The notes below the pieces were generated by a model, which saw nothing but the letters and a program-made list of their open reading frames with translations, made no database searches and was not told the DNA's origin. A stretch of DNA of 35,430 nt. Origin: Candidatus Binatia bacterium. Its GTDB lineage: Bacteria > Desulfobacterota > Binatia > Bin18. Positions within the stretch are counted from its first letter, which is position 1. Each line of letters begins with the position of its first letter. Both the position numbers and the translations under genes were made by a program. The stretch spans positions 1 through 35,430 of the forward strand of contig JAJDZM010000266.1 of NCBI GenBank assembly GCA_022824615.1, read 5' to 3'. Below, in pieces: positions 1 to 35,430 of this stretch.

Positions 1-162
1 ATAAGGCGGATTATCGATTGGCACGAACAAGGACTCGACTTTGCCGATGCCATGCACCTCGCCGATTGTGAGAGTGAGGGCTGCTCAGAGTTGGTCACTT
101 TTGATAAGAAATTCGTGAGGCAAGCAAAAGGGCAGGGGGAATGTGTGGTTCGGGTGGCATGA
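1..162 (+). CDS. VapC-like PIN-domain toxin, C-terminal part (cut by window edge)
   Basis: The reading frame is open from the first base and stops at TGA 160-162, leaving 53 residues of a protein whose start lies outside the window. The text GLDFADAMHLA followed by LVTFDKKF is the typical C-terminal half of a PIN domain, with the third acidic position in the D-A-x-H helix and the terminal T-F-D-xx-F strand. PIN toxins of type II modules are Mg-dependent ribonucleases, and the antitoxin gene would be expected just upstream. The SDR gene follows 36 bp downstream on the same strand. Family assignment is good from the motif; target and partner cannot be seen. Confidence 0.8.
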   Translation: MRRIIDWHEQGLDFADAMHLADCESEGCSELVTFDKKFVRQAKGQGECVVRVA

Positions 163-198
163 GTCGACATTGACCCCGCCGAAAGAAAGGACTCGAGT

Positions 199-906
199 AT
201 GGCAGAAAAACCAGTTGCCGCAGTGCTTGGAGTTGGTCCTGGCTTAGGGGCCGCGCTGGCCCGTCGGTTCGCGAAAGAGTATGCGGTGGCAATCAACGCC
301 CGCCGCACGGAATATCTCGCATCGCTGGCGGAAGAAATTCGTGCCGAAGGGGGGCAGGTTTGCGAGACCCCGGCTGATCTGAGCGACCGAGCCCAGATTG
401 AGGCCCTGTTCAAGACGATCCGTGAACAGCTCGGTCCGCCCGAAATCCTGCTCTATAACGCCGGCGGTGGGGCCTTCGGCACGATCGCCGATATGACTCC
501 GGAACAGTACGAGAACTCCTGGCGGGTCAACGCCTATGGCGCATTTCTGAGCGCGAGGGAAGTGGTGCCGGACATGCTTGAACGCGGACGCGGCAGTATG
601 CTGTTTACCGGTGCGACCGCCGGCGTCAAGGCCGGCCCCCGCTCAGTGGTCTTCGGCCCGGCCAAGTTCGCCCTGCGTGGCTTAGTGCAATCGCTGGCGC
701 GCGACCTTGGGCCCAAGGGCATCCATGTGGGTTGGGTCAATGTTGACGGCGTGATCGATATCCCTGGTCGCAACTATCCCAATATGACCGAGGAAGATAT
801 GCTCAAGCCCGAGGCCATTGCCGAAACGTATTGGCATATGGCCCATCAGGACCGCAGCTCCTGGACGACCGAGATCGACGTGCGGCCGTTCAAGGAAAAA
901 TTCTGA
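199..906 (+). CDS. SDR-family oxidoreductase-like protein lacking the catalytic Tyr
   Basis: A 235-residue single-domain Rossmann protein of normal SDR length. The nucleotide loop is GVGPGLG (residues 11-17), NAGGG sits at 87-91, and the C-terminal half has the GPKGIHV strand (171-177) followed by a VDG motif. At the usual YxxxK site the sequence is F152-G-P-A-K156, so the catalytic Tyr is Phe while Lys is kept. The usual Ser lies in a GATAG stretch (138-142) and is Ala or Thr. A subclass of SDRs from environmental proteobacteria has the same Phe, so this is probably family-typical and not recent damage. The start is supported by AAGGA eight bases upstream. It converges with the next gene, with 29 bp between them. 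Substrate unknown; it may not be a classical dehydrogenase. Confidence 0.88.
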   Translation: MAEKPVAAVLGVGPGLGAALARRFAKEYAVAINARRTEYLASLAEEIRAEGGQVCETPADLSDRAQIEALFKTIREQLGPPEILLYNAGGGAFGTIADMTPEQYENSWRVNAYGAFLSAREVVPDMLERGRGSMLFTGATAGVKAGPRSVVFGPAKFALRGLVQSLARDLGPKGIHVGWVNVDGVIDIPGRNYPNMTEEDMLKPEAIAETYWHMAHQDRSSWTTEIDVRPFKEKF

Positions 907-935
907 GGACGCCCGAGGAAGATAGCGCGTAACTC

Positions 936-1733
936 CTAGACCTGTCGGAAGCGGCTGCCCGGCGCGGGCGGCTCTTCCGGCGGGCCGGCAAAGCACTGGG
1001 CCATGGACATCCATCTGGTGGCCGTATCGCCACTCACTATAAGGGAGGTGTCCGCGATATTGCGCACCTGCGTGACTACTTGACAAAACTCGACCGCGCT
1101 GCCCTCAATCCGGTTCGCCTGCTCCGGCGGATTCCACTCCCATATCTCTCCCGACGGGGCGCTGAGCCGCAGGTAGGGGACGTCTGTCGGCACGGCGAGC
1201 TTGCGGTTCGTGAAGGTCCAGTCGAAGGTGTTCACCCCCATGACGACAACATTCTTGATCCGGTCGGTGTTGGGGCGCGTTTGGCCCAGCAGGTCGTATA
1301 TGGCCTGACTGTGCGCCCAGGTCTCCATCAGGCGCGCCGTGATGCTGGAGCGCACGCTCATATCCGGCCCAAACCACTGCACCCGTTTTTTGGGGTCCGC
1401 GGCTGCAAAGCGTCCCGCCATCTCAAGAGAGAAGGTACGCCAGCGATGTAACAGGGCGCGGTCCCGTAGCCCGTCAAGCCAGACATGGGTGAAGGCCAGC
1501 CGTCCGTGCTGCTGGCGGCCGACGGTGAATTCTTTCACCAGCTCCAGGAAGGCATTCGTATCCTGCAATGAAAGATCAGCCGCGTAGTCGCCCATATGCA
1601 GATGGGCCACGATATCGTTGATCGTCCACGCTTTGAATTGTGTTTTCTTTCCCCAGTCCCGATCGTCCAACCGGTTGAGCAGGGCGAAGACCGCCTCGCT
1701 CTCTTCCTGGAAATCCAGGGCTTGCTGCAACAT
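936..1733 (-). CDS. TIGR03084-like metal-binding protein (DinB/maleylpyruvate isomerase fold)
   Basis: A 265-residue protein whose N-terminal third has the DinB/MDMPI helical-bundle pattern: DRDWGKKTQFKAWTINDIVAHLH with a downstream D-Y-A-A-D, and a later METWAHSQAIYDLLG segment. These His/Asp positions (HLH near residue 46, the AHSQ His in the middle) are the expected divalent-metal ligands of the family. TIGR03084 proteins of this length carry an MDMPI-like N-domain and a C-terminal SCP2-like part; their reaction is not established, although related proteins use mycothiol or glutathione-type thiols. The start at 1733 is chosen because CAGGAG lies seven bases upstream; a longer frame reaches 1778 without a better site. 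No operon partner; both neighbours read the other way. Confidence 0.78.
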   Translation of the reverse strand: MLQQALDFQEESEAVFALLNRLDDRDWGKKTQFKAWTINDIVAHLHMGDYAADLSLQDTNAFLELVKEFTVGRQQHGRLAFTHVWLDGLRDRALLHRWRTFSLEMAGRFAAADPKKRVQWFGPDMSVRSSITARLMETWAHSQAIYDLLGQTRPNTDRIKNVVVMGVNTFDWTFTNRKLAVPTDVPYLRLSAPSGEIWEWNPPEQANRIEGSAVEFCQVVTQVRNIADTSLIVSGDTATRWMSMAQCFAGPPEEPPAPGSRFRQV

Positions 1734-1854
1734 CGGCCGCTCCTGTCTGTGCTGTGGCTTATCTGGCCGGGCAAACAAATCACACCCAGGGTAAAAAGGC
1801 TACTCACCGGAAGGGATTAGGCACTATATCGATTTTCCTGTACGTAGAAGCCAT

Positions 1855-2949
1855 ATGTACAAGCGAAGGCAGCCAGGCATACCACTCGGACGACTCATGC
1901 AGCTTGCGGCCATTGCTGTCGTCTGCCTTGGCGGTGGAGTGGCTGGAGCAGTCGAGGGGACACGTTTGCTCAACGCCCACGCCGACCATGACAACTGGCT
2001 GACCTATGGGCATGGCTATGCCAATCAGCGCTACAGCGGGCTTGAGCAGATTACGACCGACAACGTGCAACGCTTGGTGCCGAAGTGGATCTATCAGACC
2101 GGCGTGCTCGGGACGTTTCCGACCAATCCCCTTGTTGCCGACGGAACGATGTATCTCACCACACCGTACAACCATGTGGTTGCTCTTGATGCAGTAACGG
2201 GAGCGGAACGCTGGCGCTACACGCATGAGATGTCCGTTGACACGCTCTGTTGCGGCACCCACAACCGGGGGCTCGCCCTGGGCTACGGGCGACTGTATAT
2301 GATCACCGCGGACGCGCGTCTGGTGGCGCTCGATGCCACCACGGGAACACCCGCGTGGGATATACCGGTTGTCGATCCGACGACCGGAAACCCGGATGAC
2401 CTCGCGACGCTTAAAGAGATCAAAGCCACGGACGCTGCCAAGCCCGAGAACGTCGCTACCCTCACCGCACTGACGCGCTTTGCCGGCAATATGGTGCCGG
2501 TCGTCTACGACGGTAAGGTCTTCGTCGGCGTGAGCGGGACCGGGTATAGCGGTGTGCTGGGTGAAGCCGAAGCGGACGATCCGTCTCTCCTCGGTCGGCC
2601 CGGTCCCCGGCGCGGCCTGCGTGCCTTCCTGTCCGCCTATGACGCAACGACCGGGCAGTTGGTCTGGCGCTGGTATGCGACCGCCTCGGAAGGCTGGGAA
2701 GGTGATTTTGTCGGGCAGACTGCGTTCGGCGATGCGCTGGAGCGCGACCTGGCTGCCGAGCGCGCCAACGCGGACACATACCGCGACGCCTGGAAGACCG
2801 GTGGCGGTTCGATCTATTCTTCCCCATCCATCGACCCGGAGTTGGGGCTGATCTATTTCGGAACCGGGAATGCGTCGCCCGGTTATGATGATTACAAACG
2901 CCCCGGCGACAATCTGTACACTGCCTCCCTGGTTGCGCTCGACATATAG
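1855..2949 (+). CDS. PQQ-dependent alcohol dehydrogenase, N-terminal part, ends at in-frame TAG
   Basis: This 364-residue piece is the first 60 percent of a quinoprotein alcohol dehydrogenase. It begins with a signal peptide (KRR, then a hydrophobic run at 15-31), as expected for a periplasmic enzyme that oxidises alcohols and passes electrons to cytochrome c. Features seen: the D-N-W-xx-Y-G-x-x-Y-xx-Q-R-Y-S start of the propeller, beta-propeller tryptophan-docking repeats such as VVALDAVTGAERWRY, the vicinal Cys132-Cys133 pair that contacts PQQ, and FGTGNASP with the Ca-ligand Asn (N339). The usual Ca-ligand Glu region reads GVSGTGYSG, so that Glu seems absent. The frame stops at TAG 2947-2949 within ALDI-stop-TGALRW, and the remaining propeller continues in the same frame. 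As it stands the product would lack the C-terminal blades and the active-site Asp region. Confidence 0.85.
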   Translation: MYKRRQPGIPLGRLMQLAAIAVVCLGGGVAGAVEGTRLLNAHADHDNWLTYGHGYANQRYSGLEQITTDNVQRLVPKWIYQTGVLGTFPTNPLVADGTMYLTTPYNHVVALDAVTGAERWRYTHEMSVDTLCCGTHNRGLALGYGRLYMITADARLVALDATTGTPAWDIPVVDPTTGNPDDLATLKEIKATDAAKPENVATLTALTRFAGNMVPVVYDGKVFVGVSGTGYSGVLGEAEADDPSLLGRPGPRRGLRAFLSAYDATTGQLVWRWYATASEGWEGDFVGQTAFGDALERDLAAERANADTYRDAWKTGGGSIYSSPSIDPELGLIYFGTGNASPGYDDYKRPGDNLYTASLVALDI

Positions 2950-3684
2950 ACCGGCGCGTTGCGCTGGTATCACCAGATCGTCCCGCATGACATTTGGGGC
3001 TATGACGTGGCCTCACCCCCGGTTCTGTTGGATTTTCCCGCCAATGGTAAAACGGTGCGGGCCGTGGCTGAAGCTTCGAAGTCCGGCTGGCTGTATCTAT
3101 TCGATCGGGAGACCGGTAAGCCATTGCGCCGTTCGGAAGCCTTCGTTCCCCAGAACGATTTGCTCTTCCGCAGGCCGACTTCCGAGGGGATGTTAATTGC
3201 GCCCGGAGCTGCGGGTGGAGCCAATTGGCCGCCCACTTCGTACAGCCCTCAGACCGGCTGGTTATACGTCTCAGGGACGCATAACCCGACGCGCTACCAA
3301 CTCAAACCAGGGGAGCTTGGACAGCCTGGGCGGATCGTCATTTCGTTTGACAAAACCGTGGAACGCTGGGGGACCCTGAGCGCTATTGCGCCCCAGGACG
3401 GAAAGATCAAATGGCAGGTCAAAACGGACTTGCCGCTGGTCAGTGGCTCGCTGACGACCGCGGGTGGGCTGATCTTTTACGGGGAATCAAACGGACAGTT
3501 TGTGGCCCGCAACGCCCAGGACGGCACCGCGCTATGGCGCTTCAACACCGGGGCCGGGGTCAACGCTCCGCCGGTGACCTATGCGGTGGACGGGAGGCAA
3601 TTTGTGGCGGTTGCCGCCGGTGGGCACAAATTGTTCGATTTTCCTCCGGGCAATGCGGTGATCGCCTTTGGCCTGCCCGATTGA
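2950..3684 (+). pseudogene. PQQ-dependent alcohol dehydrogenase, C-terminal part after the in-frame stop
   Basis: Continues the preceding frame without a shift: TGALRWYHQ, then HDIWGYDVASPP (the active-site Asp segment of quinoprotein dehydrogenases), SGWLYLFDRETGKP (a docking repeat), the GGANWPP motif, GGLIFYGESNGQF and the closing blade ending in AFGLPD. Joined with the upstream part the protein would be about 610 residues, close to the family's normal size. There is no ribosome site or ATG at the break; the first possible start is a TTG at 2959. So the pieces are either one gene broken by a single nonsense change (GAG, CAG or AAG to TAG), a base-call error, or a suppressed amber codon. 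Conservation of both halves argues for a recent event or a sequence error. Confidence 0.85.
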
Positions 3685-3729
3685 CCCGACATCGCTGCTA
3701 CAACATATTCCTCGTCTCAGCCACTTGCT

Positions 3730-4296
3730 CTATTCTTTCCTCTGAGTGTCGAGCTGACGGACGTGGTATTCGAGTTCGGTGACATGCGCATCCGTCACCC
3801 CCATGTCACGTAAGCTCCCGGCGAGCCGGAGCAGATAGTCTCGATTCGAGCCGCTCGGCCCCTTGGAATGAAAAATATGAAGCGCCATCTCTGGTACGGA
3901 GGCCGGACCGAGATAGTGCGGGTTGTCGTCCTGAGCGATATAGACAGCAGCGGTGGTCACCGCGGGCGCAGGGGCCTCGCTTGTATCGGTCTTGGGGTAA
4001 AAGTCCACCTGACGACGACGAAACCCGCCTTGCTCGCGCTCATCGAGATAAGAAAAAATTGACTCCAGAGACTCTCCGGCAACCTGATAGGCCACGCCCC
4101 AGCACACCGATTGGGCAGCGGCGACCAGGGTCACGACGCGCCCTGGGGAGCCCGGAAGACCTCTGTGGTCGGGCGAGCCCTGGTAAAAACGTCGCGCCCA
4201 GCCTCGGATATAACCGACCCGACACTGTTCAAAGGCAAAGCCGGGGTGCCAGATTAATGACCCGTAGCCAAAAATCCAGACCTTGGTAGGCATCAT
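3730..4296 (-). CDS. ChaC-like gamma-glutamylcyclotransferase
   Basis: A 188-residue protein with the ChaC signature: WIFGYGSLIW at residues 7-16, where YGSL forms the substrate loop, followed by RRFYQGSPDHRG and the YLDEREQGG segment in which Glu88 corresponds to the catalytic acid. ChaC enzymes cleave glutathione (gamma-Glu-Cys-Gly) to 5-oxoproline and Cys-Gly in the cytosol. Length matches bacterial ChaC. The gene stands alone on the minus strand, converging with the PQQ dehydrogenase, with 45 bp between them. The start has two adjacent ATGs (4296 and 4293) and no strong ribosome site, so the exact start is uncertain by one residue. A GST gene and glyoxalase-type genes nearby make a thiol-metabolism context plausible, but this is inference. 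Confidence 0.88.
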   Translation of the reverse strand: MMPTKVWIFGYGSLIWHPGFAFEQCRVGYIRGWARRFYQGSPDHRGLPGSPGRVVTLVAAAQSVCWGVAYQVAGESLESIFSYLDEREQGGFRRRQVDFYPKTDTSEAPAPAVTTAAVYIAQDDNPHYLGPASVPEMALHIFHSKGPSGSNRDYLLRLAGSLRDMGVTDAHVTELEYHVRQLDTQRKE

Positions 4297-4383
4297 TTTG
4301 TATGGAAGGCGGGTAGGTGAGGCAGGGGAAGAAAAGGTGGGTCACCCGACCCACCTTGTGTCAACGATTGAGAATCTACAGAT

Positions 4384-4752
4384 TTATCCCATGTGGATAG
4401 CGTTGAGCTTGTTGCCGTCCAGATCGCGAAAATAACCGATGGTCATGCCACCGCCACCACGCGGCCCGGGCGCTCCTTCGTCCGTACCGCCCAGCTCCAG
4501 CGCCTTTGCATGGATTGCCGCCACCTGTTCCGCGCTGCTCGCGGCAAGAGCGACCATCACACCATTGCCGACCGAGGCGGCATTGCCGTCAAACGGCTTG
4601 CACACCGCCAGCATCGGAGCCCCTGCGGTCCCCCATAAGATAATGCGCTCATTCTCCATCATGCGCTTGGCCCCGAGTTCGGCCAGCAGTTCATCATAAT
4701 ACTTGGCCGCACGATCCAAATCGTTCGTTCCGATTGTGACATAACTAATCAT
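4384..4752 (-). CDS. VOC (glyoxalase/bleomycin-resistance fold) protein
   Basis: A 122-residue single VOC module: MISYVTIGTNDLDRAAKYYDE opens it, followed by a long Gly-rich loop (GAPGPRGGGG near residue 96) and the typical end YFRDLDGNKLNAIHM. This subclass is common as a stand-alone protein of unknown substrate in proteobacteria. Candidate metal or substrate residues are the Asp/Asn near DLDGNKL and the C-terminal His. A full AAGGAGGT ribosome site lies six bases before the ATG. It is the last gene of a probable three-gene operon, 30 bp after the alpha/beta hydrolase. It may handle a product of the upstream monooxygenase and hydrolase, which is inference. Confidence 0.85.
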   Translation of the reverse strand: MISYVTIGTNDLDRAAKYYDELLAELGAKRMMENERIILWGTAGAPMLAVCKPFDGNAASVGNGVMVALAASSAEQVAAIHAKALELGGTDEGAPGPRGGGGMTIGYFRDLDGNKLNAIHMG

Positions 4753-4782
4753 AACTTACCTCCTTCTTGTTTTGTGGCAGAG

Positions 4783-5580
4783 TTAGGGTTGGATAAAATC
4801 CCGGACCAGGCCGGAGACACGTCCGAGTTGCTCTAGCTGCGGTACGTGGGCCGCCTGCTCGACCATGGCAATCTGCGAGCCGGCGATCCGGCTACCAAAC
4901 TCCTCGGCATATGCCGGGGGGACGAGTTTGTCCTCAGTGCCCCAGACAATCAGGGTCGGGGCTGCAATCCGATGGATGCGCTTCTTGAGCCCTTTGTCCG
5001 GAATGGGCCAGACAAATTTGCCCGTGCAGGCGAGTGACCAGGTCACCCGAATCTGGAGGTCTTGGGCTTCCTTCTCATCCTCGGGCACGGTCAGCATCTG
5101 CTGGGCGAGTGGACCACTAGGGTCATAGAAAGCGGCTTTGACCACTTCTTCCATGGGCAGAATCATCCAGTTTTTGACTGGAGCGTCGTCTCGCCAGAGG
5201 CCGATTGGACTCAGCAACACCAGCTTGCCAACCCGTTGCGGGTAGCAGGCGGCGATTTCCGAGGCGACCATCCCGCCAAACGAATGGCCGATGACCGTTG
5301 GACTGTCCAAGCCGAGCTGGGCAAACAGCTCATCGTAATACAGCACCAGGTCCCATAGATCATCCAGGGCCTTTACGCCGTCCGGATCACCCAGGGTCGT
5401 ACCCGGATGCTCGGGTGCGTACACGGTATATTGCTCGGCCAGAGTGTCCAGAAAGGGGTCCCAGGTCAGGCCGTAGGCACCGTGCAGGAACACCACTGCC
5501 GGCCCGCTGCCGGCCACGTGGACTTTGGGGTTAATCTGATTTTTCCACACACTGACGGTTTGTTCTTGGACTGCGACCAT
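4783..5580 (-). CDS. Alpha/beta hydrolase
   Basis: A 265-residue alpha/beta-hydrolase with the full catalytic set in view: the oxyanion HGAYG at 33-37, nucleophile elbow G-H-S100-F-G-G, acid D217 in WGTEDKLVP, and H245 in AAHVPQLE. The cap between residues about 125 and 200 is helical. Such enzymes hydrolyse C-C or ester bonds of ring-cleavage or ester products. The start is placed at 5580 because it clears the preceding gene's stop and has an AGGG site; an ATG at 5613 would overlap that gene. It sits 19 bp after the luciferase-like monooxygenase and 30 bp before the VOC gene, so the three are probably cotranscribed. The exact substrate cannot be told. Confidence 0.88.
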   Translation of the reverse strand: MVAVQEQTVSVWKNQINPKVHVAGSGPAVVFLHGAYGLTWDPFLDTLAEQYTVYAPEHPGTTLGDPDGVKALDDLWDLVLYYDELFAQLGLDSPTVIGHSFGGMVASEIAACYPQRVGKLVLLSPIGLWRDDAPVKNWMILPMEEVVKAAFYDPSGPLAQQMLTVPEDEKEAQDLQIRVTWSLACTGKFVWPIPDKGLKKRIHRIAAPTLIVWGTEDKLVPPAYAEEFGSRIAGSQIAMVEQAAHVPQLEQLGRVSGLVRDFIQP

Positions 5581-5599
5581 CTGTTTTTCCCTTGTGTCC

Positions 5600-6847
5600 T
5601 TACAAGGCCGCAATTGAGGCCGGGCGCTTGGTCCGCAGCCTTTCCGGCCACCAGTGATTCTCCCACTGGTTGTCCCACATATCGTGGATATGGGGCATGA
5701 CTTCGCTGCTGAACATATCGATGTTTTTGAGGGTCAAGTCATGCGGCATGGAGCCGATATGCAACAAGACCATCAGATTGCCGATTCGCAGGTCTTTGGC
5801 CGCGTCGGCAAGCATGTCACGGACCGTTGCCGGGCTGCCGGCAATCACAAAGCCTTCATCCACAAAGTCTTTGAACCTCCAGTTGGGGATGGAGTCGAGT
5901 TTATCGAAATAGCTCTTGAAGATGCCCTTGCGGATATTGTTTTCCAGGCTGCGATAATCCTGGTGGCCTGGCGGGAAGAAGTATTCGGGCGGAATATGCA
6001 AGGATTTGTTATAGAAGTACTGGATATGCCTTTCATACAGGGCTTCGGCCTTGGCGTCGGTTTCGGCCACGGCCACGAGTTGCAGAAAGCCGGCGCGGTA
6101 GGGGTTGGGTTCAATGCCGCGATCACCGATGAACTGCCAGAACCCGTCCATCACGCTTTTGCCGGCCTTGGGGCCGTAATAGCTGAGAAAGCAGTAGCAA
6201 TGGTTGTGCTGCGCAGCAAATTCCCAGGTGCTGAGGCTACCGAGTCCGGGGATCCAGACCGGCGGGTGCGGCTGTTGAATCGGCCGCGGCCAGACGTTGA
6301 CCTTGGGGAGCTGGTAGTATTTGCCGTTCCAGGCGAAGATGTCATCCGCGGTCCAGGCTTTGAGGATCAGATCGTGGGCCTCGTAATAGCGCTCGCGCTG
6401 CTCAATCGGAGTGATACCGGCACACAAGGTGGCATCCATGGCCGTTCCCAGCGGCATACCGGCCACCAGGCGACCGCCGCTGATGGTATCCAGCATGCCG
6501 TACTCTTCGGCCACGCGCGTGGGTGGGTTGGTCGTCGGCAGGGTTGAGCCCATCTGTACCACCGCCACATCCATACCATTGGTGGCGCGGGCCAGGACCG
6601 AGCCCATCAGGTTGGGGTTGGGCATGAAACCATAGGCATTCTGGTGATGTTCATTGACGCAGATCCCGTCCATCCCGGCTTTGGCGGCATGGATCAGTTC
6701 GTCCAGCGACCAGTTGTAGTACTGGCCGACTTTCTCGGCGTCGCCCAGTTCCGTCCAGGGCGGATCGACCCAGACCGAGTGGTATTTTTGCTCAAAATCG
6801 TCCGGCAGGTCCCGGTAGGGCATCAGGTGAAACATGGATACTTTCAT
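5600..6847 (-). CDS. Luciferase-like (LLM) flavin-dependent monooxygenase
   Basis: A 415-residue LLM-class protein. The TIM-barrel landmarks visible are the N-terminal beta strand MKVSMFHLMPYRDLP, GICVNEHHQNAYG (the strand and His pair near residue 70), TTNPPTRVAEEYGMLDTISGGRLVAGMPLG and WPRPIQQPHPPVWIPG. These proteins use reduced FMN or F420-type cofactors to oxygenate small organic substrates. Length is somewhat above the 330-360 typical for the class, with extra C-terminal residues (WDNQWENHWWPERLRTKRP). GGAGG nine bases upstream supports the ATG at 6847. It is the first gene of the monooxygenase-hydrolase-VOC operon; a Baeyer-Villiger-like oxygenation followed by hydrolysis is a reasonable but untested reading. 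Confidence 0.88.
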   Translation of the reverse strand: MKVSMFHLMPYRDLPDDFEQKYHSVWVDPPWTELGDAEKVGQYYNWSLDELIHAAKAGMDGICVNEHHQNAYGFMPNPNLMGSVLARATNGMDVAVVQMGSTLPTTNPPTRVAEEYGMLDTISGGRLVAGMPLGTAMDATLCAGITPIEQRERYYEAHDLILKAWTADDIFAWNGKYYQLPKVNVWPRPIQQPHPPVWIPGLGSLSTWEFAAQHNHCYCFLSYYGPKAGKSVMDGFWQFIGDRGIEPNPYRAGFLQLVAVAETDAKAEALYERHIQYFYNKSLHIPPEYFFPPGHQDYRSLENNIRKGIFKSYFDKLDSIPNWRFKDFVDEGFVIAGSPATVRDMLADAAKDLRIGNLMVLLHIGSMPHDLTLKNIDMFSSEVMPHIHDMWDNQWENHWWPERLRTKRPASIAAL

Positions 6848-6985
6848 ACCTGGCCTCCTTTGTGTGTACTGTGTCCGGCCAAAATACCAATTGTGGCGTG
6901 GTTTGGCTAGGCGACCCCGTCCGCTGGTTCACGCAACGGCCTAGAGAGGGTGCTTATAACGACTGGGACGGTACGGGGCACGCTA

Positions 6986-7405
6986 TCATTTGAGCTTCAA
7001 CAGCGGATAATCAGGCGACTCGGGACGTGGAGTCAGAGTACGGTTTGTACAATCGGCGATTAAATCTAAGGCTTCGAGGACGATTTGACCGATCAGCGGC
7101 TCGCTCAGGGGAGGACCGACAACACAGTCAGTACTCATAAAGCGGTTGCCAATGCGGATGGTCAGGGGACCGGCTACCGGGCGTTCTTCCTTCCTCTCAT
7201 CTGCATAGGAAACAATCACGGTTCGGCGTGTTTCCAGTCCGAGCCGCTCAACGACGTTTTGGGGTAAAACCAACATGACGGCGCCGGTATCAACAATCGC
7301 GTCAATACTGGAACGACGAATGGCGGATTCCTCGCCCTCTCCTCGCTCAAAAACTCCGCGATCAATCGGGTTTTCAAGCGTAACGTTGACTGTAATCTCT
7401 CCCAT
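6986..7405 (-). CDS. Small retropepsin-like aspartic protease (clan AA)
   Basis: A 139-residue protein with the single-domain retropepsin pattern: SSIDAIVDTGAVMLVLP carries the catalytic D39-T-G motif, and PLIGQIVLEALDLIAD is the expected hydrophobic G-xx-x-L-E-x-L flap-and-helix segment near residue 110. Families of this kind act as homodimers, each subunit giving one Asp. There is no signal peptide or membrane segment, so it should be cytosolic. Similar orphan DTG proteins are widespread in cyanobacteria and environmental bacteria, often near toxin-antitoxin genes, without a known substrate. Neighbours are the LLM operon downstream and GNAT upstream on the same strand, 166 bp away, so it is probably a separate unit. 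Confidence 0.82.
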   Translation of the reverse strand: MGEITVNVTLENPIDRGVFERGEGEESAIRRSSIDAIVDTGAVMLVLPQNVVERLGLETRRTVIVSYADERKEERPVAGPLTIRIGNRFMSTDCVVGPPLSEPLIGQIVLEALDLIADCTNRTLTPRPESPDYPLLKLK

Positions 7406-7571
7406 TTCGGCACCTCAAATGACATATTCAGCTTTGCCTCATGGCAAGCTTTTTCATTCCTCGGTAACTGCCGCTTCTAATGTCTCCGACACCTACGCAT
7501 TTGTACTCCATCATGATCTGATCCCTGCCTCTAATAAGAATCGACGAACGCAGAAACGGAAACGCTCAGCG

Positions 7572-8192
7572 TTAGAAAAACTTCGCGCAATAGCTGATAC
7601 GCGCGGCGCTATCGTGGTCCGCGTCGGTCGGCACGAGTTGCCTGTCTTTTACGAGGGCGCGCAGCTCGGTATCGACCACACTCGAAAAGACCTCGAACCC
7701 GCGTTTCTGATAGGCTTTGGGCGGCTGCCCGCCCATAAAAGCCATGACCGCTCGCGGGGTAGGAGTGGCCTTGGCCGTCACCGCTGCGAACCCGGCCTGC
7801 TTGGCCCAGTCCAGAAAATGATCCAAGAGGCTCAGGCCAATGCCCCGCCCTTGATAGCGCGCGTCTCGGTCGTCCGTGTCGTCGAGTTGGCCGACATGGT
7901 AGCAGTAAATGGACAGGCTACGGTCGGGCAGCGCGGGCGCTGCGTCGCCGAACTCGCCCCAATACAGCGGGTCCCACAGCCCCTTGGGCGAGCGGGTGTC
8001 CGCGGCGTAGCGTCGAAACTGGAGTTGGCCGACGTGCTGCGTGCCGTCAAACGCCAATATCGCGCTTGAGCCAAGGTCCTGGATACGGGTACGGACCTCT
8101 TGCTCGTCGCCCTGATGACCAATCGGGACTGCCCCCAGGTCTTCGGCGGTCATCGGTCGGTAGTGAATCGTCGGGGTGGTCTCGCTGCTCAT
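7572..8192 (-). CDS. GNAT-family N-acetyltransferase
   Basis: A 206-residue protein with the acetyl-CoA pyrophosphate loop YQGRGIGLSLLDHF (Q114-G-R-G-I-G119) followed by the alpha helix DWAKQAGFAAVTAKA, and a beta-bulge region PKAYQKRGFEV late in the sequence (YxxxGF). These are the A and B motifs of GNAT acetyltransferases, which acetylate amines or small molecules. The ATG at 8192 is taken because it follows the GST stop by 16 bp; an upstream frame extends to 8330 inside GST. No strong ribosome site is present, so translation may be coupled to GST. The acceptor substrate is not predictable. Confidence 0.82.
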   Translation of the reverse strand: MSSETTPTIHYRPMTAEDLGAVPIGHQGDEQEVRTRIQDLGSSAILAFDGTQHVGQLQFRRYAADTRSPKGLWDPLYWGEFGDAAPALPDRSLSIYCYHVGQLDDTDDRDARYQGRGIGLSLLDHFLDWAKQAGFAAVTAKATPTPRAVMAFMGGQPPKAYQKRGFEVFSSVVDTELRALVKDRQLVPTDADHDSAARISYCAKFF

Positions 8193-8208
8193 GGCTTGAT
8201 ACCGCGGC

Positions 8209-8856
8209 TTAGCTCTTGTTTTTGAAGGCCGCGAAATCTCGCTGCATAACCGAATCGACCGCGTTGACCGACGGTCGCTCGCCAACCATTTGCAAATACT
8301 CACCCAGACCGGGCACGTCATTCGTAACATCCCAGTCGTAGATTTGCGTAGTGTGCAGATTGGTAAAGCGCAGCTCGAAATAGGCGGTCAGGTCGGCGAA
8401 GGTAAACGTGTCGCCAGCAATATAGGGCTCGAAGCGGACGAGTTGCTTGAGTGCCCGCAGCCCGTTTTCCAGCAATGGCCGGGCTGCGTCGTACGCGGCC
8501 TGGTCAACCGGCGCGCCGAAGTACACGGTCGGCACATGGCGCCGGGCCGGTGCGTCGAGATACAGCTCGACAAAGCGGATGATTTCTTTGGCTTTGGCCC
8601 TGGCCCAGGGGTCACTGGGGTACAGAGCCGGTTGCGGCTGAATATCTTCGAGATAGTCGAAGATGACGTTCGTCTCGGTCAAGGTCGTACCATCAACCTC
8701 AATATAGGGCACCTTGCCCATCGGGCTTTTGGCCAGGACTTCCGGGTCCTGACTCGGCATGATCGAGACTTCCTCGAAGGCGAGTCCTTTTTCGACCAGC
8801 GCAGCCTTGGCCGTACTGTAATAATTGCTCAGGGTCGTACCGTAGATTTTGATCAT
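8209..8856 (-). CDS. Glutathione S-transferase family protein
   Basis: A 215-residue GST: N-terminal thioredoxin fold (MIKIYGTTLSNYYSTAKAALVEKGL), the cis-Pro VPYIEVDG, the E-T-N pair that binds the glutathione gamma-Glu (LTETNVIFDYLED near residues 59-71), and an all-helical C-terminal domain with FTFADLTAYFELRF. The Tyr/Ser region near residues 9-13 would hold the activating hydroxyl, but which one is used is not clear. GGAGA seven bases before the ATG supports the start. It is the first gene of a two-gene unit with the GNAT gene. Cytosolic, conjugating or detoxifying role likely. Confidence 0.9.
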   Translation of the reverse strand: MIKIYGTTLSNYYSTAKAALVEKGLAFEEVSIMPSQDPEVLAKSPMGKVPYIEVDGTTLTETNVIFDYLEDIQPQPALYPSDPWARAKAKEIIRFVELYLDAPARRHVPTVYFGAPVDQAAYDAARPLLENGLRALKQLVRFEPYIAGDTFTFADLTAYFELRFTNLHTTQIYDWDVTNDVPGLGEYLQMVGERPSVNAVDSVMQRDFAAFKNKS

Positions 8857-9020
8857 AGTGTTTCTCCTCAGTGGTGCTTCTATACCAAAATGACGGAAGG
8901 CACAAACGGAAGGCCAGGAGGAGAATACCCTCGCCGAGAATCAAAACCAGACACTGGGTTCGAGAGAATGGAGCAGATTCCCCCCGGTCCAGTGCTGACA
9001 GGGCAGCCCCCGTCCTGGTG

Positions 9021-9344
9021 CTATTCCCGTATCGCCTCAATAATACGGGTGAGCCTGAGCAGCTCTTCATCACTGGCCTCATCGACCAGCCCGTCCAGTT
9101 TTCGGCGGAGTTCGACGGGAAGATATCCTTCCTCTCGTCGATACTGAAATAATTCGGACAGCGGAACCTCCAGACCCGCTGAAAGACGCTCAAGCAGAGC
9201 GAGTGTCGGATTCGCCTCCCCCCGCTCAATGACGGCCTGGTAGTTGGTGTTGATGTCGATGATTTCTGCCAGCCGTTCTTGCGTATGTCCCTTTGATCTT
9301 CGCAGGCTTTTAATTCGCTTTCCTAATAGCTCTCGGTCATTCAT
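9021..9344 (-). CDS. XRE/Cro-family transcriptional regulator
   Basis: A 107-residue protein with an N-terminal helix-turn-helix domain (residues about 7-66): GKRIKSLRRSKGHTQERLAEI, the recognition helix around NYQAVIERGEANPTL, then LLERLSAGLEVPLSELF. The C-terminal 40 residues are charged and helical (PVELRRKLDGLVDEASDEEL), likely for dimerisation. The ATG at 9344 is preferred to 9362 because GAGG lies six bases upstream. A perfect inverted repeat (9386-9404) lies about 40 bp upstream and could be its own operator. The gene is divergent from a small coiled-coil gene at 9706; the long shared spacer is typical of a regulator and its target, which is inference. Confidence 0.88.
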   Translation of the reverse strand: MNDRELLGKRIKSLRRSKGHTQERLAEIIDINTNYQAVIERGEANPTLALLERLSAGLEVPLSELFQYRREEGYLPVELRRKLDGLVDEASDEELLRLTRIIEAIRE

Positions 9345-9705
9345 ACCCGCCTCGTGGTTCAAGACCAGTATGGATAGACCACTATGTCAGATGAATAGTC
9401 TGACGGGGATAGTTTATTGGTAATATATCTCTATTGGTGGTAGTACACTGTCCTATAGGCATGATTTACGAGCAAAATATACCTGTCAGGCATTGTATAA
9501 AAAGGCGCAGATATTTGTTATCAAGGGATACACGCGTGAACTCGAAGCAAGAAACAAGGGAGGAAAGGAGGGGGGAGACGAAGGAGTAGCACTAGGTTGG
9601 GGTCAGAGAGTCGAGTATCAAGCGGATTACCGATTACCGGCTTACTCGTAAGAACACCAAGACCCAGCACGATAAGAGATGGCAAAGATAAAGGAGGAGC
9701 GTACG
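9345..9705. other. Intergenic spacer between divergent XRE gene and coiled-coil gene
   Basis: About 360 bp without a gene. The left third is AT-rich and holds an inverted repeat at 9386-9404 and a direct repeat TATTGGT at 9415-9421 and 9432-9438. A TATAAA lies near 9494, possibly part of a plus-strand promoter, but no good -35 is visible. From about 9537 to 9586 the plus strand is an almost pure purine tract ending close to the second gene's leader. No RNA gene was recognised. Confidence 0.5.
9386..9404. promoter_or_regulatory. Inverted repeat, possible XRE operator
   Basis: GTCAGA, seven bases, then TCTGAC: a perfect six-base inverted repeat centred about 51 bp upstream of the XRE start at 9344. 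Its position and symmetry fit a dimeric regulator's autoregulatory site. No binding evidence; only one clear copy was seen. Confidence 0.4.
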
Positions 9706-9909
9706 ATGGAGGACTCCGAACGTCAGGGGCAGGTGCTCGTTGAGGCGCTTACGGAGACGGTCCGGGACGTAATGGAGAAGGCGTTTCGGCGGATGAGTAT
9801 CGAGATGCGCAAGGATGTGGCGCGAGAGATGCGACACTTTCAGAAATCGATTGTGCAGGAGATTATTATGCTCAAGCGGGAGGCGGACAAACACAGCAAA
9901 ACGCCCTGA
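9706..9909 (+). CDS. Small hypothetical coiled-coil protein
   Basis: A 67-residue charged protein with no recognised domain. Residues about 5-60 form heptad-like amphipathic helix (VLVEALTETVRDVMEKAFRRM, then EMRKDVAREMRHFQKSIVQE), so it is probably a helical hairpin or coiled coil. No signal peptide or membrane segment. The start at 9706 is set by a strong AGGAGG seven bases upstream; an ATG at 9679 without such a site is possible. It is divergent from the XRE regulator and separated from it by a spacer with a palindrome. The function is unknown; a small partner or target of the regulator is possible. Confidence 0.62.
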   Translation: MEDSERQGQVLVEALTETVRDVMEKAFRRMSIEMRKDVAREMRHFQKSIVQEIIMLKREADKHSKTP

Positions 9910-10046
9910 ATACTCCCCCCTCGTCAAATGGCAGCGGGATTGTCTCGTCGTGCTTAGGAAACGCTGGTTTCAGGCTGTGGTGAAAAGCATTTCAGTTCGG
10001 CGTAGCCCGCATGAGTGCCATGACCGCCGGAATACGCTGAATAGGC

Positions 10047-10240
10047 TTACACGCTCTCGAACAGTTCCCGGACGTGCGACTCGGGCAGGGGCCGGGTCAC
10101 TTTGGAGACGATGATGGTAAAGGCCTCCGAGGTGAGGCTGGCGAGGGCCGAGCAGGAGAACGGATTGACGCCCTCGATATAGAGCCAGGAGACCACGGAG
10201 TGCAGCAGGCCGGGCGTAAACCAGGCCGGGTCGAGCAGTT
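10047..10240 (-). pseudogene. Remnant: 3' end of a duplicated SSS symporter gene
   Basis: Positions 10051-10240 match 10961-11150, the 3' end of the intact symporter gene, with about 14 differences in 190 bp. The reading frame encodes the last 60 or so residues (from LLDPAWF to ELFESV), including the final membrane helix HSVVSWLYIEG and the C-terminal cytoplasmic tail, and ends with TAA. Homology stops abruptly upstream of LLDPAWF, so the transporter body is missing. Both copies have the same orientation and bracket the RelE/ParE-Phd module. Divergence is modest and many changes are at third codon positions, so the copy came from a working gene. Confidence 0.85.
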
Positions 10241-10294
10241 CCGTAGGTCTGATGAGCGAAGCGTAATCCAATGGAGGGCTGACGGCCTCAGAAC

Positions 10295-10585
10295 TCAGCC
10301 TATGGGCTCATCTGGTAGCTGGGCACCATGCCACACGGCCACGACCCAGACCGTGTCCTGTTTTGGACGATAGAAAAAGCGATACGGAGGAATAAGGACT
10401 TCTCGGTAGGGTAGCTCTGGAAACTCGGGAATGACTCTGCCCGAGCCCGGAAATTGTCCGAGCCGACGGAGAATCTGCTCGGCGCGTTGGCGAAACTGTC
10501 TCGCCGCTCCTGGGTTATCGCGACGGATGTAAGTAATGGCAGCCAGGAACTGTGTCCGAGCAGATGGCGTGAATTGAACGGTCAC
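10295..10585 (-). CDS. RelE/ParE-family toxin
   Basis: A 96-residue toxin: TPSARTQFLAAITYIRRDNPGAARQF is the helical hairpin of the RelE/ParE fold, followed by LGQFPGSGRVIPEFPELPYREVLIPPYRFFYRP and VWVVAVWHGA, the usual beta-sheet with conserved Arg and terminal aromatic residues. ParE members poison gyrase and RelE members cut mRNA on the ribosome; the sequence alone does not say which. It overlaps the antitoxin gene by 4 bp (ATGA), the standard toxin-after-antitoxin coupling. The product is cytosolic. It lies between the symporter remnant and the intact symporter, on the same strand. Confidence 0.88.
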   Translation of the reverse strand: MTVQFTPSARTQFLAAITYIRRDNPGAARQFRQRAEQILRRLGQFPGSGRVIPEFPELPYREVLIPPYRFFYRPKQDTVWVVAVWHGAQLPDEPIG

Positions 10586-10863
10586 AGGTCGTCAGCCTCA
10601 AGCAGGGCATCGGCCTCGGCGAGCACAGTATCCAAGTCGGTACCATGCCCTTCAGCAATCTCTTTTTCTCCCCGGGCCAGGAGCCTGAGCATCTGCCGCT
10701 CAGACTCTGCCCGCTGATATGCCTCTGCGCTGAGTAATACTGCTGCCGCCCGTCCTCGTTGGGTGATCACAAACGGGTCGCCCGACTTGCTGACTTGCTT
10801 TAATACGGTCGCAGCATCCTGGCGCAGTGCGGTGATAGGGATAATGTTCGGCAAATTCGCCAT
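10582..10863 (-). CDS. Phd/YefM-family antitoxin
   Basis: A 93-residue antitoxin with the Phd/YefM N-terminal DNA-binding domain: NIIPITALRQDAATVLKQVSKSGDPFVITQRGRAAAVLLSAEAYQ, residues 5-50. The acidic C-terminal half (GTDLDTVLAEADALLEADDL) should wrap and neutralise the toxin. AAGGAT lies eight bases before the ATG. The toxin gene follows with a 4-bp overlap. Antitoxins of this type repress their own operon by binding near the promoter; two direct copies of GGAACGT lie 15-53 bp upstream. Confidence 0.9.
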   Translation of the reverse strand: MANLPNIIPITALRQDAATVLKQVSKSGDPFVITQRGRAAAVLLSAEAYQRAESERQMLRLLARGEKEIAEGHGTDLDTVLAEADALLEADDL

Positions 10864-10877
10864 AAATGATCCTTTTC

Positions 10878-10916
10878 GGAACGTTTGGATGTACGGCTAG
10901 GCGTAGCATGGAACGT
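10878..10916. promoter_or_regulatory. Direct repeats upstream of the Phd antitoxin (possible operator)
   Basis: GGAACGT occurs at 10878-10884 and 10910-10916, 32 bp apart, about three helical turns, in the leader of the antitoxin gene. The spacing and place suit an autoregulatory site of the Phd protein. The motif is short, so chance is possible. Confidence 0.25.
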
Positions 10917-10956
10917 ATGATTGAGCAATATATCATCGTCCAAACCTTGCGCTATT

Positions 10957-12534
10957 TCAAACGCTCTCGAACAGTTCTTGGATGTGTGTCTCGGGCAGGG
11001 GCTGGGTCACTTTGGAGACGATGATGGTAAAGGCCACCGAGGTGAGGCTGGCGAGGGCCGAGCAGGAGAACGGATTGACGCCCTCAATGTAGAGCCAGGA
11101 GACGACGGAGTGCAGCAGGCCGGGTGCAAACCAGGCCGGGTCGATCAGTTGGGCGTGCAGGACCAGAAAGCTGACAAAGCCGCTGACCAAGCCGGCATAT
11201 GCCCCGGCCCGGGTGACCCCGCGCCACAGGGCCCCAAAGACCAGAGAACCGGCAAAGGCCGACATGATGCCGCCGGTCCCAATCCAGACAATCAGTAGGA
11301 CGTTGGTATCGACCCAGGCCCAGGCGATGGCCGCACACAGGACGAGAATGGCTACCGTGGCCACCCGGCTGATGTATAAGACCTGGCGGTCGAGTCGTTC
11401 CCCGGTTGGCGGATGCTTCAATCGCGGGACTATACTCCGACGGTAGAGGTCGTTGGCGATAATCTGGGAAGATGACACGACGAGTCCGTCCGCGGTGGAC
11501 ATGATGGCGGCCAGCACGCCGACCCCGACGAGCGCCGCCAGCCAGGTCGGAAACAGCTCGATGAAAAGTGTCGGCAGGGCGTGATTCGAGGTCGCGCCCT
11601 CGGCGAACAGAGTGTCACCCAGCAGCGCCCTGGCCAACAGGCCGCCCAAGGTCAGCATGGCCAGGGTGAGGATGAAGACGGTCGTGAGGCCAAGAAAGCG
11701 GTTCTGGTCCGCGCTGTGTTTCAAGGCCCAGAGCTTGTTGCCCAGGTGCGGCAGTACGCCCAGCGGAATGAGCGAGATCACCAGCGAGACAATGGACCAC
11801 CAGGAGTGGTAGAGCGGGGTTTTGGTGTTGAGGACGTGGACCAGGTGTTCGTCCTGGGTGGCCAGATTGTCGATCAGTCCCAAGAACCCGCTTCTGCCCG
11901 ATTCGCCCACCTCCAGTCCAAAGCCGATGAGGAAGAGCACGACGACCACCACGGCGACCAGCAACATCAGACAGGCCTGGATGCCGTCGGCGATAATGTC
12001 GGCATGCGCTCCGCCTAGCACCACGTAAATCAACAACACGGTGGTGGTGATGATCAGCGCCCAGAGCGGCGGTAAACCCAGCAGAATCTCGAACATGACC
12101 AGACCCGACACGAGCTGGCCGGCCAGATAAAAACACAACAACAGGGAAAACAGCGACACCAGTACCCGAATGCCTTCGGACTGATAGCGGTCTCCCAGGT
12201 ACTCGGGGATGGAGCGGTTGCCGAACTTATGGCCGGAGCTGGTAATCAGACGCATGGTCAGCAACATGCCCAAACCGAGGCCGACCGGGGTCAGAAAGAC
12301 GGTCCACATGGTGGTCAGCCCCCAGGTGTAGCTCAGTCCCGGCATGCCCAGGAAGGTTGCCCCGCTCACAGTGGTGGCCGAAAATGCCAGGGCCAGAAAC
12401 AGAGGGCCGTACGCGCTACGCGCCGTGGCAAAGTCGTCGGCGTGTTTGACCCGCCGCTGGGCCACAACCCCGATGGTTATCATGCCGCCGATATAGATGA
12501 CGAGGAAGAACCACGACCAGCTAACGAGTGTCAT
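10957..12534 (-). CDS. Sodium:solute symporter (SSS family)
   Basis: A 525-residue membrane transporter of the SSS (TC 2.A.21) family with about 13 membrane helices. Landmarks: N-terminal FLVIYIGGMITIGVVAQRR, ARSAYGPLFLALAF, TVSGATFLGMPGLSYTWG, RSIPEYLGDRY, and VGVLAAIMSTADGLVVSSSQIIANDLYRR, the family's Na-site helix. Substrate in this family ranges over carboxylates, sugars and amino acids; the second copy next to frc suggests an organic acid for the group. A full-length paralogue is at 14868-16436, and a broken 3' copy lies downstream. The gene starts 17 bp after the DUF5615 toxin-like gene on the same strand, so the transporter may depend on that module's promoter. Confidence 0.92.
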   Translation of the reverse strand: MTLVSWSWFFLVIYIGGMITIGVVAQRRVKHADDFATARSAYGPLFLALAFSATTVSGATFLGMPGLSYTWGLTTMWTVFLTPVGLGLGMLLTMRLITSSGHKFGNRSIPEYLGDRYQSEGIRVLVSLFSLLLCFYLAGQLVSGLVMFEILLGLPPLWALIITTTVLLIYVVLGGAHADIIADGIQACLMLLVAVVVVVLFLIGFGLEVGESGRSGFLGLIDNLATQDEHLVHVLNTKTPLYHSWWSIVSLVISLIPLGVLPHLGNKLWALKHSADQNRFLGLTTVFILTLAMLTLGGLLARALLGDTLFAEGATSNHALPTLFIELFPTWLAALVGVGVLAAIMSTADGLVVSSSQIIANDLYRRSIVPRLKHPPTGERLDRQVLYISRVATVAILVLCAAIAWAWVDTNVLLIVWIGTGGIMSAFAGSLVFGALWRGVTRAGAYAGLVSGFVSFLVLHAQLIDPAWFAPGLLHSVVSWLYIEGVNPFSCSALASLTSVAFTIIVSKVTQPLPETHIQELFESV

Positions 12535-12551
12535 GAGCAGGTTTCCTTAGC

Positions 12552-12908
12552 TCAGGCCTTGGAGCGGATTCTGACTTGCCCTGGTGAGATTACACTGAAC
12601 GCCTGGAGTAATGCTGTCTCACGGTCATGAAAAACGCTACTGACAATATCCGCTTTCTTCTCTGTTGAGAGTCCGGCAAGGCGGAGCAAAACGACTCCGC
12701 CCGCATTGAGTTGGCCTTGACGAAATATCATCTCGCCAAAGTCTTTGTCCGCTGTTACCAGCATCGACATTTGTGCATTCGCTCTTTGAAGAATCTCTTG
12801 ATCTGATATCCCTGGCTCCATCTCTGCAACGTACAGTACGACATGTCCGTCCTGCCGAAGTCGCTCGACTATGGGTCCGTCAACGCCTTCATCTGCGAGA
12901 AGGTTCAT
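12552..12908 (-). CDS. DUF5615 PIN-like protein (putative toxin)
   Basis: A 118-residue PIN-like (Mut7-C type) protein: MNLLADEGVDGPIVERLRQDGH holds the first Asp, SDQEILQRA the second acidic site, and LVTADKDFGEMIF the third, with Asp/Lys/Asp in order. The fold predicts a metal-dependent ribonuclease. The start at 12908 overlaps the DUF433 stop by 4 bp (ATGA). DUF433-DUF5615 gene pairs are a recurrent predicted type II toxin-antitoxin arrangement. The symporter begins 17 bp downstream on the same strand. Activity has not been shown for most members. Confidence 0.85.
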   Translation of the reverse strand: MNLLADEGVDGPIVERLRQDGHVVLYVAEMEPGISDQEILQRANAQMSMLVTADKDFGEMIFRQGQLNAGGVVLLRLAGLSTEKKADIVSSVFHDRETALLQAFSVISPGQVRIRSKA

Positions 12909-13129
12909 GCTGCCTTTTCGGGTGGCGGATTCCTGATACATGCTGCGGCATAGGCAAACGCTGCTAACACCGCCTTTCTGGTCAAGCGTGGATGAGACTC
13001 CAAAATCATCTCGACCGTCTCTCCTGCCGCCATCTTCTCCAAAAGCAGTTCAACAGTAATACGGGTCCCCACGATTACGGGTTTACCCATCATTACTGAG
13101 GGGTCAGAGTGTATGAGGTTGGTCTTCAT
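12905..13129 (-). CDS. DUF433 antitoxin-like DNA-binding protein
   Basis: A 74-residue DUF433 protein: GKPVIVGTRITVELLLEKMAAGETVEMILE followed by the helix LTRKAVLAAFAYAAACI. DUF433 has a winged or HTH-like fold and nearly always precedes a PIN-like DUF5615 gene, as here, where the two overlap by four bases. It probably binds both the toxin and its own promoter. GAGG lies five bases upstream of the ATG. The upstream 50 bp also hold an imperfect ATAGA/TCTAT inverted repeat (about 13149-13167) that could be an operator. Confidence 0.88.
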   Translation of the reverse strand: MKTNLIHSDPSVMMGKPVIVGTRITVELLLEKMAAGETVEMILESHPRLTRKAVLAAFAYAAACIRNPPPEKAA

Positions 13130-13180
13130 AGGACCTCAATTATACGTGATAGACGCCCGGTATCTATTGACGCAGTGTCC

Positions 13181-13615
13181 TTATCGATCGGCCGTCATCC
13201 GCAGGACGACCCGTAGGTGTTGGTACTTCCACTCCCCGTTGACCTTTACGTAGTCGTCGTCATAGCGCAGGGCCAGCCATTTCTCATCGTCGTTTTCGGC
13301 ATACGTCCACGGACCCATGATATACCAGACACCCGTGGCACGGTCTCCGTTGACCTCGATGATGGGATTCATGATGTTATGCTGGGAAAAGCTGAACATG
13401 TTTTGGAATTTGCGAAATAACTCGCGAATAGCCGCATGGCCCTCAGCCTTGCCGAAATCAGGGCTCTCCCAGATGGCATCTTCGGCAAAGACCGACGAGA
13501 CCCTGTCGGGGTTGTGCATATCGTCGCAGATTTCGCAGTAGCGGGCCTTGAGCTGTTTTATCGCCTCGATGTCTTCGAGCCGGGTGATGCGCTGCTCCAG
13601 TTCCGACGTGGCCAT
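13181..13615 (-). CDS. SnoaL-like (NTF2-fold) protein
   Basis: A 144-residue protein beginning LEQRITRLEDIEAIKQLKARYCEICD, the helix typical of SnoaL-like/NTF2 domains, with an FAEDAIWESPDFGKAEGHAAIRELF strand-helix and the late strand GEWKYQHLRVVLRM. In such proteins the cone-shaped pocket can hold steroid- or polyketide-like ligands, as in ring hydroxylase small subunits and dehydratases; D/H pairs are present but no catalytic set is certain. AGGGAGGG seven bases before 13615 fixes the start in preference to an ATG at 13651. It stands alone, with 51 bp between it and the DUF433 gene. Confidence 0.82.
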   Translation of the reverse strand: MATSELEQRITRLEDIEAIKQLKARYCEICDDMHNPDRVSSVFAEDAIWESPDFGKAEGHAAIRELFRKFQNMFSFSQHNIMNPIIEVNGDRATGVWYIMGPWTYAENDDEKWLALRYDDDYVKVNGEWKYQHLRVVLRMTADR

Positions 13616-13875
13616 ACTAAACCCTCCCTTTGATCGGACTTGTGATTGCATTCTTACTACACGGTTCGCCGGCTAGGCGGCAATGCCTTTTGGTTCAAGC
13701 AGGTGATCAGCCCACGGGTTCGGTACAGCGCGAAGGGTAGGGGCAGCCTCGAAAACCGCAGTATTCCCTCTGTCGCTGGTCTTGAAATCAACCTGCCGAC
13801 CGCCCCCTCGCGCACCAAGCGACGATTGCGAAAGGAGCGGAATTCTCGGCAGGCGTCTGTCCTCAGTTGATGTCC

Positions 13876-14718
13876 TTAAAAGCTCGGCTTGGTCGAGAAC
13901 GGGGTCAATTGGAGTTCGTGCGTCCAACAGGATTTGTCTTGGGTGTGTAGATAATAGTACGCCTCCGCGATCTTCACGGGATCCATCACCACTTCCGGCC
14001 GCTTCTGGGCTAGCGGCAGGGCGCGGGTGCCTGGAGAGTCGATGAGGCCGTCTATCACGATGTTGGCCACGTGTATGCCATGCTCGGAATATTCCTCCGT
14101 CAGCACCTGTGCCAGCGTGCGCATCATCACTCTCGGATAGTACAACGACTGGCCTGTCAGACGCTTTCGCCCGCGCAAGGACGCCGCGTTATTAGAAATG
14201 AAAAAAGAGCCTGCGCCGCGTTCTCGCATGGTGGGCAACACCTCCTTGGCGACTAAGAACGGTCCTCGGCTGGAGATGTGCTGCGCGGTGTCAAAGAGTT
14301 CGACCGGGATGTGTTCCAGCAATTCTTTCTCTGGCGGCAGGTCACGCCCCTCCAGGTAGCCTGCATTGAAGATCAAGACATTCGGGTCACCGGCTTGCTC
14401 CCGAATCCGGGCGAACGCCTGTGATATGGAGGCGTGCGACACGAGGTCCAGCTCGACAATCATGCCTTCGCCCCCTTGCTCCTGGACTGCCTGCTCCAAC
14501 CCGGAAGCATTGGCGGCATTCCGGGTCGTCAACACGACGAAGAAGCCCTCTTTGGCAAACTTCTGCGCGACGGCACCGCCGATGCCCCAGCGCGCACCGA
14601 CGGGCATATCGCTGTCGTCGATCATCTTACCGTGCGCGAGTTTGGTATTGCGGCCATCTGACTGCCACTTGGATGTTGCTCCCACCACAACGGCAACCGG
14701 TTTACGGGTCGAGTTCAT
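13876..14718 (-). CDS. Atypical SDR-family protein with a 27-residue loop insertion
   Basis: A 280-residue SDR relative. The first strand reads KPVAVVVGATSK (6-17), but the glycine loop GIGGAVAQKF comes only at 45-54: about 27 residues (WQSDGRNTK...MPVGARW) are inserted where classical SDRs have a TGxxxGxG loop. NAG is at 118-120. At the active site GQSLYYPRVMMR replaces the normal YxxxK: L192 and R196 align to Tyr and Lys of the classical site, and two Tyr sit beside them. The C-terminal HGIHVANIVIDGLIDSPG is SDR-like and matches the 199-906 gene. AAGGA seven bases upstream supports 14718 rather than an ATG at 14775. Reaction unknown; classical chemistry seems unlikely. Confidence 0.82.
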   Translation of the reverse strand: MNSTRKPVAVVVGATSKWQSDGRNTKLAHGKMIDDSDMPVGARWGIGGAVAQKFAKEGFFVVLTTRNAANASGLEQAVQEQGGEGMIVELDLVSHASISQAFARIREQAGDPNVLIFNAGYLEGRDLPPEKELLEHIPVELFDTAQHISSRGPFLVAKEVLPTMRERGAGSFFISNNAASLRGRKRLTGQSLYYPRVMMRTLAQVLTEEYSEHGIHVANIVIDGLIDSPGTRALPLAQKRPEVVMDPVKIAEAYYYLHTQDKSCWTHELQLTPFSTKPSF

Positions 14719-14867
14719 ATCGGATTCCTTTGCCTTTGTTACAAGTCCCCCAAGCGTAAGGAAAAACAGCCACATTCACAACGGCAAACAGAATTATCTT
14801 ATTTGTAAATATCTCCGCTGGAATCGATACCTTGTTACGGTCCAGGGGATTTCCTTTGGTTGTTGCT

Positions 14868-16436
14868 TTACGGCCCTTCAAACAACGCCTTCACATGCGA
14901 CTCGGGCAGTGGCTGCGTTGCTTTGGATACGACGTATGTACAGGCGACCGACATGAGTTCCCCTATTGTTGCGCAGGAGAACGGGCTCGGTCCCTCGGCG
15001 TACAGCCAAGTGGCGGCGGTGTGTAGCATGCCGGGCGCGAACCAGGCCGGGTCGATCATTTGGGTGTGCAGCACGAGGAAGGTGACGAAGCCGCTGACCA
15101 GACCGGCATAGGCGCCTTTGCGGGTGACGCCGCGCCAGAGTGCGCCGACCACGAGGGGACCGGCAAAGGCCGCCATCATGCCGCCGTTCCCAATCCAGAC
15201 AATGAGGGCGATATTGGTCTCGACCAGAGCCCAGGCCAGGACGGTACACAGCACCAGCACGACGACGGTCGCTACCCGACTGATGGATAAAACCCGCTGG
15301 TCCAGTTGTTCCTCGTTCGGAGGATTCTTGAGGCGAGGCACGATGGACCGCCGGTAGAGATCGTTGGCAATCACTTGGGACGAGGATATGACCAAGCCGT
15401 CGGCGGTGGACATGATCGCGGCCAGCACGCCCACCCCAATAAGCGCGGCGAGCCAGGTTGGAAATAACTCGATAAAGAGGAGGGGGAGAGCCTGATTCGG
15501 GTTTGCTCCCTCGGCATACAGCGCGTCGCCCAATATCGCGCGGGCGAGGAGACCTCCCAACCCGAGCATGCCCAGCGTCAGCCCAAACGCGAAGGCCAGC
15601 TTGATGAATGTTTTCTGTTGACCCACGCTTTTTAAGGCCCAGAGTTTGTTTCCGAGATGGGGGAGCAGGCCGAGCGGGATGTGTGAAACAAAAATGGCAA
15701 CAATCGACCACCAGGAATGGTAGAGCGGAGTCTCGGCGTTGAGCACACCGACCAGATGCGCATCCTGCTCGGTGAGGCGGTCAATAATGCCCAGCATGCC
15801 CACTCTTTCGCCCTCTACTCCAAATCCGGTCAGAAACAGGACAATCACCATTGCCGCGACCAGCAGCATCATGAAGCCCTGCACCCCATCTGTCAGGATG
15901 TCGGCATGCGCGCCGCCGAGCACGACATAAATCAACAGCACGGTCGTGGTGATGAGCAGCGCCCACAGGGGCGACATACCCAGCATGATCTCGAACATCA
16001 CCAGCCCGGACACTAGCTGCCCGGCCAGATAGAAAAACAACACCAGGGAAAAGACCGAGATGAGTATCCGAATGCCATCGGATTGGTAGCGGTCGCCGAG
16101 GTATTCCGGTATGGAGCGGTTCCCGAACCGGTGGCCCGAGGCGGTCACCAGGCGCATGGCGACCAACACGCCGACATACATCCCAGCCGGGTACAGGAAG
16201 CAGCCCCAAATCGTCGGCAGCCCCCACTCGTAGCCAAAGCCCGAGCTGCCGAGAAAGGTGGCGCCACTGGCCGTGGTCGCGGCAAAGGCAAACGCCAGAA
16301 AGAGCGGTCCGTACGCACCACGCGCCGTGGCAAAGTCGTCAGCGTGCCTGACCCGGCGTTGGGCAAACACGCCGATGGCCAGCATGCCGCCGATATACAG
16401 GAGGAGAAAGATCCACGACCAGGTAATGAGTGACAT
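14868..16436 (-). CDS. Sodium:solute symporter (SSS family), paralogue beside frc
   Basis: A 522-residue SSS transporter closely similar to the one at 10957-12534 over its whole length, with the same landmarks: FLLLYIGGMLAIGVFAQRR, ARGAYGPLFLAFAFAATTASG, RSIPEYLGDRYQSDGIR and GVGVLAAIMSTADGLVISSSQ. Divergence is higher than for the 3' remnant. The start codon is 24 bp downstream of the frc stop on the same strand, so it is very likely in an operon with frc; that makes oxalate, formate or a related short carboxylate the leading substrate. Some SSS members carry monocarboxylates, but none of these features proves oxalate. Confidence 0.9.
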   Translation of the reverse strand: MSLITWSWIFLLLYIGGMLAIGVFAQRRVRHADDFATARGAYGPLFLAFAFAATTASGATFLGSSGFGYEWGLPTIWGCFLYPAGMYVGVLVAMRLVTASGHRFGNRSIPEYLGDRYQSDGIRILISVFSLVLFFYLAGQLVSGLVMFEIMLGMSPLWALLITTTVLLIYVVLGGAHADILTDGVQGFMMLLVAAMVIVLFLTGFGVEGERVGMLGIIDRLTEQDAHLVGVLNAETPLYHSWWSIVAIFVSHIPLGLLPHLGNKLWALKSVGQQKTFIKLAFAFGLTLGMLGLGGLLARAILGDALYAEGANPNQALPLLFIELFPTWLAALIGVGVLAAIMSTADGLVISSSQVIANDLYRRSIVPRLKNPPNEEQLDQRVLSISRVATVVVLVLCTVLAWALVETNIALIVWIGNGGMMAAFAGPLVVGALWRGVTRKGAYAGLVSGFVTFLVLHTQMIDPAWFAPGMLHTAATWLYAEGPSPFSCATIGELMSVACTYVVSKATQPLPESHVKALFEGP

Positions 16437-16460
16437 GTGGGGAGTGGGTGTTGAGCGGTG

Positions 16461-17702
16461 TCAGATAGCACCCTCGGCCTGAGCTATCTCAATCTCTTCG
16501 TCGCCGTACCCGACCAAATCTCGCAGGATTTCCTGGGTATGCTCGCCAAGACGGGGCGAAGTCGTGACCTCGACCGGTGAATCGGACAGCTTGAGCGGAC
16601 AGCCGACCGTCTTGAACCGTCCGCGTTCCGGATGCTCGACTTCGGCCACAATATCCCGCGCGGCCAACGACTCATCTTCCATCAACTCTTGCATGTCCAG
16701 GACCGGGCCGCAGGGCACGTTGGCCGTGTTGAGGCGTTGCATGGCTTCGTACTTGGTATGCTTTTGGGTCCAGGCTTCGATTGCTGCGAAGCAGTCATCC
16801 AGGTGAGGGAGACGCGCCTCCGGCGTGGCGTACTCCGGGTTCTCAATAAGGTCCTCGCGGCCGATGAGCTTCATTAACGGTTGCCAGACCTGGGCCTGGA
16901 CGACCACATAGATGTAGTCGTTGGGGCCGCCGGGTTTGCATTTGAGGGCGACCCCCGGATGGCCACCCCCGGAGGCGTTACCGGAACGCGGCACGGCTGG
17001 GCCAAAGGATTTGTTGGGATATTGTGGATACTCTTTTAAGGGTCCGTGCGCCAGGCGCTGCTGGTCGCGCAGCTTGACCCGACACAGGTTCAGCACCGCG
17101 TCCTGCATGGCGACCTCGACCCGTTGCCCGGCTCCGGTTTGCTCGCGCTGAAAGAGGGCTGCCAGAATCGCGGCCACCAAATGCATGCCCGTGCCGGAAT
17201 CTCCAATCTGGGCTCCCGTACTGGTCGGCGGGCCATCATCCCAGCCCGTCGTGCTCATGGCCCCGCCCATGGCCTGGGCGACGGTCTCGTATGCCTTGCA
17301 GTCTGCGAACGGACCGGAGCCGAACCCCTTGCCGGAGGCATAAATTATGCGCGGATTGATCTGCCGTACGACCTCCCAGCCGAATCCCTGGCGGTCCAGC
17401 GCGCCGGGCGCAAAGTTTTCGACCAGCACGTCACACTTCTTGATCAGCTTCCGAAAAATCTCCTGTCCTTTTGGGGTCTTGGTGTTAATGGTGATGCTGC
17501 GCTTATTGCAGTTGAGCATGGTGAAATACAAGCTATCGACATCGGGCAGGTCCCGGAGCTGCTGGCGGGTGATATCGCCCCGCCCCGGCAGTTCGACTTT
17601 GATGACATCCGCGCCAAGCCAGGCGAGCATCTGGGTGCAAGAAGGCCCCATCTGGACGTGGGTCATGTCAAGAACACGGATTCCGTCCAAAGCTTTTCCC
17701 AT
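16461..17702 (-). CDS. frc: Formyl-CoA:oxalate CoA-transferase (class III)
   Basis: A 413-residue class III CoA-transferase very close to E. coli YfdW. Conserved blocks: [70 protein letters not shown] with catalytic D168, [19 protein letters not shown] and [10 protein letters not shown], the Gly loop. Gln48, where Oxalobacter FRC has Trp, resembles YfdW. It should move CoA from formyl-CoA to oxalate, giving oxalyl-CoA, in the cytosol. Oxalyl-CoA decarboxylase (oxc) is not in the window. A GGAG site precedes ATG 17702. The SSS transporter follows by 24 bp, so uptake and activation look coupled. Succinyl-CoA:oxalate use is possible, as seen in some relatives. Confidence 0.93.
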
Positions 17703-17873
17703 GGTTTTCTCCTTGCCAGACGAAGTGACTGCTTTGCGGTTACTTGTATATCGTCTGATTCCCGACGCAAAGAGGGGCGCAGGGCTGCTCCCTTGCCGAG
17801 GTCAGGGCCATCCAATATCATGCCGCCTGCAAAAACGCCGGGTAGGACAATACAGAAAAATGAGATCAGCCGT

Positions 17874-19496
17874 ATGAGCAAACAGACTGCAACAACCTCC
17901 GTCAAATCAATGGACCCTATTGTCTCGCTATGCCGACGGCGGGGGTTTATCTTTCAGTCGTCCGAGTTGTACGGCGGCATCAACGGTTTCTGGGACTACG
18001 GCCCGCTCGGCGCCGAGTTGAAGCGCAACCTCAAGGAAGCCTGGTGGCAAGACGTGGTCCGCTGCCCGGCCCCCGGCCCGGACGGTCGGCCCATCGAGAT
18101 CGTCCCGGTGGACGCGACCATTATTATGAACCCGAAAGTCTGGGAAGCCTCGGGTCATGTGGGCGGGTTCTCCGATTTGATGAGCACCTGCCGTCACTGC
18201 AAGAAGCTCGTGCGGTACGATCACATTGAGGAGATGATTCACGAGAGTGACTGGTATGCCTCGCTGAAAGAGTTGCATAGCGCGGGGAATGTAACCATTA
18301 AAGGCGTAAAGCGTTGGGGAGAAAAGACCGCAAAAAAACTCGCCCCGAACCTGGCTCTTGTCCGCAAGCCAGCGGAGACGCTGGCTCTCCTGACCGAGGG
18401 GCAGGAACAGGAAGAGACGCCAATTGACATTGGACTGGAGCAATTGGTTCAGCATCTTGCCAACGGGCGCGTTACCAACGAATTGCAGCCGCCGTGTCCG
18501 TTCTGTGGTGGGGAGATTACTGAGCCACGGCCTTTCAACCTGATGTTCAAGACTACAACCGGTGCGGTCGAAGACCCGTCGGCGGTCACCTATCTGCGCC
18601 CGGAGACGGCCCAGGGGATTTTTACCCAGTTCTGGAATGTGCTGGATACCAATCGGGTGCGCGTGCCGTTTGGGATTGCGCAGATCGGCAAGGCGTTCCG
18701 CAACGAGGTCACGCCGCGCAATTTTACGTTCCGGTCGCGCGAGTTCGAGCAGATGGAAATCGAGTTCTTCATTCATCCCGAGGAAGCCGCAGAGTGGTAT
18801 CAGTACTGGCGCGACACCCGTTTTCGCTGGTGGCAGTCCATTGGTCTGGCGGGCGAGAACCTGACGCTACGTGAGCACGACCAGGACGAACTGGCACACT
18901 ACGCCAAAGAAGGAGCTGGCACGAGCGATGTCGAGTACCGTTTCCCGTTTACCGCACCCGGCTATGGGGAATTGGAAGGCGTGGCCCATCGGGCGGACTA
19001 TGACCTGCGCCAGCACGCCATCCATTGCGGCCAGGGGGACAAGCTGCGCTATTTTGATGACCAGCGTAAAGAGCGCTATTTCCCGCACGTGATTGAGCCG
19101 AGCGCCGGCGCCGACCGTGGGACCCTGGCTGCGCTGTGCGAGGCATATACACAAGACGAGAGCCGACCGAGCAAAGTCTATATGAAGTTCCACCCCCGGC
19201 TGGCCCCGATCAAGGCGGCGGTGTTTCCCCTGGTCAACAAAAGCGGCATGCCCGAGGTGGCCGAAAAGCTCTACCAGGAGTTGCGCCCGCAATACGCCGT
19301 GCAGTTCGACGTGAAGCAGAACATCGGCAAACGCTACGCGCGCATGGATGAAGCCGGTACACCTTACTGCTTTACGATTGACGGCGACACGCTCGAAGAC
19401 CAGACCGTGACCGTGCGTTACCGTGACACCCTGGAGCAGGAACGCATCGGGATTGATAAGGTCAGCGCATTCCTGGACGAAAAAATGGGGAAGTAA
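17874..19496 (+). CDS. glyQS: Glycine--tRNA ligase, dimeric (class II) type
   Basis: A 540-residue glycyl-tRNA synthetase of the alpha2 type. Motifs in order: LCRRRGFIFQSSELYGGING and FWDYGPLG (19-45, N-terminal), zinc pair CRHC (106-109) with CPFC (208-211), motif 2 FRNEVTPRNFTFRSREFEQME, and motif 3 PSAGADRGTLAAL followed by the anticodon domain (LAPIKAAVFPLVNK). It charges tRNA-Gly with glycine using ATP. The 140-205 insertion (KRWGEKTAKK onward) joins the two zinc halves. The ATG at 17874 gives the N-terminus SKQTATT before conserved MDPIVSL; the frame is open further upstream but shows no ribosome site. It is divergent from frc, with a 171-bp spacer. A weak stem (19575-19582 with 19593-19600) lies downstream, without a U-run. 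Confidence 0.95.
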   Translation: MSKQTATTSVKSMDPIVSLCRRRGFIFQSSELYGGINGFWDYGPLGAELKRNLKEAWWQDVVRCPAPGPDGRPIEIVPVDATIIMNPKVWEASGHVGGFSDLMSTCRHCKKLVRYDHIEEMIHESDWYASLKELHSAGNVTIKGVKRWGEKTAKKLAPNLALVRKPAETLALLTEGQEQEETPIDIGLEQLVQHLANGRVTNELQPPCPFCGGEITEPRPFNLMFKTTTGAVEDPSAVTYLRPETAQGIFTQFWNVLDTNRVRVPFGIAQIGKAFRNEVTPRNFTFRSREFEQMEIEFFIHPEEAAEWYQYWRDTRFRWWQSIGLAGENLTLREHDQDELAHYAKEGAGTSDVEYRFPFTAPGYGELEGVAHRADYDLRQHAIHCGQGDKLRYFDDQRKERYFPHVIEPSAGADRGTLAALCEAYTQDESRPSKVYMKFHPRLAPIKAAVFPLVNKSGMPEVAEKLYQELRPQYAVQFDVKQNIGKRYARMDEAGTPYCFTIDGDTLEDQTVTVRYRDTLEQERIGIDKVSAFLDEKMGK

Positions 19497-19695
19497 GTCG
19501 GGCACGCCAGTCCCTTTCCTGGACGTGTGGTGGAAAAAGGAACCCGCTCCGGCCCTTCGGACCACCCCTCCCAAGAGGAGAGTTTTCCCATCCTCTCCTC
19601 GGAGGGAATTATATACTATCTTACCCACGCTCATAGTACCTTCATGACTTGACTTTCACTATTTCTGGAGCATATATTTTCTGCATAACAGAAAA

Positions 19696-19755
19696 GCCCC
19701 GTCCATTCGTCCTTGATTAAAGACGCCTATCAAAGGCGGCACGAGTGGACGGGGC
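19696..19755. repeat. Nested hairpin with 15-bp outer stem
   Basis: GCCCCGTCCATTCGT at 19696-19710 pairs with 19741-19755 with a single G-U pair, and an inner stem CGCCT/AGGCG (19724-19728 with 19734-19738) sits in the loop. Read on the minus strand the outer stem is followed by CTTTTC, so it may end transcription from the right. It could equally be a transposon end or a structured RNA; the outer stem is long for a terminator. No partner copy was found in the window. Confidence 0.6.
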
Positions 19756-19794
19756 ACCCCACTACCACTCCCCCCAACACTATGAACTCTACTT

Positions 19795-20046
19795 ATGCAA
19801 TCTCTTACCGCAAGAGATTTAGTCCCAGATATCGAGCAAAAAGGAGTGGATTTACGCATTGGACTTGATATAGCAAGACTTGCTCTTAGAGAGCTTGTTG
19901 GAGTGCTTGTAGTCGTAACAGGAGATAGTGACTTTATTCCCGCTTTTAAGTTTGCTCGAAGAGAAGGTGTTCGTGTGTATCTGCATCATATGGGCCACAA
20001 CGTAAACCGCCAATTAAAAGTCCATACCGATCTTATTCTGGGTTAA
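19795..20046 (+). pseudogene. Truncated NYN-domain (LabA/DUF88-like) nuclease, C-terminal half
   Basis: An 83-residue frame matching the second half of a NYN domain: EQKGVDLRIGLDIARLAL then LVVVTGDSDFIPAFKFAR (Gly43-Asp44-Ser45-Asp46-Phe47), EGVRVYLHHMG and a closing VHTDLIL. NYN domains are PIN-fold, metal-dependent nucleases. The N-terminal half with the first acidic residue (the D-G-x-N motif) is absent, so it should be inactive. It is AT-rich compared with neighbours and starts with an ATG lacking a ribosome site. It is inside the repeat-bounded island, which suggests insertion or partial deletion of a foreign gene. Confidence 0.7.
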
Positions 20047-20143
20047 TCAAAATCGTTCCCTTCCTCCCTTTCTATACGCCCTGTTGCCTGCTTTTTGGTA
20101 AGATTGTATATAAGTTTCTCCTCGGAGGGGCGGGTTTCCCCGT

Positions 20144-20944
20144 TTATTCAATACCCAACTCCACCTCGCCTAGCCCGTCCATCGCCAACTGCACCGTATC
20201 GCCCTGACTCACAAACTTGGTTGCCACCACGCTGCCGGTCATGACGACCATACCTTGAGACAAGGTCTTGCCCTGGGTAGCCAGCGTGCTCGCCAGCCAG
20301 GCCAGGGCATCGAGCGGATGGCCCAGCACATCCCGGCCATAACCTTCTCCAACGACCTCGCCGTTGATGCGCATGGTGCCGTGGATGGCTGCCAGGTCGA
20401 GCCGTTGCCAGTCTGTCAGCGGCGAACCCAGGACAATGCCGCCGTTCCAGGCGTTATCCGCGAGCAGGGTCAATATATTGTCGGCGATTTTGGTATAGTC
20501 CGCGTGACGGTCGTCAACCAGTTCAAAGGCCGGCATGACCGCCCCGATTGCCTCGGCCACGCTGTCGCGCGTATAGGGAGCCCGGTCGGCTGGTAAATCA
20601 TGCGCAATCTGCACGGCAATCTCGCACTCGACTCCCAGGCGACCAAAGTCGCTCAGGTGTACCTGCGCCGGCGTATGATGGACGGTTTTTTCCATGATGG
20701 CGGCGGCAATGGGTTCGTCAAAACCGACCATCTTTTGCATCACCGGCGTGGTCAACGCAATTTTATGCCCGACGATAGGACCGTGGGTCTCTGTCAAAAG
20801 TTGTTGAAACGCTGCCTGAATGGCATAGGCGTCTTCAAGAAGGTGCGGGGTATGTGGCTCCGGGATGGGGACAAAGGGTCGGCCGGCCTGGCGTTCGTTC
20901 CATAAAAACCGGGCGGCCTCGTGATACGACTGTGTGTCGGCCAT
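20144..20944 (-). CDS. 2-oxopent-4-enoate hydratase-like protein (FAH superfamily)
   Basis: A 266-residue protein like MhpD/HpcG: GHKIALTTPVMQKMVGFDEPIAAAIME in the first third, the metal-binding GVECEIAVQIA (Glu-x-Glu), then AFELVDDRHADYTKIADNILTLLADNAWNGGIVLG, and NGEVVGEGYGRDVLGHPLDALAWLA. Such enzymes hydrate 2-hydroxypenta-2,4-dienoates or decarboxylate related acids in meta-cleavage pathways with a divalent metal in the cytosol. GGAG precedes the ATG at 20944; the frame extends upstream without a matching sequence. It starts 28 bp after the NtaA-like gene and probably shares its operon. Exact reaction is uncertain. Confidence 0.88.
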   Translation of the reverse strand: MADTQSYHEAARFLWNERQAGRPFVPIPEPHTPHLLEDAYAIQAAFQQLLTETHGPIVGHKIALTTPVMQKMVGFDEPIAAAIMEKTVHHTPAQVHLSDFGRLGVECEIAVQIAHDLPADRAPYTRDSVAEAIGAVMPAFELVDDRHADYTKIADNILTLLADNAWNGGIVLGSPLTDWQRLDLAAIHGTMRINGEVVGEGYGRDVLGHPLDALAWLASTLATQGKTLSQGMVVMTGSVVATKFVSQGDTVQLAMDGLGEVELGIE

Positions 20945-20972
20945 TACGATGTCTCCTCGTCTGCGCCCCACG

Positions 20973-22307
20973 CTATTGAGCCTGAAAAAAGCGATTCTCC
21001 GGACGGGGCAGGCCGAGGTTTTCACGCAGGGTAGCGCCCTCGTATTCGCGCCGGAACAAGCCGCGGCGCTGGAGTTCGGGCACGACTTGATCCACAAAGT
21101 CGTCCAGTCCGCCCGGCAGATAGGGGAACATGACGTTAAAGCCGTCCGACCCTTCGGTCATGAGCCATTCCTCCATGTGGTCGGCGATCATGCTTGGCGT
21201 GCCAGTGAGTTCCAAGGTGCTGAAACTGCCGCCCACATACTGGGCAAGCTGTCTGATGGTCATGTTGTCCTTACGCGCCATATCAACCAGTTTCTGCCGC
21301 CCGGATTGAGTGGCGTTACTTTCCGGTATGTCGGGCAACGGACTGTCCAGGTCATAGCCCGACACGTCATGGCCCAGCAGGACGCAGAGTGTGGCCATGC
21401 CGCTATCCGGGTGGACCAGGCTGTCGAGCTTCGCCTTCTTTGCCCGCGCTTCAGCCAGCGTGTCGCCAATAACAACAAAGGCGCCCGGCAGGATTTTGAG
21501 ACGATCGCGACAGCGCCCGCAGGCCTCCATCCGGCCTTTGACATCTGCATAATAGGACTGGGCGTCCTTCAGATTATTGACCCCGGAAAACACAACCTCG
21601 GCGGTCTCGGCCGCGAGCTGACGACCGGCCTCTGATGCGCCGGCCTGGACGATGACCGGCCAGCCCTGGACGGGCCGGGCGATATTCAGCGGACCACGCA
21701 CGGACAGATGCGGGCCTTTATGGTCGAGCACGTGCAGCTTGTCGGGATCGAAATACACGCCGGCCTCGACATCACGGATAAAGGCATCGTCCGCCCAACT
21801 GTCCCACAGGCCGGTGACCACATCGTAGAACTCGCGCGCCAGACGATAGCGCGCGTCATGTTCCATATGGGCCTCGCGTCCGAAATTTAATGCCTCGTCC
21901 GGGTTGGCCGAGGTCACCACATTCCAGCCGGCCCGCCCGCCGCTGATATGGTCAAGCGAGGCAAACTTCCGCGCCACGTGGTAGGGATCGTTATAGGTGG
22001 TGGAGGCCGTGGCAATCAGACCCAGATGCGTGGTGACCGTGGCCAGCGCGGGGAGGAGGGTGAGCGGATCGAAAGAGGTGACCGTCGCGCTGCGTTTGAG
22101 CGCCGCCATCGGCATATTGAGCACGGCCAGATGATCGGCCATGAAAAAGGCATCGAAGCGCCCACGTTCCAGGGTCTGCACAAAGCGCTGGTAGTGCGCA
22201 AAATTGAAATTGGCATCCGGAAATGCCCCCGGATAGCGCCAGGCCGCAGTATGAATGCTGACTGGGCGCATGAATGCGCCGAGCCGCAGTTGTCGTAAAT
22301 GCGCCAT
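20973..22307 (-). CDS. NtaA/DszA-type FMN-dependent monooxygenase
   Basis: A 444-residue LLM-superfamily protein of the nitrilotriacetate monooxygenase group. Seen: RLGAFMRPVSIHTAAWRYPGAFPD, FDAFFMADHLAVLN, THLGLIATASTTYNDPYHVARKFASLDHISGGRAGWNVVTSANPDEALNFG, AQPVIVQAGAS-like GWPVIVQAGASEAG, and the FNVMFPYLPGGLDDFVD end. These enzymes use FMNH2 supplied by a separate reductase to oxidise C-N, C-S or related bonds; no reductase gene is in the window. A GGAGG is 15 bases upstream, slightly far. Its partner, the hydratase gene, follows by 28 bp. The substrate is unknown. Confidence 0.9.
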   Translation of the reverse strand: MAHLRQLRLGAFMRPVSIHTAAWRYPGAFPDANFNFAHYQRFVQTLERGRFDAFFMADHLAVLNMPMAALKRSATVTSFDPLTLLPALATVTTHLGLIATASTTYNDPYHVARKFASLDHISGGRAGWNVVTSANPDEALNFGREAHMEHDARYRLAREFYDVVTGLWDSWADDAFIRDVEAGVYFDPDKLHVLDHKGPHLSVRGPLNIARPVQGWPVIVQAGASEAGRQLAAETAEVVFSGVNNLKDAQSYYADVKGRMEACGRCRDRLKILPGAFVVIGDTLAEARAKKAKLDSLVHPDSGMATLCVLLGHDVSGYDLDSPLPDIPESNATQSGRQKLVDMARKDNMTIRQLAQYVGGSFSTLELTGTPSMIADHMEEWLMTEGSDGFNVMFPYLPGGLDDFVDQVVPELQRRGLFRREYEGATLRENLGLPRPENRFFQAQ

Positions 22308-22371
22308 AGTTTTTCTGTTCGGCCCTCCTGTCTCAGTCTATGCGATAGCGTAGCAAATTGCCGGAGTATGG

Positions 22372-22581
22372 CTATCCCGGCGAGTGTGTTTTCATCGGAT
22401 TCCCTCTCCCTTGGAGGGAGAGGGCTAGGGTGAGGGGGCTGCTTTGACTCTTCGGAGTGTTCGGTCTCAACCCTTCCTGCGAAGGCCGCCCGGCCTCTCT
22501 GACGACTTGCCAGACGCTGTAAATAATTATCCCGACAACCATGAGGAGTCCGGCGAATCCAATCGTGTCATAAGCGCTCAT
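22372..22581 (-). CDS. Small single-span membrane peptide (uncertain)
   Basis: A possible 69-residue peptide: an N-terminal membrane segment (GFAGLLMVVGIIIYSVW, residues 8-24) followed by a basic linker. The tail is a translation of the dispersed repeat at 22402-22436, so the original protein was probably shorter or the end is read through from the repeat. It is on the same strand as the monooxygenase operon, 65 bp upstream. No ribosome site is obvious. It may be a real short membrane protein whose 3' end was overwritten by the repeat. Confidence 0.4.
   Translation of the reverse strand: MSAYDTIGFAGLLMVVGIIIYSVWQVVREAGRPSQEGLRPNTPKSQSSPLTLALSLQGRGNPMKTHSPG
22402..22436. repeat. REP-like palindromic repeat
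   Basis: CCCTCTCCC (22402-22410) pairs with GGGAGAGGG (22416-22424) around a TTGGA loop, followed by CTAGGGTGAGGG. This layout is a well-known dispersed repeat of proteobacterial intergenic regions. It may affect mRNA end or stability. Confidence 0.75.
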
Positions 22582-22621
22582 TCTTCAGACGCCCCGCTCT
22601 CTTTGCGTCTACAAAAAGTGG

Positions 22622-22717
22622 CTATTTATGAGAGCGGGTGCGGAAGTAGGTCACTGAAGCCCCGATCCAGACGATGATGGCAATCACTAATAGTGTCCAG
22701 TCAAATTTCCTCGCAGG
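22622..22717 (-). pseudogene. Remnant of a small membrane protein
   Basis: In one minus-strand frame the region encodes a hydrophobic stretch, DWTLLVIAIIVWIGASVTYF, then RTRSHK and TAG at 22622-22624. The frame is closed by TGA at 22718-22720 and no ATG lies within it; only a GTG start giving 21 residues is possible. Together with the 22372-22581 peptide it suggests a decayed pair of small membrane proteins. Confidence 0.35.
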
Positions 22718-22780
22718 TCAGGCTGTAAGGCGTATGACTAGCGCGTTTTACGATAGGATGTAGCCATACTGTTACGTTCC

Positions 22781-22849
22781 TGTCATGCCGGACTTGATCC
22801 GGCATCCAGCGGGCGGATGCCTGGATTCCTGCTTCCGCAGAAATGACGG
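22781..22849. repeat. Dispersed palindromic repeat (NPDLIRHP-type)
   Basis: The start TGTCATGCCGGA, with the inner stem TGCCGGA (22786-22792) and TCCGGCA (22798-22804), and the end with GGATTCCTGCTT and AATGACGG, match a repeat often seen between genes of proteobacteria, whose translation gives NPDLIRHP. It is imperfect here. Confidence 0.75.
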
Positions 22850-22904
22850 ACAGCTACGCAGCATCGTAAATCGCTCCAGCTAGTTAATTGTCGCCTTATG
22901 CAGA

Positions 22905-25739
22905 TTATATCCCAATCCTCTGCCCCGTCAGTCCCGGTTCTCTAGCGAGCAGGGCGCGAACCGGCGCAAGTGAGGGCAATCCGAGAACGGTACACAGGGC
23001 ATCGTCAATGCTGATGCGAACCGGGTCGGCATCCAACTGCGCCAGCGGAGCGAGTGATTGCGAGGCGGCTTCGTCATAGGCGTTGGCAAGCGTTGTGAGT
23101 TGGTCTTGCGTGAGACTCCGTACATCAAGGACCGGCATTGACTCCCAGGCCGGCTGCTTCATCTGCATCCAGGCACTTCGTGTGACCGTTCGTCTACCAA
23201 AATAGAAGAGCAGGCTCAGGGTAGAATTGAGCCATACAAGCAATGCCTTCCGTTGCAGTTCATCCAACTGCGAATCATCGAAAGCCCACCACGTATTGCC
23301 GAGAACCTTTTCCTCAAATCCCACGGCCAAAACTGAGTGGGTGATAGGCCATAATCTCTCGACGAGAAGTATTCGACCCGCACGCTGCCAGAGATGAGAC
23401 CCGTAGTGCAGGCCACGCGGGGAATCCTTCCATTCCAGCAGTTTGCAGTTCGGCGTCTGAGAGATGGTCACCACCTCGTCCGACTTGTGTCCCCAGAAGC
23501 CTGGGAATGGCGTCCAGTCGGATTTTGTGACCTTGAACCCTTCGTGTATCCGCTTCCGGTCCGGGCCGAGCGCGCCGAGATGATTGAGTTGACACAGGGA
23601 AATCGGTGTTTTTTCCGTAGAGCCCGGAATCGAAAGTCTGCCACGCGCCAAGTGCCAGGAAATGCGCAATAACTCCACTTGGGCAAAGAGCGCTCCGAGC
23701 CAGATGTCATCCGGCGACGCGGCAGGGAGCGTCATCAATTCGGCAAGTTTTGCACCTCCCGACATGGCTCCAGTGATGCCAGCCTCTTCAATACCAACAA
23801 CGGAACCAATGTGCTCAGTCGCATTCGCCAAGTGCATGGCCTCATGAATCGAGCGCGGATTACGCCACAGGCTGATACAGGTCGTTCTGCCCGGCCTCTC
23901 GCCGCTGTCGAGCTTGCGGGCGATGAACAACAGTTCGGACAGGTCGGTGTTTTCCGAGAAATTGGGCCGCTCGGCATCATGGCTCGAAACCACGGTTTCC
24001 AGGTGGTAGCGCTCGGCGAGCAGCCTGCGCGTCGGCCCCCAGGCTTCGCCCGAAGCAAGGGCTGCTGGCAGCACGAACGCCAGCCGTCCGCCGACCTCCA
24101 GGTGCTTGTCAGCCAGCGCAACAAAGACGCTGCCCAGCCCAGCGGTCGCGCTTGCCGGCAGGTGCTTGAGCCGCTTCTTGAGGTCTTTTTGCAGGACGCC
24201 GCGTTCATCCGGCAGGGAACCGAAGAGCAGGTTGCCGCCCACGCTCCGCACAAAGGGTGGGTTCATCACGCACAGATGCAACTTGGGCAGGGTGGCGTTC
24301 GTTTCCCGTGACATGGCCACGCCGGTACGGATCGTCTCAATCTGCGAATAGTCGAGCGCCATCTGGGTTTTGAGTTCTCGGCTATCAAGAAAATCCAGGC
24401 TGCCCAGCCGCGCCCGCCCCTGATCGACACCGAGCGGCATGACAAACAGATTCATCCGCACAAAGGCAATATCCGGGGCGAGCAGGGCCAGGGTGGAGGC
24501 GGTCAGGTGCACCGCCGAGGGCAGCACGTCATAGCCGTGCAACATATTCTCCATCAGGGTGCGATGCAGCGTCGAAAGTTCCTGTTGTCCCAGTGGCCGG
24601 TCCGAGGCCGCGCGTGTTCTGATGTACTCGTCGGAAAATGCCTGGGCTGCGGCCATCAGCAGTGTACCGGTTCCGCAGGCCAGATCGGCCACCTTGAAGT
24701 GGGCCAATTCTGCGGGGTCGCCCAAGTCCTGTTTCCACTCTGCCGCCAGGGTCAATTTAAGCAGCAGGGTGGCGGCTGGTACCGAAGTGTAATAGGTGCC
24801 GAGATACTTCGCTTCGTGCAGCAGCCAGTGATAGATGCGCCCCATCAGGTCATGGCGTAAGGCGGCCTGTTGCTCGCAAATGGCTTTGGCTTGTGAGAGC
24901 ACTGCCCTGACGGCCTGCGTAGTGCTGAGCGCACTCGGAAGTTCATCCAGTACGCGCTCACCGAGTTGGAAAATCGGCACATAGTTGATGTTCTCCCATA
25001 TCCAGCGCCAATGCTTGGCAAGAGCACCAACTAGATCGGCTTCCTTCTCAATTTTGCGCAGCGGAGTGATCCGGCCATCCGTTATCGCCAACTGTTCTTG
25101 AAAAATCAGGGCGTTGGCCAGTACCAGGGCCGAGACCTTGGCGGCTGTTTCGCGCCGGCCTTCGGCTTTGTCCGGTGTCTCACCTTTGGGCGGGGTGATG
25201 CCGAGAATTGTTGACAGCCGGTCACACGCGCCTGTTTGGCCCAGCCAGAGTTGTGCAACACTGACCAGGCGGCCATGCAGCGCTTTGGCTGTCCGCTCAA
25301 CGATATCGTCTTGGCTCAGCGCTTCTTGCGCCCGGCGCAGGGCTTCCATCAGCGCCGCAGGATTTCCCTCGAACCATTCGTCCCCCTCGGAGGTCTCGGT
25401 AATAATGCAATAGCGCAGCCGCGCCCCGGTCAGCGCAGTAAGCATCGCGGCGGTAGGTGTCGTGCGAAGTTGCTCGGGATACACCGTTGCGGCGGCAATG
25501 TGGGCAATCCCGGCCCGGACGCGCTTGCGGGCGTCGTCCAAAACGATCTGTTCGGCGTTCGGTACATCGGCAAACTTGCCTTCGATGACTGTACGCAGAC
25601 CACGAAGCTGAAACAGCACATCAGGTCGGTGCTTACCATGCAGGTGAATGGTTTCCGCGTCGGCGGTGACGCCGAGCTTTGAAATCAGCACCGCCAGTTG
25701 TGTATTGACGACTTCTTCACGATTGCGCTGCTTCGGCAT
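22905..25739 (-). CDS. One-piece restriction-modification enzyme (N6-adenine methylase with PD-ExK-like N-terminus)
   Basis: A 944-residue protein. N-terminal P39-D40 and E53-G-K55 in a VLFQLRGLRTVIEGKF segment match a PD-(D/E)xK nuclease core. A helical part follows, then the methylase: motif X GTYYTS (314-319), SAM motif DLACGTGTLL (352-361) and catalytic NPPF (493-496), which marks an N6-adenine enzyme. The C-terminal third (from about 650) should recognise DNA. This arrangement is that of type IIG/IIL single-chain enzymes; type I HsdR/S genes are absent. Start: MPKQRN at 25739 is chosen; the frame continues upstream through a 9-nt repeat (DPIDPIDPTDS) to 25796. The two genes upstream on the same strand are DUF2617-like and TauE, so it may share their operon. 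Phage-defence role is likely. Confidence 0.85.
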   Translation of the reverse strand: MPKQRNREEVVNTQLAVLISKLGVTADAETIHLHGKHRPDVLFQLRGLRTVIEGKFADVPNAEQIVLDDARKRVRAGIAHIAAATVYPEQLRTTPTAAMLTALTGARLRYCIITETSEGDEWFEGNPAALMEALRRAQEALSQDDIVERTAKALHGRLVSVAQLWLGQTGACDRLSTILGITPPKGETPDKAEGRRETAAKVSALVLANALIFQEQLAITDGRITPLRKIEKEADLVGALAKHWRWIWENINYVPIFQLGERVLDELPSALSTTQAVRAVLSQAKAICEQQAALRHDLMGRIYHWLLHEAKYLGTYYTSVPAATLLLKLTLAAEWKQDLGDPAELAHFKVADLACGTGTLLMAAAQAFSDEYIRTRAASDRPLGQQELSTLHRTLMENMLHGYDVLPSAVHLTASTLALLAPDIAFVRMNLFVMPLGVDQGRARLGSLDFLDSRELKTQMALDYSQIETIRTGVAMSRETNATLPKLHLCVMNPPFVRSVGGNLLFGSLPDERGVLQKDLKKRLKHLPASATAGLGSVFVALADKHLEVGGRLAFVLPAALASGEAWGPTRRLLAERYHLETVVSSHDAERPNFSENTDLSELLFIARKLDSGERPGRTTCISLWRNPRSIHEAMHLANATEHIGSVVGIEEAGITGAMSGGAKLAELMTLPAASPDDIWLGALFAQVELLRISWHLARGRLSIPGSTEKTPISLCQLNHLGALGPDRKRIHEGFKVTKSDWTPFPGFWGHKSDEVVTISQTPNCKLLEWKDSPRGLHYGSHLWQRAGRILLVERLWPITHSVLAVGFEEKVLGNTWWAFDDSQLDELQRKALLVWLNSTLSLLFYFGRRTVTRSAWMQMKQPAWESMPVLDVRSLTQDQLTTLANAYDEAASQSLAPLAQLDADPVRISIDDALCTVLGLPSLAPVRALLAREPGLTGQRIGI

Positions 25740-25743
25740 TATG

Positions 25744-25804
25744 GGGTCCGTTGGGTCAATAGAGTCCGTTGGGTCTATGGGGTCAATAGGGTCCATTGGG
25801 TCGG
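25744..25804. repeat. 9-nt minisatellite at the restriction-modification gene start
   Basis: Seven imperfect units of GGGTCNNTN type (for example GGGTCCGTT, GGGTCAATA) run head to tail on the plus strand. On the minus strand they encode D-P-I/D-S-I/D-P-T repeats if translated with the gene. Nine bases keep frame, so copy-number change would only alter N-terminal length or the distance to the ribosome site. Confidence 0.85.
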
Positions 25805-25828
25805 ACGCAAAGAACTCAACCGAACTCT

Positions 25829-26404
25829 CTACTTCGTGACACAGGAATCCGCAAAGATAATCGTATCCTCATTGGGATAACTGTGGGCGGTTTTGAGTGT
25901 TACGCGCTGGCTCGGCTTGTCGAGCATCACCCAGACCAGCGTTTGGGGGGCTGGGCCTCGGGGGGTGGCTGGAAAAGAATAGTCAAGGCCAGCGCTCGCT
26001 GAGAGTGGCGTGTCTGTACCGGCCTGGACAATATGCTGTGCCAGTGCCCGAAAGGCGGGCTGGCCGCGCCGGCTGTCCGTCCGCTGGGCTTCAAAATGAT
26101 AGTGCAGCGCCGGTGTGAGCTGGAGATCAATGGGGCGATCCAGGTTCACAATCCAGTCCGAGAACGCCGGTTGTAGCGCAGGGGGAATATCCGTGCAGGC
26201 CAGGATTTCGCAGACGTGCTGCGTATTGTCATACGCGATATGAACGATGTGGCTGGCCCCGATAATACTCGCCTGTACCTGGAACCGGGGTTGTTCCAAG
26301 CGCACCGTAGCCAGCGGCCTGAAGTGCTGAAAATCCACCCTGTCGCCGACAACGTGAAGCCGGAGTTCGGCGGCGGACTGGTCCTTGTAGGTGAGCGCGC
26401 TCAT
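25829..26404 (-). CDS. DUF2617-like protein
   Basis: A 191-residue protein resembling DUF2617: VQASIIGASHIVHI (the I-G-A-S-H block), VCEILAC, LHYHFEAQR, and the end VTLKTAHSYPNEDTIIFADSCV, where H-x-Y-P is the family's marked motif. The start at 26404 lies immediately after the permease stop (26412), with an AGG site; an ATG at 26425 is the alternative. No signal peptide. DUF2617 has no known activity. It sits between a sulfite/sulfonate-type permease and a restriction-modification gene on the same strand, but nothing in the sequence links their jobs. Confidence 0.6.
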   Translation of the reverse strand: MSALTYKDQSAAELRLHVVGDRVDFQHFRPLATVRLEQPRFQVQASIIGASHIVHIAYDNTQHVCEILACTDIPPALQPAFSDWIVNLDRPIDLQLTPALHYHFEAQRTDSRRGQPAFRALAQHIVQAGTDTPLSASAGLDYSFPATPRGPAPQTLVWVMLDKPSQRVTLKTAHSYPNEDTIIFADSCVTK

Positions 26405-26411
26405 GCGGTGT

Positions 26412-27230
26412 CTAGCCTGCGGCAAAATCGGATAGGCGCAGGAGTTGAGATAATGCCAACAACGGGCGGAGCCTCTCCCACACCCCGAGTAACTGGAATG
26501 CCATGACCACTATTGTCCCAGCCAGTATGAGACGAGTCCAGCCTTCGCCCTTGCTGACACCCCAGTGCGCGCCAAACCACGCGCCGATGCTGGACGTTAG
26601 CGACAGGAGCAGACCCGCACTCCAATCGACTTTTCCGTTCAGCGCGAAGACGCAGCAGGCAATGCCGGTCAAGCCCATAACAATAACGACCTTCACGCCG
26701 TTGGCCAGCGTGAGATTCAAGCCGCCCAGAGTGCTCAGCGCCACCAGTATAAAAATACCGGCCCCAATTTGAAGTAAGCCACCGTAGAGGCCGATGCCGA
26801 AAAAGACGACTTGGAGCAGTCGTCGCCCCTGGCTGGTCCCGCTGACAGCCAGCAGTTTGCGATTGAGGACCGGCTCAAACACCACAGGGATAAGCAGGAC
26901 TATCATGGTGATGGCCAACAAGGTCTGGAAGACCGCATCGTCCAGACGGACCGATACCAGCGCGCCACACACCGAGCCCAACATGGCCGGGATCATGAGC
27001 GCAATAGCTAGGCCGGAGTCGGTCTGCTTCAGTTTTGTATACGCCGCCAGGGCAGTCAGGCTTTGCAGGACAACGGCCAAACGATTCGTGCCGTTGGCAA
27101 CTCCCGGCGGCAGGCCAATCAGAATGAGGACCGGCACGGTCAGTATGGCCCCTCCGCCGGAAACCGCGTTGAGAAAACCGGCGGCCAGACCGCTGAGGGT
27201 AATGAGGAGCATGTCGGTGAGGGACAACAT
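26412..27230 (-). CDS. TauE/SafE-family permease
   Basis: A 272-residue membrane protein with about eight helices. Conserved TauE features: GLAAGFLNAVSGGGAILTVPVLILIGLPPGVANGTNRLAVV near the N-terminus and FFGIGLYGGLLQIGAGIFILVAL midway, the two half-repeats. Family members export sulfite, sulfoacetate or other organic anions. The start at 27230 is taken; ATG 27248 lies inside a terminator-like hairpin. The DUF2617-like gene begins 7 bp beyond its stop. Substrate unknown; no sulfur genes are nearby. Confidence 0.88.
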   Translation of the reverse strand: MLSLTDMLLITLSGLAAGFLNAVSGGGAILTVPVLILIGLPPGVANGTNRLAVVLQSLTALAAYTKLKQTDSGLAIALMIPAMLGSVCGALVSVRLDDAVFQTLLAITMIVLLIPVVFEPVLNRKLLAVSGTSQGRRLLQVVFFGIGLYGGLLQIGAGIFILVALSTLGGLNLTLANGVKVVIVMGLTGIACCVFALNGKVDWSAGLLLSLTSSIGAWFGAHWGVSKGEGWTRLILAGTIVVMAFQLLGVWERLRPLLALSQLLRLSDFAAG

Positions 27231-27233
27231 AAT

Positions 27234-27260
27234 AAAAAGGGCAGCCATAGCGGGCTGCCC
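27234..27260 (-). terminator. Terminator-like hairpin overlapping the TauE start region
   Basis: On the minus strand GGGCAGCC, loop CGCTAT, GGCTGCCC is followed by TTTTT, an eight-base stem with a U-run: the form of an intrinsic terminator. It sits directly before the TauE ATG, and no minus-strand gene lies upstream within 150 bp, so it may act as an attenuator or be a repeat copy. Confidence 0.6.
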
Positions 27261-27405
27261 CTACCGTTCGGTACCTGAATTATGAGGCGATTGTTGCCTG
27301 TCTCAGTGAGAGCGTCAAGCAGAAGACGCCGGGCCGGACAGATTTCCTTGACCCCTACCGTGTCTCTGCCTATGATCCGAGGACGCTGGCCAAAGGAGGG
27401 CGGAC

Positions 27406-28584
27406 ATGTCTGCGGGGAACCTCAAAGATGTCGCGGCTGTGTGTGGTGTGGGCCATACGGCATACGGTCGAAAAATGAACCGGAGTCAGATCGACCTGGC
27501 CGGTGAAGCCATCAGCAACGCGCTCGATGACGCCGGGCTGGGGCGAGACGATCTGGACGGGCTCATCGTCAGTTTTGGGACGCCGATCGGAGCGGATGCG
27601 GATACCCTGGCCTATGCGTTGGGATTAAAGCTGCGCGCGTATAACCAAACCTGGGCGCACGGACGGTTCACGGCCAGCAGTATACAGTGGGCGGCGATGA
27701 TGGTCAGCGCCGGACTGACCAATGTGGTGGCTTGTATGGCGTCGATCAGCTTCTCCGGTTTCCGTAAACCCATGATGGGCGGGTCTGGAGACGCCGAGGG
27801 GGGGCGGGAGGCCGGCGGCGGGCACGGCGAAGACCCGGTGTTCGGCATGACCTCGCCTGGGGCCGGGGCCGCCCTGGTCGCCCGGAAGTATTTTGATCGC
27901 TTTGGCGCAACGAGCGAGCAGTTGGCTGCGGTGGCGGTGGCGTTTCGGAAGCACGCTGCCATGAATCCGAACGCCATCATGCGGACACCGATCAGCGTCG
28001 AAGACCACCAGAACTCGCGTTTTGTGTGCGAGCCGCTGCACCTGCTGGACTATTGTCTGATTAACGATGGGGCGGCCTGCGTCCTGGTCACCACCCAGGA
28101 GCGCGCGCGGGATATGGCCAAGCGGCCGGTGTGTATTAGCGGTATGCAGGGTCTGCCCGCGGGACGGGAGGAATTTATCTGGACCTATCCCGGTTTTGGG
28201 ACTTCTCAACAAACTGCCTTTGATTATGTGCCCGGCCCGCAGCCCGTGTATGAGATGGCGGATGTATCGCCTAAGTATCTGGATGCGCTGTTTACCTATG
28301 ATGCGTTCTCGATTCTGGCCTGGACCGCGCTGGAGCGCTTCGGGTTCTGTGGGCAGGGTGAAGCCGCGGCATTTACCCAGGATGGGCGTATCGAACTGGG
28401 CGGGGAACTGCCTATGAACACCAACGGCGGGCTGATGTCCGAGGGCCATATCATGGGCTGGAATCATCAGGTCGAGATCGTGCGCCAATTACGGGGGGAG
28501 TGTGGGGAGCGACAGATTCCGAATGCGCAGCTTATCCAGTGGGCCAACGCGTACGGCGACTCGTTAGTCTACCGCGCCGGCTGA
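27406..28584 (+). CDS. Thiolase-fold protein lacking the nucleophilic Cys (Ltp2-/BbsB-like)
   Basis: A 392-residue thiolase-superfamily protein of the SCP2-thiolase branch: VAAVCGVGHTAYGRKM, LDGLIVSFGTP, MTSPGAGAALVARKYFDRFGATSEQLAAVAVAFRKHA, and NTNGGLMSEGHIMGWNHQ with a conserved H. The usual Cys nucleophile site reads RFTASSIQWAA, so that position is Thr89 and not Cys, and the second Cys near the end is replaced in WANAYGDS. This argues against classical thiolysis; Ltp2-type retro-aldolases likewise lack it. AGGAGG precedes the ATG. It is the first gene of a four-gene operon, with a DUF35 protein 15 bp downstream as obligate-looking partner. The substrate acyl-CoA is unknown. Confidence 0.87.
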   Translation: MSAGNLKDVAAVCGVGHTAYGRKMNRSQIDLAGEAISNALDDAGLGRDDLDGLIVSFGTPIGADADTLAYALGLKLRAYNQTWAHGRFTASSIQWAAMMVSAGLTNVVACMASISFSGFRKPMMGGSGDAEGGREAGGGHGEDPVFGMTSPGAGAALVARKYFDRFGATSEQLAAVAVAFRKHAAMNPNAIMRTPISVEDHQNSRFVCEPLHLLDYCLINDGAACVLVTTQERARDMAKRPVCISGMQGLPAGREEFIWTYPGFGTSQQTAFDYVPGPQPVYEMADVSPKYLDALFTYDAFSILAWTALERFGFCGQGEAAAFTQDGRIELGGELPMNTNGGLMSEGHIMGWNHQVEIVRQLRGECGERQIPNAQLIQWANAYGDSLVYRAG

Positions 28585-28599
28585 AAAAAAGGAGAGGGC

Positions 28600-29013
28600 A
28601 TGGCCGAGTATACAAAACCGCTCCCGGCGATTTCGACGCTGAACCAGCCGTACTGGGATGGTTTGAAACAGCGGCAGATGGTGCTGCCCTACTGCGAGGC
28701 GTGTGCCAAGGTCTGGTATCCTCCGGCACCGTTTTGTCCGGACTGCTGGTCGCACGATTTTCGCTGGCAGGCGGTGAGTGGGCGGGGCGTGGTGAACTCC
28801 TGGGTTGTTTTTCATCAAGCCTATTTCTCGTCGTTCAAGGATGACATTCCATACGCTGTGGCCGAGGTCGAGTTGGAAGAAGGCCCCCGTTTGCTGACCA
28901 ATCTGGTCGAAGTCGCGAACGAGGACATTGCCGTCGGCATGTCGGTGGAAGTGGTCTTCGACGATGTGACCGATGAGGTCACCCTGGCAAAATTTCGGCC
29001 CCGGAAAGGGTAA
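28600..29013 (+). CDS. DUF35 zinc-ribbon/OB-fold protein
   Basis: A 137-residue DUF35 protein: the rubredoxin-like zinc knuckle CEAC (about 32-35) with CPDC (about 47-50), then an OB-fold (GRGVVNSWVVFHQAYFSSF, YAVAEVELEEGPRLLTNLVEV, GMSVEVVFDDV). DUF35 proteins bind thiolase-fold enzymes, shape the active site and help bind acyl-CoA, as in Ltp2-ChsH2 and in BbsA with BbsB. AGGAG precedes ATG 28600, 15 bp after the thiolase stop. The protein is cytosolic and probably forms a complex with the upstream gene's product. Confidence 0.9.
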   Translation: MAEYTKPLPAISTLNQPYWDGLKQRQMVLPYCEACAKVWYPPAPFCPDCWSHDFRWQAVSGRGVVNSWVVFHQAYFSSFKDDIPYAVAEVELEEGPRLLTNLVEVANEDIAVGMSVEVVFDDVTDEVTLAKFRPRKG

Positions 29014-29046
29014 ACGGACCGGTACGGCGACACTGAAGGAGGCATT

Positions 29047-30249
29047 ATGCCCGGTATTCTCGACGGTATTCGCGTGTTTGACCTCAGTATCGCCGCGGTC
29101 GGACCCTGGGCGTCCAAATTGCTGGGCGAGCTGGGAGCGGATGTGATCAAGGTGGAGTCGCCCGGCGGTGAACTCTCTCACGTCATCCCGCCGCCGATTA
29201 AGGGTACGGCCGTCCTGTATATCTCGGCCAACTTCAACAAGCGGAATATCGTGCTCGATCTCAAAGAGGAGGGTGATCGGGCCATCGCCCTCAAGCTGGT
29301 TGAAAAGAGCGATGTGTTTGTTCAGAACATGCGGCCGGGCGCGGTCGAGCGTTTGGGTTTGGGCTATGACGTCGTCTCACAGCTCAACCCGCGCCTGGTG
29401 TATGTGTCTGCGTCGGCGTATGGCCGAACCGGTGCGATGGCAAAGGAAGCCGGGATCGATCCGACCGTCCAGGCATTCGGCGGCTGGTGCAGCATTACCG
29501 GTGCTCCAGGTTCTCAGGGGGAGATGTTCCGCCACCTGGCCCATCTCGACATTACGACCAGCACCATGATTGTCGAGGCCGTTTTGCAGGCGCTGCTGGC
29601 GCGGGAGCGCTCGGGCAAGGGGCAGCATATTGAGATTGATATGATCTCGGCCGCGATGTCGCTGCAAACCAGCCGACTGGCTGAATATTTCGCGACCGGC
29701 GAACAACCGCAGCCCATGGGCAGTGCCGCGGCAACGACCGTGCCGCACCAGGCCTTTGTGTGTGAGGATCAGGAATATCTGGCGGTTGGGGTGGTGAGCG
29801 AAGACCAGTGGCCGCGCTTCTGTCGTGCTATCGGCCAAGAGACCCTGTGCGACGATCCGCGCTTTGCGACCAACCCGAAACGGGTCGAAAACCGGTCTGC
29901 CCTCGTAGCCCTGCTTGAAGACCATTTCAAAACCAAGCCAACCCGCTGGTGGAGTCTGCGGCTGACCCAAGCAGGCGTGCCGAACACGCGGGTGGAGCGC
30001 ACGGTCAATTTTCAGACGCTCCGCGCCGACCCCCAAGTCACACGCAATCAACACATTGTTGATCTGGAGACGCCGCATTGGGGCACGCTCAGCGTCGATG
30101 GGCTGCCGTGGAAGTTTGAGAAAAATCCGGCCGGTCCGATTCGTCCGGGCGGACTGCAAGGCGAGCAGACCGAGGAAGTCCTGCGCGAGTTTGGGATAGC
30201 GGCAGAGACGCCGGAGCGGAACGGAAGAGACAAGAGACTGGAGTCGTGA
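29047..30249 (+). CDS. Class III CoA-transferase (CaiB/BaiF), first of a pair
   Basis: A 400-residue CoA-transferase: [37 protein letters not shown] at the N-terminus, NFNKRNIVLDLK, LNPRLVYVSASAYG, and HLAHLDITTSTMIVEAVLQALLARERSG, with D168 in the catalytic Asp place. The fold interlinks two chains. Family members move CoA between carboxylates such as succinate, malate, carnitine or benzylsuccinate. GGAGG lies upstream of ATG 29047. The second gene overlaps by a base, so the pair may form a heterodimer like BbsEF. Third gene of the operon. Confidence 0.9.
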   Translation: MPGILDGIRVFDLSIAAVGPWASKLLGELGADVIKVESPGGELSHVIPPPIKGTAVLYISANFNKRNIVLDLKEEGDRAIALKLVEKSDVFVQNMRPGAVERLGLGYDVVSQLNPRLVYVSASAYGRTGAMAKEAGIDPTVQAFGGWCSITGAPGSQGEMFRHLAHLDITTSTMIVEAVLQALLARERSGKGQHIEIDMISAAMSLQTSRLAEYFATGEQPQPMGSAAATTVPHQAFVCEDQEYLAVGVVSEDQWPRFCRAIGQETLCDDPRFATNPKRVENRSALVALLEDHFKTKPTRWWSLRLTQAGVPNTRVERTVNFQTLRADPQVTRNQHIVDLETPHWGTLSVDGLPWKFEKNPAGPIRPGGLQGEQTEEVLREFGIAAETPERNGRDKRLES

Positions 30250-31451
30250 TGCCCGGCGCGCTTGATGGTTTTACCATTATCGATTTCACCCAAGGGCTGT
30301 GCGGGCCGTTTGCCTCCATGCGTCTGGCTGACGCCGGGGCCGAGGTGATCAAAATCGAGCCGTTGGGCGGCGATACCGCGCGGACCATGGGACCGCCGTT
30401 CATTCAGGACGAAAGCGCGGTCTTCCTGAGTCTCAATCGGAATAAAAAGAGCGTGGCTCTCGATGTCACCACACAAGACGGCCGGAAGATTGCACGACAA
30501 CTGATTGACCGGGCCGATGTTGTGTTGGAGGATTTCGGACCGGGCCGGGCGGAAAAGTTGGGGCTGGGCTACGCAGACCTCAGCCAGACGCATGAGACGC
30601 TGGTGTATTGCGCGATCAGTGCCTTTGGGGAGGAAGGGCCGCTGCGAGACCAGCCAGGGGCGGAGTTGGTGGTGCAGGCCATGGCCGATTACACCCACTC
30701 GCTTGGAAAAATCGGGGAGGCTCCGGTTCGCTTAGGGACGGACGTGGCCAGTCTCAACACCGGCATTATGGCCTCCCAGGCGATAACGGCCGGGCTGTTT
30801 CATCGTGTGCGCAAAGGCGAGGGGCAGCGGGTTACGGTCAGTATGCTGGGGACCCTGCTCCATATGCGTGGCATTATGTGGACGTCCATGACGGACCCGG
30901 ACGAGTGGTATGGCTTCCATCTCGATCATTATACCCGGCCGCCCGACGAGGGCTATAAAACCAAAGACGGTCACGTCTATTTCGGCTTACGCCGGGGCAG
31001 CAGCGAGGATTGGGATCGGCTGATGCTTACGCTGGGCTTGACGGACTATATTACTGATCCGCGTTTTCAGGGCTTTGGACGAGAGGCGACCAGCATTGGC
31101 CGCTATGCGCCCGAGGTTAAGCCGATTTGGGAACGGGCGTTTCAGCAGTTGACGAACGCTGAAGTGGTCAAGCTCGTCCATGAGTTCCACGGGGATGCCG
31201 TGCCCTTTAACGACTACCCCACCTTATGTGCCCATCCACAAGTAGCCGAGCTCGATATCCTGAAAGACGTTGACCACCCGGCGGGGGAGAGTTTTCGGAC
31301 CATTGGGCCGGTCTGGAATTTGGCGGATACGCCGGCAGAAATTAAGTCCCCTCCACCGACTCTCGGCCAGCATACGGACGAGGTTCTCTCCGGGCTGGGA
31401 ATGAACGCGACAGACCTTCAGCGGCTCAGAACGGCCAGGGTCATCAGTTAG
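30249..31451 (+). CDS. Class III CoA-transferase (CaiB/BaiF), second of a pair
   Basis: A 400-residue paralogue of the preceding gene: MPGALDGFTIIDFTQGLCGPFASMRLADAGAEVIKIE, NRNKKSVALDV, VYCAISAFGEEGP and RLGTDVASLNTGIMASQAITAGL, with D165 as the likely nucleophile. It ends with the LGQHTDEVL segment. ATG 30249 shares its first base with the preceding TGA, and GGAG lies seven bases upstream; GTG 30246 is an alternative. Both paralogues keep the Asp, so which does the chemistry is not clear. Last gene of the operon; a terminator-like stem follows within 40 bp. Confidence 0.9.
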   Translation: MPGALDGFTIIDFTQGLCGPFASMRLADAGAEVIKIEPLGGDTARTMGPPFIQDESAVFLSLNRNKKSVALDVTTQDGRKIARQLIDRADVVLEDFGPGRAEKLGLGYADLSQTHETLVYCAISAFGEEGPLRDQPGAELVVQAMADYTHSLGKIGEAPVRLGTDVASLNTGIMASQAITAGLFHRVRKGEGQRVTVSMLGTLLHMRGIMWTSMTDPDEWYGFHLDHYTRPPDEGYKTKDGHVYFGLRRGSSEDWDRLMLTLGLTDYITDPRFQGFGREATSIGRYAPEVKPIWERAFQQLTNAEVVKLVHEFHGDAVPFNDYPTLCAHPQVAELDILKDVDHPAGESFRTIGPVWNLADTPAEIKSPPPTLGQHTDEVLSGLGMNATDLQRLRTARVIS

Positions 31452-31484
31452 TGTAGCGGCCAGTCGAGCGGGGCTAAAGGAAGT

Positions 31485-31514
31485 CCGGGCCAGCCCAAAA
31501 CCGGCCCGGATTTG
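31485..31514. terminator. Bidirectional terminator-like stem between convergent genes
   Basis: TCCGGGCC (31485-31492) pairs with GGCCCGGA (31504-31511) around an 11-base loop, followed by TTT on the plus strand. It lies between the CoA-transferase operon end and the ammonium transporter end. Confidence 0.7.
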
Positions 31515-31524
31515 TGAAGTCGGC

Positions 31525-32853
31525 TCAGGCGATATAGCCGCTCTCGTCGTGGTCGGTCAGGTCGAGACCCTGCTGTTCACCCTCTTCGCTGATGCGGGCT
31601 CCTCCGGTGAGGGCATTGGCGACAAAATAGGCGATCACAGAGACTACACCACTCCAGATGATGGTGACAACAACGCTCTTGCCTTGCGCAATGATCTGGG
31701 TCGTAACAGTCACAGCTTCGTCGAGACCAGCCCCTCCCATGAATTCGGCCGCGCACAGGCCGGTGAGGATTGCGCCAACGGCTCCACCGACGCCGTGCAC
31801 GCCGAAGACGTCGAGGCTGTCGTCATAGCCGCAGGACCGTTTTATCGTAGTGGCGGCCAGATAGCAGAAGACGGCTGAGGCTGCGCCGATCAGGAGCGCG
31901 CCCATGGGACCGGCCGTGCCGCTGGCTGGCGTAATGGCGACCAAGCCCGCCACTGCGGCGGTGGCCATGCCGAGAATGCTGGGCTTGCCATGCCTGACCC
32001 ACTCAATGAGCATCCAGACAACAACTGCCGTGGCGGTGGAAATCTGGGTGATGAGCATCGCCATGCCAGCGACGCCGTCCGCGGCGAACTCACTTCCGGC
32101 GTTGAAGCCAAACCAGCCCACCCAGAGCATGCTGGTTCCGATGACGGTCAGAACGAGACTGTGGGGTCGTATGGGTTCCGTGGGATAGCCCCGGCGCGCG
32201 CCTATCATGATGCAGACAACCAGCGCGGCGACTCCGGCATTAACATGCACGACGGTCCCCCCGGCAAAGTCCAGTACGCCCCAACCGGCGAACAGACCAC
32301 CGCCCCAGGCCATGTGCCAGACCGGGACATAGCTGAAGGTGAACCAGATGAGCATAAAGATCAGCACCGCACTGAACTTCATTCGCTCGGCAAAGGCTCC
32401 AACGATAAGTGCCGGCGTGATGATCGCAAAGGTCATCTGGAAGATCACGAAGACCGACTCGGGTATGGTGCCATTGAGAGAATCGACAGTCAGACCCTTG
32501 AGGAAGAGTCTGGAGGCGTCTCCGATGATGGCGTTCCCCTCGGTAGCGGCATAGCTGTAGCCGTAGATGATCCAGAGCAAGGTCATGACTCCGGCCATTG
32601 CCAGGCATTGGCCCAGGACTGAGAGGACATTCTTGGTCCTCACCAGGCCGCCGTAGAACAGGGCCAGACCCGGCAGGGTCATGAAGAGCACCAGTGCCGT
32701 GGCAGTAATCATCCAGGCGGTGTCCCCGCTATCGAGTGTTGGTGTTTCCTCGGCCCAGGCCGGCACGGCTGTCCCGAGCATACCGAGTAAACCGAGTGAG
32801 AGTGTGCTCCACCCACACCAGGCGGCTTGTTGCGTCTTCCGAAAAAATTTCAC
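31525..32853 (-). CDS. amt: Ammonium transporter (Amt)
   Basis: A 442-residue Amt protein. The N-terminus has a signal peptide (to about AWA-EE, residue 35) as in proteobacterial Amt, then DTAWMITATALVLFMTLPGLALFYGGLVRTKNVLS, VPVWHMAWGGGLFAGWGVLDFAGGTVVHVNAG, and DVFGVHGVGGAVGAILTGL. The twin His of the pore are in VPVWHMAW and DVFGVHG. Eleven helices follow the signal. It brings ammonium into the cell. The start is GTG 32853, with GAGGAGGAG about eight bases upstream. A sigma-54-like promoter lies about 80 bp upstream. No glnK is adjacent, which is unusual because glnK-amt is a common pair. Confidence 0.95.
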   Translation of the reverse strand: MKFFRKTQQAAWCGWSTLSLGLLGMLGTAVPAWAEETPTLDSGDTAWMITATALVLFMTLPGLALFYGGLVRTKNVLSVLGQCLAMAGVMTLLWIIYGYSYAATEGNAIIGDASRLFLKGLTVDSLNGTIPESVFVIFQMTFAIITPALIVGAFAERMKFSAVLIFMLIWFTFSYVPVWHMAWGGGLFAGWGVLDFAGGTVVHVNAGVAALVVCIMIGARRGYPTEPIRPHSLVLTVIGTSMLWVGWFGFNAGSEFAADGVAGMAMLITQISTATAVVVWMLIEWVRHGKPSILGMATAAVAGLVAITPASGTAGPMGALLIGAASAVFCYLAATTIKRSCGYDDSLDVFGVHGVGGAVGAILTGLCAAEFMGGAGLDEAVTVTTQIIAQGKSVVVTIIWSGVVSVIAYFVANALTGGARISEEGEQQGLDLTDHDESGYIA

Positions 32854-32932
32854 TGTGAACTCCTCCTCTCACGCCTATTGCCCCGTATCGGTAACAGAGG
32901 GCGAGGGTAATCCTTACATGGCCCTTCCAGTA

Positions 32933-32949
32933 GGCAAAAAGAATGCCGA
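32933..32949 (-). promoter_or_regulatory. Sigma-54-like (-24/-12) promoter for amt
   Basis: On the minus strand the 17-base site contains GGCA, ten bases from GG to GC, and TTGC, matching the GG-N10-GC core (TGGCAC-N5-TTGCW). It points to the amt start at 32853, giving a leader of about 70 nt. Nitrogen-limitation control through NtrC would be expected; a clear NtrC site was not recognised, although GGTGC and an A/T-rich tract lie upstream. Confidence 0.55.
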
Positions 32950-33074
32950 CCGGGAAGCACCTAATCTATTTGACTTTTTTTATTTTGAAAGGGCCTGAGG
33001 ATAGACTGCTGCTGACTGGATTTTAAGCAGCGCCTATTTTTTCGTCAGCTTTACAGGTGGGGGAGGAGCATCCT

Positions 33075-34355
33075 TCATTGGGGAGACCAGAAGGCGATAT
33101 GGCCGTCTGAGAGCCGCTGTGGTGTCGCATCTTCTTCGACTGGGATTACATAGACGGACGGGCCCCGGGAGCCCTGGCCTGGGTTGGGGCGTGTCTGCCC
33201 GCTAAAAGTAAAAAACCGGCTGTCCGGAGACCAGAGGCGATGCGAAAGCGCATACTGGTCGAAATACTGAAAAACGAGAATCTGGGGACGGGATGGCATG
33301 AAATCGACCACGGGAATAGACGTGCGACTACGGACATCCACGACCACCCACGTCCAGTGCGCGCGCTCCGGGTTGCGCCGGGCATAGAGGATACGAGTTC
33401 CATCCGGGGACCAGAAAAAGGCCGCAACCGGCTCTTGAATCAGGGGATGCATCGCACCTGTTGCCACGTCGAACAGGCGAACCTCCTCAAAGAGGGGCGC
33501 TCTGATAAAGGACGTGGTGGCAATGGCCAAGAGTGGTTGAGTCGGAGACCATTCGAGCGCCATCCGTTTTGGCACAAGCGCGACGGATTCAGGCTGGCTG
33601 CCATCGCCGGCAGCGATCATCAGAGAGGCGTGTTCCTGGCCTTCTATCGTATTGCCATAGGCGAGCCATTTCCCATCATAAGACCATGACGGAGGTCCGA
33701 ATATCGAGGGTGAGCGCGAGAGCAGGTGCCGTTCGCCCGTGGGAACGGCCACGACGCTAATGGAGTGGCCGACCCCTCCTCCGCGCCTTCCTCCTATATG
33801 GGTGAGTACGGCTTGTCCATCCGCACGCCAATGAAAATAAAAGGGCGCGCCTTGGGCAACTCTTTGCGGGCGCTGGCCGCCTGACGTCGGCCAGAGGTTC
33901 AATGAAAAAGGGCCACGTCCGCCTAGAAGGATGCCCAATTGCCGGCTCGTGGGTGACCAATAGGCATAAATGGGTTGAAGACCGGGCTCTTTATAGGAGT
34001 GGAGGATTCGGGCGCTGATAGCGTCAAAGATATACAGCCCATCCGTGAGCTGACCGCCATTGAGCTCAACGCGAAAGCTGGCCAAGCGCCGTCCGTCGGG
34101 CGACCAGACTGGCCAGCTGTAAAAGTCCCGATTGCGCTGGACTGAGCGGGGAGCGAAACGAGCCTGCTGGAGCATTTCGCCGGAAGCCATTTTTTGGCGA
34201 CCGGTGCCGTCCGGTCGAATGGTATAGAGATCGCCGGTGCGATCGATATAGGCGATCCGATTGACCGGCGGTGCCGCACTCGGACTCGGCGCGTGCGTCA
34301 GGAGCAGAGCAATTGTCAGGAGAAAGGAAAGAGAAACGTGGCAGCGTGCAGTCAT
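33075..34355 (-). CDS. Secreted TolB-like beta-propeller protein (PD40 repeats)
   Basis: A 426-residue protein with a signal peptide (MTARCHVSLSFLLTIALLLTH, then SAA) and about eight beta-propeller repeats of the WSPDG kind: WPVWSPDGRRLASF, AYWSPTSRQLGILL, HWRADGQAVLTHI, SWSYDGKWLAYG, EWSPTQPLLAIAT, FWSPDGTRILYARR, RLWSPDSRFFTFSG and a final AFWSPQ. TolB- and PD40-type propellers are periplasmic or extracellular and bind peptides or act as scaffolds. There is no lipobox or catalytic domain. Start ATG 34355 is the only reasonable one. It is divergent from dxr across a 196-bp spacer and shows no operon partner. Confidence 0.85.
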   Translation of the reverse strand: MTARCHVSLSFLLTIALLLTHAPSPSAAPPVNRIAYIDRTGDLYTIRPDGTGRQKMASGEMLQQARFAPRSVQRNRDFYSWPVWSPDGRRLASFRVELNGGQLTDGLYIFDAISARILHSYKEPGLQPIYAYWSPTSRQLGILLGGRGPFSLNLWPTSGGQRPQRVAQGAPFYFHWRADGQAVLTHIGGRRGGGVGHSISVVAVPTGERHLLSRSPSIFGPPSWSYDGKWLAYGNTIEGQEHASLMIAAGDGSQPESVALVPKRMALEWSPTQPLLAIATTSFIRAPLFEEVRLFDVATGAMHPLIQEPVAAFFWSPDGTRILYARRNPERAHWTWVVVDVRSRTSIPVVDFMPSRPQILVFQYFDQYALSHRLWSPDSRFFTFSGQTRPNPGQGSRGPSVYVIPVEEDATPQRLSDGHIAFWSPQ

Positions 34356-34551
34356 GATCGCCCCGGTTCACGGCTACGATAGCAGAGTCTGTGAGAAGGG
34401 CAACGATCCAGGAGAGAGGGGCGGGCAGGGGGGATAAACAGGCTGAGCTTGACGGCCCCTCGTTCCGTTCGGTACGAATGCTGAGCATGGCAAAAAGTAT
34501 CCTGTTCGTGCGGGAGAACTCCGAAGTATGGTGAGAGGAGGGGCGGAGAAT

Positions 34552-35430
34552 ATGAAGCGTCTTGCCATTCTTGGTTCGACCGGCTCCATCGGGGTGTCAA
34601 CGCTCGATATTGTTGGACGTTTTCCTGAGAAATTTCGTGTGGTTGCCCTTGCGGCCGGTAAAAACCTGACGCAGCTCATTGAGCAGATCAAGTCTTTCCA
34701 GCCGCTCCTGGTCTCCCTCTCCCAGGAAGAAGATGCAAAAAAGCTGCGACACAAACTGCCCGATTTCGAGGGCGATATCGTCTGGGGGGCAGACGGCCTG
34801 CTCGCGACCGCGACGCATGAAGACGCGGACATGGTCATGGCCGCCCTGGTGGGAGCCATCGGATTACCCCCGACCTTGGCGGCCATACGGGCGGGTAAAG
34901 ATGTTGCCTTAGCCAACAAAGAAGCCTTGGTCGTATCCGGCGAACTCATGACGCGCGAGGCTGCGCAACACGACGTGCGACTCCTGCCGGTTGACAGTGA
35001 ACATAATGCGATCTTTCAAGCCCTGCACGGACACAAACAGGAGCGGGTTAAGCGGATTATCCTGACCGCCTCCGGCGGGCCGTTTTTACACCGTCCGGCT
35101 GAGGACTTTCAGACCATACGGATAGAAGAGGCACTCCAGCATCCGACCTGGAAGATGGGCAATAAAATTACGATTGACTCGGCAACGCTGATGAACAAGG
35201 GGCTTGAAGTCATTGAGGCGCGCTGGCTGTTTAACCTGCCTCCTGAGCAAGTATCGGTGATCGTGCATCCGCAGAGCATTGTACACTCCCTGGTGGAGTA
35301 TGTGGATGGCTCTGTGCTGGCGCAGTTGGGCATTCCTGATATGCGGGTGCCGATCTCCTATATTCTCGCCTATCCGGACCGTTTACCGCTCACTCATCTG
35401 CCGCAGTTGAATCTGGCTGAGGCCGCCCGG
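34552..35430 (+). CDS. dxr: 1-deoxy-D-xylulose-5-phosphate reductoisomerase, N-terminal 293 residues (runs off window)
   Basis: The frame is open to the last base, giving 293 residues of about 390. Conserved DXR elements: KRLAILGSTGSIGVSTLDIV (NADPH loop), ANKEALVVSGE, PVDSEHNAIFQAL (metal ligands), TASGGPF, HPTWKMGNKITIDSATLMNKGLEVIEA and VHPQSIVHSLVEY. It makes 2-C-methyl-D-erythritol 4-phosphate from DXP in the MEP isoprenoid pathway in the cytosol. GGAGGGG before ATG 34552 sets the start; an in-frame ATG at 34528 would add eight residues. No cdsA or uppS is visible upstream; the usual rseP/cdsA neighbours would have to lie beyond the right edge. Confidence 0.96.
   Translation, partial: MKRLAILGSTGSIGVSTLDIVGRFPEKFRVVALAAGKNLTQLIEQIKSFQPLLVSLSQEEDAKKLRHKLPDFEGDIVWGADGLLATATHEDADMVMAALVGAIGLPPTLAAIRAGKDVALANKEALVVSGELMTREAAQHDVRLLPVDSEHNAIFQALHGHKQERVKRIILTASGGPFLHRPAEDFQTIRIEEALQHPTWKMGNKITIDSATLMNKGLEVIEARWLFNLPPEQVSVIVHPQSIVHSLVEYVDGSVLAQLGIPDMRVPISYILAYPDRLPLTHLPQLNLAEAAR

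What the first reader, a model, noticed from the sequence alone, without database searches (positions are those of the whole stretch)
27406..31451. Thiolase-fold/DUF35/two CoA-transferase operon, like part of the bbs pathway but without its other genes
The four genes are tightly packed on the plus strand with strong ribosome sites and gaps of 15, 33 and minus 1 bp. The order thiolase-fold, DUF35, class III CoA-transferase, class III CoA-transferase recalls bbsB, bbsA and bbsE, bbsF of benzylsuccinate degradation, where BbsAB is a thiolase-type pair and BbsEF a two-subunit CoA-transferase. No dehydrogenase or hydratase is present, so the CoA transfer would be joined directly to the cleavage step. 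A new acyl-CoA side-chain or dicarboxylate route is possible.
Basis: partly seen in the sequence, partly recalled or inferred. Interest (0 to 1): 0.75.

Follow-up and report, generated by a model that had tools for sequence, protein, structure and literature searches.

The report
CoA-transferase plus aldolase-type four-gene cassette
A sponge- and soil-associated lineage of uncultured bacteria carries a compact, promoter-driven set of four genes that probably loads coenzyme A onto an unknown acid and then splits its carbon chain with a thiolase look-alike that has lost the thiolase cysteine; it is a new combination of known enzyme types, not the toluene (bbs) pathway.

Summary
The four genes are real. 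They have their own conserved promoter, all are under purifying selection, and the order thiolase-fold / DUF35 / CoA-transferase / CoA-transferase is kept across one Binatota family with changing flanks. The thiolase-fold protein is not a BbsB-type thiolase. It lacks the nucleophilic cysteine, carries the YDxF tyrosine of the steroid retro-aldolases Ltp2/Sal, and groups with Ltp2 in the tree. It falls in a fully supported subclade (Binatota, Rhodococcus plasmids, one haloarchaeal plasmid) with HGR and His348 where Ltp2 has its acid Tyr344. The second transferase has lost the catalytic Asp (Ser/Asn) and the first keeps it. BbsE/BbsF show the same asymmetry, but at only 25-28% identity, so the pair looks analogous and not orthologous. 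In more distant relatives the aldolase gene lies near acyl-CoA dehydrogenase, mesaconyl-CoA-hydratase-like MaoC, CitE-like lyase and MmgE/PrpD genes, hinting at (branched) dicarboxylates. Best reading: an activation plus retro-aldol module, new variant of a known kind. Substrate and activity are untested.

The parts
27348..27376 (+). sigma-70-like promoter, TTGACC-17-TATGAT
   Evidence: 10 of 12 consensus matches; the TTGAC(A/C) block is kept upstream of the thiolase-fold gene in all 12 upstream regions aligned, including genomes whose other flanking sequence is unrelated
27406..28584 (+). THL: thiolase-fold, cysteine-less, Ltp2-type aldolase-like protein (HGR, YDAF with Tyr298, His348)
   Evidence: Pfam; best PDB match 6ok1 Ltp2, 1.8e-62; active-site columns and tree
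28600..29013 (+). DUF35 partner (rubredoxin-like zinc ribbon CxxC-x10-CxxC plus OB fold)
   Evidence: Pfam; matches 9myr_B and 6ok1_B, the DUF35 partners of Sal and Ltp2; C4 zinc motif aligned
29047..30249 (+). CT1: class III CoA-transferase with the catalytic Asp (D168)
   Evidence: Pfam 347.6 bits; Asp in all 10 CT1 orthologues aligned
30246..31451 (+). CT2: class III CoA-transferase with the Asp replaced by Ser (S169 in 401-aa numbering; Asn in one relative)
   Evidence: Pfam 307.7 bits; Ser/Asn in all 7 CT2 orthologues aligned; dN/dS about 0.1 or less
31484..31510 (-). terminator-like hairpin between CT2 and the convergent ammonium-transporter-like gene
   Evidence: the scan finds no more such sites than its shuffles, so weak

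Best explanation
The four genes form one transcription unit for an activate-then-cleave module. CT1 and CT2 make a heteromeric class III CoA-transferase in which CT1 supplies the covalent Asp and CT2 is a structural or substrate-binding subunit without it; the transferase moves CoA, most plausibly from succinyl-CoA, onto a carboxylic acid. The THL-DUF35 heteromer then cleaves the resulting 3-hydroxyacyl-CoA by a retro-aldol reaction: Tyr298 as base on the beta-hydroxyl, His348 as the probable acid, giving a ketone or aldehyde (or 2-oxo acid) and a shorter acyl-CoA. Retro-aldol cleavage needs no 3-hydroxyacyl-CoA dehydrogenase and no thiolysis. Shown: genes, promoter sequence, co-conservation, loss of Cys in THL, loss of Asp in CT2, placement with Ltp2-type enzymes. 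Inferred: heteromers, direction, chemistry, CoA donor. The substrate is unknown; a (branched) dicarboxylic hydroxy acid is the best lead.
For: THL falls in a fully supported 12-sequence clade inside the cysteine-less YDxF group that also holds Ltp2 6ok1 (22 rows, 100/99), apart from the Cys/HDxF/GHP thiolases that include BbsB. Ltp2 Tyr294 (base) corresponds to Tyr298 and Ltp2 Tyr344 (acid) to His348 (roles from PMC12329534). DUF35 best matches are the DUF35 partners of Sal and Ltp2. CT1 has Asp in 10/10 and CT2 Ser/Asn in 7/7 sequences. The same asymmetry is seen in BbsF (Asp) / BbsE (Tyr), and in fused double transferases of Variovorax and Paraburkholderia near their own THL-DUF35 genes (N half Tyr, C half Asp). 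Order is conserved in the family with changing flanks, with a conserved promoter. The activating partner is swapped in relatives: another CoA-transferase in a second Binatota family, an AMP-forming ligase on Rhodococcus and haloarchaeal plasmids. Dicarboxylate-type neighbours.
Against: No activity or complex has been shown. His348 in place of Ltp2 Tyr344, and Ala in place of Ltp2 His296 / Sal Cys304, mean that neither known aldolase mechanism is copied exactly. CT2 keeps an Asp two residues before the lost position (TDVAS), so its loss of catalysis rests on the alignment. The ACAD/MaoC genes of the second Binatota family have no orthologue in the window's own family, so the dicarboxylate link is indirect. 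The structure model failed (mean pLDDT 44).
Confidence: 0.6

Rival explanations
1. A bbs-like beta-oxidation end piece: CT1/CT2 activate an alkyl- or aryl-succinate and THL-DUF35 is a thiolase that cleaves the 3-oxoacyl-CoA, with dehydrogenase and hydratase encoded elsewhere.
For: Gene types and the Asp asymmetry recall BbsEF; CT1 scores higher with 9fn0_B (141 against 102 bits) and CT2 with 9fn0_A (116 against 95 bits). The genome has about 50 ACAD-like candidates.
Against: No nucleophilic Cys, YDAF instead of HDAF, no GHP motif, and a tree position away from BbsB. BbsA/BbsB model scores are far below cut-off, and no protein of the genome passes the BbsB model cut-off.
Confidence: 0.1
2. Steroid or hopanoid side-chain removal, as for Ltp2/Sal: THL-DUF35 cleaves a polycyclic 3-hydroxyacyl-CoA and CT1/CT2 recycle CoA between side-chain acids.
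For: Closest solved relatives are steroid aldolases. Related Binatota (order Bin18) are known from sponges (PMC8262859), which are sterol-rich (general knowledge).
Against: No steroid-ring gene was recognised among the neighbours examined; the neighbours of relatives point to C5-dicarboxylate-type enzymes. Steroid catabolic genes were not searched genome-wide, so this is not excluded.
Confidence: 0.15
3. The module runs in the synthetic direction: THL-DUF35 condenses an acyl-CoA with a carbonyl compound (PhlABC- or HMG-CoA-synthase-like) and CT1/CT2 take the CoA off the product.
For: DUF35/thiolase-fold pairs include condensing enzymes such as PhlABC and archaeal HMG-CoA synthase complexes (PMC12329534); aldol reactions are reversible.
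Against: No biosynthetic neighbours; the condensing enzymes named work through a Cys (general knowledge) that is absent here; relatives sit among catabolic-looking genes.
Confidence: 0.12

Closest known systems
Ltp2-ChsH2(DUF35) steroid side-chain retro-aldolase (PDB 6ok1) and CtSal-CtShy(DUF35) (9myr by its YDCY motif; PMC12329534)
   Same: Thiolase fold without Cys, YDxF tyrosine, DUF35 partner; Ltp2 is the best PDB match and lies in the same 22-row group; same C4 zinc motif as the Ltp2 partner
   Different: Different residues at both other catalytic sites (Ala for His/Cys, His for Tyr344); DUF35 is a free protein, not fused to MaoC; partnered with class III CoA-transferases; separate subclade
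BbsEF benzylsuccinate CoA-transferase (PDB 9fn0)
   Same: Two adjacent class III CoA-transferases, one with and one without the catalytic Asp
   Different: 25-28% identity to either subunit; both best match succinate-hydroxymethylglutarate CoA-transferase; not next to bbsGHCD genes
BbsAB benzoylsuccinyl-CoA thiolase (PDB 7pxp)
   Same: Thiolase fold plus DUF35 zinc-ribbon partner
   Different: BbsB has the Cys, HDAF and GHP thiolase residues; THL lacks the Cys and the GHP motif and has YDAF
Variovorax sp. SRS16 plasmid cluster (L120) and Paraburkholderia caribensis cluster (L138)
   Same: BbsE/BbsF-like pair (40% and 45%) and fused double CoA-transferases close to a YDxF thiolase-fold gene plus DUF35
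   Different: The thiolase-fold proteins are 35-39% identical and outside the HGR/His348 subclade; the Variovorax cluster also has hydratase genes
Citrate lyase (CitF CoA-transferase plus CitE citryl lyase)
   Same: Logic: acyl transfer coupled directly to an aldol-type cleavage whose product can serve as the next donor
   Different: Unrelated protein folds; the resemblance is of mechanism only and from general knowledge

Membership tests
BbsAB benzoylsuccinyl-CoA thiolase | NCBIfam equivalog models BbsB (750 bits) and BbsA (250 bits) | tested here: not met
   107 and 36 bits
BbsAB benzoylsuccinyl-CoA thiolase | Cys nucleophile, HDAF and GHP motifs | tested here: not met
   AHGRFTASS, YDAF and SEGHIMG in the same columns
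bbs pathway | bbsG, bbsH, bbsCD next to bbsAB and bbsEF | tested here: not met
   absent from the locus; no BbsB above cut-off in the genome; single pathway genes not searched one by one
Ltp2/Sal-type DUF35-dependent retro-aldolase | Cys-less thiolase fold, YDxF tyrosine, DUF35 partner, common group with Ltp2 | tested here: met
Ltp2/Sal-type DUF35-dependent retro-aldolase | second catalytic residue: Tyr344 (Ltp2) or YDC cysteine (Sal) | tested here: not met
   His348 and Ala300 instead
Ltp2/Sal-type DUF35-dependent retro-aldolase | retro-aldol activity on a 3-hydroxyacyl-CoA; complex with DUF35 | not testable with these tools
   needs purified proteins
Class III (CaiB/BaiF) CoA-transferase | CoA_transf_3 domain | tested here: met
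   347.6 and 307.7 bits against a cut-off of 23.3
Class III (CaiB/BaiF) CoA-transferase | catalytic Asp | tested here: inconclusive
   CT1 met (10/10), CT2 not met (Ser/Asn in 7/7)
BbsEF-type heteromeric CoA-transferase | one Asp-bearing and one Asp-less subunit, encoded side by side | tested here: met
BbsEF-type heteromeric CoA-transferase | orthology with BbsE and BbsF | tested here: not met
   25-28% identity; CT1 and CT2 each closer to SUGCT (31-32%)

The most novel reading that the evidence does not exclude
The four proteins form a self-contained, CoA-recycling lyase: CT1/CT2 take CoA from the short acyl-CoA released by THL-DUF35 and put it on the next hydroxy acid, so that CoA acts only catalytically and the net reaction is hydroxy acid to carbonyl compound plus carboxylic acid, without ATP, redox steps or thiolysis. 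That would be a citrate-lyase-like machine built from a thiolase-fold aldolase and class III CoA-transferases, with a new Tyr/His active site.
Probability: 0.2. Interest if true: 0.75.

Novelty: new variant of a known kind. Interest (0 to 1): 0.5.

Why it matters
It defines a clade of thiolase-fold proteins (HGR, YD[A/P]F, His348) spread over Binatota, Rhodococcus plasmids and a haloarchaeal plasmid, named only 'thiolase family protein' where annotated, that most likely are aldolases with an undescribed second catalytic residue. It adds an independent case of the active/inactive subunit pairing in class III CoA-transferases and ties both to a short cassette that can be expressed and tested whole. 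If the CoA-recycling reading holds, it is a new route for breaking C-C bonds in hydroxy acids, in a phylum described as yet uncultured (PMC8262859).

Tried and rejected
BbsAB identity: rejected on residues, model scores and tree. An upstream reading frame that looked like the tail of a lost gene (FLDPYRVSAYDP...): rejected, because the conserved block is the promoter and the ribosome site. The idea that the ACAD-MaoC operon beside the gene in the second Binatota family completes the pathway here: no orthologue in the window's genus or family at the thresholds used. AlphaFold2 model of THL from 15 sequences: mean pLDDT 44, not used; the second job was not spent, because the sequences allowed gave no deeper alignment. 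Paper searches for this gene combination gave nothing useful.
Full report
OBSERVATION. The four reading frames are present at the stated places: THL 27406-28584, DUF35 28600-29013, CT1 29047-30249, CT2 30246/30249-31451, all on the + strand with gaps of 15, 33 and -1 bp (ATG start) and good ribosome sites. Pfam assigns Thiolase_N/Thiolase_C_1, zf-ChsH2/OB_ChsH2_C, and CoA_transf_3 twice. The unit is bounded by opposite-strand genes (a TauE-type exporter and an ammonium-transporter-like gene, the latter named from its sequence only) in the window's genus. A TTGACC-17-TATGAT promoter lies 30 bases before the first ATG. Its -35 block is conserved in all twelve upstream regions aligned from the family, including L017 and other genera whose sequence further upstream is unrelated. 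All four genes show dN/dS of 0.04-0.14 against four genomes of the genus.

WHERE IT OCCURS. The window belongs to a 4.98-Mb Candidatus Binatota MAG (organism names from record titles of near-identical loci). Within its GTDB family, THL is found in 15 of 15 genomes sampled. The order THL-DUF35-CT1-CT2 is kept wherever contigs are long enough (L013-L017, L029, L078-L080, L094), and is cut by contig ends or split in others (L081, L083-L085, L095). Exceptions: L082 (G256) has THL-DUF35 followed by other genes, and no CT1 was found in that 80%-complete genome; L018 has the four-gene order with a shortened CT1 frame (342 aa). Flanking genes differ between genera, so the four-gene cassette is the conserved unit. 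In a second Binatota family (f5) the pair THL-DUF35 (about 75% and 62-68%) is followed by CT1 (68%; L089, L023), by a different class III CoA-transferase (c14; L086-L088, L090, L092), or by none. In the window's genome, seven other thiolase-like genes have a DUF35 gene beside them, and none of these has a CT1/CT2-like gene within about 6 kb.

THL IS NOT A BBSB-TYPE THIOLASE. Its best solved relative is Ltp2 of Thermomonospora curvata (6ok1, E 1.8e-62), not BbsB (1.9e-29). In aligned columns, BbsB and the true thiolases of the same genome have Cys, an H-D motif (HDxF in most) and GHP, while THL and its relatives have HGR, YDAF and SE[AG]H. A maximum-likelihood tree of 35 sequences puts THL in a 12-row clade (100/100) with a Rhodococcus DK180 plasmid protein (50% identity), an R. 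koreensis plasmid protein (42-43%) and a Natronosalvus halobius plasmid protein (44%). That clade lies inside a 22-row Cys-less group (100/99), nearly all with YDxF, that holds Ltp2; BbsB falls with the Cys-bearing proteins. In Ltp2 the YDHF tyrosine 294 is the base and Tyr344 the acid; in Sal they are Tyr302 and Cys304 (PMC12329534). The equivalents here are Tyr298 and His348, and Ala300 stands at the His296/Cys304 place. This combination matches neither characterised aldolase, so the His348 role is a prediction. The DUF35 protein matches the partners of Sal and Ltp2 and has the C4 zinc motif of the Ltp2 partner, not the C3H1 motif of Shy.

CT1 AND CT2. CT1 keeps the catalytic Asp (D168) in all ten orthologues aligned. 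CT2 has Ser or Asn there in all seven and is still under purifying selection. Sequences read from tool alignments show Asp in BbsF (9fn0_B) and Tyr in BbsE (9fn0_A) (which chain is E and which F is assigned here by the Asp and from general knowledge). Identity of CT1/CT2 to BbsE/BbsF is only 25-28%, and both are nearest to succinate-hydroxymethylglutarate CoA-transferase with NCBIfam scores far under the cut-offs. So the pair resembles BbsEF in design but is not BbsEF. Double transferases fused in one protein in Variovorax SRS16 and Paraburkholderia caribensis, near their own YDxF thiolase-fold/DUF35 genes, have Tyr in the N half and Asp in the C half. Variovorax also has a true BbsE/BbsF-like pair (40% and 45%) directly before its THL-DUF35. 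The association of an Asp-less/Asp-bearing transferase pair with this kind of aldolase has therefore arisen or spread more than once. A caution: CT2 keeps an Asp two residues before the lost one.

WHAT THE RELATIVES SAY ABOUT THE SUBSTRATE. In f5 an opposite-strand group MaoC / acyl-CoA dehydrogenase / MaoC lies beside the gene in several genomes; the MaoC proteins match the two halves of mesaconyl-CoA (2-methylfumaryl-CoA) hydratase and RipB/Ich. L089/L023 also have a CitE/RipC-like lyase. Next to the R. koreensis homologue stand genes for both MaoC halves (54% and 44% to those of f5), a CoA-transferase scoring 471 bits with succinyl-CoA:mesaconate CoA-transferase (cut-off 700), a CitE/RipC-like lyase and MmgE/PrpD. 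In Natronosalvus the neighbour is an acyl-CoA dehydrogenase 54% identical to the f5 one. MmgE/PrpD genes also occur near the DK180 and Natronosalvus homologues. This points to branched dicarboxylate-type acyl-CoAs, but the f5 ACAD and MaoC have no orthologue in the window's own family, so it is a lead and not a result.

MECHANISM. The most economical reading is activation followed by retro-aldol cleavage. The activating partner is CT1-CT2 here, another CoA-transferase in f5, and an AMP-forming ligase in DK180 and Natronosalvus; the aldolase pair is the constant part. Retro-aldol cleavage of a 3-hydroxyacyl-CoA explains why neither 3-hydroxyacyl-CoA dehydrogenase nor thiolysis is needed. Because the product is itself an acyl-CoA and the partner is a transferase, CoA could be recycled inside the cassette as in citrate lyase; this is inference.

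VERDICT. Real, conserved and unusual; a new variant built from known enzyme kinds. The bbs analogy holds for the CoA-transferase design and fails for the thiolase. Substrate, complexes and activity remain to be shown.

Noticed in passing
window 22905-25796 (-): 963-aa DNA methylase-like protein (N6_Mtase, weak PADLOC type I/IIG methyltransferase matches) with a repetitive N terminus (DPIDPIDPTDSIDPTDPI); not found at the same place in L013-L017.
   Followed up: partly
L120:3165-5708 and L138:1622-4301: Fused double class III CoA-transferases whose N half lacks the catalytic Asp (Tyr) and whose C half keeps it, close to thiolase-fold/DUF35 genes in Variovorax and Paraburkholderia.
   Followed up: partly
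L121:4076-9155: Rhodococcus rhodochrous GD02 plasmid operon CaiB-CaiB-MaoC-MaoC-DUF35-Ltp2 (YDHF, Tyr) beside a 3-(3-hydroxyphenyl)propionate hydroxylase-like gene; the second CaiB looks racemase-like.
   Followed up: no
L118:7426-23820: Rhodococcus sp. DK180 plasmid pDK3 cluster with two different thiolase-fold/DUF35 pairs, adenylate-forming ligase, cyclase-family protein, indolepyruvate ferredoxin oxidoreductase and MmgE/PrpD: an uncharacterised catabolic cluster.
   Followed up: no
window 20144-22307 (-): FAA-hydrolase-like and long luciferase-type monooxygenase genes, overlapping, conserved next to the cassette in several genomes of the genus (L013-L016).
   Followed up: no
L018:4529-5557: CT1 frame shortened to 342 aa while CT2 is intact; either a MAG error or a true deletion.
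   Followed up: no
window 1-35430 (genome G000): The genome gives 16 thiolase-like matches, about 60 CoA-transferase III candidates and about 55 acyl-CoA dehydrogenase candidates in 4.98 Mb: a rich set of acyl-CoA enzymes.
   Followed up: partly
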